Source of the DNA: Shewanella sp. MTB7
GTDB lineage: Bacteria; Pseudomonadota; Gammaproteobacteria; Enterobacterales; Shewanellaceae
DNA: 64,000 bases
Direction: 5' to 3'
Assembly (NCBI RefSeq): GCF_027571385.1
Contig: NZ_CP085636.1
Coordinates: 744,001 to 808,000 of the forward strand
Shown piece by piece: positions 1-64,000 of this stretch. Under the pieces are notes generated by a model that saw only the letters and a program-made list of their open reading frames with translations, was not told the origin of the DNA and searched no databases. The position numbers and the translations under genes were made by a program. How positions within the stretch are numbered: position 1 is the first letter of the stretch; every line of letters starts with the position of its first letter.

Positions 1-949
1 CGATAATGGTTAAGCTACCGCCGTTCTCGATGTTACGAGCTGCACCGAAGAAACGCTTAGGACGGTGTAGTGCGTTAGCATCTACACCACCGGTAAGCAC
101 TTTACCTGATGATGGGATAACGGTGTTGTAAGCACGTGCAAGACGTGTGATTGAGTCGAGTAAGATAACAACATCTTTCTTGTGCTCTACCAGACGCTTA
201 GCTTTTTCGATAACCATTTCGGCTACCTGTACGTGACGACTTGCTGGCTCATCGAAGGTAGAAGCAATAACTTCACCTTTTACCATACGCTGCATCTCAG
301 TGACTTCTTCCGGACGCTCATCGATAAGTAGAACCATCAATACAACATCTGGATTATTGTAAGCAATGCTTTGGGCAATGTTTTGCAGTAATAATGTTTT
401 ACCCGCTTTTGGCGGTGCAACAATCAAACCACGCTGGCCTTTACCAATGGGTGAACATAGGTCGAGAATACGTGAAGTAATATCTTCAGTCGAACCATTA
501 CCACGTTCCATACGCATACGTTCTTCTGCATGGAGTGGAGTGAGGTTTTCGAATAAGATTTTTGTGCGGGAGTTTTCTGGCTTGTCAAAGTTGACTTCAG
601 ATACTTTCAAAAGTGCGAAATAACGTTCGCCCTCTTTAGGTGGTCTAATTTTACCAAAAACAGAATCACCTGTTCGTAAGCTGAAGCGACGGATCTGGCT
701 TGGAGAGACATAAATGTCATCTGGACCAGCTAAGTAAGAGGCGTCACCACTACGAAGGAAACCGAAACCGTCCTGCAGAATTTCTAAGACACCACCACCG
801 AAAATATCTTCACCGCTTTTGGCGTGGGCTTTAAGGATTGAAAATATAATGTCCTGTTTACGTGCTCGAGCTGGATTTTCAACGTTCATTTCTTGAGCAA
901 GTAATACTAAGTCTGAAATCGGTGTGTCTTTTAGTTCTGATAAATTCAT
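1..949 (-). CDS. rho: Transcription termination factor Rho (5' part, runs off the window)
   Basis: Rho is the hexameric RNA-dependent ATPase helicase that ends transcription of untranslated RNA. The first 316 residues or so are in the window; the C-terminal quarter lies beyond base 1. The protein starts [12 protein letters not shown] and reads closely like enterobacterial Rho. The N-terminal Rho helix bundle covers about residues 1-45. The cold-shock-like RNA-binding domain covers about 48-120, with an [11 protein letters not shown] stretch near 56-66. The ATPase P-loop APPKAGKT is at 178-185, followed by Walker B (VVILLDS) and the [10 protein letters not shown] stretch. The start is ATG at 949 with no strong Shine-Dalgarno. 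trxA lies upstream on the same strand with a 259-bp spacer holding an inverted repeat. Identification is certain; only the missing 3' end limits the entry. Confidence 0.97.
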
Positions 950-1104
950 CTTGGAGGGTCTTTTTATGCGAGATAAGGCTATTTAAATTCAATGGTTCAT
1001 AAAACGATGGGATATTGAACGAATAGCGAGATGTGGTTAATTAGAAATAGGTCTGGTTATTAAAGTAGCACTATAGTCGCTGCGCGTCTAGATATTTAGC
1101 TAAA

Positions 1105-1137
1105 CCAGACACAATTTATTGCATAACTTGTGTCTGG
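1105..1137. promoter_or_regulatory. 10-bp inverted repeat in the trxA-rho spacer
   Basis: A perfect 10-bp inverted repeat (CCAGACACAA at 1105-1114, TTGTGTCTGG at 1128-1137) with a 13-nt loop lies between the end of trxA and the start of rho, both on the minus strand. No good U-run follows on either strand. It could be a weak terminator after trxA or part of a rho leader. Rho is known to control its own synthesis by attenuation in enterobacteria; a role here is inference. Confidence 0.45.
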
Positions 1138-1208
1138 CGTCACTTTTAGATACTGAACTTGGTTATGTATTCTTGATATATAAGCTACAGAACCGAATAA
1201 GTGCAGTA

Positions 1209-1535
1209 TTAAAGTTGTGCGTCAATGAACTCTTTAAGCTGAGTCTTAGAAAGAGCACCGACTTTAGTGCTGGCAAGCTCACCATTTTTGAAAATAAGTA
1301 ACGTTGGAATACCACGAACACCATATTTAGCAGGTGAAACCGTGTTTTGATCGACATTCATTTTTGCAATAGTTACTCTGCCTTCATACTCGTCAGCAAC
1401 GTCATCTAAGATAGGCGCTATCATTTTACATGGTCCGCACCATTCGGCCCAAAAGTCGACGACGACAGGTAGTGTTGAGTTAATTACGTCATTTTCGAAG
1501 CTGTCGTCACTTAAATGTACTATTTTGTCGCTCAT
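1209..1535 (-). CDS. trxA: Thioredoxin 1
   Basis: This is the cytoplasmic thiol-disulfide reductant that reduces ribonucleotide reductase and oxidised protein cysteines. Its 108 residues are the family's normal length. The active site WCGPC has its cysteines at 33 and 36, and the cis-proline segment GIPTLL follows. There is no signal peptide. The ATG at 1535 is preceded by a good GGAG Shine-Dalgarno about 6 bases upstream. It is divergent from rhlB, with a 175-bp shared upstream region, and lies upstream of rho on the same strand. A trxA/rho/rhlB neighbourhood is common in gammaproteobacteria. Confidence 0.97.
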
Positions 1536-1710
1536 GATGTTCTCCAGTTAGGTTGCCATTGCTGGTTTGTTAATGGCTTAACCTGTATATTGGGATTGAA
1601 AAATAACTTTTCAAGGCATTAATTTTAGCCTTTAAAGCTAGTTTTTATTATTAGTCGCTATTTCAAACGATTGAGTTTCTTATTGCAACCCTAACTGGTA
1701 TGCTGCCGCT

Positions 1711-3030
1711 ATGAGCGAAACACATTTATCAAATCAAAAGTTTGCCGACTTTTCTCTTCATGAAGGGATAAAAACAGCACTTAACGAGAGCGGTTTTGAA
1801 TTTTGTACGCCGATTCAAGCCCTATCTATACCTATACTATTACAGAAAAAAGATATTGCTGGCCAAGCCCAGACGGGAACAGGAAAAACATTAGCTTTTC
1901 TTGTTGCGACCTTTGAGCATCTTCTTTCTACTCCAATTCCAGAAGGACGTCAGATTAATCAGCCTAGAGCGATGATTATGGCGCCAACACGTGAATTGGC
2001 TATCCAAATAGCAAAAGATGCAACATTACTCGCAAAACACACTGGTCTGAAAGTCGGTATTGTTTACGGTGGTGAAAGTTATGATGTTCAGCGCAAAGTG
2101 CTGGATAAAGGTATCGATATTTTAATCGGTACTACGGGGCGTATTATCGATTACGTACGTCAAGGCATTATTAATTTAAGTGCTATTCAAGCTGTTGTTT
2201 TAGATGAAGCTGATCGTATGTTCGATCTAGGCTTTATTAAAGATATCCGTTTTCTCTTCAGACGTATGCCTGACGCCAAGTCACGCTTGAATATGTTGTT
2301 TTCTGCCACTTTATCGATGAAAGTGCAGGAACTGGCTTATGACCATATGAATGAGCCAGAGAAAGTCGTTATCGCACCGAATGAAAAAACCTCTAAAAAT
2401 ATTAGAGAAGAGATCTTCTATCCATCTATGGAAGAGAAGATGAAGTTATTACTGTCGTTGCTCGAGGAAGATTGGCCAGAAAAGGCGATCATATTCTCAA
2501 ATACTAAGCACAGCTGTGAAAATGTCTGGTCTTGGTTGTCGGGTGATGGTCACCGCGTTGGCTTATTAACGGGTGATGTACCGCAAAAGAAACGTATTCG
2601 TATTCTTGAGCAGTTTACTACTGGCGAGTTAGATATCTTAGTTGCTACCGATGTGGCAGCGCGTGGTTTGCATATCTCAGACGTGTCTCACGTATATAAC
2701 TACGACCTACCGGATGACTGTGAAGATTACGTACACCGTATCGGTCGTACAGGTCGTGCTGGTAAAAAAGGCATATCAGTGAGTTTTGCTTGTGAAGAAT
2801 ATGCGCTAAACCTACCTGCGATTGAAGAGTATATTCTTCATTCTATTCCAGTAGTTAACTATGATAGTGATGCCTTGTTGGATGATATCCCTGCACCAAT
2901 CCGCATACATAGAAAGCATAATACTCGTCCACAAGGGCGCTCAGGTTCAGGACGTCCACAAGGTGGAAGCCGAAGTGGAAATCGTAATAATGCTCCACGT
3001 CGTCACGATACTACTCGTAGACACTCTTAG
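1711..3030 (+). CDS. rhlB: ATP-dependent RNA helicase RhlB
   Basis: DEAD-box RNA helicase; in enterobacteria RhlB unwinds RNA for the RNase E degradosome. The 439 residues show the Q motif region (FCTPIQ, about 31-36), motif I AQTGTGKT at 53-60, APTREL at 91-96, the DEAD box at 165-168, SAT at 198-200, and ARGLH with HRIGRTGR in the second RecA domain. The last 50 or so residues form a basic, Arg/Gly/Ser-rich tail of the kind that contacts RNA or RNase E. It is 10 bp upstream of the Ppx/GppA gene on the same strand, so the two are probably one transcript. RhlB is chosen over other DEAD-box members because of the trxA/rho context and overall resemblance. Confidence 0.93.
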
Positions 3031-3040
3031 AGCATAATCG

Positions 3041-3964
3041 ATGTCGACAGCTCGCTATGCTGCGATTACGTTAGGTTCCAATAGCTTTAATATGCTGGTC
3101 GCTGAAACCTTGGCAGGCCAGCCAAAAGTCATTGCTAAATACAAACGTAAAGTTCGTCTTGCCGAAGGGATCCAAACTGATGGTTCCCTAAGTGAAGAGA
3201 TGTTACTACGTGGTCTCGATTGTTTAGCCATGTTTAGCGAGATGCTGGATAAAGAGGGAGTCACTGCCGATAATATTGCTGTTATTGCGACTGCCACTTT
3301 TAGAAATATTGTTAATTCAGATGACTTCTGTCGACGCGCCCTCCCCATCTTAGATCACCCTATCGAAATTATCTCCGGCATGCGTGAAGCTGAGCTTATC
3401 TATCAAGGTATGGTTGCAACGACTGCGGGCGAGGGACGACGATTGGTTATCGATATTGGTGGTGCGAGTACCGAGTTTATTATCGGAGATGGAGATAAAG
3501 TCTTACTTAAAACCAGCTTAGCCGTAGGTTGTGTCACTTTTAACGATAAATTCTTTAGCTCCTTTCCTTTTCAGCAGTTAGATTTTGATGAAGCAAAAAA
3601 GGACGTTAAATCTGTGCTGGGTGATTATCTAAGTGAGCTTAAGTTGTTAGGTTGGCATTGTGTTGTAGGCGCCTCAGGTAGCGTTCAGTCTGTGGTAGAG
3701 CTGCTTAATCATAGGAAGCAGTCGACGATCATTACCTTGGATGTGTTGCTTGCACTTCAAAAAGAGGTGTTATTACAGACAGATCCTTCGATGTTAGCCA
3801 TCTCAGGTCTTCATTTGGAAAGAGCACCAACGTTTGTAGCCGGAGTCTCAATTCTATTGGCTCTGTTTGAGTTACTGGATATTAAGAGTTTGAATTTATC
3901 CGGTGGAGCGCTCAGAGAGGGTGTATTACAGATGTTATCTCAACAACAATTAGACAATCTCTGA
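3041..3964 (+). CDS. gppA: Ppx/GppA-family phosphatase (short form)
   Basis: Member of the exopolyphosphatase / pppGpp phosphohydrolase family in the actin-like ATPase fold. Visible signatures are the N-terminal phosphate loop LGSNSFNMLV (11-20), the second loop DIGGASTEF (138-146), ISGMREAELIY (111-121) and the C-terminal LSGGALREGVL segment. At 307 residues it is well short of E. coli GppA or Ppx (about 500), so it keeps the two ASKHA domains and lacks the C-terminal HD-like domains. It follows rhlB by 10 bp, the same neighbour relation as in E. coli, which favours gppA. Whether pppGpp or polyphosphate is preferred cannot be read from sequence. The start is ATG at 3041. Confidence 0.85.
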   Translation: MSTARYAAITLGSNSFNMLVAETLAGQPKVIAKYKRKVRLAEGIQTDGSLSEEMLLRGLDCLAMFSEMLDKEGVTADNIAVIATATFRNIVNSDDFCRRALPILDHPIEIISGMREAELIYQGMVATTAGEGRRLVIDIGGASTEFIIGDGDKVLLKTSLAVGCVTFNDKFFSSFPFQQLDFDEAKKDVKSVLGDYLSELKLLGWHCVVGASGSVQSVVELLNHRKQSTIITLDVLLALQKEVLLQTDPSMLAISGLHLERAPTFVAGVSILLALFELLDIKSLNLSGGALREGVLQMLSQQQLDNL

Positions 3965-4308
3965 TACAGCAATATCATTTTTAGCTATTAGTTCCCCCCC
4001 CTCTATTGTTCAATATTTATATGATAAGTCTTTGTGTTCTATCTAACATGAATACTTTTCATCGTAATAATAGATTTAACCTATTTTCCATTCTTTTTAG
4101 CTGTCCTCAAGTTACCGACTCATTCGTAGCTTTTTTGTCACTCTAATCTCTCTTTGTTTAGATAGTATACATTTTTTGGATATTGAAGATTGTATATAAT
4201 ATGTGGTTCGTGTTATGTTTTTGTTGCACTTGGTGTTTGGTACACCAAAATCAACTAATAATATTTTGCCAAGTGCTTACTTAGATAAAGTTTAAGGGAG
4301 ACTAAATC
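3965..4308. other. 344-bp AT-rich intergenic region upstream of the Oar-like receptor
   Basis: No gene is seen. It contains an 8-base C run at 3994-4001, a perfect TATAAT hexamer at 4195-4200, and a dyad at 4230-4248 described separately. No convincing Rho-independent terminator for gppA is visible. Confidence 0.6.
4195..4248 (+). promoter_or_regulatory. Possible promoter (-10) and operator dyad for the TonB receptor
   Basis: A TATAAT -10 hexamer lies at 4195-4200, 108 bp before the receptor ATG; its -35 region is poor. Downstream of the expected start site is a perfect 7-bp inverted repeat, TTGGTGT at 4230-4236 and ACACCAA at 4242-4248, with a 5-bp centre. The dyad would fit a repressor site or a small leader hairpin. 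Regulator unknown. Confidence 0.35.
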
Positions 4309-7308
4309 ATGTCTAGAAGTAATGCGCTTATACGATTTTCGCCGAAAAAGACGTTAGCGGCTCTTGCCGTAGGTTCAGTGTTATTTATATCTGCCCCAGC
4401 GGCTATGGCTGCCGATACGAGTATTGTAAAAGGTCATATTGTAAACGCTTCAGGTAGTAGCCTATCTAATGCGACTATCACGCTTAAACATAAGACCAAG
4501 GGTCTTGTTTTTAAAATAGAAACTAATGATAAAGGTGATTATCTTTTACGTAATGTGCCTATCGGTGATTACGATATTACGATTAGTAAAGATGGTTACG
4601 AGCAGAACCAAGAAAATGGTGTTCAAGTTAGTATCGGGCAATCAGTTATTCTTGATAGTCAGTTATATTCGGCTGGTGCCGACAATGTTGAACGCATTGC
4701 TGTAATGGGCAGCATGATCCGTCGTGTAGACATGGCATCATCGACCTCAGGCTTAACTTTTAGTCAAGATGAGCTACAAACTATGCCTGTTAATACAGGG
4801 TTTGAAAGCATTGCGTTGCTTGCACCGGGTACTGCAGCTCCTGGTGGTTCAAATTTTGATGGTGCATCTAGTTTTGGTGGTTCATCTGCGGCTGAAAATG
4901 CTTACTATTTTAATGGGCTGAATGTAACAAGTATTCGTACGGGTTTAGGCTCAATTCGCCTACCTTGGGAGGCGATATCCCAGACACAGATAAAAACAGG
5001 TGGTGTTAGTCCTGATTTCGGTGGCGCATTGGGCGGTATTGTAAATGCTGTTTCTAAATCAGGTGAAAATGAATTCAAATTTGGTGCTGAAGCACGATGG
5101 GATCCAAGTTCTTTACGTTCATCTCATAGTAATATTTATCAATCAAATGGTGAAGTCGATACTAATACTCAACAAGATGGCTATGACTTTAAAGAGCTAC
5201 AGTTATGGGCAAGTGGTGCAATTATTGAAGATTCTCTATTTTTCTATGGTTTGTTTGCGCCAAGACGAGAAGCTCAAGATTGGGCTGGACAAACAACTAA
5301 AGGCGGTCGAGATCGCGAAGAAGACCGCTGGTTTGCAAAGTTAGATTGGTACATGTCAGATGACCATTCAATTGGCTTCTCTGCAATGAATAACAAGCGT
5401 ACATGGACAAATAAAACGTATGCTTATGATTGGGAAACCAATATTGTTGGTGAACAGCAAGGCGTAAATGCACCAGGTGAAGATGGTGGTAAAGTGTATA
5501 GCTTGAATTATAACGGTTATTTAACTGATGCTTTCTCAGTTTCAGCTGTTATTGGTCGAGTACAAGAAGATGTTGAAAATGTTGTGGCGTCAGCAAACCC
5601 TGGTGTTTGGGATTATCGTGATGGTTTTTCGACTTTAAGCCAACATACTAACTCGTCAGTATCAGAAGAACATTACACTCGTGACCAAGCTAGAATTGAT
5701 TTCAGCTTGGATTTAGAAGATCACTCAATTCAATTTGGTGTTGATTATACCAAGGTTAAAGTTGATTATTCTTCGTCTCAAAACGGTATTGGTGATGCAC
5801 AAGGTTGGTGGTCAATCTACACGGCTGGTGTTGATGATAACTCTGGTCAAACTCAGGGTGAAGACTATGTTGAACGCCGTGTGCGTGAACGTTTTACTGA
5901 TTCGGACGTGACCTCTACTGCGTTTTATATCAATGACTCTTGGCAGGCAACTGATAACTTAGTGTTAAATCTTGGCTTACGTTATAGCGAGTTTGAAAAC
6001 ACCGTTTCTGATGGTCGTGCGTATGTGGAAATGGATAATCAATTTGCACCACGTATTCAAGCTATTTATGATGTATTTGGTGATGGTGAATCGAAAGTAT
6101 TCGCAACCTATGGTCGTTACTTCCAGCCGGTTTCTGCGAATATGAATATTACTCAGGGCTCATCTTCTATTGAGTGGTTTGAGTATTCAGAACTTGATCA
6201 AGTCGATGCAGATGGACACCCCGTTATTAATGCCGACGGTTCGCCAAGCCGTGGTGCTATGCTTCGTGATCGTTGGGATCGTCAAAAAGGTATTACTGAA
6301 CCAGGTTTGATAGCATCATCATCTCTTAAATCAATGTACTCAGACGAGTTTACTCTAGGCTATCAACAAGAAGTTTTTGAAACGATGACTGCTGGTGTGC
6401 GTGGTATTTATCGTGATTTAGGACGTAGTGTTGAAGACACTGATATTGGACCTGTTTTATCTAAGAAGCTTGCTGAGTTAGGTATCGAAGATAATGTTGG
6501 CCAGAGCTCTTATTACGTGCTCCTTAATCCAGGTGAAGATGTTGGTGTTTCATATGACTTCGATGGCGATGGCCAAGTAGATAACATTAACTTAAGTGCA
6601 CAAGAGATGGCATTGCCTGAAGCTGAACGTAAGTATGTTGCGTTAGAATTTACTTTGGATGGTTCTGTGACAGATGATTTACGTATTAACTCATCGTACA
6701 CATGGTCAAATAGCTATGGTAATACAGAAGGTCTAGTTAAAACCGATAATAATCAGGCTGACCCAGGTTGGACTACATCATACGATTATGGCGACCTAAT
6801 GGATCACTCAAGTGGTGACCTACCAAATGACCATACTCATGCATTTAAAGTGAGTGGTGCATATAGCATTACTGAAGATTTAATCTTTGGTTTTGTCACT
6901 CGAGTCACTTCGGGTCGTCCTCAGAGTTATTTCTCACAGCATCCAGATGGTGTGGGTAGTTGTACTGCTGGGAGTCCTTGGGATGACTGTATAAGCCGTT
7001 ACTACGACCAAGCTTCACACTATGATGAAAATGGTAATCCTGCACCACGTGGCACAGCGGGTAATCTACCTTGGGTTACTAATATCGATTTATCACTGAC
7101 TTATATGACAGATATTTTTGATGGTGACTTTTCTATAAAAGGAACTGTTTATAATGTTTTAAATTCTGATTCTGCAATTAACGTGAATGAAGAAAGAGCA
7201 CGTTATGCAGATACATCTTCAGGTTTAGAGCTTAGCCCTGACTATGGTATGACAACGGATCGTCAGGAAGAGCGATTCTTCTCAGTGGTGGCACGCTACG
7301 AATTCTAA
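4309..7308 (+). CDS. TonB-dependent receptor, Oar-like, with N-terminal carboxypeptidase-regulatory-like domain
   Basis: Outer-membrane TonB-dependent receptor of the OmpA-related/Oar type, 999 residues. A signal peptide ends about APAAMAA (to about 35). A CarboxypepD_reg-like Ig fold follows at about 37-120 (KGHIVNASGSSLSNATITLK), then the plug at about 127-250 and a long beta-barrel ending in ...VARYEF, with the terminal Phe expected for BAM-dependent insertion. ATG at 4309 has a clear AAGGGAG Shine-Dalgarno. Such receptors import bulky ligands such as peptides, glycans or siderophores across the outer membrane using TonB energy; the ligand cannot be read here. No transporter or hydrolase gene adjoins it. 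The gene ends in a strong terminator shared with the convergent thioredoxin-like gene. Confidence 0.9.
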   Translation: MSRSNALIRFSPKKTLAALAVGSVLFISAPAAMAADTSIVKGHIVNASGSSLSNATITLKHKTKGLVFKIETNDKGDYLLRNVPIGDYDITISKDGYEQNQENGVQVSIGQSVILDSQLYSAGADNVERIAVMGSMIRRVDMASSTSGLTFSQDELQTMPVNTGFESIALLAPGTAAPGGSNFDGASSFGGSSAAENAYYFNGLNVTSIRTGLGSIRLPWEAISQTQIKTGGVSPDFGGALGGIVNAVSKSGENEFKFGAEARWDPSSLRSSHSNIYQSNGEVDTNTQQDGYDFKELQLWASGAIIEDSLFFYGLFAPRREAQDWAGQTTKGGRDREEDRWFAKLDWYMSDDHSIGFSAMNNKRTWTNKTYAYDWETNIVGEQQGVNAPGEDGGKVYSLNYNGYLTDAFSVSAVIGRVQEDVENVVASANPGVWDYRDGFSTLSQHTNSSVSEEHYTRDQARIDFSLDLEDHSIQFGVDYTKVKVDYSSSQNGIGDAQGWWSIYTAGVDDNSGQTQGEDYVERRVRERFTDSDVTSTAFYINDSWQATDNLVLNLGLRYSEFENTVSDGRAYVEMDNQFAPRIQAIYDVFGDGESKVFATYGRYFQPVSANMNITQGSSSIEWFEYSELDQVDADGHPVINADGSPSRGAMLRDRWDRQKGITEPGLIASSSLKSMYSDEFTLGYQQEVFETMTAGVRGIYRDLGRSVEDTDIGPVLSKKLAELGIEDNVGQSSYYVLLNPGEDVGVSYDFDGDGQVDNINLSAQEMALPEAERKYVALEFTLDGSVTDDLRINSSYTWSNSYGNTEGLVKTDNNQADPGWTTSYDYGDLMDHSSGDLPNDHTHAFKVSGAYSITEDLIFGFVTRVTSGRPQSYFSQHPDGVGSCTAGSPWDDCISRYYDQASHYDENGNPAPRGTAGNLPWVTNIDLSLTYMTDIFDGDFSIKGTVYNVLNSDSAINVNEERARYADTSSGLELSPDYGMTTDRQEERFFSVVARYEF

Positions 7309-7327
7309 ATAGTTTATGCTAACAGGT

Positions 7328-7360
7328 AAGAAAGGCACTCATTGAGTGCCTTTCTTTGTT
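7328..7360. terminator. Rho-independent terminator between convergent genes
   Basis: Long perfect stem: AGAAAGGCACTC ending at 7340 pairs with GAGTGCCTTTCT starting at 7344 around an ATT loop, followed by TTGTTT on the plus strand. It ends the TonB receptor transcript, and the hairpin may also act on the convergent gene. Confidence 0.88.
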
Positions 7361-7376
7361 TATAACTTACCAACAA

Positions 7377-7910
7377 TCAGTTCAGTATTTTGGCTAAATC
7401 TATCTCTAGAGAAGTTTCTGGTCGTTCGATAATCCGCCCTAACTCTTCACCATTTTGGCTAACAATAATGGTTGGAATACGGGTGAATTCGTATTGGGCT
7501 GCTAATCCTTCAGGATCTGATTTTGCTCTGTCGACACCGATATAAGTTACCTTGATATTCGGATTATTGACCTCTTCGAGAATACGAATTAAGCGGGGTG
7601 TTTCACGATGACAATCACCGCACCAAGTGCCGATAATAACCACAATTTCAGTTAACTCTTTTACATTTTTCAGTGGTGTAATGGCGGCTGTATCGACTTG
7701 GTATTCTTTATAGCCTTGTGAAAAATCATCCAGTTCAAGCATGGTTTGTGTTGCGACAGCTCCGGTTAAAATCACTTCCTGTATCTCCTCGTTGCATGTG
7801 GCAATTAAGCCGCTTTGATTCTCTTCGAATGCACAACCACTGCTGGCAAGAGTCTGGCAGCTAAAAAATAGGGCTGTAGTGGCAAGTAATGCCTTGATGT
7901 TATTGGTCAC
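7377..7910 (-). CDS. Exported thioredoxin-fold protein with CGDC active site
   Basis: 177 residues with a signal peptide (about 1-22, ending ...CQTLASS) and a thioredoxin fold. The motif TWCGDC puts the redox cysteines at 97 and 100, and the cis-proline segment is RIPTIIV. The WCGDCH variant occurs in exported or lipoprotein-like thioredoxin-family proteins rather than in classical TlpA/DsbE. The start codon is GTG at 7910, supported by an AGG a few bases upstream; no in-frame ATG is nearby. A periplasmic reductant or thiol-repair role is inferred. It is convergent with the Oar-like receptor, and no partner such as a CcdA/DsbD-type membrane protein is adjacent. Confidence 0.75.
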   Translation of the reverse strand: MTNNIKALLATTALFFSCQTLASSGCAFEENQSGLIATCNEEIQEVILTGAVATQTMLELDDFSQGYKEYQVDTAAITPLKNVKELTEIVVIIGTWCGDCHRETPRLIRILEEVNNPNIKVTYIGVDRAKSDPEGLAAQYEFTRIPTIIVSQNGEELGRIIERPETSLEIDLAKILN

Positions 7911-8091
7911 GATGATACCTCAGGCTTTGGAAAGTTGGCTAGTAATACTCGGCGCTGGAACGATATCTATTTAATCATTTAGCGCTGGGTTGGAAAAGTA
8001 TCAAACTTGGTATTGGTTAGTTAGATCACATAGCAATGTTGTATTTGCTTGTGTGGGAGAGGAAAATATTGCCTCTCCCTACCTCGATTAA

Positions 8092-11000
8092 TTATCTGAC
8101 GGTAATACTGTCAATATTAAGTGGGTCACGCGTTGGTTTAGGTAAGCTTAATGCGGCGACTTTTGCAAATCCCGCATCAGAGATCCCACCTTCATATTGA
8201 GGTGTAGGATCGCCAGGATAAACAAAGGCTTTACTACCAGGGTTCCACGCGCGGAAAAAGTCACTTAGATCCGTTTGAGTTGCGTAAGACGCACATAGTA
8301 AGAGATGATCACTTTTACCTATGTTATCTTGTTGGTAACATAGGTTGTCGCCGTTAAGCGAAAACTGGCTATCATCGGGATTACGAGTTAAGCGATGCAT
8401 CAGCTTGAATAGGTTCCATCCTTGCAAGCCTTTTTCATTGTCATAGTAAGCAGGCAACGTGCCTTGTGGATACCAATCATTGATCGTAAATTCAGTTTCT
8501 GCCCATTCTTTTAATTGAGCAAACATCACTAAACGCTCTCCTGCACCACCGGCAGCCCAAGCATGACCGTCTTCCGCTGCAACAAAATCAGGTGCTATAC
8601 GAATATCTTGCTCTACCCGACTCATTTTGCCATGGTGTTTGTCTTGCATATAAAGTGCGAGCAGATTATTAACCACCTCTGTTGCCCCATCGATATTAAA
8701 TGGTGCTTCAGCTGCATTATGGCCCACCTCGTGCCACAGTAACCAAGAGTTTAATGGCGATAACCCAATATTATCACTGCTGGCATTAAAGCCGTCACTC
8801 ATCACTGGATAACCAGAGTGGGCATTACCTATGCTGATGGCCACATCGTTAACAAAGTGGTGGCGATTGGTTGGAATACTGCTGTCTGTTGCTTTGCGAT
8901 TACGATCTCCTTGAAGACCTTCTTCACGGCTATAAAAGTCATTCATATCCGCGGCAAAGGTATCGAGTTCCTTAGCAAATAGCGCTGGGCTGCCCTTGTA
9001 ATTGGTTGCCTTGAGGTTGGCTTTTGGCGCGGTATACGTAAAGCTTTGAGACATAACTTCACCAAGTGGAGCCGGAGAGTCCACTGGATTCAACCATTGC
9101 CCAACAGTACCGTTATATTGATAAAGAGGCGCGTCAACTGTAGCAGTGAAATTCAAGGTAACCGCTTGTCCATCCTGACCTTGGGCGTAAATTAAACCGC
9201 CATAGGGCGAGGTAATACTATAACTGCTGCCAATATCACCGACGTTTAGGGTAAATGATTGACTCATACGTGGTGGGCGTTTTAGCCCTAACTCATGCTT
9301 TTCACGTCCAGTAAGGTCATCAGCCAATGCCACAGTGATCGTAACGGGTTGATTGGTGCCGTTAACTGATACAGTAAACGGTGTTTGTGCTATTGCCCAT
9401 TGGCCCGTTGGCTGACGGTTTCCAGCAAACCAAGCTGCAGTGTTATTGATAAAATCTAAGGTAATTGTTCCGCCGCCTTGAGAGCTTGTCGCTTCACCGG
9501 GGTACTGACGAGGATCGACTTTTACATCCAGATCCCAATAGGATCTGCCTAACATTAAGCGAGTCAGTGGTTTCTCCATGTAGTTCAGCGGATAACTCGG
9601 ATTCATATATCCTGCGTATTTGCCTTGATCTTGTCCAAGTATCATCTGCTGCGTGAGCATCTGCTCTTGCAGTTCAGCGGGACACTCAGTACCGCCTTGA
9701 GCACGGTCATCGGTATAGCAGTTTAAAAACTGAGTAAAACGTTCGAAACCCAATTCGTCATCAAGGCTAGATTCATAACGATAGTCAAGATTGTTCCACA
9801 ACCAGACGGTCATATTTTGGTAAATGCGGGTTAAATCCACATTGGTTAAACGAGATCCTTGGTCGCCTTTGGTACGGAAGTAGCGCTCGTGTTGATACAA
9901 ACGCTCGATATTGGTGCCTAAATCTGCCGCTTTTACCATAGCACGGGCTTGTGCATCACCAAGATCGAGCTGAGTATATTGAGGGACTGACATCGTTCCA
10001 GTAACTGGGATATTGTTACCGGGTCGATATTCAAGGCAGTTGATCTCATAGTGAAAATTGGGATCTGTACACTCCTGATAAGCTGGAGAGCCATCAGATT
10101 TTGTGAATGCAGCTAAAATACGGGTTTTGGCTGCGTTTAGATCATCAGTTTGGCTCTCATCAATAAACGCGGTGTGGGTAAATTCTTTACCATCTTCTGT
10201 TGTTTCTACCCATTTAGCCACGGCCAGATTTGGTTTATCATCGGGTTTATTTTGTTGCTGGTATAGCCACTCTACACTGCCGTTTGCTTGGTTAATAATA
10301 TAGGGAGATGTTTGAACTCCATCTTCACTTTCTACAGCGGCATAGCGTTCAATAATCCAGATGCCGTCGCCACGTTGATTGCGCACGCGATCTGCATAGC
10401 CGCCACTGGGTCCGTTACCATTGGCAACCACGGAGCCTCCCATACCAAACGCGATACCGGCACTATCAAGTAAACGCGATAATGCACCAGCATTATTTGT
10501 GTCAGCCAAGGTCTCCATGATCATGATATTGCCACCTTTGCTGACGTAATCCATCAAGGCTGTGACATCATCTTGGTTTAGTTTTGGCTTAGATGTATCT
10601 GCTTGCATAGGCAAAATATAGCCATTGTTGCCGGTATTAATGGTGTACTCAAAGCCATTAAGAATTAGCAACGGCATCGTTTGAGGGTCAATGCTTTGGA
10701 AGCTATCTAGCTGCTCAGTCGTAACACCGAAGATAGGGTCTATGACGTAGCTTTCTTGCTCTCCCATAACCTGTCCAGCACGTTTAAAGTAAACATGAGG
10801 AATATTGGTGCCAACGCTGTAGCCTGATTGGTTATTGGTCAGATATTTGAAGCTATTTTGGAAAAAATGCTTCATATCATCACTGTCACGACTTTCTCGA
10901 CATTGACCGTTTTCGTCGATACCGCCATGCCAGCTATAGCCATTAGGGCAAACCAAAATAGAGTTATAACGTGCATTCCCCATGACCATTATTTTACCTA

Positions 11001-12576
11001 AACCTATTTCACCAATGCTGATAAAAGGCAGGTTATAGGTTGCCGTTTCGCCACTGACCTTGTCAGGGATAACTGTCGATGGTGCTTCGGTGATATATGC
11101 AAGGGTATCTTTGTCCCAGGCTTTGTTGGCGCCAAAGGGTAGCCAGTAGTTATTGTCATTACGCGCCATTAATACTGGAAAAGCACTATTGGCGATATTG
11201 ACTGTTGCTTGACCGCGGGCATTACCTGTACTGCCATAAAAATTTGTACTATCGTGAAACACATGAAAAGCACTGACTTTATTCCAACCAACTTCAGATG
11301 TAGTGCCCCATAAACGTTGAATGTCAGCTAAAATTTGGCCACTGTCGTCGCTATTATTGACTGCTGCGTTAACATCAGTGCGATAAGATTGTGTTTCAGC
11401 TAGTAACTCCCTTTCTCTGACTGTTTGTTGGCAGTCGATATCACACAATAAATTATCTATGTCACTGGCTAACCCAGAGTTAAACTGATTACTAAACTCA
11501 GCTGGCAATATCTGTGTACCATTGCCTGTGTTTAATACTTTCTCTTTAGCATTTAATGATAAAGAGATAATTTCGTTTATCACGTTAGGGTATGAAGCAA
11601 AGACTTCTGCAACGCGTGCAGGCAATTGCCAGCCTTGTCCTTGAGTTGTGGCATAACGTAATACCAGCGCTTCGGCGTTGAGGCCGTTGTTGCCTTCGCC
11701 GAGCTGACTTAACGTGTAACTTTGCTGGTTACCGCGAACCTCTCCAAGCTCAAAAGTATCGATACCAAAGCTGATACTATCGCCCCAAGTAAATTGGAAC
11801 GAACCATTATGGTCGGTTATCCCACGACCACTTCGATTAAAGTACTGAATGCCTGCAACTGGTTTCCCATGGGTGTCGGTTAATATTGCTGTTGATAGAA
11901 TATTTTTCTCAGGCTTATATTGGTACGCCGTTTCTGCATCCGCCGCGACAAAATGCGCATTTAAATCTGTGGATGTACCGCTACTTACTTCAGGCTTTAT
12001 ATCAGGAATATGGGTAGAGGGGAGCTTATCTGCTTGAGCATCATTAGCTTGTTGCTCTAGTAATTCGCGGAATTCATCTTGATCCATAGACAAGCTGTTG
12101 AGGTAGATATTTTCGAACTGTAATGCCTGTAATGTCGATAGTTCAATATCGATCTGATTGCCTCGTACAATACCCATGGTTTTAATCAGTGTTTGGGCAT
12201 TTGATGTTTCGACTGGCTTGCCTGTAAATTCATCAGCATTAGCCAATAATAGCTGTTTGCGTTCGGTCGGTGTTGACGTTTTGGCGACGTCAGGTCGAAC
12301 ATCACTAAAAGTAAGCAGTGCTAAATTGTTATATGAACAAGTGACGCTATCACCAATTTGTATTTCAAACCCATTGGGTTTTTGATCGTTACAAAGTATC
12401 GGCTCACCCAGTAATAATTTTCCATCTAGTGATACCGTTATGGCAAGTTTAATGGGTGTTGACGGACCGATTGGGATTGAGGGGATAGAAGGGGTCGGTG
12501 GTATCACTGGATCTGTATCATCGTTACACCCACCAAGGAGTGTCAATAACACCAGTGTCAAAATTGATTTTTTCAT
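8092..12576 (-). CDS. Large lipoprotein zinc metalloprotease, M60-like / IMPa family
   Basis: 1494 residues. The N-terminus has a lipoprotein signal (LLTLLGG followed by Cys17), so the mature protein is probably lipid-anchored or surface exposed. The middle is made of several beta-rich domains, and the C-terminal part carries the gluzincin site HEVGH at 1282-1286 with the downstream Glu at 1300, matching the M60/enhancin-like pattern HExxH...E. These proteases, including P. aeruginosa IMPa and E. coli SslE/YghJ, cleave mucin-type O-glycoproteins. The length and lipobox resemble that group. ATG at 12576 has an AGGA Shine-Dalgarno. It is monocistronic, with a CRP-like site about 210 bp upstream. 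No type II secretion gene is nearby. Glycoprotein substrate is inference. Confidence 0.82.
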   Translation of the reverse strand: MKKSILTLVLLTLLGGCNDDTDPVIPPTPSIPSIPIGPSTPIKLAITVSLDGKLLLGEPILCNDQKPNGFEIQIGDSVTCSYNNLALLTFSDVRPDVAKTSTPTERKQLLLANADEFTGKPVETSNAQTLIKTMGIVRGNQIDIELSTLQALQFENIYLNSLSMDQDEFRELLEQQANDAQADKLPSTHIPDIKPEVSSGTSTDLNAHFVAADAETAYQYKPEKNILSTAILTDTHGKPVAGIQYFNRSGRGITDHNGSFQFTWGDSISFGIDTFELGEVRGNQQSYTLSQLGEGNNGLNAEALVLRYATTQGQGWQLPARVAEVFASYPNVINEIISLSLNAKEKVLNTGNGTQILPAEFSNQFNSGLASDIDNLLCDIDCQQTVRERELLAETQSYRTDVNAAVNNSDDSGQILADIQRLWGTTSEVGWNKVSAFHVFHDSTNFYGSTGNARGQATVNIANSAFPVLMARNDNNYWLPFGANKAWDKDTLAYITEAPSTVIPDKVSGETATYNLPFISIGEIGLGKIMVMGNARYNSILVCPNGYSWHGGIDENGQCRESRDSDDMKHFFQNSFKYLTNNQSGYSVGTNIPHVYFKRAGQVMGEQESYVIDPIFGVTTEQLDSFQSIDPQTMPLLILNGFEYTINTGNNGYILPMQADTSKPKLNQDDVTALMDYVSKGGNIMIMETLADTNNAGALSRLLDSAGIAFGMGGSVVANGNGPSGGYADRVRNQRGDGIWIIERYAAVESEDGVQTSPYIINQANGSVEWLYQQQNKPDDKPNLAVAKWVETTEDGKEFTHTAFIDESQTDDLNAAKTRILAAFTKSDGSPAYQECTDPNFHYEINCLEYRPGNNIPVTGTMSVPQYTQLDLGDAQARAMVKAADLGTNIERLYQHERYFRTKGDQGSRLTNVDLTRIYQNMTVWLWNNLDYRYESSLDDELGFERFTQFLNCYTDDRAQGGTECPAELQEQMLTQQMILGQDQGKYAGYMNPSYPLNYMEKPLTRLMLGRSYWDLDVKVDPRQYPGEATSSQGGGTITLDFINNTAAWFAGNRQPTGQWAIAQTPFTVSVNGTNQPVTITVALADDLTGREKHELGLKRPPRMSQSFTLNVGDIGSSYSITSPYGGLIYAQGQDGQAVTLNFTATVDAPLYQYNGTVGQWLNPVDSPAPLGEVMSQSFTYTAPKANLKATNYKGSPALFAKELDTFAADMNDFYSREEGLQGDRNRKATDSSIPTNRHHFVNDVAISIGNAHSGYPVMSDGFNASSDNIGLSPLNSWLLWHEVGHNAAEAPFNIDGATEVVNNLLALYMQDKHHGKMSRVEQDIRIAPDFVAAEDGHAWAAGGAGERLVMFAQLKEWAETEFTINDWYPQGTLPAYYDNEKGLQGWNLFKLMHRLTRNPDDSQFSLNGDNLCYQQDNIGKSDHLLLCASYATQTDLSDFFRAWNPGSKAFVYPGDPTPQYEGGISDAGFAKVAALSLPKPTRDPLNIDSITVR

Positions 12577-12786
12577 TGTAGTCCTAATCTGAGATTGTTT
12601 CTTATTCGTTCAGTTATATATGCGACATTTTTTCATTAAATATGAAAGCCGATTGTTATTTGGGGTGCATCTGCAACTTGAGTGTTTAGTAAAGGCAGTG
12701 GATGAGAATCGTCTCGCCATTATAAAAGTAAAATAATGGTATTTTAATTAAATAACGTATTAATAATTAACAAGACTATATTAATT

Positions 12787-12802
12787 TGTGAGCGTGATCA
12801 CG
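12787..12802. promoter_or_regulatory. CRP-like binding site
   Basis: TGTGA-GCGTGA-TCACG matches the consensus TGTGA-N6-TCACA at 9 of 10 core positions. It is 211 bp upstream of the metalloprotease start and 113 bp downstream of hemB, so the metalloprotease is the likely target. The distance is long for a class I or II promoter unless the transcription start is far upstream. Confidence 0.45.
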
Positions 12803-12861
12803 TAGTTGGTTTTGGTGTCATCAGTATCTCGATAGAAAATACTCAGCAGCTTGCTAGAAAC

Positions 12862-12886
12862 AAAAAAACCTCCGGATGGAGGTTTT
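12862..12886 (-). terminator. Rho-independent terminator after hemB
   Basis: AAAACCTCC (12865-12873), loop GGAT, GGAGGTTTT (12878-12886). On the minus strand the stem is followed by a run of T, as expected for the end of the hemB transcript. Confidence 0.88.
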
Positions 12887-12914
12887 AATTAAGGCTGAAA
12901 GATCTAGCCAAGGT

Positions 12915-13940
<1,026 letters not shown>

Positions 13941-13985
13941 CTAACTATATCCATTAGATGTAACTTGCCATTGGATGCTTGTTAC

Positions 13986-15881
13986 TTAAGATTGGGTGTT
14001 GTTTATCTCTTTTTGAGGCCCAGGCGTATAAACCATTACTCGGTTACGCCCGTCATTTTTTGCACGATAAAGTGCTTTATCAGCTTGTTCCAATAATCTG
14101 GTTGGTTGAACCTCAGATTGTATGATTTCCGAACTGACACCGATACTTATGGTGAGAGGAATATCGATGTTCTCCCAAATAATCGGTAAGTTATCAATGG
14201 TTTTCCTTATCAGCTCTGCAACCCTTTCTGCACCAAGTTCATCTGTGTTTGGAAGTATAATAGCAAACTCTTCGCCACCAAAACGTGACACCAGATCAGC
14301 TGGTCGTTTTAATTTCTCTTTTAGTGTTTGAGCAATAAGTCGAAGGGTCTGATCACCTGCTAAATGACCGTAACTATCGTTGATTGATTTAAAGTGGTCG
14401 ATATCAATCATTAAAATGGCCATAGGAGTTTGTTGTCTACGGCTTAATTTCCCCTCGGCTTGCAGGCGTTTATCGAAAGCCGCGCGGTTTTTTACGCCAG
14501 TTAAACTATCAGTCGTCGTCTGCTCGGTTAGTTTTTGATTTGCTTCGTTTAGTTCTCTCAGTGCAATCTCTAATTCTAGGGTTCGCTCTTGGACCATCTG
14601 CTCGAGCTTTTCATTACTATTTGCCTCGATGAGTAAGGCTTCTTCTTTGGTTTTATGGATCCGCTGTGACTGGAGTAATGCTTCCTTTTGGGTTTTAAGT
14701 TTTGATTTTCGCTCATCGTTATAACGAATAGCGAGAATGCTAGCCATAAAGATTATCTCGAAAGTGAGACCAATCATCAGCGGGGTTAGGTTTGCTATCG
14801 GCAATGAAAACAGCCCCAAATATAGGGAACCAGTGACAAATGAACCGAGCAGCATTCCGCTCCAAGCTAGGGTGTAAAGTTTAGCGAGTTTGTGTCCTCT
14901 CACTGCGAGTAAACAAGCGATAAACATAAGGAGCGCAGTCACAAATAGCACTGCAATTATGTTGATATACAGAGCTTGTGAATACTTAAGTAGTGGAGTG
15001 ATAAACAGGAGTAAAAGTGCAAAGCTTGCACTGTAACGACACAATCTGAGTAAAGGGAGACTGTGGTATTTTAACTGCAGTACTTTCTCTGTGAAAAGTA
15101 ACGCAAAAAACATACCTAAGGGGATTAAAAGTGTGATCATTAAAGGTTGGAATATTGGCCAGTTTGGCCACAGGAATCGAAAGGCAACCCCTTGAAGTGT
15201 GGCTACCAGTAAGGTGACCGATAACACATAACCAGCATAATAGCTGTAGCTAAATGAGCGCGATATTATCGCGATACAGAGACAAAAAAAGCCAATGGCA
15301 GTAAGCGCACCTAGTTGAAAGCCGGTTGATAATGAATGGGTTTCAGTGTATTGCACAAATGCAGTTGGCGACCATAAGCTTAGTGGTAAGTTGGCACTTC
15401 CCTCGGAGTCAATTTTAATATAAAAGGTGTGTAATACTTCAGGTTCTAATTTAAATGGATAGATAAACAGATTGTTGATAACCAGTCTTTGTGCAAAAGG
15501 AAGGCTATCCCCCATTTGGGTGTGATTAACCAGTTTACCTTGCACAAAGTGATAGATATCCAATTTATCTATGTGAGGATTCCCCAGCGAGATAAGCTTG
15601 TCGATAACGTTTGGCCCAGCATTATAGAGGTTAAATTTAACCCAGAAAGGATCGACATCAATGTGGTTATAGTTATTTTGTGGAAACCGCTCCCAGCGTG
15701 TTGAACTGAAGTTCTTAACTTGTTCAATATCTTGGTTATCAGTAGAAAATGCATAATACAGCCAAGAAGAGATCTCTAGGGCTTTATCTGAATCCTCGTT
15801 GAGGGCGAGTAAAGTTTCAGACTTAACCTGAGAACAGAAAACCAGACAAAGGGTGAGAAAAACTAAATTAATCAGTTTCAT
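13986..15881 (-). CDS. 7TMR-DISM membrane sensor diguanylate cyclase (GGDEF)
   Basis: Predicted to make cyclic di-GMP from GTP. In order along 631 residues: signal peptide (1-21), an extracellular 7TMR-DISMED2-like domain (to about 180), seven membrane segments (about 190-390), a cytoplasmic coiled coil (about 395-455, rich in Glu/Gln/Lys) and the GGDEF domain. The active motif is GGEEF at 535-539, a functional variant. An inhibitory I-site RPAD at 526-529, five residues upstream, suggests product feedback. ATG at 15881 has an AGGTGA Shine-Dalgarno and is 7 bp after tatD. DISM extracellular domains bind carbohydrates or other small ligands; the ligand is unknown. Its position between tatD and hemB suggests co-transcription rather than a shared pathway. 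Confidence 0.9.
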   Translation of the reverse strand: MKLINLVFLTLCLVFCSQVKSETLLALNEDSDKALEISSWLYYAFSTDNQDIEQVKNFSSTRWERFPQNNYNHIDVDPFWVKFNLYNAGPNVIDKLISLGNPHIDKLDIYHFVQGKLVNHTQMGDSLPFAQRLVINNLFIYPFKLEPEVLHTFYIKIDSEGSANLPLSLWSPTAFVQYTETHSLSTGFQLGALTAIGFFCLCIAIISRSFSYSYYAGYVLSVTLLVATLQGVAFRFLWPNWPIFQPLMITLLIPLGMFFALLFTEKVLQLKYHSLPLLRLCRYSASFALLLLFITPLLKYSQALYINIIAVLFVTALLMFIACLLAVRGHKLAKLYTLAWSGMLLGSFVTGSLYLGLFSLPIANLTPLMIGLTFEIIFMASILAIRYNDERKSKLKTQKEALLQSQRIHKTKEEALLIEANSNEKLEQMVQERTLELEIALRELNEANQKLTEQTTTDSLTGVKNRAAFDKRLQAEGKLSRRQQTPMAILMIDIDHFKSINDSYGHLAGDQTLRLIAQTLKEKLKRPADLVSRFGGEEFAIILPNTDELGAERVAELIRKTIDNLPIIWENIDIPLTISIGVSSEIIQSEVQPTRLLEQADKALYRAKNDGRNRVMVYTPGPQKEINNTQS

Positions 15882-15888
15882 TGATCAC

Positions 15889-16677
15889 CTATAACCCAAA
15901 AAATTTAATACTGTTTTGGTAAGTCTGTGCTGCAAAGTCCCTAGGGTTTTGCCCTCTCAGTATGGCAATATATTGTGCAATATAAGGTAGGTATTGAGGT
16001 TCGTTCTTACTGGATTTAGGCTTAGGCCTCATGCTTCTAGGCAATAAGTATGGGCTATCTGTTTCAATCAGTATTCTATTGTTGGGGATATCACCAACAA
16101 GTTCAGCTAGCTCAGCTCCTCTACGCTCATCGCAAACCCAGCCAGTGATCCCTAAATGCAGATCGAGTGCTAGATAGGCTTCCATACTCTCTCTATTACC
16201 TGTAAAACAGTGAAGCAGGGCATTTTTAAGATCGCTACGATATTCTTTAAGAATAGCTAGAAAGTCACCATGAGCATCACGTTCGTGCATTAACACAGGG
16301 AGTTGCAGTTCAACGGCTAAAGCTAATTGTGCTACAAAAGCCTCTCTTTGTTTTGAGCGTGGAGAAAAGTCGCGGTTATAGTCTAGCCCGCACTCCCCGA
16401 TGGCAACCACTTTTGCTGATGTGGCGAGTAATCGCAGTTTATCGGCACTAGTGTCGTCCCATTCACTGGCGTGATGTGGATGGGTTCCGGCAGTGCAATA
16501 TAGGTGTTGCGGATATTCAAGGCAGCAAGCTATCGCTTGTTCACTCTCTTTTAGATTACTGCCAATAACAATAAGCGGTGAAACCCCTTGGGCCACCGCT
16601 CGTTGAATAATCTCGTCTCTATTTTTTTCGAGGGCGCTGCCAATGAGGTTGACAGCGATGTCTATGTATTCAGACAT
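15889..16677 (-). CDS. tatD: TatD-family metal-dependent DNase
   Basis: TIM-barrel metallohydrolase of the TatD family with 3'-5' exonuclease activity in E. coli; despite the name it is not part of the Tat translocon. The 262 residues start MSEYIDIAVNLIGS, the DxxxNL version of the first metal site typical of true TatD rather than the HxH of YcfH/YjjV. Further metal-site segments are GECGLDYNRDFSP, LPVLMHERDAH, LLHCFTGN and LIETDSPYLLPR. Its ATG overlaps the last base of the preceding gene, so translation is probably coupled. It lies downstream of tatABC as in many gammaproteobacteria. Confidence 0.93.
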   Translation of the reverse strand: MSEYIDIAVNLIGSALEKNRDEIIQRAVAQGVSPLIVIGSNLKESEQAIACCLEYPQHLYCTAGTHPHHASEWDDTSADKLRLLATSAKVVAIGECGLDYNRDFSPRSKQREAFVAQLALAVELQLPVLMHERDAHGDFLAILKEYRSDLKNALLHCFTGNRESMEAYLALDLHLGITGWVCDERRGAELAELVGDIPNNRILIETDSPYLLPRSMRPKPKSSKNEPQYLPYIAQYIAILRGQNPRDFAAQTYQNSIKFFGL

Positions 16678-17168
16678 TACTTTAGACGTTTCACTCGAAT
16701 GGTCGAGTTGTGTGCGTCTGTGCCTAAGATAAAAGAGCCAAGCGCCGCTTTTTCGATAAATACAGTTTGATCCACTTTTAACTTGTAACGGCGACCGTCG
16801 GTTTGCTTCCAGACTTGGCCATTGCTAAAGCTAATTTTTAGTGCGCCGTAGGGGTCTTTGGTGAGTGAAGCGACTTGCAGATAGATCTTATCAATCTTAT
16901 CTACTTCCGTTTTTTTGAGACTACCAAACTCATCTTCAATATTCGTTGGAAGCGTAACGGGAACGGGTCTAGCTGCAACTGTAGCAGATGCCACAGTCGC
17001 AAGAGTTGTCGGACTCTTTACTTTCACTGTTTGTGCAAGTGCGTCAAAACAGATAAGCCTATCAAGCTTATCTGTAATCGACGCGCAAGCTGATAGCTCT
17101 TGCTCTATGCCTGCTGTGGCATTAGCCGATATCAAGATAGCGGCTGTAGTGATCCAAAATTTGCGCAT
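16677..17168 (-). CDS. Exported protein of unknown function in the tat cluster
   Basis: 163 residues with a signal peptide (about 1-19, ending NATAG). The mature start has a Cys pair: a segment ELSACASITDKLDRLICFDALA resembling the short N-terminal Cys motif in several exported gammaproteobacterial proteins, including VasI-like ones. A Ala/Val/Thr/Pro-rich linker follows (about 50-75). A compact C-terminal beta domain (about 85-163) contains KISFSNGQVWKQTDGRRYKL, which suggests an SH3-like or OB-like fold. ATG at 17168 has a GGAG Shine-Dalgarno. It sits 56 bp after tatC and overlaps tatD by one base. I do not assign a function. Confidence 0.8.
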   Translation of the reverse strand: MRKFWITTAAILISANATAGIEQELSACASITDKLDRLICFDALAQTVKVKSPTTLATVASATVAARPVPVTLPTNIEDEFGSLKKTEVDKIDKIYLQVASLTKDPYGALKISFSNGQVWKQTDGRRYKLKVDQTVFIEKAALGSFILGTDAHNSTIRVKRLK

Positions 17169-17224
17169 TAATATTCTCCCTTATGATATTTGAGCGCGCC
17201 ATTATTTAGCTAATTAGCATGTGC

Positions 17225-17995
17225 CTATTTAACTTGTTGGCCAGGTTTATCCTGTTTTTCTTGCTCATCGTCTTCTTCATCATCCTTTTTACTGTAGAAA
17301 CGAGCAGCAATCAATCCTACTTCAAATAATATCAGCATAGGTACGGCTAACATTGTCTGAGAAATGATATCTGGTGGAGTGAGCAACATACCAATAACAA
17401 AGGCGCCGACGACGATATAGGGACGTTTAGCTTTAAGCTCTTCTGGCGTAGTCACGCCAGCCCAACAGAGCAATATCACTGCAATTGGGATCTCAAATGC
17501 TAAACCAAAAGCAAAGAACAGCTTTAAAATGAAGCTTAAATAGCTCGTTATATCAGTTGCAACTTGTACACCCTCTGGAGCGACACTGGTAAAGAATCCA
17601 AATACCACAGGGAAGACAATATAGTAAGCAAATGCGATACCTAGATAAAACAAAAAAGTGCTACTAGCAAGCAGTGGCATCATTAGTCGTTTTTCATGCT
17701 TATACAAGCCTGGTGCGATAAAAGACCAGATTTGGTACAGGACATAGGGAATAGCAATAAAAAATGCTAAAACCAGTGTCAGCTTAAAGGGAGCAAAAAA
17801 CGGCGCGGCAACATCGGTTGCAATCATACTACTGGCTTCGGGCATGACGTCCATTAGTGGCGTTGCCACATAATGGTAGATATCATTTGCCCAATATGCG
17901 ATGCAGGCAAAGATTAAGAGTACACTGCCGACCGCGCGAAGTAATCTGGTACGTAGTTCAAGTAAATGACTAATGAGAGGCTGCTGTTGAGACAT
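17225..17995 (-). CDS. tatC: Sec-independent protein translocase TatC
   Basis: Six-helix inner-membrane core of the twin-arginine translocase; with TatB it binds the RR signal peptide of folded cargo. The 256 residues begin [21 protein letters not shown], containing the conserved cytoplasmic SHLxELRxRLL region. The FxPF-like segment ([12 protein letters not shown]), six hydrophobic segments and a late PDIISQ loop follow. The C-terminus is an acidic and basic tail ([13 protein letters not shown]). It starts 3 bp after tatB ends, so tatABC is a tight operon. Confidence 0.97.
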
Positions 17996-17998
17996 GGA

Positions 17999-18397
17999 CT
18001 ACCTGTTAGATTTGTCTGAGTTAGCGTTAACCTCAGCTGTTGGAGCCTCTGAAGGAGTGTTATCCGATGGCACAGAACTACTGGCCGAAGGTGTTTCTTC
18101 TACCTTATAAGGACGATTGACAGACTGAGCTGCTTCTTTTAACTGGTCGATCGATTCTTGTAACTCTGGAGAAAGATTTTTAAGACCTTGACCTTCAGCT
18201 TTTTTAAGATCTGAATGCAGTTGCTCAATTTTGAGTTCCTGCTCAAGCTCATCTTTGACAGAGTTAGCCATACGTTTCATGGCTCGGATCCAACCTGTGA
18301 TTGAGCGAACTGCAACCGGAAGTCTTTCAGGGCCTAGTACTACTAGCCCTAAAATACCGATCAACAGCAGTTCCATAAAACCAATACCGTCGAACAT
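17999..18397 (-). CDS. tatB: Sec-independent protein translocase TatB
   Basis: Single-span receptor subunit that works with TatC. The 132 residues start [27 protein letters not shown], the normal TatB transmembrane segment with the Glu8-equivalent and GPERLP hinge. An amphipathic helix and a long charged, Ser/Pro/Ala-rich tail follow. It lies 6 bp after tatA and 3 bp before tatC. Confidence 0.96.
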
Positions 18398-18403
18398 AAG
18401 AGG

Positions 18404-18655
18404 TTATACCTGTTCTTTATCCTTGGACTCACTCTTTTTCTCTGCGTTTGGAGCTGTTTTCTCTACGCTAGGAGCCGTTTTTTCAGCAGTAGTTTCTTCA
18501 AGTGCTTTCTTCTCTTCTTCAGAAGACATGGCGTTCTTAAAACCTTTTACTGCGCCGCCTAAATCACCACCAAGTGAGCGTAATTTCTTGGTTCCAAATA
18601 ATAATATTACGATCACAGCGATGATCAGAAGTTGCCAAATGCCCATATTACCCAT
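18404..18655 (-). CDS. tatA: Sec-independent protein translocase TatA
   Basis: Pore-forming or membrane-thinning subunit of the Tat system. The 83 residues begin [21 protein letters not shown], followed by [19 protein letters not shown], matching the short helix, FGTKKL hinge and amphipathic helix of E. coli TatA. The tail is Glu/Lys-rich. A GAGGAAAA Shine-Dalgarno precedes the ATG at 18655. It is 61 bp after ubiB. Confidence 0.97.
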
Positions 18656-18716
18656 GAAATTTTCCTCAAAAATATGTATATAGTTCTATTATGAACTTAT
18701 CGTTTATTAGTGCTAG

Positions 18717-20366
18717 CTAAAGTTTGCTATTTTTTGGTCTAGATCGCCAGCCAAGTAACCAGGTTACCGTGCCAGCACAGATACTGCCATAAGACGCCCA
18801 TAGTGTAGAGTGTTGATTGAGTAAAATCGTGCCGCAGATCACTAAAACAGCTGAAGTGATTAAAAGATAGTTACTCTTATGGGCTTTTTGTTGTTGTTTG
18901 ACGTAGCGATCCAGCATCTTGTTCTGAGATCTGACGAAGTTTTTACCCATTTTAAGGTTGTCATAAACTAGCTCTGGGAGCTCAGGGAACTTGTCGATCC
19001 AGTAAGGGAACTCTTTTTTGATCTTACTCGCCATCCCTTTCGGGCCAACTTGTTGTGACATCCACTCTTCAAGGAAAGGTTTTGCCGTTTGCCACAGATC
19101 GAGTTGTGGGTAGAGTTGGCGGCCTAGGCCTTCAATATAGAGTAAGGTCTTCTCTAATAATACCAGTTGAGGCTGGACGACCATATCGAACCGTCTGGCG
19201 GTGCGGAACAACTCAAGTAGCACGTGGCCGAATGAAATCTCATCCAGTGGCTTATTGAACATAGGCTCACAAACGACTTTCACTGCTTGTTCGAACGCAG
19301 CGATATCAGTATCTGCTGATACCCAACCTGACTCAATATAGAGCTGGGCAATACGGTAATAATCCCGATTGAAAAAGGCGAGGAAATTCTCGGCTAAATA
19401 GCGCTTATCTTCATCGGTCAGGGTGCCCATAATGCCACAATCTAAACCAATATAATAAGGATCTTCTGGATGTTCTCGACTGACAAAAATGTTGCCAGGA
19501 TGCATATCTGCATGGAAAAAGTTATCTCTGAACACTTGAGTGAAAAATAGCTCTACACCTTTTTCAGCCAAGATTTTAAGGTTAGTGCCTTGTGCTTTTA
19601 AGGCCGCCATATCGGAAACCGAAATTCCGTCGATGCGCTCCATAACGATCAAGCGGGTAAAACAAAGCTCTTCATACATATAAGGGATGTACAGTGAGCC
19701 AGAGTCTAAGAAATTATTTCTCAGCTTGACGGCGTTGAGCGCTTCGAGCTTAAGGTTGAGCTCACCTTCAATCGTGGTGCGATACTCTTCAACCACCTCA
19801 GCAGGGCGCAAGCGGTTGCCATTACCTAAGATGGCTTCCATAAAGTTCGCGACTTGAGACATTAACTGAATATCGGCATGAACCTGAGCTTCAACATTGG
19901 GCCTTAACACTTTAAGTACCACGGCTTTGCCATTGGACTTTAGTGTGGCGGTATGGACCTGTGAAATTGAAGCTGATGCGAGGGGAGTATTGTCGAAATC
20001 ATCGAAATAAGTATCGATAGCGGTACCAAGCTCTGTTTCTATCATCTCTCTGGCAATCGCTGAATCGAAGGGAGGGACTCTATCTTGCAACATAGCCAAC
20101 TCTTCGGCCCATTCATCATCGAGTAGATCGCGACGTGTCGACAACATCTGACCAAATTTGATATATACCGGACCCAGTTCCTGCATGGCTAACTTTAGTC
20201 GCTCGCCGCCGACTTTATTTTTGTGCTTGTTTCTAACCCAAAACAGGCTGCAACGTAGGAGTCTGAAGTACCATGGCGTCATTTTAGAGGGAATTAACTC
20301 ATCTAAGCCATAGTGTAGGCTGGTTCTAATAACCTGATAAGCACGCTTGATACTGGAGACTGTCAT
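18717..20366 (-). CDS. ubiB: Ubiquinone biosynthesis protein UbiB (ABC1/ADCK atypical kinase)
   Basis: Atypical protein-kinase-like ATPase needed for ubiquinone synthesis, probably by helping lipid intermediates leave the membrane. Of 549 residues, the family's KxGQ motif appears as [14 protein letters not shown] (about 70-83). The Ala-rich loop is ASASISQVH, and [11 protein letters not shown] with LDCGIMG form the kinase-like catalytic segments. Two C-terminal membrane helices (about 495-540) anchor the protein. Its ATG overlaps ubiJ by 4 bp. Part of the ubiE-ubiJ-ubiB operon. Confidence 0.96.
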
Positions 20367-20986
20367 GTTTTCGCTGTAGTCCTAGTTTGTAAGTCATTAA
20401 TTCGCTTTTCTATGGCATCAATGTCGGCCACAAGATCATCGATTCTATCACCTAAATGAATAAACTCTATTTCATGGGGCGCCAATTTATACTCTTCGGT
20501 GGTTAATTGACCGACATGGTCGCGACTTTTACGAAACACGCGTCTTATATCGTTTTTTGCCTGCTCAATCCCAGTGATTAGCAAATGAGTCGGGGCATCA
20601 CCCAAATAGTTAGAAATAGGTTCGGCGAAGTCGAATTCGACTTTTTGCAGAAAATGGCTAAAGGTTTGTAATAGGTTAAGATCGCCTTCTAAACTGAGTT
20701 TATCTTGTTTAATGAGTTCAGTGAGGTTGGCACCTTCGGTCAGCTGGTAGAGCGTGGTTATGTCGGCATTCACTTTGGTGGTGACTTCGCCCTCATATTT
20801 ACCAAGGACTTGTATTTCTCGTGCAAATATAAGATAGATAGGCCAGCTGAGTTGACTCAGCTGGATACAGAGCACTTTTCCATGAAGTGAGCGCAGCTTG
20901 GCGTATTCATCGGGGGATTGGGCTAAAACGTGCTGTAAAGCCGTTTCTAGACCAGCACTGAGTAGCAAAGCTAATTCACGTTTCAT
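20363..20986 (-). CDS. ubiJ: Ubiquinone biosynthesis accessory factor UbiJ
   Basis: SCP2-domain lipid-binding factor; in E. coli it works with UbiK in the soluble Ubi complex. Of 207 residues, an SCP2-like N-terminal domain spans about 10-120 and a C-terminal coiled coil (about 165-200, [21 protein letters not shown]) follows. It sits between ubiE (11-bp gap) and ubiB (4-bp overlap), the expected order. Confidence 0.94.
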
Positions 20987-20997
20987 GGCTTTCTCTA

Positions 20998-21753
20998 TTA
21001 AAATTTATAGCCCTTATGAAGCGCAACAATGCCATCTGTCATATTGGTGTATTCAACTTGCTCAAAACCTGCTTCGACCATCATCCCCTTTAACGTATCT
21101 TGATCTGGATGCATACGAATAGACTCTGCTAAGTATTCGTAGCTGTCGGCGTCTTGAGTAATTAACGATCCCATTTTAGGTAAAATCTTGAAACTGTATA
21201 AGTCATAAATTTTACGCATAATATCGTGCTGAGGCTTTGAAAATTCAAGAATCAGCAGCTTTCCACCCGGCTTTAGTACACGTAACATAGAGCGAATAGC
21301 CGCATCCTTGTCGGTGACATTTCTTAAACCAAAGGCGATGGTAATGATATCGAAATGATTGTCAGGAAATGGCAAAGCTTCGGCATTTGCCTGTACGTAG
21401 TTAACGTTACCGACAATACCTTTGTTTCTAAGTTTTTCACGGCCGACTTTAAGCATGGAATCATTGATATCCGCAAGCGTTACTTGACCTCTATCACCCA
21501 CGATATGAGAGAATTTTGCCGTCAAGTCACCTGTACCACCAGCAAGATCCAGCACTTTCATACCCGGACGAGCACCAGCACTTTCGATAGTGAATCGCTT
21601 CCACATGCGGTGAATACCGAAGGACATGACATCATTCATGATGTCATATTTGGCTGCGACAGAATGAAAAACATCAGCAACCAAGTCGGCCTTTTGATCG
21701 CTTTCAACTGTTTTGTAACCGAAATGGGTACTGTTTGGTGTGCCCTCTGACAT
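20998..21753 (-). CDS. ubiE: Ubiquinone/menaquinone C-methyltransferase UbiE
   Basis: SAM-dependent methyltransferase of both ubiquinone and menaquinone synthesis. The 251 residues are full length. Visible parts are FGYKTV near the start, the SAM motif [12 protein letters not shown] (about 66-77), [20 protein letters not shown] and the terminal LHKGYKF. ATG at 21753. First gene of the ubiE-ubiJ-ubiB-tatABC run; the 207 bp upstream shows no clear promoter to my eye. Confidence 0.97.
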
Positions 21754-21960
21754 CTATGTTTTCCTATTTACTTAAAAAATAATGATGAGTTTAAGCCATT
21801 CAATCATGTTGCAATATCACTCATCAACCACAGTGTGAGCTAGGTGAGTTATCTGTATCTAGATTTGCTTAAAATGAGTCCTAGCGCAGAGTTTCGCCCA
21901 ACAGGCTGGTCGTTATACCGCTAAGACATTCTGCCAGTGAGGCATTATACCCAAACTGCT

Positions 21961-23007
21961 TTAATAAGCGAGTTTCTGAGCTTGGGTTCTTGCTTGAATA
22001 TAAGCATAAATAAGCTCACTGATACTTTGTCCTGTTTCGCGGTAACCAGCTTGAACTCCAGCTACATGGCAGCTCGGTGCGGCTTCTGCAAGATGCAGAT
22101 AACTACAGGCCGTGTTTTTGGCGATGGTGTGGACATAATGTAAGGCATCGATCAAAGGGATCCCTGCAGCTGTTGAGGCGCTGCTTGGCATATTGGTGAT
22201 GGCATCGAGATCAAGCTCAAGGGCGACTGGGAGTTGGCTGTTATTGAGTTTAATGACTATTTCTTCTAAGGCTGCTGTTAAGCTGATTTCACGGCGTACC
22301 CAGATAGATTGAAGTGTATGCCAATGACCACCAAATGCGCTTAACTGAGACAGTGTCTCTTCACTATTTTTCAGTTCATGCATCCCAAGTATATGGTAAT
22401 AACCTAGTGCGCCGCTCGCTGCTGCATAGCTGAACCCGTTACCACTGTGGCGGCCTTCTCGAGGGCGAAAATCGCTATGGGGATCTAAATTAACCGCTGC
22501 TATTGGTTTATTGTAAGCTTGCTTTGCAGCCATCAAAAGACCGTAAGCATTGTTATGCCCGCCGCCTATTACTATAGGCTCAAATCCTGCGGCCATTACT
22601 TGTGCAGTAATTTCAATAACCCGCTTATCCAGAGATTCAACATTGGCCCTGAGGACATCAGCAGATGTGCCTTCTGCTAACTGAAGGTCATCGGTCTTTA
22701 TTTGACCCAATACTAAGCATTGCTTGCCATTAAAAAAGCGATTTGATTGCAGATTAAGAAATTGTGCCATCGCAGATTCGAACGCATCGCTTGCACCACC
22801 ACGACCTAAATTAGCACGGGGGCCGATATCTTCACCGATGCCAATGATCACAAAACGAACTTGGTTATTTTTTGCTGTGTTTAATGTTTCTTCTAAACTG
22901 GTATCTTGCTTATGTGTCAATATGGTTTGAGCCAGTTTAGTTTCGCCCGCTCTATGTGTGACCAGTTGTTGACATTGCCGCTGGGTGAAAGGAAGTAAGT
23001 ACTGCAT
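21961..23007 (-). CDS. hutG: Arginase-fold ureohydrolase, formimidoylglutamase-like
   Basis: 348 residues of the arginase/agmatinase/formimidoylglutamase superfamily. The dimanganese ligands are visible in GGGHNNAYG, NLDPHSDFR and ELDLDAI. The first and second motifs carry Asn and Pro where classical arginases have Ser and Ala (GGGHS, DAHxD), as in HutG-like branches. Formimidoylglutamase turns N-formimidoyl-L-glutamate into glutamate and formamide, the last histidine-degradation step. No hutH, hutU or hutI is nearby, so the substrate is less certain than the fold. The gene stands alone, with rraA upstream on the same strand after 259 bp. Confidence 0.7.
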   Translation of the reverse strand: MQYLLPFTQRQCQQLVTHRAGETKLAQTILTHKQDTSLEETLNTAKNNQVRFVIIGIGEDIGPRANLGRGGASDAFESAMAQFLNLQSNRFFNGKQCLVLGQIKTDDLQLAEGTSADVLRANVESLDKRVIEITAQVMAAGFEPIVIGGGHNNAYGLLMAAKQAYNKPIAAVNLDPHSDFRPREGRHSGNGFSYAAASGALGYYHILGMHELKNSEETLSQLSAFGGHWHTLQSIWVRREISLTAALEEIVIKLNNSQLPVALELDLDAITNMPSSASTAAGIPLIDALHYVHTIAKNTACSYLHLAEAAPSCHVAGVQAGYRETGQSISELIYAYIQARTQAQKLAY

Positions 23008-23210
23008 ATTGATTTAGTTCTTATTCTGATGCGTATGCTTACATTGTGGCCTAATGTGTTAGGGGTTATCAATAAAATAGTGGTGCAGTGAATTATTGTC
23101 GTTTTGAGTGTTCCACAAACTTATGGTTATAGAAGGGGGGAGAAGAGGAACCACTTAATGGCTTAGAGAGGGGGAGCTATAATGTATTGCTGGTTAATTG
23201 AATAGATCAA

Positions 23211-23244
23211 AAAAGACGATGAGAGCTTAATCTTATCGTCTTTT
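23211..23244 (-). terminator. Rho-independent terminator after rraA
   Basis: AAAAGACGATGAGA pairs with TCTTATCGTCTTTT (one G-T) around a 6-nt loop GCTTAA. On the minus strand it is followed by T-rich sequence. It lies 23 bp past the rraA stop. Confidence 0.8.
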
Positions 23245-23266
23245 AAAGTAGATCTAGCCTAAGACA

Positions 23267-23752
23267 TTAGTCGATATCTAATGGCTCTGGTGACAGAATG
23301 ATACCTGTGTTGTCAGCGTAAACATGATCGAGAGGTAGGAAAGTGACCCCTCCGAAGTTCACTGGGATCTCAAGTTCACCGACTGAATTACTGTCAGCGC
23401 CGACAGGAATAGAGGCCATAGCTTGAATACCGATATCAAGATCTTCTAATGCATCGACATCTCTAACTGAGCCGTAAACTATGATCCCTTCCCAGTTATT
23501 ATCTACAGCAACTCGTGCGATAGATGCATCAATAAGCGCGCGTCGCAGTGAACCGCCACCATCGACAAGGAGCACTCTACCTTCGCCTGGCTGTTGTAGT
23601 GCGTCGATAATCAGACCGTTGTCCTCGAAACACTTAATCGTGCTGATTGAGCCACCGAAAGAGTTACAACCACCATAGTTACTGAACATCGGTTCGACAA
23701 CATCAACGACATCGATGTAAGTGTCACAAAGTTCTGAGGTGTTGTATTCCAT
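23267..23752 (-). CDS. rraA: RraA, regulator of RNase E activity
   Basis: Ring-shaped trimeric protein that binds RNase E and dampens RNA decay in E. coli. I place the start at ATG 23752, giving 161 residues ([14 protein letters not shown]...), the family's length. An AGGAG is 7 bases upstream of it but too close to the other ATG at 23758; a longer reading frame to 23794 adds an unrelated 14-residue N-terminus. Conserved parts are [31 protein letters not shown] and [14 protein letters not shown]. Confidence 0.93.
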
Positions 23753-24211
23753 AGTCATACTCCTGAAATCAATAATGTGCCGAGTAAGGCACAACTAGGT
23801 AGTTGTAGCTAGTATATAAGGCTTTCTTAAAAAGAAAAGTGCTATCAATCACGCAATTGTCAATAGCAACGATTGTTAACGTTTACTTGTTTTAGGAACA
23901 TGGCCCTCAAATTCCCTTATTGGGTGGCAGAAGTATGGGTTAATACTAAGCTGGTACACTTAATTTGCAGACCGTTGAGAATGTCACAAGTTAATTTCTT
24001 ATCTTTAGATCTCCTATAGACATCAGTTAGTTTTTTATGTTCTAGAGATGATATTTTCGAACGCTTCCCCTTTTATTCTGCATTCATTTGGTGCTAACGT
24101 CATTTTTTTTGATACTTGTTGGTTTTTTCTCTTGTTTGCGACTGTTGACTTAAACTGGTTATTTTATAGACTAGTGAGCCTCGTTAGGGGTTGTGATTAT
24201 AGGGAGATAAG
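23753..24211. other. 459-bp intergenic region between rraA and the first HD-GYP gene
   Basis: Divergent upstream region for rraA and the HD-GYP receptor. It is AT-rich, and I see no confident terminator, operator or coding ORF. A short reading frame at 24048-24284 lies in another frame and overlaps the HD-GYP start; I treat it as non-coding. Confidence 0.5.
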
Positions 24212-27200
24212 ATGCTATCTGTGGAGGGATATGAAAAAAAACGGGTCTCAATACGGTTTACAGTGGTTAGCATATTTATCTTAGCGACCGTACTAACTGC
24301 TGCCATAGCGATAGGTTTGCAGTACTATTTTAGTCAATCTATGGCAACACAGTCTGCACTAAAATATTATAATTTTAATGCGGAACGTACCAGTAAATAT
24401 TTATCTCAAGTGGACACTCAGGCTGTCAATATCACTAAATTGCTCTCAGGTTTAGATCAGTTAATTGAAGTCGATATCTTTAATCGTAAAGCCTTACATA
24501 CTTTTGCCGAGTTGATGCAGGTAAACCCTATCTATTTTTCGATTAATCTTGGTTTACCTAACGGTGATTTTTACCAATTGGTCAACCTCGATTCATCCCC
24601 TTTGATAAGGGATCTGTTTTTGGCGATACCAGATGATCGTTGGGTGTTTATATTTGTCACTGGCAAGGGAGCAAAACGGATAAGGGAGATTAGTTATCTT
24701 GATAACCGTTTTCGCGAGCGGGTTCGTCGTGATGAGTTCACCGATTATGACCCAAGAGGCAGGCCATGGTTTATTAATGCCGTCGATGGGAGTGTGTCGA
24801 GAACTCAACCTTACCTATTCGAACTTACTCAATCACCGGGGCAGACCTATTCGATTAAACTACCAGATACTAATGCTGTTTTAGCCGTCGATATCACCCT
24901 ATCTAGCCTTTCCAGATATCTGGGGGTGATTGGTCGTAGTATAAGCAGTGAATTTGAAAGTGAGGTTTATATGTATAAACCTTCCGGTGAAGTGATTGCC
25001 TCTAATCAACGGAAATTACATCAGATTGAGATTCCAAAATCTGAGCGTCTAACACTGACACAAAAACAGCTCGACTTTATCGACACTATGCCTGTGTTAC
25101 GGGTCTCCAATGAGACGGATTGGCCGCCGATAGATTTTGCTATCTCAGGTCAACCTTTAGGTTATGGGATTGACATTATGGATCTCATTTCTCAGATGAC
25201 AGGGTTAAAACTGACTTATGTGAATGGGTTCACTTGGCAAGAGCTGATCGGTGCCTATAAGTCAGGTAAGATAGAGTTGCTGCAGTCCATAATAAAGACG
25301 GAAGATAATAAACAGTTAGGTATCTTTAGCGAGCCATTTCTCACCCTGGCGTACTCTTTGGCGACCTTAAGTAACGTAGTGACAATTGGCCATGTCTCAG
25401 ATCTTAATGGACACAAGGTTGCTGTGTCAGCAGGCTGGTCAATCATCCCCTCTGTGAAGCGATATTACCCAGAAGTTGAGTTAGTGGAATATGCCTCTAG
25501 TTATGAGTCTCTTTTGGCTGTAAAGCGAGGAGAGGTGTTTGCAGCACTAGATACCAGAGTCAATTTACACTATACCGCACGAAGATTTTTTATTCAGGGA
25601 CTCAGCTTTCATGATGAATTGTCCTTTTTACCTCACCAGCTTCCTGGTGGCTTGAATATTTTAGCTAAAAAAGACCATGAACCTCTTATTGAGCTAGTCA
25701 ATCAGGCTTTAGCTCAAATAACCAAAGAGCAGAAACGTGCCTTAAGGTTGAAATGGTTAGGTAGGGACTCTTTAAGCCAACCGATGAAAACCGTGGGGGT
25801 TGTTCCATACAAGGTCTTGATCGATATCGGTGCTAATCCTGAACAATACAAGACATTACAACAACGTTTGATTAAGGGGGTTGAACAGTTTGTCTATGTC
25901 ACCTCATTTGCTGAGGGACGCTCCCTGTTCGCCATTGTGGTTCCCAGCGAGGCTTTATTGGCTCCGAGTGCCAATAAAGTGTTAACTTCGGTAGTGATCA
26001 CCGCAATTTGCATGTTAATGATTTTACCCATCTCCTGGCTATTCTCAAACCCCATTATCAGACCAATAACCTTGTTGTGTAGGGAGAATGTAAAGATCAA
26101 ACATCGACGCTATAACTCAGTAAGTAAGGTTCAGACAAATGTGAAGGAGCTGGATGAGCTTGCCGATTCTATGTTGGAGATGGCTTCGGCTCTTAAAGCT
26201 TATGAAGAGTCTCAGAAGGCCTTGATGGAGGCCATTATCCGATTGATTGCACAGGCAATTGATGATAAATCGCCCTATACGGCGGGACACTGTAATCGGG
26301 TGCCAGAACTAGGAATAATGCTCGCCAATGCTGCACAAAAAGCGAATAGTGGACCATTTAAAGATTTTTGTTTTAAGAATAAAGATGAGTACCGAGAGTT
26401 TAGAATGGCTGCTTGGCTACATGACTGTGGCAAAATCACCACGCCTGAACATATTGTCGACAAAGGGACTAAGCTTGAGGCCAACTATAATCGTATCCAT
26501 GAGATCCGTATGCGATTTGAGGTGTTGTGGCGTGATGCTGAAATAGAATACTTAAAACAGCTTGCACAATTTCCTAAGAGTGAAAAACTTATGCTTGAGC
26601 GGTTGAAAGTACGACATGAACAACTTACAGATGACTTTGAGTTTATTGCCAATGCTAATGTTGGTGGGGAGTACATGGAGCCATCCCATATCGAACGATT
26701 GACTCAGTTAGCAAGCATCACTTGGTTAAGGAATTTTGACGATAGGCTGGGTTTATCTCCCATTGAGGAGAGCCATCTGTGTGGAGAGACCTCATTACTA
26801 CCGACATATGAAAACTTGTTGAGCGATAAAGCAGAACACCATATTCCACGCATCTCTGCAGTTAAATTTAATCCCAAATTTGGCATTAAAGTTCAAGTGC
26901 CTGAGCTGCAGTATAATTTGGGAGAGCTATATAATCTCTCTATTTCCAGAGGGACGTTAACTGCAGAGGACAGATATAAGATCAATGAGCATGTCATCAC
27001 CACGATAAAGATGTTGGAGGGGTTGCCTTTTCCTCCGGAGCTTGCACGAGTTCCGAGATATGCATCGACTCACCACGAAACCCTCAAGGGGACAGGATAC
27101 CCTAGAAAACTTCACGGTGACGAACTCTCGATACTGGAACGAATTTTAGTGATCGCCGATATTTTTGAGGCATTAACCGCTGCTGACAGACCCTATAAAA

Positions 27201-27376
27201 AGGCTAAACCTATCAGTGTGGCCGTGGATATTTTGCACAAAATGGCGCTGGATGAACATCTTGATATTGATCTGTTCAGGCTCTTCCTTTCTACGGGCAT
27301 TTATCTTGAGTATGCCAATAAGTTTCTCAATGCTTCTCAAATTGATGAGGTGGATATAAATCGATATCTTAGTTGA
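24212..27376 (+). CDS. Membrane receptor with dCache, SBP_bac_3 and HD-GYP domains (paralog 1)
   Basis: 1054 residues. Order: short cytoplasmic N-terminus; TM1 (about 16-38); extracytoplasmic dCache-like domain (about 45-260) with the DPRGRPWF signature; a type-3 periplasmic solute-binding-protein domain (about 285-515, RVSNETDWPPIDFAISG to the KALRLKWLG-like end); TM2 (about 589-612); HAMP-like linker; HD-GYP domain. HD is at 737-738 within WLHDCGKITTPEH, and the GYP half is HHETLKGTGYP at 954-964. HD-GYP proteins hydrolyse c-di-GMP to GMP or pGpG. The spacing between the two halves is far longer than usual, giving an insertion of roughly 150 residues. The periplasmic module suggests amino-acid-like ligand sensing. 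A paralog follows 131 bp downstream. Confidence 0.88.
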   Translation: MLSVEGYEKKRVSIRFTVVSIFILATVLTAAIAIGLQYYFSQSMATQSALKYYNFNAERTSKYLSQVDTQAVNITKLLSGLDQLIEVDIFNRKALHTFAELMQVNPIYFSINLGLPNGDFYQLVNLDSSPLIRDLFLAIPDDRWVFIFVTGKGAKRIREISYLDNRFRERVRRDEFTDYDPRGRPWFINAVDGSVSRTQPYLFELTQSPGQTYSIKLPDTNAVLAVDITLSSLSRYLGVIGRSISSEFESEVYMYKPSGEVIASNQRKLHQIEIPKSERLTLTQKQLDFIDTMPVLRVSNETDWPPIDFAISGQPLGYGIDIMDLISQMTGLKLTYVNGFTWQELIGAYKSGKIELLQSIIKTEDNKQLGIFSEPFLTLAYSLATLSNVVTIGHVSDLNGHKVAVSAGWSIIPSVKRYYPEVELVEYASSYESLLAVKRGEVFAALDTRVNLHYTARRFFIQGLSFHDELSFLPHQLPGGLNILAKKDHEPLIELVNQALAQITKEQKRALRLKWLGRDSLSQPMKTVGVVPYKVLIDIGANPEQYKTLQQRLIKGVEQFVYVTSFAEGRSLFAIVVPSEALLAPSANKVLTSVVITAICMLMILPISWLFSNPIIRPITLLCRENVKIKHRRYNSVSKVQTNVKELDELADSMLEMASALKAYEESQKALMEAIIRLIAQAIDDKSPYTAGHCNRVPELGIMLANAAQKANSGPFKDFCFKNKDEYREFRMAAWLHDCGKITTPEHIVDKGTKLEANYNRIHEIRMRFEVLWRDAEIEYLKQLAQFPKSEKLMLERLKVRHEQLTDDFEFIANANVGGEYMEPSHIERLTQLASITWLRNFDDRLGLSPIEESHLCGETSLLPTYENLLSDKAEHHIPRISAVKFNPKFGIKVQVPELQYNLGELYNLSISRGTLTAEDRYKINEHVITTIKMLEGLPFPPELARVPRYASTHHETLKGTGYPRKLHGDELSILERILVIADIFEALTAADRPYKKAKPISVAVDILHKMALDEHLDIDLFRLFLSTGIYLEYANKFLNASQIDEVDINRYLS

Positions 27377-27507
27377 TGCTAACTTGTTAATAATCATGAT
27401 AAAAGTAAGGGTATTATTTTTGTTTAACTTCATTAATTGCTATTGACTTGTTGCTGACTTGTTATAAGATGTTCCCATTCAAGGACGAATGATACAATAG
27501 GGATATT

Positions 27508-30500
27508 ATGAGAGCCGTGGCTAATGTAAAAAGTAAGCGATTTACTATTCGTTTCACTGTGGTGGGGATCTTTATTCTAGTCACAATTGTGACCGCCTCT
27601 ATTGCCATAGGTTTGCAATATTATTTTAGTAAAGCCATGGTGACGGAATCAGCCGTTAAACTTTATAATCTCACCGCTAAAAATACCAGTAGTTACCTTG
27701 CTCAAGTTGACAATCAAGCTATCAATACAACTCAACTGCTCTCTAATTTTGACAACTTTGTGATAGATGGGGCTTTTAACCCCGAGGTTCTACACACTTT
27801 TTCCGAAGTGATGCGAACTAATTCACTCTTTTATGCTATCTATATCGGTATGCCTAATGGGGATTTTTATGAACTGATTAATCTCGATGCTCATCAGATA
27901 ATCAGAGAGCAGCTTGGTGCATCTCATTTAGATCGCTGGGTGGTTATCACTATTAATGGAGAGGGAGAACTCCGTCAACGAGAGGAATCATACTTAGATG
28001 CTCAGTTTAACCTGCGAGTGACCCGCAGTGAACCGAGTGAATCTGATGCTCGTACAAGACCCTGGTTTGTTAATGCTAATAGTGAAGCAGTTTCTAAAAC
28101 AGAACCTTACTTATTCCAGCATCTGCAATCACCGGGTCAAACTTACTCGATAAAACTGGCAGAATCGGGTGCTGTTCTCGGCCTTGATATCGCTCTTTCC
28201 ACCCTGTCTGACTACCTTATTGTACAGGGAGAAGATGAAGAGGGTGTCACTCAAAAGCAGATATACCTGTATAAACAGAGTGGTGAGTTGATAGCATCTA
28301 ACCAAGTGCCGACTCGTGATGTTGAAATTCCTGAATCTAAGACATTGTCTCTAAGCGTGAAGCAGCGGGAACTTGTCTCGATGACAGAACCGCTATTTGT
28401 ATCGAATGAGACTGATTGGGCTCCCATCGATTTTGCGATCTCAGGAATGCCTCAAGGTTATAGTATTGATATCATCAATCTAATCGCAGATATGACAGGC
28501 TTACGGATCCGTTATAACAATGGTTTTAGTTGGAGTGGGCTAGTTGAGAGTTATAAAGCACAGGAGATAGACCTTTTACATTCAGTAATAAAAACGCAAG
28601 AGACAATGTCATTAGGTGTATTTAGTGAGCCTTTTTTAGAGCTTCCTTTTGCGATTGTTACTCAAAAAGGATCTCGAAAAATAACCCATATAAGGCAGTT
28701 GCAGGGGAAGCAGCTTGCTATCCCTAAGGGCTGGTCAATTATTGAGGTGATTAAACAAGATTATCCAGAGGTCGAGGTCGTTGAAATGCCTTCGACCTAT
28801 GCCATATTACAGGCGGTAGAACAAGGAGAAGTGTTCGCTGCTTTGGATAACAGCATCATACTGCATTACACGGCAAATCAATTCTTTGTAGAGCAGATCC
28901 AATTTCACGAACAACTCGATTTCTCCCCCGTTAAGGTCAATACAGGCTTGCATATTGTGATGCCAAGACAGGAAGCAGCAGTTATTGAGATAATAAATCT
29001 AGCTCTGGCAAATATCACACAGGAACAAATTAAAGCATTAAGAGTTAAATGGTTTGGAGAAGGGGTTAAAAAGACCTTGTTGACACAGGGAACCGTTCCT
29101 TTTGAAGTATTGATTGATTTAGCTAATGAACCAAAAGATCAGAGAACATTAATTCGCTGGGACCTTAATGGTATTGAGAAGTTCATTTATGTGACTCCAT
29201 TCGGCGATGCCTCTGCCGGAGGCCGTGAATACTTTGCCATTATAGTGCCAATTGAACAGTTGCTCGCTTCAAGTATTGAGAAAGTCCAACAATCTATTTT
29301 AATGACCTGCATATGTCTGCTGTTGGTGTTGCCTATTTCCTGGTTGCTTTCATCACCAATCATTCGTCCGATTAAGCTATTGGCCATTGAAAATGAAAAG
29401 ATAAAAAACCGTCAATATAATCAAGTGAGACGTGTTGACTCTAATATCTCTGAGTTGGATGAACTGGCGAACTCTATTATGGATATGTCTAACTCTATTC
29501 AGCTTTACGAAGAGAATCAAAAGGCCTTGATGGAATCATTTATCAAGTTAATTGCTCAGGCAATCGATGATAAATCTCCTTATACTGCAGGGCACTGTAA
29601 TCGTGTGCCTGAACTTGGTTTGATGTTAGCTGATGCAGCAGAGAAATCAGAGCTTGCACCTTTTAAAGCATTTAAATTTAATTCAGAGGATGAGCACAGA
29701 GAGTTCAGAATTGCAGCTTGGTTACATGATTGTGGCAAGATCACCACACCTGAATTTATTGTCGATAAAGGGACTAAGCTTGAAGCGGTTTATAATCGTA
29801 TTCATGAAGTACGTATGCGTTTCGAAGTGCTTTGGCGTGATGCCGAGATTGATTACCTTAAGCGTATCTCTTCTGGCTTCACCTCTACCTCTTCTAAGGC
29901 TGAGCCGAGTGAGTTACATCTTGCAGAGCTAACCCATAAGCGAAATCAATTGATTACGGACTTTGAGTTTATCGCTAATGCTAATATTGGCGGTGAATTT
30001 ATGGGGCAAGAAAACAAAGAGCGTTTAGCTCAACTTGCCAACATTACTTGGGAGCGTCATTTCGACGATAGACTCGGGCTTTCACCTATCGAAGAGCTTA
30101 ATCTAAGCAAGCAAACTGCGGAGGAAAGCTACCCTGTTATCGAGTCGTTGTTAAGAGATAAGCCTGAGCATATTATTAAACGTATCAGTAACGTTGAGTT
30201 TGATCCTAAGTTTGGTATTAAGATGGATATCCCAGAGCATCAATACAACCTAGGTGAACTCTATAACCTCTCCATCTCCAAAGGTACCTTGACAGCAGAG
30301 GATAGGTTTAAGATTAATGAACACATGATCAGCACAATCAAGATATTGGAAACTTTACCTTTTCCACCTGAGCTTGCTCGTGTGCCAAGATATGCTTCGA
30401 CCCACCACGAAACGTTAAAAGGCACTGGATACCCCCGAAAACTTAGCGCTGAGGATCTCTCTATTCCTGAACGAATTCTTGTGGTTGCCGACATTTTTGA

Positions 30501-30732
30501 AGCCTTGACCGCAGCCGACAGACCCTATAAAAAGGCGAAACCTCTCAGTGTTGCCATTGATATACTTTATAAGATGGCTCTGGATCAGCATCTGGATATG
30601 GATATTTTTAAGCTATTCCTCACCAGTGGGATCTATCTTGAATATGCTCACAAGTTTCTCGACCCTAAACAGATCAATGAAGTGGATATTGCTAAATATC
30701 TGGATGATGCGCCACTGAAGCGCAGTGCTTAA
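27508..30732 (+). CDS. Membrane receptor with dCache, SBP_bac_3 and HD-GYP domains (paralog 2)
   Basis: 1074 residues, collinear with the preceding gene along its whole length: TM1, dCache-like domain (RTRPWF signature), SBP_bac_3-like domain, TM2, HAMP-like linker and HD-GYP. HD is at 740-741 in WLHDCGKITTPEF; the GYP half, HHETLKGTGYP, starts at 966. The cytoplasmic catalytic half is much more alike between the paralogs than the periplasmic half, consistent with a tandem duplication followed by ligand-domain divergence. The intergenic 131 bp may hold its own promoter. A hairpin follows the stop. The predicted role is c-di-GMP hydrolysis controlled by a periplasmic ligand different from that of paralog 1. 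Confidence 0.88.
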   Translation: MRAVANVKSKRFTIRFTVVGIFILVTIVTASIAIGLQYYFSKAMVTESAVKLYNLTAKNTSSYLAQVDNQAINTTQLLSNFDNFVIDGAFNPEVLHTFSEVMRTNSLFYAIYIGMPNGDFYELINLDAHQIIREQLGASHLDRWVVITINGEGELRQREESYLDAQFNLRVTRSEPSESDARTRPWFVNANSEAVSKTEPYLFQHLQSPGQTYSIKLAESGAVLGLDIALSTLSDYLIVQGEDEEGVTQKQIYLYKQSGELIASNQVPTRDVEIPESKTLSLSVKQRELVSMTEPLFVSNETDWAPIDFAISGMPQGYSIDIINLIADMTGLRIRYNNGFSWSGLVESYKAQEIDLLHSVIKTQETMSLGVFSEPFLELPFAIVTQKGSRKITHIRQLQGKQLAIPKGWSIIEVIKQDYPEVEVVEMPSTYAILQAVEQGEVFAALDNSIILHYTANQFFVEQIQFHEQLDFSPVKVNTGLHIVMPRQEAAVIEIINLALANITQEQIKALRVKWFGEGVKKTLLTQGTVPFEVLIDLANEPKDQRTLIRWDLNGIEKFIYVTPFGDASAGGREYFAIIVPIEQLLASSIEKVQQSILMTCICLLLVLPISWLLSSPIIRPIKLLAIENEKIKNRQYNQVRRVDSNISELDELANSIMDMSNSIQLYEENQKALMESFIKLIAQAIDDKSPYTAGHCNRVPELGLMLADAAEKSELAPFKAFKFNSEDEHREFRIAAWLHDCGKITTPEFIVDKGTKLEAVYNRIHEVRMRFEVLWRDAEIDYLKRISSGFTSTSSKAEPSELHLAELTHKRNQLITDFEFIANANIGGEFMGQENKERLAQLANITWERHFDDRLGLSPIEELNLSKQTAEESYPVIESLLRDKPEHIIKRISNVEFDPKFGIKMDIPEHQYNLGELYNLSISKGTLTAEDRFKINEHMISTIKILETLPFPPELARVPRYASTHHETLKGTGYPRKLSAEDLSIPERILVVADIFEALTAADRPYKKAKPLSVAIDILYKMALDQHLDMDIFKLFLTSGIYLEYAHKFLDPKQINEVDIAKYLDDAPLKRSA

Positions 30733-31041
30733 ATAGCCAAAAAATAATTGCAGTAGTTAAAGACCTTGAGAGTAAACCGCCATTCCGAACGAATTTCAGA
30801 ATGGCGGATTGCTGATTTTAAGCAAGACCTCAACCCTCCATCTTTACTTTAAACGTAATGTGATGATAACTCTTTTCTCAATCCTTCCAAGCTGAGCATG
30901 ATGCTATTAAAGAGACCATAAGCTAAAAACAAATTAATGGTTCAAGGTTGATCACATGTTAGAATGCGCCCGGTAAGTCAATTGACTTCTCGATAGGCTG
31001 TTAAGCCTCTCCCTTATTTCCTACCATTGATTAGAGTTTTT
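30733..31041. other. 309-bp intergenic region
   Basis: It holds the hairpin at 30777-30807 and the upstream region of the outer-membrane barrel gene. Nothing else recognisable. Confidence 0.5.
30777..30807 (+). terminator. Hairpin after the HD-GYP pair, probable terminator
   Basis: CCGCCATTC (30777-30785) pairs perfectly with GAATGGCGG (30799-30807); a GAA/TTC continuation inside shortens the loop. The following T-run is weak (ATTGCTGATTTT), so it may instead be a REP-like palindrome. Confidence 0.5.
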
Positions 31042-32208
31042 ATGAAACGGATTTTACTGTTAACCCTATGTGCATTTTCTAGCGCGGCCATCGCCGTTGA
31101 ACCTCTGTTTGAAACACCAGAAAATATGGAGCCGACATGGGTTGATGAGATCCTGTCAGTCTTTGGTGCCGATGGTGAGTTTGATGACAGCAAAGCCATC
31201 GATATGAGTTACCTGCCAACGGCATATTACACGCCAGAGAAAAAGTTTGGTATAGGCCTGTTAATGGTCGGGTTATACAAAACCGACAACGCAACAAGTG
31301 AAGAGCAGCCATCCTCGTTAGTGTTAAATTCGTTTGTGTCGATGAACAACTCCTATGGCGTTGCAATTGAAAACATGACATTTTTCAACCAAGGTAAGCA
31401 ACGATTATTGTTGGAGTTAGAGCTGCACAATGAAGCTTCGGTTTATTATGGTCAAGGTATCACACAAGGTAATCTAGACCGTAATCATCATGAGTTTGAG
31501 GAGCAGTTATACAGCTTCAAGCCTCGCTGGATGACAGAAGTTGCGGATAACTATTTTATCGGTGTTGGCGCTGATTTTATCTACGCCAGTGCAGAACAAT
31601 TTCAGTTAGCAGAAACTGAAATTCCAGTGGACTCAACCGATATTTTGCCTAACAACGTGAGTTCTGGTGTCGTGGTAACCAGTATCTATGATTCACGAGA
31701 TTATCGCTTAAATGCTACCAAAGGTTGGTTATTTCAAATTGATGCCGGCTTATATCAAAACAGTGAATACGCTTCGTTTTCGACCTATGACATTGAGTTA
31801 GCCAATTACATAGACTTGAGTTCAACATCTTTGTTGAGCTCAGCGCCGGGACTTATCGCATGGCAAGTTCAGGGACATTTTACCGATGGTGATGTGCCTT
31901 GGAATTTGTTACCTGATTTAGGTGGTTCTAATGCCATGCGCGGTTATATTAAAGGGCGTTATCGTGATGAGCAGATGATGATGGGACAAGTTGAGTATCG
32001 CTTACCCGTATTCCAACGTTATGGCATGGTCTTTTGGGGCGCAGTCGGCAGCGTAGCACCAAAGATAAACGATCTGACTGAGGAGTTATTAACTTCATAT
32101 GGCACCGGGTTTCGTTTTAAAATCAAAGACAACATCAATTTGCGTCTTGATGTGGGCGTAGGTGAAAATGAAACCAATTTCTATCTGAATGTGAATGAAG
32201 TTTTCTAG
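31042..32208 (+). CDS. BamA/TamA-like outer-membrane beta-barrel protein (Bac_surface_Ag)
   Basis: 388 residues from ATG 31042 (MKRILLLTLCAFSSAAIA signal peptide). A TTG 15 bp further upstream would only lengthen the signal region. The mature protein is a 16-strand-type barrel without evident POTRA domains. Family marks are the early segment YTPEKKFGIGLLMVG, IYDSRDYRLNATKGWLF (the D-R/N-P-x-G-like strand of the surface-antigen family), GGSNAMRGYIKGRYRD with the conserved RGY-type loop, and a C-terminal barrel strand ending NEVF. Lacking POTRA, it is not BamA or TamA themselves. Its stop overlaps the next gene by 14 bp, so the two are probably coupled. Confidence 0.8.
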   Translation: MKRILLLTLCAFSSAAIAVEPLFETPENMEPTWVDEILSVFGADGEFDDSKAIDMSYLPTAYYTPEKKFGIGLLMVGLYKTDNATSEEQPSSLVLNSFVSMNNSYGVAIENMTFFNQGKQRLLLELELHNEASVYYGQGITQGNLDRNHHEFEEQLYSFKPRWMTEVADNYFIGVGADFIYASAEQFQLAETEIPVDSTDILPNNVSSGVVVTSIYDSRDYRLNATKGWLFQIDAGLYQNSEYASFSTYDIELANYIDLSSTSLLSSAPGLIAWQVQGHFTDGDVPWNLLPDLGGSNAMRGYIKGRYRDEQMMMGQVEYRLPVFQRYGMVFWGAVGSVAPKINDLTEELLTSYGTGFRFKIKDNINLRLDVGVGENETNFYLNVNEVF

Positions 32209-32209
32209 T

Positions 32210-32980
32210 ATGATGAAGAATTGCTTCACTGCGAATACGTTCACTTTTTTACTCATGTTAGCGCCATTGCTAGTGACTAATACAGCCTCTGCAAGTGAAC
32301 AACAAAAGCAAGAACATCAGTTCACAAAGTGCAGCCGCATCTCGAATTATGTCATTTATCTGAGTGGCATAAATGTTGGAATCATGAATCGAACTGAGGC
32401 TTGGCAGGGAAAGACAGCGGTCGTTACCTCAACAAGCGAAGCCAGCATTTTAGGCATCGGCACTCATTACGAGCAGCGGGCAGAGCTATCTTGGTCGAAT
32501 ATCAATAATGTATGGCTAACCGATACCTTTCATCAAAAAGTGACCGGTTTTCGCTCGAGAGACATGCAGGTAACTTTTGCTAATCATGGCCTCGAGTCTC
32601 GGGTTGATATTGATGGTGATATCGACACTTATAAATCTGCAGAGATCCCTTTGCGAGATGTGGACACCTTGGCAATTCAAATTCGTGAGTACTTGCTACA
32701 AGGTCGAAAGCAGTTTGCCTTGATCAGGCAAGCGTCCGATGCGATAGAATCTTATCAGTTCTATGTTGAAGAAGTGCAAACAGCAAACATCGAACCATGG
32801 GGTGAACTAACCTTAATTCCTGTTGTGCAAACAGGGGCAGAAGACGTCACTTACTACTTTGCTCCTGCAATGGATTACCAATTAATTAAAGCCAAGTATC
32901 ACGGCATTATACTCCAAGGCCTGATCGAACTTGATAGTTACACCTCATCTTGCGAGCTAAGTGTAGCTCGCTATCCTTGA
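32210..32980 (+). CDS. Periplasmic DUF3108-like protein
   Basis: About 256 residues. Possible starts are ATG 32195, 32210 and 32213. I take 32210, which gives MMKNCF... and a clean signal peptide (to about TASA). The 32195 start would overlap the barrel gene by 14 bp; 32210 starts 1 bp after its stop. The mature region (ISNYVIYLSGINVGIMNRTEAW..., later DVDTLAIQIREYLL and ...YYFAPAMDYQLIKAKYHG) follows the beta-rich pattern of DUF3108 proteins. These are exported proteins of unknown role, often with a lipocalin or LolA-like look. Pairing with an outer-membrane barrel suggests a periplasmic partner of it. Function not assigned. Confidence 0.65.
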   Translation: MMKNCFTANTFTFLLMLAPLLVTNTASASEQQKQEHQFTKCSRISNYVIYLSGINVGIMNRTEAWQGKTAVVTSTSEASILGIGTHYEQRAELSWSNINNVWLTDTFHQKVTGFRSRDMQVTFANHGLESRVDIDGDIDTYKSAEIPLRDVDTLAIQIREYLLQGRKQFALIRQASDAIESYQFYVEEVQTANIEPWGELTLIPVVQTGAEDVTYYFAPAMDYQLIKAKYHGIILQGLIELDSYTSSCELSVARYP

Positions 32981-33351
32981 TGCTCTTAAGCCCTCATAAA
33001 AGCTATTCACCACTGAGGACAAGGAGAACTACGGAGAAAGGCAACGGCTAAAAGCCTTTGGAAATACTCCAGCTCTTCTGTGCTTACTTAGTAGGCAGGG
33101 CTTTAGCCCATCAATAACTTATATCGTATATACAAACCTGACGGCATAAATGCCGACCTACAATAGAAGAAGGCTTGATCGTATATTCTTCTCTGCTTGA
33201 CCCGTAAGCAAAGCATTCCGTGCAGCCGTAGGCCATTCCGTTATCTGTAGCCGCTTGTGGCATTCGTTTTTATATTAGCGAAGTATTTAGTAGAGAGCTT
33301 GCGAACATACTCGTAGGCATGAAGTGCCGTCCTAGCAGGGCGAAGCCCGCT
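32981..33351. repeat. Intergenic region with REP-like palindromes
   Basis: 371 bp without a gene, carrying several short palindromes in a row: GGGC-TTTA-GCCC at 33098-33109, CGGCAT-AA-ATGCCG at 33142-33155, GGCA...TGCC at 33316-33328, GGGC-GAA-GCCC at 33338-33348, plus a stretch near 33008 resembling one near 39238. The GGGC/GCCC palindromes recur elsewhere in the window (39614-39630, 40233-40243). The last palindrome ends only a few bases before the accC stop codon and could serve as its transcription end. Confidence 0.6.
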
Positions 33352-34710
33352 CTATGTGTTGCCTAAAATACTCTTCTCAAGATAATGTATCGACTGTCCA
33401 CCTTCTGTAAATCCTTCATCTTTTAGTATCTGCTGTAACAGTGGGATATTGGTTGCTATGCCTTCGATGATGAGCTCGTTTAGAGCGGTTTGCATACGAG
33501 CGATGGCTTCATCTCGTGTTGCGGCCCAAGTGATCAGCTTGCCTATCATGGAGTCATAAAAAGGAGGAACTGTGTAGCCTGAATAGAGGTGAGAGTCCCA
33601 ACGTACGCCAAGGCCACCGGGGGCGTGAATAGCTGTGATAGTTCCGGGGGATGGGGTGAATGTATTGGGGTCTTCAGCACTGATGCGGCACTCTATGCTG
33701 TGGCCATTGAGTTGAATATCTTGTTGTTTAATCGTGAGCGGTTTGCCCGATGCTATCTCAAGCTGCGCCTGAATCAGATCGACGCCAGTGACCATCTCAG
33801 TGATGGGGTGTTCCACCTGAATACGGGTATTCATCTCGATAAAGTAAAATTCACCATCCTCATAGAGAAATTCGAAAGTGCCGGCTCCGCGATAACCTAT
33901 CGCAACACAAGCGTCGGCGCACTGTGTGCCTATCTGGTTGCGGATGAGGCTATCTATTCCTAACGCGGGTGCTTCCTCTACTACTTTTTGGTGTCTGCGC
34001 TGCATGGAGCAGTCACGTTCGCCTAAATGTATTGCATTTCCTTGGCCATCAGAGAGGATCTGAACTTCAATATGGCGAGGCTTTTGAAGGTACTTCTCCA
34101 TGTAGACATCGCCATTAGCAAAGGCGGCTTTGGCTTCGGCCTGAGTGAGTTCGATAGCTGATAGCAGTTCATCTTGATGATGTACCACTCGCATTCCACG
34201 GCCGCCACCACCTGCGGTAGCCTTGATTATCACCGGATAACCGATACGGTCTGCTATTGCTTGATTCAGTTTATGATCTTGAGTCAGCGTGCCATCAGAG
34301 CCCGGTACTGTGGGCACGCCAGCTTGTTTCATTGCACTAATCGCTGAAACTTTATCACCCATCAGGCGTATCACATCGGCATTGGGGCCGATAAAGGTAA
34401 AGCCACTACGTTCAACCTGTTCGGCAAAGTCGGCGTTTTCAGAGAGAAAACCATAACCAGGGTGGATGGCATCAGCATTCGATTGTGATGCTGCTGCAAT
34501 TATCGCTGCAATATTAAGGTAGCTTGATAATGGGGATGGCTTGCCTATACAGATGGTTTTATCTGCGTACTTAAGATGGAGCAGATCTCTGTCTGCCGTA
34601 GAATGAATCGCCACAGTCTCAATACCAAGCTGAGAGCAGGCGCGTTGAATTCTTAACGCTATCTCACCACGATTGGCAATCAATACGCGTTTCAAAGGAG
34701 CTGGCTTCAT
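33352..34710 (-). CDS. accC: Acetyl-CoA carboxylase biotin carboxylase subunit
   Basis: ATP-grasp enzyme that carboxylates biotin on AccB with bicarbonate and ATP, the first half of malonyl-CoA synthesis. The 452 residues are full length. Seen in order: [14 protein letters not shown] (8-21), the [14 protein letters not shown] nucleotide loop, the [10 protein letters not shown] and [13 protein letters not shown] segments, and [11 protein letters not shown] (catalytic region). It lies 78 bp after accB, and the spacer carries a 7-bp tandem repeat. The usual downstream prmA/dusB/fis genes are absent here, so it may be one of two accBC sets in the genome. Confidence 0.94.
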
Positions 34711-34756
34711 CCGTCTCTATTCCCTTGGCTATGTATTAAAAATGTGGCTAACTTTT

Positions 34757-34784
34757 CGATACTCGATACTCGATACTCGATACT
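34757..34784. repeat. Tandem repeat, four copies of CGATACT between accB and accC
   Basis: Four perfect 7-bp units in a row fill 28 of the 78 bases between the accB stop and the accC start. Unit count is prone to slippage; a change would alter the spacer length by 7 bp steps. Confidence 0.9.
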
Positions 34785-34788
34785 ACTT

Positions 34789-35262
34789 TTATTCATCCTC
34801 GATAACTATTAAGGCTTGATCGAACTCGACCCCTTCGCCGTTTTCAACAAGGATCTTGGTGATGATGCCTGAGCGTACCGCTTCTATCTGATTCATCATC
34901 TTCATCGCTTCGATAATGCAGATAATCTGTCCCTGTTGGACCTTTTGGCCTACTTTACACAGAAGCTCCGCATCTGGCGACGGAGAAAGATAGAAGGTGC
35001 CGACCATAGGTGAGATAACCGTGTTAGCCTCATTAAAATCGGCTAAATCCTCTGTATCTAGTGCACTCACTCCGGTGTTCATCGTCGTGTTTACCAATTG
35101 AGAGGAGGAAGCAGAGTAGACTTGCTGACTTGGCTGCTCCAAGCTTTTATGGGGAACATATTGACAGATCCTCACCGATTCTTCACCTTCGGTGACCTCG
35201 AGCTCAGCGATGCCGGACTCTTGTACTAACTCGATCAGCTTTTTAATTTTTCTAATATCCAT
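34789..35262 (-). CDS. accB: Acetyl-CoA carboxylase biotin carboxyl carrier protein
   Basis: Carrier subunit whose biotin shuttles CO2 between AccC and the carboxyltransferase. The 157 residues show the N-terminal [17 protein letters not shown] helix, a Ser/Gln/Thr-rich linker (about 40-75) and the C-terminal biotinyl domain (about 82-157). The biotinylation motif is EAMKM, with Lys121. VSP-type start of the domain ([14 protein letters not shown]) is as in E. coli, including the thumb region. ATG at 35262. It follows aroQ by 38 bp. Confidence 0.96.
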
Positions 35263-35300
35263 GGTGGTTCCAATTAGTCACTGGTGAAAATGTCTACGAA

Positions 35301-35750
35301 CTAGGCAGGTGTTTCTTGTAAGCGACTTATCGCTGCTTTGAGCGCAAATTGGTATCCATCGGCACCTAAGCCACAGATAACACCGATGGCTTTATCTGAA
35401 AAATAGGAGTGATGACGAAAAGGCTCTCGGGCATGAACATTTGATAGATGGACTTCGATAAAGGGGATCGCTACACCTAAAATCGCATCTCTTATGGCAA
35501 CGCTGGTATGAGTAAATGCAGCGGGGTTGATAATGATAAATTCGGCATCTGTTTGATGAATGGCGTCAATTAACTCGTGCTCAGCATTGGATTGAATATG
35601 CTCCAACTCAATCCCTGCATTATTGGCGACACTTTGCAGGTTCTGGACAATACTGTCTAAGGTGTGGTGCCCATAATGACCAGGCTCGCGACGGCCTAAT
35701 AGGTTCAGATTCGGCCCGTTGACCAATAGAATTTTTGCTTTGCCACTCAT
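35301..35750 (-). CDS. aroQ: 3-dehydroquinate dehydratase, type II
   Basis: Shikimate-pathway enzyme converting 3-dehydroquinate to 3-dehydroshikimate. I start it at ATG 35750, giving [19 protein letters not shown] and 149 residues, near the type II norm; an AGGA lies 7 bases upstream. An upstream ATG at 35786 would add 12 residues that do not fit the family. Active-site segments are [17 protein letters not shown] (Tyr of the lid), [35 protein letters not shown] and GLGADGY. aroQ-accB-accC is a common gammaproteobacterial order. Confidence 0.95.
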
Positions 35751-35947
35751 ATCAAAATCCTTTGAGAATACTGATGAATAGTGCATTAAGGCACTGATAA
35801 GAATAATAGTCTGATTTCACCAGAAGTTGACGACGATGTCGACACATGACTGCTTTTTCGACGAAAATTAGGGGGGTATTATGAAAATATTATGGTATTA
35901 GCAAGTTTCCTGTTGTTCTCTGTGGGGAGATAACTTCGATTTTAGTG

Positions 35948-36463
35948 TCAGCACTGGAGTCCAAACTTAGTTCTCAGTAGCGGAAGTAATTGCTCTAGTT
36001 TGATATAACCCCGTAGATAACCGCTTAAGTTGCCATTCTCATCGGTGATCAAGGTCATTGGTGTGGCTGGTAGAGCACCTAGCTCACCCATCATGGTTTT
36101 CCCCACGAGATAACCGGGGAAGTTTAACTTCATTCTCCATAACTCTCTTCTTAGTGTCACTTTGTCCCCGTGGCTCCCTAATGCCACTATGTTGACGGCA
36201 GTAGGACATTGCTGTAACAGTCTATTGAAGGCTTTACCTTGCTTGAAACACCAGGAGCACTGAGGTTCGAAAAACATCATCAAAGTGGGTTTCCCCTTTA
36301 GCTTTTGCAGATTTTCTACTTTGTGGCTAGTCAGATTCTCATGCTGGTATGCTAATAATTGTGGTCCTAGATCAGGCTCCGCCGCTTTGGTCGGTGCTAT
36401 TTGACCCAGCAAGAGTGATATCAACAAAAATAGTATAACCATTGCGTACTTCAGGTTGCGCAT
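35948..36463 (-). CDS. Exported redoxin with CSWC motif, partner of the TonB receptor
   Basis: 171 residues. A signal or anchor segment (about 1-28) is followed by a thioredoxin/TlpA-like fold with FFEPQCSWCFKQG (Cys69, Cys72) and a cis-proline region LPATPMTLI. A further Cys is the last residue. It lies 86 bp downstream of the TonB receptor on the same strand, so it is likely co-transcribed. A periplasmic thiol-redox role, perhaps keeping the receptor's Cys-X2-Cys or a thiol-bound metal ligand reduced, is inference. Confidence 0.72.
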   Translation of the reverse strand: MRNLKYAMVILFLLISLLLGQIAPTKAAEPDLGPQLLAYQHENLTSHKVENLQKLKGKPTLMMFFEPQCSWCFKQGKAFNRLLQQCPTAVNIVALGSHGDKVTLRRELWRMKLNFPGYLVGKTMMGELGALPATPMTLITDENGNLSGYLRGYIKLEQLLPLLRTKFGLQC

Positions 36464-36549
36464 AGAGGAGATCTCCTTTTGACCTATAGGACCACAAGAA
36501 ATTTGTGGCCCAGATCCTATGTTTGATATCTATCTGATTAAGATGATAG

Positions 36550-38721
36550 TTAGAAGTGCGCCTTGACACCTGCGTAGATTTCGCGACCTCGCAATGGTCC
36601 CCAAATATAGGCGACGTCATAGCCTCCGTCTGCATCGAAAAACAATGGTGTTTCTCCTTCATTCACCTGAGTGTAATCTAGCAGGTTATTGACTCCTGCA
36701 TAAAAATCGACATTGTCGGTAAGCGACTTAGTGATCTTAAGATCCAGTGTCCAGTATGAGGGGGCATCGGTAGACTTCTTCGATGAAGCGATGACATCGC
36801 CATTAACATCGACTTGGTTATAGCCTTCGTAGCCATATTCAGACAAATCACGGCCACCAATCCAGACTAAGTTAGCAAACAGATCCCAACCATGAACATT
36901 CCAGTCGGCATTAAGGGTCAAACGTTGCTCTATGGGGGCGAGAGAGTATGAAGATTTAAAGGCATCGTCGTAGAAGAATCCTTCAGCGGTGAAGTTTAAT
37001 GTCAGATCATCGGTGATGTCATAACCCAAGGCAAGATCTGCGGTGGTTACTCTTGCATCGCCTTGCAACTGAGTTAACAGAGGAACACCGTCAGCGGTTT
37101 CACTCAACATGGCCAAGTTTTCGACTTGAGTCCAAGCAAATGACGTCGTCGCTGTCAATTGGTCTGCACTATAGCTCAATGCATAGGTCGCTGAGGTAGA
37201 ACGTTCCAGCTCTTGGATATCAATATCGAAGCCCAAAGATGCATCTAACACACCGTGATCCGTCTCGAAGAAAGACAGAGGCGCACGATAACCTCGGCCA
37301 GCCGACAAGCGTGAGGTCCAGCTATCATTGTGGTTGTAACGCATATCAATGCGAGGCGCTAAGATAGATTTATCGATCTCTTTACCCGGTTTTTTGGGGT
37401 CGATAAAATCGGCCTGCACATGGTCATAGCGTAGTGCCATGTTGATTTCCAGATCATCAGTAGCCTGCCAAGTATCTTGCAGGTAAAAGCCCTGAACATC
37501 ATAGTCAAAAGAGTCGGACACGTAGTTTGGATTCCCCTCACCGCTGGAGCTGGACCGCATCTCTTCAGTGCGGCGATCCGAACCGAATGTCAGTAGGTGG
37601 TTATCATTGAGAAAGTAATTAAAACGGGCATCTAGGTACAACATCTTGTCTTCGGCATAATAACGAAAGCCTTCGTAGAAAGAGTCTTGAATATGGTCTG
37701 AATAGCTGCCAGACAGAGTCATGTTCCAGTTATCATTGAGTTCGCGCAGCCAACTCAGCGATAACTCATCCCGTTGAGTGTGGATCCACTCAGTGGTTTC
37801 CCATGCTTTGCCTATGAATTTATTGCGAACATCGCCACCTTCGAAAATAACGTCGGAAGCGATGTTGTCGAATGAGGACAGTACATCACCTATGCTGTCG
37901 GCTTTACCATCGGCAAAAGTTTCACCTAGCATAGGACCACCGAAAATTTCTGAATTTACATTAGAGTATCGCAGCACGAGATTATCCCGTTCAGTGAGAT
38001 CGTGAGAGACACGCACAGTAAAAGTTCGGTTGTCTTGGCTGGGAGCTTCATTAACCTTATTATTATCTTCATCCGCCTGCTCTCGACTGTCATATTGCGC
38101 GATCAGTGTGGCTCGAGTACGTTCATCTTCGCTGACTCCAGTACCCAGAATACCTATTTTACGGTTACCGTTTTCACCCATAGATACATCGAGTGCAGCA
38201 CCGTTTTCGGTCGCTGTTTTGGTGATGATATTGATGGTACCACCAATCGCTTCCGGAGCGATTAGTGAGGCACCTGCACCGCGTGCCACTTCGATGCGAT
38301 CTAGGCCTGTTGTGGGGATTGCATCGACAGCATAGTAACCGGCTATCATGGCATGAACCGGCAAACCATCGACTAGAATGGTGGTTTGTTCACCACGTAG
38401 ACCGTTGAGCATTATACGTTTAACACCACACATGGAGCATTCGTTGGACACCCGGACACCCGGAGTGTTGTTGATAGCCTCAGTTAGGTTGACCGCGTTT
38501 TTATTGTCCATCAACTCGGAGCTGATAACCTCTGTTTTCATTATACTGTCGGATAACATCCCCGCTTTTTCTAGACGCTGGCGAACCCCACGCACTTCAA
38601 TTTTTTCTATTGAGCTTTTTTCTGCCTGAGCTTTAGTGGGCTCTACCTTGGTATGGGCCTGCACAGAAGATGTCTGAGTGGCTAAAAATACTGCTAGTGC
38701 AACTAAGGTTTTCTTAAACAT
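36550..38721 (-). CDS. TonB-dependent receptor with Cys-X2-Cys plug motif
   Basis: Outer-membrane receptor of the FepA/BtuB type; 723 residues from ATG 38721 (MFKKTLVALAVFLATQTSSVQA signal peptide). A longer in-frame start at 38781 would put 20 non-hydrophobic residues before the signal, so I prefer the internal one. An energy-coupling region (about IEKIEVRGVRQRL) precedes the plug (about 60-180), which has NECSMCGVKRIMLNGLRG with Cys95 and Cys98, then ILVDGLPVHAM. The barrel ends ...YAGVKAHF. The Cys-X2-Cys is not found in ordinary siderophore receptors and hints at a metal or thiol ligand. Ligand not known. Confidence 0.88.
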   Translation of the reverse strand: MFKKTLVALAVFLATQTSSVQAHTKVEPTKAQAEKSSIEKIEVRGVRQRLEKAGMLSDSIMKTEVISSELMDNKNAVNLTEAINNTPGVRVSNECSMCGVKRIMLNGLRGEQTTILVDGLPVHAMIAGYYAVDAIPTTGLDRIEVARGAGASLIAPEAIGGTINIITKTATENGAALDVSMGENGNRKIGILGTGVSEDERTRATLIAQYDSREQADEDNNKVNEAPSQDNRTFTVRVSHDLTERDNLVLRYSNVNSEIFGGPMLGETFADGKADSIGDVLSSFDNIASDVIFEGGDVRNKFIGKAWETTEWIHTQRDELSLSWLRELNDNWNMTLSGSYSDHIQDSFYEGFRYYAEDKMLYLDARFNYFLNDNHLLTFGSDRRTEEMRSSSSGEGNPNYVSDSFDYDVQGFYLQDTWQATDDLEINMALRYDHVQADFIDPKKPGKEIDKSILAPRIDMRYNHNDSWTSRLSAGRGYRAPLSFFETDHGVLDASLGFDIDIQELERSTSATYALSYSADQLTATTSFAWTQVENLAMLSETADGVPLLTQLQGDARVTTADLALGYDITDDLTLNFTAEGFFYDDAFKSSYSLAPIEQRLTLNADWNVHGWDLFANLVWIGGRDLSEYGYEGYNQVDVNGDVIASSKKSTDAPSYWTLDLKITKSLTDNVDFYAGVNNLLDYTQVNEGETPLFFDADGGYDVAYIWGPLRGREIYAGVKAHF

Positions 38722-39764
38722 AGATCTTGTCTCGGTAGATACCCATCCAACGAAGGCGTTAGCTCTCTCTGTAAATGTCATGGCCGCTATTTAGCGAATG
38801 GCAACTCCCTTGGTGGCTTCGCTTTGTTGACGGACATTGTTCCAACCACAGCTACAGGGCAACGTTCTAAATGGATTAGGTATGAATTAATAAGGGTACC
38901 TGACCGATGACAAGAAGAAGGTCATCAAGTCGGTAATAGGAATGTTAATGAGAGTTATTCGTAATGGCAATGTTGTTTTAATCAAATTCAATATAGGTTT
39001 TCAAAACTTATAATTTGATCACAAAGTGTTGCTATATAAGGTAATTTGTATTCCAGTTCAGAGAGTGGTGTGGTAGGGAAGTGTGGCGTATGTCATTTAT
39101 CGTGGGGTAATTCCACTAACGATAGCGACGATGACAAGGTTGTTTCATCATCACTGTCTTGTCTCAGAAGCACTAATTTCTCGCTGGTTCGATTTTTCTC
39201 TCTGATTAATTATGCTTGAATTGATCTTCTCTTTCTCACCACGGAGCGTGTGTGCTACACGGAGGTAAAGCTGGAGGTCTATTCTCCCCGTGGTAGATGG
39301 CCTTCGAATGAAGACTGATTACATTTTCTTGGCTTGAGCCTCTGGTTGAATTAGTTATTTGGAAATGGGATTGATGGTCGAATCTTCATGGATACCTATC
39401 GCCTCCAGCGTGGTATGTGCAGCTACCTCTGTGAGACGTCGCGACTATAGTCCTTGTAGGCTCTGCGATGACTTCTATGTTATCGAAGCTCGCAGCCGCT
39501 CTACACCTGTTCATCTATCTCTTTGATTGTAGTTTCTGGGGTAGCTATAATCTGTTTTCAGGCTTTTCTGCCGTCATTCTGAACTTTTTTTATTGCTAAA
39601 ATAGAATTCAGCTCGAGGGTAAAGCCCTCGTAAAACTCATCACAATATAAAGCTAAGGGAAGGATTTGAATCGCTACCATAACTTAAGTATTGTGGTTAT
39701 ATAATGTTAAGAATTAATCGAAAATGAGTAATTCTTCACGCTAGTTATATACTTAGGAGTACCA
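38722..39764. other. 1.0-kb intergenic region without a recognisable gene
   Basis: No ORF here looks coding. Near 38905-38932 a GATGAC/GTCATC hairpin lies about 190 bp upstream of the TonB receptor start. A perfect palindrome CGAGGG-TAAAG-CCCTCG is at 39614-39630, one of the GGGCTTT-type palindromes seen elsewhere, and a repeat-like stretch near 39238 resembles one near 33008. I looked for a cobalamin riboswitch upstream of the receptor and did not find its conserved boxes. Confidence 0.55.
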
Positions 39765-40082
39765 ATGTCAGTTATCGCAGATACGCCTAATCCTCCATAT
39801 TTTGCAGTTATCTTCACTTCTATTCGTACAGAAGGTGATAATGGCTATGGTGAAATGGCAAATAGAATGGTTGAATTGGCAGAGCTGCAACCTGGATTTT
39901 TGGGTATAGAATCTGCAAAAGAAGATGTCGGTATAACAGTTTCTTACTGGGCAAACCTAGACTCAATTAAAAATTGGAAAGCTAACTCAGAGCACTTAGA
40001 AGCTCAAAAAACGGGTCGTACGTCTTGGTATGAATCTTTTAAGGTTCGTATTTCAAAAGTTGAGCGAGATTACGGCATATAA
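39765..40082 (+). CDS. Antibiotic biosynthesis monooxygenase (ABM) family protein
   Basis: 105 residues with the ferredoxin-like ABM fold: YFAVIFTSIRTEGDNGY at the start, then MVELAELQPGFLGIES and ITVSYWANLDSIKNWKAN, then HLEAQKTGRTSWYESFKVRISKVER. Members are small dimeric cofactorless oxygenases or haem-degrading IsdG-like enzymes; most have no known substrate. ATG 39765 has a TTAGGAG Shine-Dalgarno. The gene stands alone among repeat-rich DNA. Confidence 0.82.
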   Translation: MSVIADTPNPPYFAVIFTSIRTEGDNGYGEMANRMVELAELQPGFLGIESAKEDVGITVSYWANLDSIKNWKANSEHLEAQKTGRTSWYESFKVRISKVERDYGI

Positions 40083-40603
40083 TCATTCATGATTAATAAT
40101 AGCCGCTTTACGGTTTCCAAAAACCGCCCTGCTAAACGGCTAGCTCGCTATCCCTAGCTCTGGTTTATTAGCACATGGCTTTGCCATATTCGCCGTGGTG
40201 AATTGCTTTTATCTTGGTGTTTAGTAAGAGTCGGGCTTTGCCCTGCTACATCTGATATTCCACGGCCGCCACCAAAAGGGGTCGTAGCCAATTAACCCAA
40301 ATCGAAGAGATAAACACTCAAGTGTAGATGCGGCTGTGAGCTTCCAAAACAAGGATGTTTTGTTAGAGCCTTCACGGAAGGATTTACAACAATATCCTTA
40401 TCTAAATGCCAGTTCAGCATCCATGCTTCTCGTTCGTAAGTTTGAAGCAATGCTTCACTCATCGGCTCACAGAAGTATCTGCACATAAGCATGCTGCAAG
40501 CAATAAATACAATTGAAGTATGGTTTCCTAGATATCATCAAACACCAATTCAGCCTAATGAACTCAACCAAAAAGATACTTGAAACTTGTTATCAGACAA
40601 GTG
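40083..40603. repeat. Repeat-rich intergenic region
   Basis: 521 bp between the ABM gene and arfB. A hairpin CGGTTT-CC..AAACCG lies at 40111-40126, flanked by AGCCG and CGGCT that could extend it into a cruciform. A GGGC-TTT-GCCC palindrome is at 40233-40243, of the same type as at 33098 and 33338. A 66-codon reading frame at 40292-40492 (minus) is not supported as a gene. Confidence 0.5.
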
Positions 40604-41017
40604 TCAAAAATCCTTATTCTGGCGCAACACTTTTGTGGCCCCTTTCTGCTTTTTAGCATCTATCCGTCGGCGCTGGCTGCCTTTGGTGGGTTTAGTCGCC
40701 ACACGCTTTCTTTGCACGATTCCTACACTGGCGACGAGTTCAATAAATTGGGCTAAAGCGGTTTGACGGTTGAAGTCTTGGCTGCGACTGGCTTGGCACT
40801 TGATGATGACCTTTCCGCTCTTGGTGATGCGGTGATCTGCCTTCTGAAGCAGGGCGTTTTTATAAAAGTCAGGCAGTGACGAAGCATTGATATCGAAAAT
40901 GATTTGGGCTGCAGTGGAGACTTTATTAATATGCTGGCCACCAGCGCCACTTGAACGGATAAATTGCCATTCAATTTCATTTTCTTGAAGGGTGACACTA
41001 TTTGAAATCTTAATCAT
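40604..41017 (-). CDS. arfB: Alternative ribosome-rescue factor / peptidyl-tRNA hydrolase ArfB (YaeJ)
   Basis: Codon-independent release factor that frees ribosomes stalled on messages lacking a stop codon. 137 residues. The catalytic GGQ is at 26-28 within SSGAGGQHINK, and the C-terminal tail is strongly basic (TKPTKGSQRRRIDAKKQKGATKVLR), the part that enters the empty mRNA channel. Full length for the family. ATG at 41017. Single gene. Confidence 0.94.
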   Translation of the reverse strand: MIKISNSVTLQENEIEWQFIRSSGAGGQHINKVSTAAQIIFDINASSLPDFYKNALLQKADHRITKSGKVIIKCQASRSQDFNRQTALAQFIELVASVGIVQRKRVATKPTKGSQRRRIDAKKQKGATKVLRQNKDF

Positions 41018-41143
41018 GGCAAACTACTTTAGCTTCGGGATGAGTTATCTTATACCAATCTGTATTCCCATACTTAATTGGTTTTATTCACGATTGGTAT
41101 TTTTGGTATGCTCTCCCTAGATTGAACCATTCGGAGTCTTTTT

Positions 41144-41509
41144 ATGTTGTGTAAAATCCCTGATATTGCTGAGGGTGTGCTAAGTCTTTTTGCCAGTGGG
41201 CGGCTTTCTAGTTCGGACTATCAGCAAAAACTAAAACCTTTGATTGAACAGTATCGTGGAGAGGCGGGTAAGGTCTTTCTGTATGTTGAAGCGGATGTTC
41301 TACTTGAAGGTTGGGATGCTAATTCACTTGCCGGTAGTGGTGAAGTTCAGTTGGAACATTTCGAAGCTTTAGTGCTGGTGGGGGGGCCAGATTGGTTCGG
41401 TAATGCAGTACGCTTGATGGGGCCATTTATGCAAAGTGAAGTGGCTTGGTATCCCCTTGAGGATAAATCACTGGCGATTGCTTGGATTTCTGCTCGCTTA
41501 GACAAGTAA
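41144..41509 (+). CDS. SpoIIAA-like (STAS-type) protein
   Basis: 121 residues of the SpoIIAA-like family (PF11964 type): an early LFASGRLSSSDYQQKLKPLIEQ helix region, VFLYVEADVLLEGWDANSL, FEALVLVGGPDWFGNAV and ...EVAWYPLEDKSLAIAWI at the end. Such proteins have a STAS/CRAL-TRIO-like fold; the role is unknown and the family is widespread in marine bacteria. It is divergent from arfB. Confidence 0.8.
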   Translation: MLCKIPDIAEGVLSLFASGRLSSSDYQQKLKPLIEQYRGEAGKVFLYVEADVLLEGWDANSLAGSGEVQLEHFEALVLVGGPDWFGNAVRLMGPFMQSEVAWYPLEDKSLAIAWISARLDK

Positions 41510-41654
41510 ATAGGAAGTAAAATTGTAATCTAGTCTCAATCGTTTATTCTATTTCGTTAACAAGTGGATCATGAAGCTGATGGGCTTGTGGTAAACCTCT
41601 AAAAAGTTATTAGTTAGGGAAATACTGATAGCGACAATATTTAAGGAAAATTCG

Positions 41655-41855
41655 ATGTCTTTATCTACTAAGGTAACTAAAACACTGTCTGTGACTTTCT
41701 CTGTACTTATGGCTAGCGTGTTCGCAATTAGCTTAAGTGGTTGTGCCCCTGAAGTGGGCAGTGATAAGTGGTGTAAGCAGATGAGCGAAAAAGATAAGGG
41801 TGATTGGTCTGCTAACGAAGCGGCTGATTATGCTAAACACTGCGTATTTAAGTAA
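41655..41855 (+). CDS. Small DUF3012 lipoprotein
   Basis: 66 residues. A lipoprotein signal ends SLSG before Cys30, and the mature part APEVGSDKWCKQMSEKDKGDWSANEAADYAKHC is the DUF3012 pattern with two further cysteines. ATG 41655 has a TTAAGGAAAA Shine-Dalgarno. Function unknown for the family. Confidence 0.85.
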   Translation: MSLSTKVTKTLSVTFSVLMASVFAISLSGCAPEVGSDKWCKQMSEKDKGDWSANEAADYAKHCVFK

Positions 41856-41984
41856 TGTAACAGACTGATATTTTAGTTAAAGTGTACCGAGATCTAAGTT
41901 TTAGATAATAGACACAATCTTTGCATTGAAATGATTGTGTCTATTGAACTTTTGCATACAATGCCAGTCTGATTGCTAAACCTA

Positions 41985-42040
41985 GAACCAGCTAATACTC
42001 TAGCCTAGAACTTTGAACCAGCTAGTACTCTAGCTTAGAA
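41985..42040. repeat. Two 26-bp direct repeats with internal dyads, upstream of the metal-efflux genes
   Basis: Copies at 41985-42010 and 42015-42040 differ at 2 of 26 bases and start 30 bp apart. The second contains GCTAG-TACT-CTAGC, a perfect 5-bp dyad; the first has one mismatch in it. They end 20 bp before the first gene of the efflux cluster, so they could be regulator sites. The regulator is unknown. Confidence 0.6.
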
Positions 42041-42060
42041 TTGAATTAATAAGGGATCGT

Positions 42061-42534
42061 TTGCCACACTATTTTCGTCTATTTACCCATAAGATCGCCG
42101 TAATGATGATCGCCGTTGTGTTACTGCAGTTTGCAGTCGCCAACTTAGGCGCACATCAGTTGCATCTTGGGGATCATGAAGACGAAAGTGAAAATCATCC
42201 ACATCTCGAGTTTACAGCGCAAATCACTAGCTTAGCTGAGTGTGTCGATTGCATATGCAACACTGAAACGGATACTGACATGCCATTTATGGCGGATATC
42301 AGTATTAACCAAACTTTAGATGTTCTGGGTGCTAAGCATAATCACCTTATCAGTAAAACTGAGACTCAGACTTTTGATCTTTGTCTTGATTGCCAGTGTC
42401 ATGGTGGTCATGTAACGGCTATGTCTATCACGACCATGGTGCCTTCTATTCCTAAAGGCGATGCGCTAATAGCCAGCGTCGCTCGTTACCTTCCTCCCGA
42501 AGGCGTTCTAAATTACCGCCCCCCAATCGTATAA
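42061..42534 (+). CDS. Cys/His-rich exported protein, CzcI-like
   Basis: 157 residues from TTG 42061, with AAGGG five bases upstream; ATG 42103 would be an alternative that cuts into the hydrophobic segment. A single hydrophobic signal (about 12-30) is followed by a His/Asp/Glu-rich stretch (GAHQLHLGDHEDESENHPHLE), then CVDCICN and LCLDCQCHGGH. It lies just ahead of the czcCBA-type genes (CzcC starts 183 bp downstream), as the small CzcI/CopL-type proteins do. A periplasmic metal-binding or regulatory role is inference. Confidence 0.68.
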   Translation: MPHYFRLFTHKIAVMMIAVVLLQFAVANLGAHQLHLGDHEDESENHPHLEFTAQITSLAECVDCICNTETDTDMPFMADISINQTLDVLGAKHNHLISKTETQTFDLCLDCQCHGGHVTAMSITTMVPSIPKGDALIASVARYLPPEGVLNYRPPIV

Positions 42535-42717
42535 CCTCTCTTTGCTAGCGCGAACAATATTCGCATATAGCAACTAAAAAGCTTATGGAACAGCATGGAC
42601 TGACGTTAGTCATTTCGCTGCGCCTCACTTTTTTACCCTCATTTAGTCTTGTGTCTAAGCCTGTATTTAAGCAGCGCTCTTAGTATGCATTGTCGGCTTT
42701 TGGGGAAAGGAAATACG

Positions 42718-44040
42718 ATGAAAAAAACTATAATTGCCAGTTTACTGCTTGCCTACATGGCGGGTGGAACACTGTATGTTCAAGCATCAACTGCAGATTT
42801 AACCCCAAGTGTGGATCAGAATCGATCTGCCTTAGTGGAGACCCCAGAAGCTACATTTAGCCGCTGGTTACCGAGTCTAATGCAAGGTTTCAATGCACTA
42901 CCTGAAGTTAGAGCTCAAGAGATCAGACGCAGTCAGGCTCAATTGAAGATCAATGCAGCCGACCAAGCCGTGTATAACCCAGAGCTTGGCTTAGGTTATC
43001 AAAATGCCACTGAAGACACTTACTCACTGGAGATCAGTCAGACCATTGATTGGGGTGACAAGCGTGGCGCTGCCACACGCCAAGCTCAGTTAGAAGCAGA
43101 GATTTTACTTTCTGATATCGCATTAGAGCGTAGCCAGATGCTGGCTAATTCAGTGCAAGCTTTAGTTGATCAATCACAGGCTCGCAAAGCGTTACAGTTT
43201 CAAAAGCAGCAGCTCAACTCCGCTAAATCTCAGTTTGATATTGCCAAACAACAGATGCAGGTGGGTGAGTTATCAGCGGTTGAATTACAGCTAATTCAGC
43301 TTGATGTTGCCAGTAAATCGGCGGATTACGCCGTTGCTGAGTTAGCGTCGATTACTGCGGATGCTGAAGTTTTGATGCTGTTAGGTAATAGCGAACTGCC
43401 CTTCAATGGCTTTTTAGATACCTTGACTGTCGCCACTATGTCGGCGCAGATAGATCCAGAGCTTCCGGCATTAAAGAGCGCTTATCAGCAGGTGTTATTG
43501 GCGAAAGTCGCCGCGACGCAAGTGAAAGCGAATACGGCTGCGGATCCGACCATTAGCCTTAGTGCTGAACGAGAGGGAGAGGAAAATAAACTCGGTATAG
43601 GTGTATCGATTCCTTTGCAATTTCGTAATAACTATAGCGATACCTTAGCGGTTGCCAGTCAAGAAATAGCGGTTGCCGAGCAGACTTATTTAGCTCGGGA
43701 ACGTGTGCTGATCCAACAACAGAAAAAATTCAATTTAAGTCTTCCAAGGCTCACTGAACGTTATCAAGAGTGGCGTGAATTGGTGTTTCATTCCGGCCAA
43801 GAAGCTGCATCGGCCTTAGGTCAGCAGTGGCAAGCGGGTGACATCAATACCAGTGATTATCTGCAGAGTCAGCGTCAGCTTTCGAGTAACTTTTTAGTGG
43901 GGTTGTCACTCGAAACTGCGCTTTACTCAAGTTGGCTTGAATGGATGGGAGCCAGCGGACAGTTAGAGGGTTTCCTCAGCGCTCAGCTTCCGGTAGCCAC
44001 TAACCATGGGTCTGCTAATCGCAGCACTCTTGCTCACTAA
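42718..44040 (+). CDS. czcC: TolC-family outer-membrane factor, CzcC-like
   Basis: Outer-membrane channel component of a heavy-metal RND efflux system. 440 residues from ATG 42718, with an AAAGGA Shine-Dalgarno; a longer frame to 42649 has no support. Signal peptide about 1-23 (MKKTIIASLLLAYMAGGTLYVQA). The body has the long alpha-helical TolC repeats (YSLEISQTIDWGDKRGAATRQAQ; LGIGVSIPLQFRNNYSDTLAVASQE). CzcC-type proteins lack long barrel strand inserts. The stop is 20 bp before the CzcB start, so the genes are one operon. Confidence 0.9.
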   Translation: MKKTIIASLLLAYMAGGTLYVQASTADLTPSVDQNRSALVETPEATFSRWLPSLMQGFNALPEVRAQEIRRSQAQLKINAADQAVYNPELGLGYQNATEDTYSLEISQTIDWGDKRGAATRQAQLEAEILLSDIALERSQMLANSVQALVDQSQARKALQFQKQQLNSAKSQFDIAKQQMQVGELSAVELQLIQLDVASKSADYAVAELASITADAEVLMLLGNSELPFNGFLDTLTVATMSAQIDPELPALKSAYQQVLLAKVAATQVKANTAADPTISLSAEREGEENKLGIGVSIPLQFRNNYSDTLAVASQEIAVAEQTYLARERVLIQQQKKFNLSLPRLTERYQEWRELVFHSGQEAASALGQQWQAGDINTSDYLQSQRQLSSNFLVGLSLETALYSSWLEWMGASGQLEGFLSAQLPVATNHGSANRSTLAH

Positions 44041-44060
44041 TTAGATTGGAATTTATCAAT

Positions 44061-45359
44061 ATGAAACATCATACAAGTTTGAAAATCAACGAGACTAACG
44101 CAGTGACTAAAGCCATCGCTAAAGCCATGGGCTTTGGATTACTGATCACGTTAATAATGGTTACCTCAATCTCAACGACAGTATTTGCTGGTGACGAACA
44201 TGAGCATACCTCTATTGAGAACGGATCGACTGAACCACATGTGGAAGAGACTGCACATCAAAATGAAGAGAGTCATGATCATGAGGGAGAGTCGACAGTG
44301 CAAACTGATGATGGCCATGGTCACGGTGCTGCTGAAACAGCAGTAGAAGAGGAGGAGTCTCACCCCATCGCATTATCTGCTGCACAAATGCAACTTGCAG
44401 ATATCAAGGTTGAGCAGCTTGCCGTCGCTTCTTTTAGCTTAGAAGCGGTTGCTACGGCGACCTTAGTGGTCGATCGAGATAGAACCATGACATTAGCGCC
44501 ACAACTCGATGTTAAAATAGAGCAGCGTCATGTGGTACCTGGACAAGAAGTGATTCAAGGTCAACCACTACTGACGTTAAGTGGTGTCGCTGTCGCACAG
44601 GCTCAAGCAGATTATATTAATGCTGCCGCTGAGTGGAGTCGAGTGAGTCGCATGAGTAAGAGTGCTGTTAGTGCCAGCCGTTATCTTCAGGCGCAAGTTG
44701 ATGCCGAGTTAAAGCGTGCGATTTTAGAGGCGATGAAGATGACTTCAAAGCAGATCTCACGGTTAGAAACTAAGCCTGAAACAATCGGTAGCTACCAGTT
44801 ACTCGCACCTATCAAGGGTCGTGTTCAGCAAGATTTGGCCAAACTGGGACAAATTATTCCGGCGGGTACAGCATTAATGCAGTTAACTGATGAGTCTCAT
44901 CTGTGGGTCGAGGCTCAAGTGACGCCGACACAGTCTGAGAAAGTTAGCATAGGCAGTGTCGCGCTGGTGCGTGTGGGTGATAGAAATATCGAAGCTAAAG
45001 TTATCGGGCGTTCTCATGAGCTAGATAGTGTGACCCGTACTGAGCAGATCTTAGTGAGTCTGGAAAATCCAGGTCATGTGATCCATGCTGGCCAGTTTGC
45101 CGAGCTTTACCTTCCAGATTCTCAGGAGACGGGTTTTGTTCTGCCTGATGCCGCATTAACTCGTGGCGGGGATGGTGATTGGCAGGTATTTATTCAAGGT
45201 AAAGATGGGTTTGAAGCCGTCGAGGTGGAAGTGGTGGAAAGTCAGCGAGGCATGAATCTGGTTCGCGGTTTAACTGTTGGCAGTAAGGTTGTGGTCTCAG
45301 GTGCCTTTTTCTTAGCGTCTGAACTGGCTAAGTCCGGTTTTGATATTCATAACCATTAA
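44061..45359 (+). CDS. czcB: RND efflux periplasmic adaptor, CzcB-like, with His-rich N-terminus
   Basis: Membrane-fusion protein linking CzcA to CzcC. About 432 residues from ATG 44061 (a TTG 15 bp upstream is the alternative). A signal or anchor segment (about 18-42) leads into a His/Glu/Asp-rich region (about 45-100, with HEHT, HDHE and GHGHG clusters) able to bind divalent metal. Then come the barrel-sandwich hybrid (LDVKIEQRHVVPGQEVIQGQPLL), a helical hairpin and the beta-barrel and proximal domains. The His-rich region marks this as a heavy-metal adaptor rather than a drug adaptor. Confidence 0.88.
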   Translation: MKHHTSLKINETNAVTKAIAKAMGFGLLITLIMVTSISTTVFAGDEHEHTSIENGSTEPHVEETAHQNEESHDHEGESTVQTDDGHGHGAAETAVEEEESHPIALSAAQMQLADIKVEQLAVASFSLEAVATATLVVDRDRTMTLAPQLDVKIEQRHVVPGQEVIQGQPLLTLSGVAVAQAQADYINAAAEWSRVSRMSKSAVSASRYLQAQVDAELKRAILEAMKMTSKQISRLETKPETIGSYQLLAPIKGRVQQDLAKLGQIIPAGTALMQLTDESHLWVEAQVTPTQSEKVSIGSVALVRVGDRNIEAKVIGRSHELDSVTRTEQILVSLENPGHVIHAGQFAELYLPDSQETGFVLPDAALTRGGDGDWQVFIQGKDGFEAVEVEVVESQRGMNLVRGLTVGSKVVVSGAFFLASELAKSGFDIHNH

Positions 45360-45412
45360 TCACTATTGCTAAATAGTTTTTATCCAACATTCTTGAATAG
45401 AAAGAGGCTCTC

Positions 45413-48400
45413 ATGTTACAGAGACTGATTGAGGTTGCGATCCGTAACCGTTTATTGGTGGTACTAGGCTTAATCGCAATTGCGGTAGCCAGTATCGCCA
45501 TGTTACCGAAATTAAATCTGGATGCTTTTCCAGATGTGACCAACGTTCAGGTCACAGTGAATACCGAAGCCGAAGGCCTAGCAGCTGAAGAGGTTGAAAA
45601 ACTAATAAGCTACCCGGTTGAGTCGGCAATGTACGCACTGCCAGCAGTAACGGAAGTTCGTTCATTGTCACGCACTGGCTTGTCTTTAGTGACCGTCGTG
45701 TTTGATGAAGGAACGGATATCTATTTTGCTCGCCAACAGGTGTTTGAGCAGTTACAAGCAGCACGAGAGATGATTCCTGATGGGATCGGAGTGCCTGAAA
45801 TTGGTCCAAATACTTCAGGTTTAGGTCAGATTTATCAGTATATTCTACGTGCAAGCGCAGATTCTGGCATCGATGCCACTGAGTTACGGAGTCTGAACGA
45901 TTATCTGGTCAAGCTTATCATGATGCCTGTGGGCGGTGTGACTGAAGTACTCTCGTTTGGTGGTGATGTTCGTCAATATCAGGTGCAGATCGATCCAACT
46001 AAGTTACTCAGTTATGGTCTTTCGATGGCGCAAGTCACAACAGCACTAGAGAGTAATAACCGCAACGCGGGTGGCTGGTTTATGGATCAGGGCCAAGAGC
46101 AGTTAGTGGTGCGTGGTTATGGTTTATTGCCAGCAGGTGATGCGGGATTACAGGCGATTGCCCAGATCCCATTAACTGAGTTTGGCGGTACACCTATTCG
46201 CGTGAGCGATATCGCGAATGTGGCTTACGGCAGTGAAATCCGTGTCGGCGCGGTGACCATGACACGTCGTGATGAGGCGGGTAATGCACAAAACCTAGGT
46301 GAAGTGGTTGCCGGTGTTATCTTAAAGCGTATGGGCGCGAACACGAAAGCGACCATCGACGATATCAATGCCAGAACGGCAATGGTTGAGCAGGCGCTGC
46401 CTAAAGGTGTGACCTTCGAAGTTTTCTACGATCAGTCGGATCTAGTGACCCAAGCTGTTACTACAGTGCGTGATGCACTCTTGATGGCTTTTGTGTTTAT
46501 TGTCGTTATCTTAGCGCTATTTCTCGTCAACGTACGTGCGACACTTTTGGTTCTGTTATCCATTCCCGTCTCTATCTGTCTTGCTTTGATGGTGATGTCT
46601 TACTTTGGAATGTCGGCTAACCTGATGTCTCTCGGCGGTCTTGCCGTTGCTATTGGTATGCTGGTGGATGGCTCGGTGGTGATGGTTGAAAATATCTTCA
46701 AGCACCTGACTCAGCCAGATAGACGTCATTTGAGCGAAGCACAAGGTCGAGCCGATGGTGAGTCAGATCCCCACCATGTGGATGAGGATGGCTCTGTCGC
46801 TGGCTCTGAAGATGGTATTACCTTGCGAGTAATGTTGGCGGCCAAAGAGGTGTGTAGTCCTATCTTCTTCGCGACAGCGATCATTATCGTGGTGTTTGCT
46901 CCTTTGTTTGCGCTAGAAGGCGTCGAAGGTAAGTTGTTCCAGCCAATGGCTGTCAGTATCATCTTAGCCATGTTATCTGCGCTAGTGGTAGCTCTTGTTG
47001 CTGTACCAGCGTTGGCGGTATTCCTCTTTAAACGTGGGATCACCTTAAGAGAGAGCCCAGTACTCAAACCGATTGAAGTGGTTTATCGTCGTCTGTTAAC
47101 CGTGACGATGGCCAAACCCAAAGCGGTAGCGATTACTGCAGTGACGCTGTTTGTATTGAGTATGGCGCTGCTGCCTCGTTTAGGGACTGAATTTGTCCCT
47201 GAATTAGAGGAGGGCACGATAAACTTGCGCGTGACATTAGCACCAACGGCAAGTCTAGGAACATCACTGGATGTGGCACCTAAGCTTGAGAAGATGTTGC
47301 TTGAATTCCCTGAAGTTGAATATGCTTTGAGTCGTATCGGCGCTGCAGAGTTAGGTGGCGATCCTGAGCCAGTTAACAACATAGAGATCTATATTGGTCT
47401 TAAACCTGTTGATGAGTGGCAGTCTGCTGAAAACCGTATCGAGCTGCAAAAGTTGATGGAGAAGAAGCTAAGTGTCTTCCCTGGACTATTATTTACCTTC
47501 TCACAACCTATTGCGACTCGAGTGGATGAGTTGTTATCGGGTGTGAAGGCACAGTTGGCGATTAAGATCTTTGGTCCTGATCTTGATGTTCTATCCCAAA
47601 GTGGTGAAAAACTCACTGCGCTAGTTGCCCAGATCCCAGGTGCTGTGGATGTCTCGCTAGAGCAGGTGAGTGGAGAAGCACAATTAGTCATACGCCCAAA
47701 TCGTGAACAGCTTGCTCGTTACGGAATAAGTGTCGATGAGGTGATGAGCCTAGTTAGCCAAGGGATTGGTGGCGTAAGTGCTGGCCAAGTGATCGACGGC
47801 AATGCTAGATATGATATTAATGTGCGTTTAGCTCAAGAGTATCGTAACGCGCCGGACGTACTTAGGGATCTTATTCTAAGTGGTGTCAGCGGTGCCAAGG
47901 TGCGTTTAGGTGAAGTGGCTAGCGTTGAGGTTGAGATGGCGCCACCAAATATTCGTCGTGATGACGTTCAACGTCGAGTGGTAGTACAAGCTAACGTTTC
48001 TGGTCGAGACATGGGCTCGGTGGTGGATGACATTTATGCCATTATTCCTCAAGCTGAACTGCCTGCGGGTTATACCGTTGTGGTCGGTGGTCAATATGAG
48101 AACCAGCAGCGTGCCCAGCAAAAACTGATGTTAGTGGTACCCGTTTCTATCGGTTTGATTGCTTTGTTACTTTTCTTCTCATTTGGTTCAATTAAACAAG
48201 TGGGCTTGATCATGGCGAACGTACCTTTAGCCTTAATCGGCGGTGTGGTTGCCTTGTATGTCAGTGGTACTTATCTGTCGGTGCCTAGCTCCATTGGTTT
48301 TATCACCCTATTTGGTGTGGCGGTGCTTAACGGGGTCGTGTTGGTGGACTCCATTAATCAGAGGCGACAGCAAGCCTTGCGTGAAGCAACGGGGGCTGTA

Positions 48401-48646
48401 GGTAAAGGTGAAAGCCTCTATGATTCTGTGTATGAAGGCACGGTAGGTCGTCTGCGTCCGGTATTGATGACGGCATTAACCTCCGCCTTAGGTCTGATTC
48501 CAATTTTGATCTCAAGTGGTGTCGGCAGTGAGATCCAGCAGCCGTTAGCGGTGGTGATCATCGGTGGTTTGTTTAGCTCGACCGCCTTGACCTTGCTGGT
48601 ACTGCCAACGCTTTATCGCTGGATGTACCGCAAAGAGGAAAATTAA
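45413..48646 (+). CDS. czcA: Heavy-metal RND transporter, CzcA/CusA family
   Basis: Inner-membrane proton-driven metal efflux pump. 1077 residues, normal size: TM1, two large periplasmic loops with porter domains, 12 TMs. TM4 carries AIGMLVDGSVVMVEN, which resembles neither the DFG..D pattern of the zinc/cobalt branch nor the VDAA pattern of the copper/silver branch exactly, so the metal is open. The cytoplasmic loop after TM4 has an extra acidic/His stretch (RADGESDPHHVDEDGSVAGSED). ATG 45413 follows CzcB by 53 bp. Late in the window a terminator at 48798 closes the operon. Confidence 0.92.
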   Translation: MLQRLIEVAIRNRLLVVLGLIAIAVASIAMLPKLNLDAFPDVTNVQVTVNTEAEGLAAEEVEKLISYPVESAMYALPAVTEVRSLSRTGLSLVTVVFDEGTDIYFARQQVFEQLQAAREMIPDGIGVPEIGPNTSGLGQIYQYILRASADSGIDATELRSLNDYLVKLIMMPVGGVTEVLSFGGDVRQYQVQIDPTKLLSYGLSMAQVTTALESNNRNAGGWFMDQGQEQLVVRGYGLLPAGDAGLQAIAQIPLTEFGGTPIRVSDIANVAYGSEIRVGAVTMTRRDEAGNAQNLGEVVAGVILKRMGANTKATIDDINARTAMVEQALPKGVTFEVFYDQSDLVTQAVTTVRDALLMAFVFIVVILALFLVNVRATLLVLLSIPVSICLALMVMSYFGMSANLMSLGGLAVAIGMLVDGSVVMVENIFKHLTQPDRRHLSEAQGRADGESDPHHVDEDGSVAGSEDGITLRVMLAAKEVCSPIFFATAIIIVVFAPLFALEGVEGKLFQPMAVSIILAMLSALVVALVAVPALAVFLFKRGITLRESPVLKPIEVVYRRLLTVTMAKPKAVAITAVTLFVLSMALLPRLGTEFVPELEEGTINLRVTLAPTASLGTSLDVAPKLEKMLLEFPEVEYALSRIGAAELGGDPEPVNNIEIYIGLKPVDEWQSAENRIELQKLMEKKLSVFPGLLFTFSQPIATRVDELLSGVKAQLAIKIFGPDLDVLSQSGEKLTALVAQIPGAVDVSLEQVSGEAQLVIRPNREQLARYGISVDEVMSLVSQGIGGVSAGQVIDGNARYDINVRLAQEYRNAPDVLRDLILSGVSGAKVRLGEVASVEVEMAPPNIRRDDVQRRVVVQANVSGRDMGSVVDDIYAIIPQAELPAGYTVVVGGQYENQQRAQQKLMLVVPVSIGLIALLLFFSFGSIKQVGLIMANVPLALIGGVVALYVSGTYLSVPSSIGFITLFGVAVLNGVVLVDSINQRRQQALREATGAVGKGESLYDSVYEGTVGRLRPVLMTALTSALGLIPILISSGVGSEIQQPLAVVIIGGLFSSTALTLLVLPTLYRWMYRKEEN

Positions 48647-51497
<2,851 letters not shown>

Positions 51498-51545
51498 CGT
51501 TAGCTAGTTATACCGATTGGTATAATAATTCGCTAAGCGTTTGAC

Positions 51546-51577
51546 AAAAAGCCATCGAATTTATCGATGGCTTTTTC
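51546..51577. terminator. Bidirectional terminator between the M4 protease and DUF2999
   Basis: Stem GCCATCGA (51551-51558) / TCGATGGC (51564-51571), loop ATTTA, with T-run to the right and A-run to the left, serving both convergent genes. Confidence 0.9.
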
Positions 51578-51597
51578 TTTTAAATATTAATTACTGA

Positions 51598-51849
51598 CTA
51601 TTTTTGTAGCTGAGCTTTTGCGGCTTCAACTTTAGAGAAATCTAAGCCTAGTTCAGTAACGGCTTCTTTGATTAAAGCCGGATTTTGCATAACAAGGGTC
51701 ATAAGTTGCTGTAGCTTTTCTGGCGGAATGCCTAACTGGCCGATCATGCCCATGGCCATCATTGGGTTTTCTGTCATTGCTTGGAACAGTTCACTAATTT
51801 GTGTGTCACTGATATCGTGTTCTTTTAAGATCGCAAGAATTGGGTTCAT
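51598..51849 (-). CDS. DUF2999 family small protein
   Basis: 83 residues, all-helical. Matches the small DUF2999 pattern: MNPILAILKEHDISDTQISELFQ, ENPMMAMGMIGQLGIPPEKLQQLM, EAVTELGLDFSKVEAAK. Cytoplasmic; no function is known for the family. ATG at 51849. It ends at the terminator shared with the protease gene. Confidence 0.88.
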   Translation of the reverse strand: MNPILAILKEHDISDTQISELFQAMTENPMMAMGMIGQLGIPPEKLQQLMTLVMQNPALIKEAVTELGLDFSKVEAAKAQLQK

Positions 51850-52059
51850 TGCACTGCCTACTTGGGGTTAAAGTTAACTTGGTACTGATTCTATCACTCA
51901 TCTAACTAAATGATAGCAGTTGCATAAGAATTGCGTCAGTCATGGATTTACTCCTACTAACTCCCCTCCTAGACTAGGTTAACTGGACTTGATGCTAGAA
52001 ACCGCATAGCTTTAGATATCGTGTTGCGCATTTTCTGATACGGATTGGTATGAACCGCT

Positions 52060-52923
52060 ATGGCTAAATATTTAGCTCTTCTTTGTTTCTTTTATCTGCT
52101 GTTTATTGGCTCTGTTGTATCCGCTAATCCTTGGGGGCGAGTGAGTGAACCTTTGAGCGGAGAATCTAGGGCAATAGGAAGTTATGCAAATGGCTGTTTA
52201 TCTGGCGGTGTCGCCTTGGCGAATGTGGGAGAAGGGTTTCAGGTTATGCGTACCTCACGCAATCGATATTATGGTCACGCTGATCTGGTTAGTTTTATTG
52301 AGGAGTATTCACTAAAAACCAAACAAACGGGTTTAGGCGATCTTCTTATCGGCGATATGTCGATGCCCAGAGGCGGTAACTTTACGTCGGGTCACAGGAG
52401 TCACCAAAGTGGTTTAGATGTCGATATCTGGTTGCGTCAGGTCGATAAAGCGCTATCGACTCAAGAGCTTGAAGTACCAAAAATGCAGGATGTCGTCAAT
52501 CGAAAAGCCTTTAAGGTCAACGCAAATTGGTCAGATGCTCATCAGAGCATGATACATCTCGCAGCTCAAGATTCACGTGTGGCCCGCATCTTTGTTAATC
52601 CAGTGATAAAGCAACAACTTTGTGATAATCGTGGCCAGAATTCTGACTGGTTACAGAAGGTACGCCCTTGGTGGGGGCACTCATCTCATATGCATATCAG
52701 ACTTAAATGTCCCGAGGGTAATGAACTGTGTGAGGAGCAAAAACAGCCACCCAAGGGGAATGGCTGTGATGAGCTAAGTTGGTGGAGGGAGCAGATGACT
52801 GCACCGAAAAAAGTGAAAGACACTAGCCCTACGCCTAAGGCAAAACCAACACCTAAAAAAATAAAGCCTAAGCAATGTATTCCTCTACTCGGTTCAGGTC
52901 TGGTTGATAAGCTAGATTTATAA
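52060..52923 (+). CDS. mepA: Penicillin-insensitive murein endopeptidase MepA
   Basis: LAS-type zinc endopeptidase that cuts D-Ala-mDAP cross-links in peptidoglycan. 287 residues with a signal peptide (to about VVSA). Metal-site segments are GHRSHQSGLDVDIW and WGHSSHMHIRL, both as in the family. The C-terminus has a Lys/Pro/Thr-rich tail (KAKPTPKKIKPKQCIP) longer than usual. The stop codon lies in the first unit of a 13-bp tandem repeat. ATG at 52060. It is convergent with the desulfurase fusion. Confidence 0.93.
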   Translation: MAKYLALLCFFYLLFIGSVVSANPWGRVSEPLSGESRAIGSYANGCLSGGVALANVGEGFQVMRTSRNRYYGHADLVSFIEEYSLKTKQTGLGDLLIGDMSMPRGGNFTSGHRSHQSGLDVDIWLRQVDKALSTQELEVPKMQDVVNRKAFKVNANWSDAHQSMIHLAAQDSRVARIFVNPVIKQQLCDNRGQNSDWLQKVRPWWGHSSHMHIRLKCPEGNELCEEQKQPPKGNGCDELSWWREQMTAPKKVKDTSPTPKAKPTPKKIKPKQCIPLLGSGLVDKLDL

Positions 52924-52975
52924 GCTAGATTTATAAGCTAGATTTATAAGCTAGATTTATAAGCTAGATTTATAA
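52911..52975. repeat. Five copies of a 13-bp tandem repeat at the end of mepA
   Basis: Unit GCTAGATTTATAA, five perfect copies. The first supplies the last codons and TAA stop of mepA; the others fill the space to the convergent desulfurase gene, whose stop is 12 bp further on. Copies beyond the first do not change MepA. Confidence 0.92.
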
Positions 52976-52986
52976 GTTAGGTATTT

Positions 52987-55302
52987 TTAACTGTTGAGCG
53001 CATAGCCACCTTTGAGGTGAGCCACGTTTGCAAATCCAAGGCGGCGCATAGCTTGTGCTGCGACCATAGAACGACTACCACTGCGACAAACAAGTACCCA
53101 CTCGGATTCTTTATCGCTCTGATGTTCTTGAATAAACTGTACCAAGCGTGTCATCGGGATATTAATACTTGTATTCAGCACATGTTCGGTATCACTTGGC
53201 TCGTTGCTGGTATCTAGCTTATGTTGCAGGGTATATTCATGGGGTTCGCGAATATCGAGAATTGTCACATGATTGGCAGTTGATAGTCGTAGTTTGAGAT
53301 CTTCGCTGTTGTACTCCTTAATTTGGGCCTTATCACCGCTAGTATTATAGGCACCACATAGGATCTCGCCACCCACTTCATCCTGTAGATTAGCGTCTAA
53401 ATCAGCTTTTCTAGTTGTGAATTGTGACTCACTGATTGCACCTGAGAGTACTATTTTTAACAACGGGTTACGTGTCACTTCGACAGACAAGCTGGTGGTA
53501 AATTCATTATTGTAGTCGTGACTGGCACATAACAGAGTTTGTTGACCTATGAGGCGATTTAGTTGTTTTAGGCTGTGGTACATCAGAATAGCGCTGCTTG
53601 AAGCGAAATTAGTTCTTCCCAGCGTGCCCATTAGAACCGTATCCCCACAGAAAGCATAGCGTGTATGGGTAGTGAGTTTGTGTGGGTCGGATGTCAGTAA
53701 TAAGCTGATACTGTCATCGGTATGTCCTGGAGTGGGGACCTTTATTAAGGTTAGTTCTCCGAGATTCAGCGCGTGATATGTTTCATCAGCGAGCGGCAAA
53801 CTATCTGTATTAATCGGCCAGCCTAGCGCATCAGTTTTCTGGCTGGCCAGGTATTTTTGTGCTAATGCAACACGCCCTGACACATGATCTGCATGGCCGT
53901 GGGTATCTAAAATGGCAATAGGGGTGAGCTGTTGGCATTGAAGTAAAGTATCTATACGCTTCTCAAGTTCAGGAAGGGGATCGATGACCAAGGCTTGCTT
54001 ACTCTTCAGATCGGCATAGATCCAAGTGCAGCTAGAACCGGATCTTAATTGAACCAGTCCATCTAACGGGGCTCTATCTTGTAGAGTTTGAGAGTCATCT
54101 AACATCAGGCAACTATTGGATAGTGCTTTTGCTGCTGAGCGGATCCTCAAGCAAGCTATGTCAATTTCAGTTTGGGTCATCGCAGGTCCAAAGGAGAGTC
54201 GAATAGCGGATTCACTCTGCCATGCGGGTAGACCCATGGCATCTAGTACAAAGCTTCGTGTCACCTTTGAACTACAGGCGGAACCTGAGCTGACACGGAT
54301 ATTGGCTGCATCGAACAGATCCATTAGCTCTTTGCTGCTAAAACCGGGAACGGCGAAGTTGAGTGTGGTAGGGACACTATTTTTAAACTGGTGATTAAAT
54401 ACGATATCGGGAAAAGCTTGAGACAGGCTATGGCTCAATTGACGCCGGTAGTCAGTGAGCGTGTTCAGATCATAAAAACTGCTGTTATCTTGGTCTAGCA
54501 GCATCTCAAATATTACATTAAGGGCTGCTAAACCTGGGAGGTTTTCTGTACCTGAACGCAGCCCGCTTTCTTGTCCACCGCCTGCAATAAAGGGGGTAAA
54601 TGGCGCACTATCACGTATATAGATAAAACCAATTCCCTTAGGAGCATAGAGTTTATGGCCGCTAAATGGCGCATAATCTATGCTGGTTGTTGCTAAATTC
54701 ATTGGTCGCTTACCCAGAGCTTGTACGCAGTCAACTAACCAAAAGACCTCTTTGTTCTGCTCGCGTATACAGTGCTCAAGCTGTTGTAGATCTTGATACA
54801 CACCGGTTTCATTATTGACTGCCATGGTGCATATCATTAAGGCGTTATTCACTTCATTTTTTATAAATTCTAGATCCAATTCACCAGTATGATCGACTGG
54901 GATGGCTATGATCTCGGCATGGATCCCTAAAATTTCATTCCAATGCGCCAGAGAGTTGGGCACGGCTTTATGTTCAGTCGCTCCGTATAAAAGACTGTAT
55001 TTTTTGCCCGTTTGAAGCTGTGTTTTCGCTTTAATTAGGCCTGATATTATGCCGGTTTGAATTCCCTCAGTAGCGCCACTGGTGAAGATGAGCTTGCCAT
55101 TACCTGTGCCTAACAGTGTCTTAGCCCGTTGACGGGTTTGCTCCATTAAGTGTTTGGCTTTCAGGCCGGTAATATGACTACTACTAGGGTTACCGAAGAG
55201 GTCTTGCATGGCATTCATAGCCGCTTGGGCAGCTTGTGGAAGTACAGGTGTTGTTGCGTTTGCATCGAGATATATCTGGCTTAAATTAGTTTTTTGGCTC
55301 AT
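52987..55302 (-). CDS. Cysteine desulfurase - MBL persulfide dioxygenase-like - rhodanese fusion
   Basis: 771 residues in three sulfur-handling modules. (1) NifS/IscS-type desulfurase, about 1-395: SGHK with PLP Lys217, SSGSACSS with catalytic Cys343. (2) A metallo-beta-lactamase module like ETHE1/persulfide dioxygenase, about 415-640: THGHADH (His468, His470, Asp472, His473), PGHTDDS (His527), CGDTV (Asp554), ASHDY (His595). (3) A rhodanese domain, about 665-771: CRSGSRS with Cys739. All key residues appear intact. It should release sulfur from cysteine as persulfide and may pass or oxidise it within one chain; sulfite or thiosulfate as product is inference. Single gene with an 11-bp dyad upstream. 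Confidence 0.88.
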   Translation of the reverse strand: MSQKTNLSQIYLDANATTPVLPQAAQAAMNAMQDLFGNPSSSHITGLKAKHLMEQTRQRAKTLLGTGNGKLIFTSGATEGIQTGIISGLIKAKTQLQTGKKYSLLYGATEHKAVPNSLAHWNEILGIHAEIIAIPVDHTGELDLEFIKNEVNNALMICTMAVNNETGVYQDLQQLEHCIREQNKEVFWLVDCVQALGKRPMNLATTSIDYAPFSGHKLYAPKGIGFIYIRDSAPFTPFIAGGGQESGLRSGTENLPGLAALNVIFEMLLDQDNSSFYDLNTLTDYRRQLSHSLSQAFPDIVFNHQFKNSVPTTLNFAVPGFSSKELMDLFDAANIRVSSGSACSSKVTRSFVLDAMGLPAWQSESAIRLSFGPAMTQTEIDIACLRIRSAAKALSNSCLMLDDSQTLQDRAPLDGLVQLRSGSSCTWIYADLKSKQALVIDPLPELEKRIDTLLQCQQLTPIAILDTHGHADHVSGRVALAQKYLASQKTDALGWPINTDSLPLADETYHALNLGELTLIKVPTPGHTDDSISLLLTSDPHKLTTHTRYAFCGDTVLMGTLGRTNFASSSAILMYHSLKQLNRLIGQQTLLCASHDYNNEFTTSLSVEVTRNPLLKIVLSGAISESQFTTRKADLDANLQDEVGGEILCGAYNTSGDKAQIKEYNSEDLKLRLSTANHVTILDIREPHEYTLQHKLDTSNEPSDTEHVLNTSINIPMTRLVQFIQEHQSDKESEWVLVCRSGSRSMVAAQAMRRLGFANVAHLKGGYALNS

Positions 55303-55332
55303 AGGTTACTCATATTATTATCATTAACCCGT

Positions 55333-55371
55333 ATATAACTTAAGGGTATAACTAATTTCGTTAAGTTATAT
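55333..55371. promoter_or_regulatory. Operator-like inverted repeat upstream of the desulfurase fusion
   Basis: A perfect 11-bp inverted repeat (ATATAACTTAA at 55333-55343, TTAAGTTATAT at 55361-55371) with a 17-bp centre that holds a further partial copy (TATAACTAA at 55347-55355). It lies 31-69 bp upstream of the start, where a repressor would act. No regulator gene is adjacent. Confidence 0.5.
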
Positions 55372-55498
55372 TAGCAGCTTTGCAGGAGTGAACAAGGTCA
55401 CATTTACGTGGTAACGTGTCAGTCAGAGATTGAGCAGGAGAAAAGGCAGATTGAAGAAGTTGCATAGCCAAGAACCATGTCGGTGTTTCCCTTTTTGA

Positions 55499-56542
55499 TT
55501 ACTGACTGATTGGGGGCAGGGTTGGCTTATAGTTTCTTATGTGTTCAATTCTGTCACCCAATGCCGGGTGTGTACTCATCCAGCTGGGCATGTCGATGAG
55601 TTGTTGTGCACTTAATTTATCAAATAGATCCGCAAGAGGTTTTGCGCTTTGATGCCATAAGTAGAGTTGTTGTGCAGCAAACTCATCGGCTTCACTCTCA
55701 TGCATTCTTGAGTAAGTTAATCCTCCACCTAGCACTGCTACACTGGTAAGGGTATCTGATATACCACTGCTGTCGCCGATTACCATCGCTGCGGTAATGG
55801 AGAGTATGGCGGTTTGTACTAGGTTGGTCATAACATGGTTACTCTGAACATGGCCCAGTTCATGGAGTATGACTCCTTCTAGTTGGTGTTCCTCGCTTGC
55901 CAGCTTTACCATGGCATCGGTGAGAATGACGGTTCCATCGGCCAGCGCAAATGCATTCGCATCGGCATCAGCATATTTGAGTTCCATTTTAGGCGGATGT
56001 TTAAAGGTGATGCCCTGATTTGTGAGTTTGTCTATTACAGCATTAAACCTCAAATTAAGCTGGTGCTGCTGCTTTTTTTCCAACTTGGATGCCTCAAACC
56101 CCATCTCATCGAGCATAGTGAGCCCTTGCTCACCTAACTTTCTAGATAGCTCAACAGGAAGTTGATTAGCGATCAATTTAGCGGCTTTAGGGACACCGTA
56201 AACATAGAGTCCATATCCGGTAAATGCGGTGATAACAGTGGCAAGGCAGATGAGTAGCAAATTACGTTCAAGCTTGACTAAAAGGGGCGTTTTACTGTGT
56301 CGATTTATCCAGCTATTGAGCTTATTAGCATCACTACTGATAAAGACCCAACCACTGGCGAAAGTGATATTTCTTGGTATAGAGCCGAGAGCATCTGATA
56401 ACGTGACTGCATCTAGCTGACATTGATATTGGTGCGGCTCACTTTTAAGAATAATAAAGCCATTGCTGCTGAGTGTAAGCTCAGCAGCGTGTTTTGTGGA
56501 GTTTTGGGGTGCCATTAAGTGCCCCTTTACGATTTGGTTCAT
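55499..56542 (-). CDS. M48-family membrane metalloprotease
   Basis: 347 residues. A cytoplasmic beta-rich N-terminus (about 18-85) precedes one membrane helix (about 95-117). The peptidase domain has HELGH at 227-231 and MHESEADEFAA carrying the third zinc ligand. The family includes HtpX and Oma1-like quality-control proteases. It begins 9 bp after the YjgN/DUF898 gene, so the pair is one operon. YjgN-M48 pairs occur in other gammaproteobacteria. Confidence 0.9.
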   Translation of the reverse strand: MNQIVKGHLMAPQNSTKHAAELTLSSNGFIILKSEPHQYQCQLDAVTLSDALGSIPRNITFASGWVFISSDANKLNSWINRHSKTPLLVKLERNLLLICLATVITAFTGYGLYVYGVPKAAKLIANQLPVELSRKLGEQGLTMLDEMGFEASKLEKKQQHQLNLRFNAVIDKLTNQGITFKHPPKMELKYADADANAFALADGTVILTDAMVKLASEEHQLEGVILHELGHVQSNHVMTNLVQTAILSITAAMVIGDSSGISDTLTSVAVLGGGLTYSRMHESEADEFAAQQLYLWHQSAKPLADLFDKLSAQQLIDMPSWMSTHPALGDRIEHIRNYKPTLPPISQ

Positions 56543-56551
56543 CGTGAGACG

Positions 56552-57730
56552 TTAGACGATATTGAGATTGATGTCGAAGACATCAACCATCTCATCGGCA
56601 ATGGCATTACTGGTTTCAATATTATGATCTTGTACAGCCATTAAGGCGAGATCGCCATCCAGTTGGGTAACGCTTGCCATATACTGGGCATGTCTTATGT
56701 CAGCCCAAGCGCGTCCTAAGCCTAAGGTGAAAATCGTTAGCAGCAGGTTAGTGATGATCAGTGTCAGATACCCACCTAATGTCATGTTGGATACCAGTTG
56801 CAGCTCATTATCGATCTGGGTTTTACTAAACAAATAGTTACGAATTCTGGTTTTGACGAATGCAGCGATAACAAAGCCAATAAAGAACATGTATAGATAG
56901 CCTGCAAAAATGGTGAGAGCCGATGACATCTGTGTTGCGGGATCGATAACCTCGCCGGTGAAAAGGGCTTGGATAGTATCGAACATCCCCAGAGCGATGA
57001 TCAGGAGAAATCCTAGGATAAATGAGCCAAGAAATAGCGCCCCACCCAAGGCTGCAATTTTAGCGTATTGTCTGATATTTAACCCCGCATTAAAGGGCTT
57101 ATCGCCATATCGATAGCCGTTAACCACATAGCTTGCCATACCGACCATGACCCAGGCATAACCGAATACCGCGGTTAAGGTAAATAGCAGTATTCCACCA
57201 ATAATAGCGACAGCGGGATGACTATCCATGAACAGAGCTGCAAATCCAAAGGAGGAGATAATGATGAGTGCATAGGTGGCTAAAGGCTTAACTAATATGT
57301 TGAGATAGGCGCTGGAGTAGCTGCCTTCAAAATTAAATCGTACATTTCTGAAGCGTGTAATTCTGGCATCAAAGCGGATGTTTCTGACTGATAAATAGGG
57401 GAGCGCTAAAGCTAATAGCAGGCCACATACAATGGCTGCAATGGGATTAATACTCGATAAAATAGTCCAGGCGATCAGTGCGACTACGGCAATGATACGT
57501 CCAATTAAGATCTGCATAGGTTTAGCAAGATACTCAAAGCGATCACCATCTAACTCTGTATTACCGTAAAAATAGGTGTTGGTTCTAACTTTTGCCCAGG
57601 CTGAGTAGATACCGAGGGTCACTATGGTGAGTAAGATATTAACGATCCAAATGCCGAAAAATTCACTGGCGTTACCGTGAAAGTTAAAGGAGTGCTGTTT
57701 AGTCGATAGATCCGTATTGTGCTCAGTCAT
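56552..57730 (-). CDS. YjgN / DUF898 family membrane protein
   Basis: 392 residues. Two similar halves each contain several membrane helices; conserved segments such as FHGNASEFFGIWIVNILLTIVTLGIYSAWAKVR at the start and GGYLTLIITNLLLTIFTLGLGRAWADIR near the end show the family's repeat (FxI...GiyxxWxxxR). Function unknown. The adjacent M48 peptidase gene, 9 bp downstream, suggests it works with it. ATG at 57730. Confidence 0.88.
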   Translation of the reverse strand: MTEHNTDLSTKQHSFNFHGNASEFFGIWIVNILLTIVTLGIYSAWAKVRTNTYFYGNTELDGDRFEYLAKPMQILIGRIIAVVALIAWTILSSINPIAAIVCGLLLALALPYLSVRNIRFDARITRFRNVRFNFEGSYSSAYLNILVKPLATYALIIISSFGFAALFMDSHPAVAIIGGILLFTLTAVFGYAWVMVGMASYVVNGYRYGDKPFNAGLNIRQYAKIAALGGALFLGSFILGFLLIIALGMFDTIQALFTGEVIDPATQMSSALTIFAGYLYMFFIGFVIAAFVKTRIRNYLFSKTQIDNELQLVSNMTLGGYLTLIITNLLLTIFTLGLGRAWADIRHAQYMASVTQLDGDLALMAVQDHNIETSNAIADEMVDVFDINLNIV

Positions 57731-57888
57731 TATATTTCCTTCCGTTGGAATAGATCTATATTAGAGACGATATGGGTCCATATATCAATTAACTAAGGTT
57801 ATTTTTTTGTTAAATTTCAAGCCGTTTACCTAAACCCAAAGCGATGGCATTAACTTTGGGCTATTAGGTATCGTTTTTAGGGTCAAAG

Positions 57889-58431
57889 CTACAGCGTTTC
57901 TTTAATCTCCTCGATCAGTTTGTGCCACTGAGGATATTCGGCAAAACTGGTTGTCAGATTGCCCCATGGGCGCAATGTGGACTCTTGTATTACTTCGCTA
58001 TCTATTGCGCCTGATTTGAGTTGGTATAGGTAATAGAAGGCTGAGGCACGATAGTTTGCTGCGCAATGAATAAGGATATCTTTATCTGAATTGGCATCCA
58101 TGACCTTAAAAAATTGCTCTACATCTTCTCGTGTTGGCTTGTTCCAGTCGACGCCAATGTGAACATACTCCATGTTCGCACCTGTGACTAAACTGGCTTC
58201 ATCTTGATGACCACTGGCGTTGCCAGCCGGAATTAGATTGATGACCAGATCGACACCAGCTTGTTGTAGCTTAGAGAACTCAGCTTTACTCGGTAAACCT
58301 GAAGTGATGATGTTGTCGTTATTAAACTCAATGGCTTTAATTCCTTCCAGTGTATCGGGGGAGATAGCAGCTTGAGTTGTGAGCGAAAATATACTTGTGA
58401 GTAATGCGATCATTAATACTGATTTATTCAT
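57889..58431 (-). CDS. Exported phosphatase-like protein (DSP/BLH-type)
   Basis: 180 residues with a signal peptide (about 1-21). The fold reads as the small dual-specificity-type phosphatase group (PF04273/DUF442-like): SGLPSKAEFSKLQQAGVDLVINL at the start and DILIHCAANYRASAFYYL with nucleophile-type Cys123 and Arg128. The Cys and Arg are four residues apart, as in the BLH-type group, not five as in standard PTPs. A periplasmic phosphatase is inferred. ATG at 58431. No obvious operon partner. Confidence 0.72.
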   Translation of the reverse strand: MNKSVLMIALLTSIFSLTTQAAISPDTLEGIKAIEFNNDNIITSGLPSKAEFSKLQQAGVDLVINLIPAGNASGHQDEASLVTGANMEYVHIGVDWNKPTREDVEQFFKVMDANSDKDILIHCAANYRASAFYYLYQLKSGAIDSEVIQESTLRPWGNLTTSFAEYPQWHKLIEEIKETL

Positions 58432-58599
58432 GTTCTATTCATTCCATTTGGGAAGACGATTGGTGTCATGCCATTTAGAATATCAGCTTGGGGTTTAGTT
58501 CCTAGTTTAAGTTCTATGTGTGAATTAGCTTATAAAATCAATAAATTCTTGACGTTTATCTGTTATTCCCGTGAAAGTATTTGTACTGAGAGAGGAAAC

Positions 58600-58628
58600 A
58601 AAAAACCGACAGTTAGGTCGGTTTTTAA
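58600..58628 (-). terminator. Rho-independent terminator after the YhcH-family gene
   Basis: AACCGAC (58604-58610) / GTCGGTT (58617-58623), with A-run on the left that becomes T-run on the minus strand; 24 bp past the stop. Confidence 0.85.
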
Positions 58629-58652
58629 TTAATATAATTAGGTGTCGGTTAG

Positions 58653-59114
58653 TTATATCTTCACTTTAATGACCACTTTACGAACTTTTTCTGGTGTCGG
58701 AAAAGTGCCTGGCATATGCATATCTTGGGGAAAGAAAATAGCAAACATCCCAGCCTTAAAAGGGATGAAAGTAGCATCAGACTTATTACTCTCGTAATCG
58801 AATTCAGCATAGTCATGCTCAGCAAAGTAAGGCCGTGACGGTGTCTGATCTGCGAGTGGCAGATAACCAAATTCCTCTTCGCCACTGACAACATATTGGA
58901 CGTCGATATATCGCTGGTGGACCTCAAAAGACTCACCCTCTTTTGGTTTAGTCTGGTAATCGTTGACGATAACAAAAATATCTTTGCCATCGAGCTCATA
59001 GTTTCCCACTTCAAGTTGGCTAAAATCTGTCTTGGATAGATGGACTAAGGCTTGGGTGAGTTTAGGGCTAAGGTGAGAGTATAACTTAGCGTTACTTAAA
59101 GTATCGACGATCAT
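58653..59114 (-). CDS. YhcH/YjgK/YiaL family protein (DUF386)
   Basis: 153 residues, a cupin-like small protein. Conserved parts are DFSQLEVGNYELDGKDIFVIVNDYQT, HQRYIDVQYVVSGEEEFGY and FAIFFPQDMHMPG with His/Asp residues for metal. Relatives are linked to sialic-acid and other sugar catabolism, or to biofilm (TabA). No sugar genes lie nearby. Start ATG 59114. Confidence 0.87.
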   Translation of the reverse strand: MIVDTLSNAKLYSHLSPKLTQALVHLSKTDFSQLEVGNYELDGKDIFVIVNDYQTKPKEGESFEVHQRYIDVQYVVSGEEEFGYLPLADQTPSRPYFAEHDYAEFDYESNKSDATFIPFKAGMFAIFFPQDMHMPGTFPTPEKVRKVVIKVKI

Positions 59115-59445
59115 AATGGGCTTAATATGGATAGAGGTATATAGGAGGAGTTTAACCTTGTCTATGTTTGCCGTAAATATGAATTAAATAATGTAATGGC
59201 AAAGGGCAATGTTATGGGGCACCTTGAAGTCTTTTAAAATTATGGTGATTTTTGCAACAAATACCTGTCATAAGCTGTCTAATATAATTCAGCCTTTAGT
59301 ACTGTTTGTTATGTGTGGAACATATGGTTAGCTACAGAGAACAGTTTCAACTGCTACACTTTAAGATCGTTAGTTTTTTATTTTATGAAATTAGTTAAAA
59401 CTGGTACTTTCTAGCCGTTACCTACCCTAAGGGGAGGAGGTTACT
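59115..59445. other. 331-bp divergent intergenic region
   Basis: Between the YhcH-family gene and the LON-domain gene. A TATAAT at 59283-59288 has no clear -35 at the right spacing. Two imperfect CTGTC copies at 59265 and 59275 are 10 bp apart, one short of a Pho box. A strong GGGGAGGAGG precedes the plus-strand gene. Confidence 0.5.
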
Positions 59446-60021
59446 ATGAAAACACAGGAGATGGCGTTAATCACGCGAGATGCTTTGTTGCTGCCCGATG
59501 GAAGGCTTGAGCTGAATATAATAACCCCCAATCACCTGAAGATGGTCGCAGATGTATGCAAAGGCAAATACCCTTTAGCCTTTGGTATGTTTAAAGCCAA
59601 TGGTACACCTCCCTGTTATCCTAGCGTTACTCAATGTGAGATCATCGATTTTAATCAAGGGAACGGCACCAGTTTGAACATAGTGTTGGAGGGTAAGCAG
59701 AGAGTGAAAATATTATCCGCTGCCCGGCAGAGAAATGGTGTCTGGATAGCCAGAACACTGCCAACTTGTAATTGGCGTGAAGAGCCTATCAGTGGCGAGT
59801 TCGAGCTGATAAGCGCAGCTTTGGAACAGTTCTATGAGGTAAACCCTGATCTGTTTGAGCTTTATTCTAAGGTTTATTTGCAGGATGCTTCCTGGGTCAG
59901 TCAACGTTGGTTGGAAGTGTTACCCCTCTATAATAAAGATAAATTAACTTTGATTAACCAACCTGATTGCCACCAAACAATGGAGTTTGTGCTAGAGCTG
60001 ATAAAGTCACATGCGGATTAA
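59446..60021 (+). CDS. LON substrate-binding (LON_N) domain protein
   Basis: 191 residues consisting of the LON N-terminal domain alone: ALLLPDGRLELNIITPNHLKMV, AFGMFKANGTPPCYPSVTQCEIIDF, LNIVLEGKQRVKI. It has no ATPase or protease domain. Cytoplasmic; role unknown, perhaps substrate recognition or competition with Lon. Start chosen by the Shine-Dalgarno GGGGAGGAGG at 59431-59440, six bases before ATG 59446. Confidence 0.85.
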   Translation: MKTQEMALITRDALLLPDGRLELNIITPNHLKMVADVCKGKYPLAFGMFKANGTPPCYPSVTQCEIIDFNQGNGTSLNIVLEGKQRVKILSAARQRNGVWIARTLPTCNWREEPISGEFELISAALEQFYEVNPDLFELYSKVYLQDASWVSQRWLEVLPLYNKDKLTLINQPDCHQTMEFVLELIKSHAD

Positions 60022-60176
60022 CTCTTGCAATTGTTTAGTTGGTGTCATCATCCTGAATTCGCTTTAGGATCCAGCATTAAGGTTTCTACTTCCTGTTACA
60101 CTCACTTTCTCTATTTTCGGTAATTCTGTTAAAATGACACTTCTTATCTCTGAGCTATTTGAGTTACTTGAACCCT

Positions 60177-61094
60177 ATGTCCTCTTCTGTCCTTGCAAGC
60201 CAAGCCTCCTACGTTGTTCTGTCTGAACATATTACCGACAAACCTACTGTGTTGAGTTTTCTTGCTGAGCGATTCGAACAGATTGGTGCTGATGTATGGT
60301 GTGCCAGAATAAGTGCAGGCAAAGTGCATTGGCAGGATGGCAGCTTAATTGATATTGATACCCCTTACAGGCCAAGAGCTAGAGTCTACTATTATCGAGA
60401 AGTGGAGAGTGAAACTAAAGTGCCATTCGATGAAGAGGTTATCTATCGTGATGAGCAAATCATTGTCGCTTTTAAACCTCATTTTCTTGCATTGTACCCA
60501 AGTGGAAATGTGATCAATGAGTGCTTAGTTAATCGACTTAGAATGAAGACGGGTATTGAGACTATTGTCCCTGCGCACAGGTTAGACCGAGCGACAGCTG
60601 GGTTGGTTTTACTCTGTCTGCAGCCTGAGCACCGTCAGCAATATCATGATCTCTTTAAATTTGGTTTGATCCGCAAAGAGTATCAGGCATTAGCCAAATT
60701 AACTCCTGAGTTGATAGCGCAACACCAGAGAACGGAATTAACCTTGCCTATTCACTGGACTGTTAAGAATCGCATGGTAAAAGGAGAGCCAACATTTACC
60801 ATGCGAGTGACAGAAGGTGAGGCTAATAGTCATTCAGAGATATCTCTTATTGAAGTGAGAGGCGAGATTGGTGTATTTAATCTGTCGCCAATCACTGGAC
60901 GAACTCATCAGCTTAGGGTGCATATGCAAAGTTTAGGCATGTCGATTTTAAATGACAGATGTTATCCGCACCTGCAAGATAAAGCTCAAGATGACTACAA
61001 TAAACCACTTAAGCTACTCGCCAGACGGCTCAAATTTACTGATCCTGTAACCAATAAGTTGATAGCGCTAGAATACACAGCCATTGAATCTTAA
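60177..61094 (+). CDS. RluA-family pseudouridine synthase
   Basis: Converts uridine to pseudouridine in rRNA or tRNA. 305 residues from ATG 60177; a TTG at 60159 adds six residues without support. An S4-like N-terminus (VLSFLAERFEQIGADVW) precedes the catalytic core, where the nucleophile Asp137 lies in AHRLDRATAGLVL. GRTHQLRVHM and SILNDRCYP follow. The target site cannot be read from sequence. No close partner. Confidence 0.9.
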   Translation: MSSSVLASQASYVVLSEHITDKPTVLSFLAERFEQIGADVWCARISAGKVHWQDGSLIDIDTPYRPRARVYYYREVESETKVPFDEEVIYRDEQIIVAFKPHFLALYPSGNVINECLVNRLRMKTGIETIVPAHRLDRATAGLVLLCLQPEHRQQYHDLFKFGLIRKEYQALAKLTPELIAQHQRTELTLPIHWTVKNRMVKGEPTFTMRVTEGEANSHSEISLIEVRGEIGVFNLSPITGRTHQLRVHMQSLGMSILNDRCYPHLQDKAQDDYNKPLKLLARRLKFTDPVTNKLIALEYTAIES

Positions 61095-61229
61095 GGTCTC
61101 TTTGAATATTGTATACCTTCATTGTATTTCTGCTGGCTTAGCTTTATGCTTAAGGTTAATTAAGTGTTCTCATTAATCGCAGAAACCTCAGCATGTGGTA
61201 GGGGTTGCTCATAGAATAAGGAAAATATA

Positions 61230-61700
61230 ATGAGTAAAATGACCCTCACTGTAGGTTTCGTTACTTTAGTCGTCGCTGCTTCATTGGGTTATCAGAGCTT
61301 TTCTGACAGTAGCACGGTGACAGTGTCTAACGCCGTATCTAATGCAGAATCAGGCAATGAACAAAATTTAGCGTCACAGAAGCAGGCTAGCCCAGCTGTT
61401 GTCGAATTCGCTGCAAGTCCTTCATCTCGAACAGCCATTACATTACCATCGAGTGATGTTATCAGTGACGCTATAACTACAGAAGTTTCAGCTGATCAAC
61501 ATTTAGCTGATTCGATACCGACTCGAGAATCTGACCGTGATATGCAAAGAATGCCGCGTCAGGCTTTAGAACCTATGCGCACTCCGGGGGCAGGACCTAG
61601 GGCTGGAGAAGATTATGCGCATCACCCAAGACCGGGTAGCGAACAGTCGATTACGGCTCCAGTAAGCAGGTCTGCACCAGAGCCAACTCCGACGAATTAA
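61230..61700 (+). CDS. Small exported protein of unknown function
   Basis: 156 residues. A single hydrophobic N-terminal segment (about 4-22) is followed by a low-complexity Ser/Ala/Thr/Glu/Pro-rich chain with no clear fold (SNAVSNAESGNEQN; later RESDRDMQRMPRQ and a Pro/Gly/Arg-rich end). ATG at 61230 with an AAGGAAAAT Shine-Dalgarno. Not recognised; probably periplasmic or anchored by its N-terminus. Confidence 0.6.
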   Translation: MSKMTLTVGFVTLVVAASLGYQSFSDSSTVTVSNAVSNAESGNEQNLASQKQASPAVVEFAASPSSRTAITLPSSDVISDAITTEVSADQHLADSIPTRESDRDMQRMPRQALEPMRTPGAGPRAGEDYAHHPRPGSEQSITAPVSRSAPEPTPTN

Positions 61701-61758
61701 ACTGAATCGTTAGTGGATAACAATTAGTGCTCTGCCAGTTGCTGTTGATGCTTATTCA

Positions 61759-63714
61759 CTAATCGTCAGTTTCTTTAACTGTCGAATGGGATCCATGTTT
61801 ATCGCTGCAGGGTCTTTCGAAAAGAGTTTCGCTCATATCAGCGTGCAGTACGGCTATTTTTGTTGGAGCACCATTTTGAGCAAAGCTCACCATACCAATG
61901 CCACTCTTATTAAATAATCGCTGACTTGGGGCACCATTGGGCCTACGTCCTCGTATCGACATACGCTTACGTTTGGTGAAGAAGTTTAATGGGGAGAAAT
62001 GTCCATATAACCAGCCATTGAGTTTATCCAGTATAGGCAGTAGTTTTTCTGGAAACTGATTCTTAATGCCACTGCAGGTTATCTGGTATATTTTAGGTCC
62101 TCCTTTACGAAAACGAATACGAATATCATAAGCAAAGGAGTAGTGAACATCCCCCGATAGGATCACAAACTGCTCAGGGGTTTTTCTGTGCTGGAAGATA
62201 CTAAGCAAGGTGTTGGCTGTACCTGGGTGTGCCATCCAGTTTTCAGCATCTACTAATAGAGAGCCGCCCAATAAAGTTGCTGTTCTCTGTATGGTTTCAA
62301 TTAACTTTACGCCGAACATCGGGGCGGGAGAGATAATGATGACTTTTTTCTGTCCTACTAGCTCATGTTGGAACTCCATTAACGCTTCCCAGTCCATTAA
62401 GCCGGAAGGTTTAGCCAAATTGGACTCACTGCGCCATCGTTGAGTTCGAGTATCGAGAACCACTATTTTAGGACTGGTATTAAGATTGTAATGCCAGTGC
62501 TCAAACTGCAGTAAATTATCGATAAGCTCATTGTGGTAGGCTTCATTAGGCTGATTAAAGAAGGTGTTTAGGCTGGGAATTATTTCAGCTTTAAATCTCT
62601 TTGGCGTATTGCCCAATCCTTGAAACAGTGCATAACCTATGAGTGCATTGCCGATAATTCTTTTTGAAAATGCATGCCCATAAGCGGCTTCCTCCCATTT
62701 GGCCGTTAGATTCCAGTCGTCGGTAACATCATGATCGTCAAATATCATATAAGTCGGCAGGTGAGCCAAGAGTCGTCTGACTTGCTTAAGTCCAGCCTTG
62801 AATTCGAGTATGTGGGTCCATTCACGTTGCCACCTAGCGGTATTAACAACAGATAAACCAACCACCTTTTTGGGAATATCTACGCGGTTCCACAGTTCAG
62901 GTGACCAGGTAAGCAGATAAAATGCGATGATCTCACCAAGACTGACTAGATGATTTTCGGCAATTGAAGAGGTAAATATGGGGTGGTTTCGGTACCAACT
63001 ACCTAGTGCCGTTTTCGCAGGGTAGTTGGTTTTAGGCAGTAAGTTTTTATGACGTTGATACAAAGCTGCAGGATGATAACTAATCGCGTCACTACCGGAG
63101 AGCTGCGCATGGGTGAACTTTTCATGGGGTAAACCCAGCAGTTTGATCACTTCGCCAATCGCGTGGAGCATAGGACCTGCAACGTCATCAACATAGACCT
63201 GGTCACCACTGAGCATCAAAAGCGCAGGTCTGGCTTGCGGACCTATATTCTCTTCGAGTTGGCTATCTGCCGCCACTAAAGCATCACCACTGTGATGGTG
63301 GGCATTACGGCATGAGCCATGGAGCATATGATCAATTTCAGGCTTGATGACAAAGTTTGGCGTTATTTGTTGGCTGTAGTTCAGGCCATCTATGCCACTG
63401 AAAATAGGACCCTGTTGTTTATCTGCTAAAGAGTAGTTTATCTGAACATTGATTGGCAGCAGTTCTGGCTTACTAAGATGAACCATATATTGATAAGCTT
63501 GGCTGCCTAACTTGATGCAATCTAGTTGCTCAGTATCTAAACACTCATTGAAAAATGTTTGCTCTTCTCTTACATCGCTAACAAGACAACTGAGTGTCAA
63601 AGTGAGGGATGTCATGGGTTGACTGGTAACAAACCAGAGCGTGAAGTTGTCGCGATCACAATGACGGAGCATGGGACCTGCAATTAACAGGGGAAGAGGG
63701 GCTACAGACATCAT
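61759..63714 (-). CDS. PhoD-like metallophosphatase
   Basis: 651 residues. A PhoD_N-like beta domain (about 8-100) leads to a calcineurin-like phosphatase core: a MLSGDQVYVDD motif, YMIFDDHDVTDDWNLT and VILSGDVHYSF carry metal ligands of the family. No signal peptide or twin-arginine motif is seen, unlike secreted PhoD, so it is probably cytoplasmic. Substrate not known. Starts offered are TTG 63717, ATG 63714 and ATG 63711; I use 63714. Confidence 0.83.
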   Translation of the reverse strand: MMSVAPLPLLIAGPMLRHCDRDNFTLWFVTSQPMTSLTLTLSCLVSDVREEQTFFNECLDTEQLDCIKLGSQAYQYMVHLSKPELLPINVQINYSLADKQQGPIFSGIDGLNYSQQITPNFVIKPEIDHMLHGSCRNAHHHSGDALVAADSQLEENIGPQARPALLMLSGDQVYVDDVAGPMLHAIGEVIKLLGLPHEKFTHAQLSGSDAISYHPAALYQRHKNLLPKTNYPAKTALGSWYRNHPIFTSSIAENHLVSLGEIIAFYLLTWSPELWNRVDIPKKVVGLSVVNTARWQREWTHILEFKAGLKQVRRLLAHLPTYMIFDDHDVTDDWNLTAKWEEAAYGHAFSKRIIGNALIGYALFQGLGNTPKRFKAEIIPSLNTFFNQPNEAYHNELIDNLLQFEHWHYNLNTSPKIVVLDTRTQRWRSESNLAKPSGLMDWEALMEFQHELVGQKKVIIISPAPMFGVKLIETIQRTATLLGGSLLVDAENWMAHPGTANTLLSIFQHRKTPEQFVILSGDVHYSFAYDIRIRFRKGGPKIYQITCSGIKNQFPEKLLPILDKLNGWLYGHFSPLNFFTKRKRMSIRGRRPNGAPSQRLFNKSGIGMVSFAQNGAPTKIAVLHADMSETLFERPCSDKHGSHSTVKETDD

Positions 63715-63858
63715 CAACTCAATATATCAAACTTATGTTATTACTTACCAGACTAAACAAGTGGATATGAATTGCAAAGGGAATTCAATGAAAAAGGGTT
63801 AATGATAGTTGGGGATTTATAGAGGGTGTTCCTTGTACTGTAAGGAACTGTAGTGAGA

Positions 63859-64000
63859 TCACTCTTCTTTAGTGATAAAGGGATCCGCATAGATATGTTT
63901 GATCTCGGCTCCGGCTAAATAGGCTCGCTTTTTCATTTTAGCGACCATTGCTGGGTGCCCGCATAGATATACCTGCCAACCTTTTAAACTCTTATGATTT
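63859..64000 (-). CDS. C-terminal end of an FNR-like NAD(P)H oxidoreductase (runs off the window)
   Basis: The last 47 residues read ...GWQVYLCGHPAMVAKMKKR, then AYLAGAEIKHIYADPF and an ITKEE end. VYLCGHPxMV is the C-terminal NAD(P)-binding segment of ferredoxin-NADP reductase-type flavoproteins. It is not the end of Fre, which reads AGRFEM there. The rest lies beyond base 64000, so electron donor and acceptor cannot be given. Confidence 0.75.
   Translation of the reverse strand, partial: NHKSLKGWQVYLCGHPAMVAKMKKRAYLAGAEIKHIYADPFITKEE

Follow-up and report, generated by a model that had tools for sequence, protein, structure and literature searches.

Three modules in one reading frame

A gene of Shewanella sp. 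MTB7 joins a cysteine desulfurase (CD), an MBL module resembling persulfide dioxygenases (PDOs), and a rhodanese (Rhd), which raises the question of what a single protein would do with all three. The gene was analyzed within its window, the whole 64,000-nucleotide stretch of DNA under study, and its parts were delimited as follows.

52987..55302, minus strand: whole gene of the CD-MBL(PDO-like)-rhodanese fusion (intact 771-aa open reading frame, Pfam, residue conservation)
54118..55278, minus strand: CD module, residues about 9 to 395 (PF00266; nearest PDB chain 1ecx)
53323..54075, minus strand: MBL/persulfide-dioxygenase-like module, residues about 410 to 660 (PF00753; PDB matches BpPRF, 4ysb, and ETHE1; comparison with 93 PDO-rhodanese proteins)
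52999..53310, minus strand: Rhd module, residues about 665 to 768 (PF00581; C739 invariant)

Translation of the minus strand yields 771 aa from an ATG start with no internal stop. Three Pfam domains exceed their curated cut-offs in the protein, PF00266 at residues 10 to 381 (E 7e-56), PF00753 at 423 to 581 (E 8e-9), and PF00581 at 667 to 767 (E 2e-12; 47.7 bits against a cut-off of 22.2), and the domain identities are firm. An earlier sequence-only reading had placed three modules in a single frame, leaving the strand unstated, and this is borne out. Active-site conservation was assessed in an alignment of the query with the best 120 of 5593 homologs with E ≤ 1e-3 (8000 candidates scored). Each key residue named in that reading (K217, C343, H468, H470, D472, H473, H527, D554, H595, and C739) is identical in 121/121 sequences. 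The marker residues of the CD module, PLP Lys217, His111, Gln194, and Cys343, are invariant in the same set; His111 and Gln194 presumably have the same roles as in IscS. In the MBL module, the markers are H468, H470, D472, H473, H527, D554, H595, R563, Y597, and C649. The rhodanese active-site loop is C739-R-S-G-S-R744, with C739, R740, G742, and R744 present in all 121 sequences (CRxGxR). The earlier statement that all key residues are present holds as far as the residues are intact, but such residues alone cannot tell a dioxygenase from other MBL enzymes. Six noncatalytic cysteines (C158, C384, C398, C456, C592, and C649) are also invariant in 121/121 sequences.

Distribution of the fusion

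The fusion is carried by many marine bacteria. Within Shewanella, where its occurrence is patchy, 60/129 genomes match at E ≤ 1e-100, and 57 of the 60 align in one piece over nearly the whole query; two others (G087 and G091) align over residues 1 to 540 only at this threshold and one (G063) in two pieces, with open frames of 799 to 818 aa. Because of these matches, the gene is not a product of misjoined neighbors. The possibility that a sequencing error fused two or three adjacent genes is negligible and is already refuted by the same full-length frame in many genomes of several genera; the prospect, raised earlier, that the frame might split into two genes did not materialize.

Beyond the genus, matches were found in 32/295 genomes and 10/99 genera of a sample of the order (E ≤ 1e-80), in 1/369 genomes of a sample of the class (the window's own only), and in 10/398 genomes of a sample of the phylum (E ≤ 1e-70, own genome included). 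Record titles of the matches include Shewanella, Parashewanella, Pseudoalteromonas, Colwellia, Paraglaciecola, Psychrobium, and Ferrimonas. Two outlying source labels, as given, are Marinobacter for one locus (L082) and a Flavobacteriales MAG for one protein. Many source names read just "cysteine desulfurase" or "aminotransferase class V," as the sequence-only reading had guessed when it suggested annotation as a desulfurase only; some JGI names, on the other hand, list more than one domain. Spread by plasmids was considered and rejected, as the matches at E ≤ 1e-60 were limited to 3 of 72,556 plasmid records, all of them Pseudoalteromonas replicons of 0.8 to 1.3 Mb. A query with the Massilia relative described below returned the same three replicons.

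A desulfurase apart from the housekeeping enzymes

The closest structures to the CD module by sequence are cysteine desulfurases, with PDB chain 1ecx nearest (E 5e-58), and the PF00266 profile together with the PLP lysine K217 and the loop cysteine C343 in 121/121 sequences identifies it as a class V cysteine desulfurase. It shares the class V PLP fold (by sequence), Lys217, and Cys343 with IscS/NifS-type desulfurases such as 1ecx, but it scores far below the cut-offs of the NifS, IscS, SufS, CsdA, and DndA models and has two extra modules attached. All NCBIfam scores of the fusion protein fell below cut-off among the matches listed (25 of 29 models), and none of these named equivalogs was assigned; the best was TIGR03402, with 264.6 bits against 530.75. 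An IscS (L002) and a SufS/CsdA-type protein (L004), so labeled from a reading of their sequences, are encoded elsewhere in the same genome, and the fusion is therefore an extra desulfurase. A housekeeping IscS or SufS identity was rejected on the model scores and these separate genomic copies.

An MBL module of the persulfide dioxygenase kind

In PDB searches, the MBL module matched BpPRF (5ve3, 74 bits), 4ysb (72 bits), and, further down, ETHE1 (4chl, 60 bits), with the best GloB at 40 bits. The earlier assignment to the persulfide dioxygenase kind is upheld, with BpPRF and 4ysb ahead of the ETHE1 that it had named. Two other identities were tried and rejected: glyoxalase II (GloB; TIGR03413, 70.8 bits against a cut-off of 200.8) and the Blh bifunctional sulfurtransferase/dioxygenase (NF040641, 30 bits against 625). 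The glyoxalase II model, though well below its cut-off, is the top NCBIfam MBL model for the window protein and outranks the Blh dioxygenase model.

The MBL-Rhd half was also searched alone, and the best 120 of 390 matches with E ≤ 1e-3 were retained. Pieces of its own family were followed by two partial, more distant members (P0260 and P0261; 36 to 39% identity, metal ligands intact) and then by PDO-rhodanese proteins at 25 to 32% identity and 93 to 96% query coverage, several of the nearest of which, among the matches listed, carry the source name "sulfur dioxygenase." Outside its own family, the MBL-Rhd half thus appears nearest to PDO-rhodanese proteins among the matches listed. For a residue comparison, 93 PDO-rhodanese proteins (P0269 to P0361) were set beside 31 of the 121 fusions; positions were also followed through the 94 MBL-active rows of a wider set of 134 rows, made up of 131 loci, the window, and the partial P0260 and P0261, from which five near-copies or repeats had been left out beforehand.

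The metal-site residues, R563, Y597, N612, and C739 agree with 93/93 PDO-rhodanese proteins. The 2-His-1-Asp metal site and second shell that mark type I PDOs are present at all seven positions in 121/121 fusions and 93/93 PDO-rhodanese proteins; alanine variants of AcPDO D61 and H62 are described as inactive in the available text of PMC6060420. According to the same text, the equivalents of AcPDO R139 and Y173 are GSH-site residues conserved in all PDO types, and this pair is kept in the active rows, as R563 in 93/94 (the exception being L011) and Y597 in 94/94. The type I GSH-binding arginine, AcPDO R190 in the portion of PMC6060420 consulted, has no counterpart: its position holds R in 92/93 PDO-rhodanese proteins and L614 in 31/31 fusions, and 0/94 active rows have Arg at position 614. 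The stretch matching the type I GSH-binding Lys (AcPDO K212) is gapped in the 31 fusions aligned with the 93 PDO-rhodanese proteins. Where 93/93 PDO-rhodanese proteins have an Asp that partners the active-site Arg, 31/31 fusions have N565 (over the 94 active rows, Asn in 88 and Asp in the other 6). C592 of the fusions (C in 88 and L in 6 active rows) stands where PDO-rhodanese proteins have mostly Tyr or Trp, and C649, equivalent to AcPDO C224 and ETHE1 C247, occurs in 94/94 active rows and in only 71/93 PDO-rhodanese proteins. A new finding of this comparison is that the intact MBL module keeps its metal-site residues but lacks the GSH-binding arginine of 92/93 PDO-rhodanese proteins.

Set against characterized enzymes, the MBL module shares with ETHE1 and type I PDOs such as AcPDO the HxHxDH, PGHT, GD, GRT, and HDY motifs and a conserved cysteine, but those enzymes stand alone, and their GSH-binding Arg (AcPDO R190) corresponds to Leu614. 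With BpPRF of Burkholderia (PDB 5ve3 to 5ve5), the fusion shares the MBL-Rhd order, the metal site, the R563, Y597, and C649 equivalents, and the rhodanese CR-G-R loop; BpPRF has no desulfurase, and its NPRL arginine, the Asp at the N565 position, and the PKQI stretch are changed or gapped in the fusion. From these differences, we infer that the dioxygenase of the fusion would not be made for glutathione persulfide in the usual manner, and the missing type I GSH-binding arginine could point to a different substrate or to low activity.

It is clearly unlikely that the MBL module is a hydrolase or metal-binding scaffold rather than a dioxygenase. Asn565 stands at the position of AcPDO D141 in the 88 active rows noted above, and the D141 alanine variant is reported to have low activity in the available text of PMC6060420; the GSH arginine is gone, other members tolerate MBL decay, and glyoxalase II (70.8 bits/200.8) ranks above the Blh dioxygenase (30/625) among NCBIfam MBL models. 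Against this, the module retains its seven metal-site residues together with R563, Y597, and C649, PDB matches to PDOs reach 72 to 74 bits against 40 for GloB, and the nearest proteins outside the family, among the matches listed, are PDO-rhodanese fusions across both modules.

A role in sulfur assimilation like that of BpPRF, in which Rhd would make GSSH from thiosulfate, MBL would oxidize GSSH, and CD would serve as a second inlet, is very unlikely. The MBL-Rhd half is collinear with PDO-rhodanese proteins, and BpPRF reportedly acts in assimilation, going by the title of Motl 2017. However, none of the 94 rows with intact ligands has the type I GSH-binding arginine, some relatives have DecR-like neighbors (see below), and the genome has another PDO-rhodanese-like protein (L003; G000:C1:4449855-4450778), labeled from its sequence, that keeps the usual NPRL motif. 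The rhodanese loop of L003 is unusual, reading CEHGKIS.

A sister clade with a decayed or absent MBL module

The last match in the phylum sample (genome G1015, locus L096) encodes P0122, listed as Massilia forsythiae. A search with P0122 returned 119 further relatives of 640 to 726 aa (best 120 of 3297 with E ≤ 1e-3), and these 120 sequences were aligned beside 61 of the 121 Alteromonadales-type sequences. Each of the 120 retains the PLP lysine and the catalytic cysteines of both CD and Rhd, whereas H527, for example, is present in 0/120. In the Massilia-containing betaproteobacterial family (f213), 59/195 genomes match; a sample of the surrounding order gave 2/260, both from f213.

Of the 134 rows, 94 carry the full set of seven MBL residues, 36 retain an MBL stretch in which some of the seven are lost, and 4 (L133 to L136) have practically no MBL module. 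As five active rows duplicate others, the 94 comprise 89 distinct ones; the other 40 rows are all distinct. The CD-Rhd core is constant, with the Lys/Cys/Cys trio complete in 131/134 rows and the remaining three (P0260, P0261, and L074) cut short at one end. The four MBL-less rows are CD-Rhd proteins, three of them 507 to 514 aa long counted from the first motif. None of the 38 f213 loci has an intact MBL site, yet the CD and Rhd active sites are kept, so that oxidation is not essential to the family. Loss also occurs outside f213: two loci of the window's own order, L092 and L094, retain the three presumed iron ligands but have lost D472 and H473, the equivalents of AcPDO D61 and H62. What is new here is a sister clade of related soil-type bacteria in which the first and last modules keep their active sites and the middle, putatively oxidizing module appears to have decayed, losing its ligands, or disappeared.

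A tree of the CD module (57 loci, the window, and two IscS) requires at least six changes among the active, decayed, and absent states, and an earlier CD tree of 71 loci and the window likewise gave six. Active L141 and L093 fall inside or beside the f213 group, the MBL-less rows fall within a clade of decayed ones, and f213 rows as one clade were not rejected in an AU test (p 0.48). This pattern fits an ancestor with an active MBL module that decayed repeatedly and was then lost, read with a root and direction of change that are unreliable because the IscS outgroup sits on an absurdly long branch in each tree.

Selection was estimated as dN/dS (Nei-Gojobori, own script) for 15 pairs, some sharing members and some with dS near saturation. 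The six active pairs gave 0.02 to 0.11 for CD, 0.03 to 0.16 for Rhd, and 0.035 to 0.15 for MBL (five computed, one saturated); the nine decayed pairs gave 0.06 to 0.27 for CD and 0.22 to 0.83 for the MBL remnant, with MBL above CD in 8/9. Since MBL also exceeds CD in 5/5 computed active pairs, the contrast between active and decayed pairs is one of size, not order. In proteins with an intact MBL, constraint acts on all three modules; in the others, the MBL remnant evolves under relaxed constraint.

The CD-Rhd core might instead supply persulfide to acceptor proteins or small thiols, with the MBL module burning the excess to sulfite as a safety valve, a reading that we place on the unlikely side. 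Every row that covers the CD and Rhd cysteines has retained them while the MBL decays, and the accessible text of PMC8931425 reports that the Pseudorhodoferax CD-Rhd persulfidates the model acceptor roGFP2. However, the 48 loci compared share no neighbor gene across genera, the DecR-like gene next to some relatives suggests cysteine breakdown, and the MBL module of the active clade evolves under purifying selection.

Gene neighborhood and regulation

Neighborhoods were compared at 48 loci (the window and 47 of an 80-locus set), using script-called genes of at least 90 aa. No neighbor gene was conserved across genera in these 48 loci, and a same-strand gene within 100 bp was found downstream in 1/48, upstream in 0/48, and not at all in 47/48.

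In the Massilia-containing family, a DecR/CyuR-like gene of the Lrp family lies divergently upstream of the fusion gene in 33/38 loci: 29 of the 30 loci of the family search, the exception (L112) starting at a contig end, and L133 to L136, but not L137 to L140. The Massilia-type regulator is 46 to 52% identical to Escherichia coli DecR versus 34 to 39% to E. coli Lrp. In the 80-locus set, part of which is cut by contig ends, a DecR-like divergent neighbor occurs at two Psychrobium-type loci (L064 and L066; 44 to 46% identity to DecR, 34 to 37% to Lrp), and the Lrp-type gene about 6 kb from the fusion gene at L035 is nearer to Lrp than to DecR. L088 to L095 and L141 to L148, where flanks are short, have no such neighbor. 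The gene therefore faces a DecR/CyuR-like regulator in these 33 f213 and two Psychrobium-type loci, which is new, and not in the window, where no DecR-like gene lies beside the fusion gene. The Massilia regulator found four Lrp-family genes in the window's genome, none a clear DecR ortholog; L127 is 38% identical to both DecR and Lrp, and L128 is 81% identical to Lrp.

DecR/CyuR of E. coli is a cysteine-activated activator of cysteine breakdown, according to the available portions of PMC9040844 and PMC11408624. Because a similar regulator stands beside some relatives, a role of the fusion in cysteine breakdown is suggested, as with the DecR/CyuR-controlled cysteine desulfidases CyuA and CdsH; these are different enzymes, however, and CyuA yields pyruvate, ammonium, and sulfide, not alanine and sulfite (PMC9040844, in the part consulted). 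The detoxification of sulfide proposed in the sequence-only reading found no direct evidence, the regulator beside relatives pointing to cysteine instead. Scans for the CyuR motif described in the accessible text of PMC11408624, covering the upstream regions of the window gene, of eight Shewanella relatives, and of the two Psychrobium-type loci, gave best scores no higher than those of shuffled sequences.

A different candidate site lies upstream of the fusion gene.

55387..55402, minus strand: CRP/FNR-family-like palindrome TGTGACCTTGTTCACT, candidate site

The palindrome TGAYCnnGnTCA occurs in 24/31 Shewanella upstream regions, including that of the window, about 97 to 142 bases upstream. 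Its core, TGATCnnGATCA, with at most one mismatch, is found in 26/31 Shewanella sequences versus 0.5 expected and in 2 of the 49 other loci versus 0.7, where the expectations come from single-base shuffles and the 31 Shewanella sequences are related. The palindrome resembles the consensus patterns of CRP/FNR sites, and the site is a predicted one. A promoter scan found 4 sites versus 6.1 in shuffles, and a terminator scan found 4 versus 2.3 (sd 1.8), each inside the gene and on the plus strand.

A proposed route from cysteine to sulfite

The chances are evenly balanced, in our estimate, that the fusion is a stand-alone, probably O2-dependent cysteine-disposal enzyme that converts L-cysteine to alanine and sulfite and passes persulfide along inside the protein. 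The CD module would remove sulfur from L-cysteine to give L-alanine and a persulfide on Cys343, which would move to Cys739 of the rhodanese module. From there, directly or via a small thiol, the persulfide would reach the putative iron site of the MBL module and be oxidized to sulfite, for a predicted net reaction of L-cysteine + O2 + H2O to L-alanine + sulfite. A CD-to-Rhd transfer has been proposed for the bifunctional CD-Rhd of Pseudorhodoferax in the available text of PMC8931425. Identical active sites of the three modules in 121/121 sequences and low dN/dS on every module in the six active pairs argue for cysteine disposal; the missing DecR-like neighbor and CyuR motif at the window gene, the absence of a cross-genus operon partner, the lack of an intact MBL site in all 38 f213 loci, and the missing GSH-binding arginine argue against it, and a cysteine-catabolic role in Shewanella is a proposal.

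A narrower form of this reading is possible, and on balance rather doubtful: the dioxygenase module may take its persulfide from its own polypeptide, from the Rhd or CD cysteine, and not from glutathione persulfide, making the protein a self-contained cysteine-to-sulfite machine. If so, the lost GSH-binding arginine would mark the switch to a persulfide of the same polypeptide, and the decayed betaproteobacterial forms would be a natural experiment in which the oxidation step is separable from the CD-Rhd core.

Cysteine breakdown by CyuA releases sulfide and fails in air, as described in the part of PMC9040844 consulted. Aerobic conversion of cysteine to alanine and sulfite by one enzyme, with no release of free sulfide, would be a distinct route and, if real, would be present in many marine Alteromonadales, so far labeled mostly as cysteine desulfurase. 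With intact, decayed, and MBL-less relatives available, the order in which sulfur is transferred could be tested directly by a comparison of natural proteins.

Relation to known fusions

Both two-domain arrangements have precedents. PDO-rhodanese fusions are known (BpPRF and CstB, in the accessible parts of the sources), as are CD-Rhd fusions, of which one from Pseudorhodoferax is bifunctional (Caubriere et al. 2022, PMC8931425, in its available text); the words lactamase and dioxygenase are absent from the main text of that paper. The Pseudorhodoferax protein (WP_056898193.1) has a desulfurase followed by a rhodanese with both catalytic cysteines, as in the fusion, and the spacing of its Cys334 and Cys466 (132 residues) is close to the 141 to 143 residues of MBL-less L133, L135, and L136. 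It lacks an MBL module, and its resemblance to the fusion family, as far as the consulted text of PMC8931425 goes, is one of architecture and not of compared sequence. By the two-module definition in that text, L133 to L136 are CD-Rhd proteins and the window protein, with a third module in between, is not.

The fusion therefore combines two known fusion kinds. The earlier description of three fused sulfur enzymes stands in that three sulfur-handling modules have intact active sites; they are not three unrelated enzymes, given the PDO-Rhd and CD-Rhd relatives. The CD-PDO-Rhd order was not described in the literature found by a search that most subscription journals lay beyond, which agrees with the earlier remark that no characterized example of this exact order was known. 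The architecture is real and conserved and, as far as that search shows, uncharacterized.

Other features of the locus

A DUF386/YhcH gene lies near the fusion gene in 21/48 loci, all from Shewanella. At 57889-58431 (minus strand), the window encodes a small Blh phosphatase-like protein with a leader-like N terminus, for which PF04273 scored below its cut-off and PF22785 and PF22741 slightly above theirs. Homologs of this PF04273-like gene occur in 12/48 loci, all from Shewanella, directly upstream of the fusion in seven, three genes upstream in two (including the window), and six or seven genes downstream in three. At L067 (Parashewanella curva), the same-strand gene just upstream of the fusion resembles cysteine synthase, from a reading of its start. 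A 13-bp tandem repeat of 5.7 copies at 52907-52980 of the window covers the stop codon of an M74 endopeptidase gene and the gap before the end of the fusion gene.
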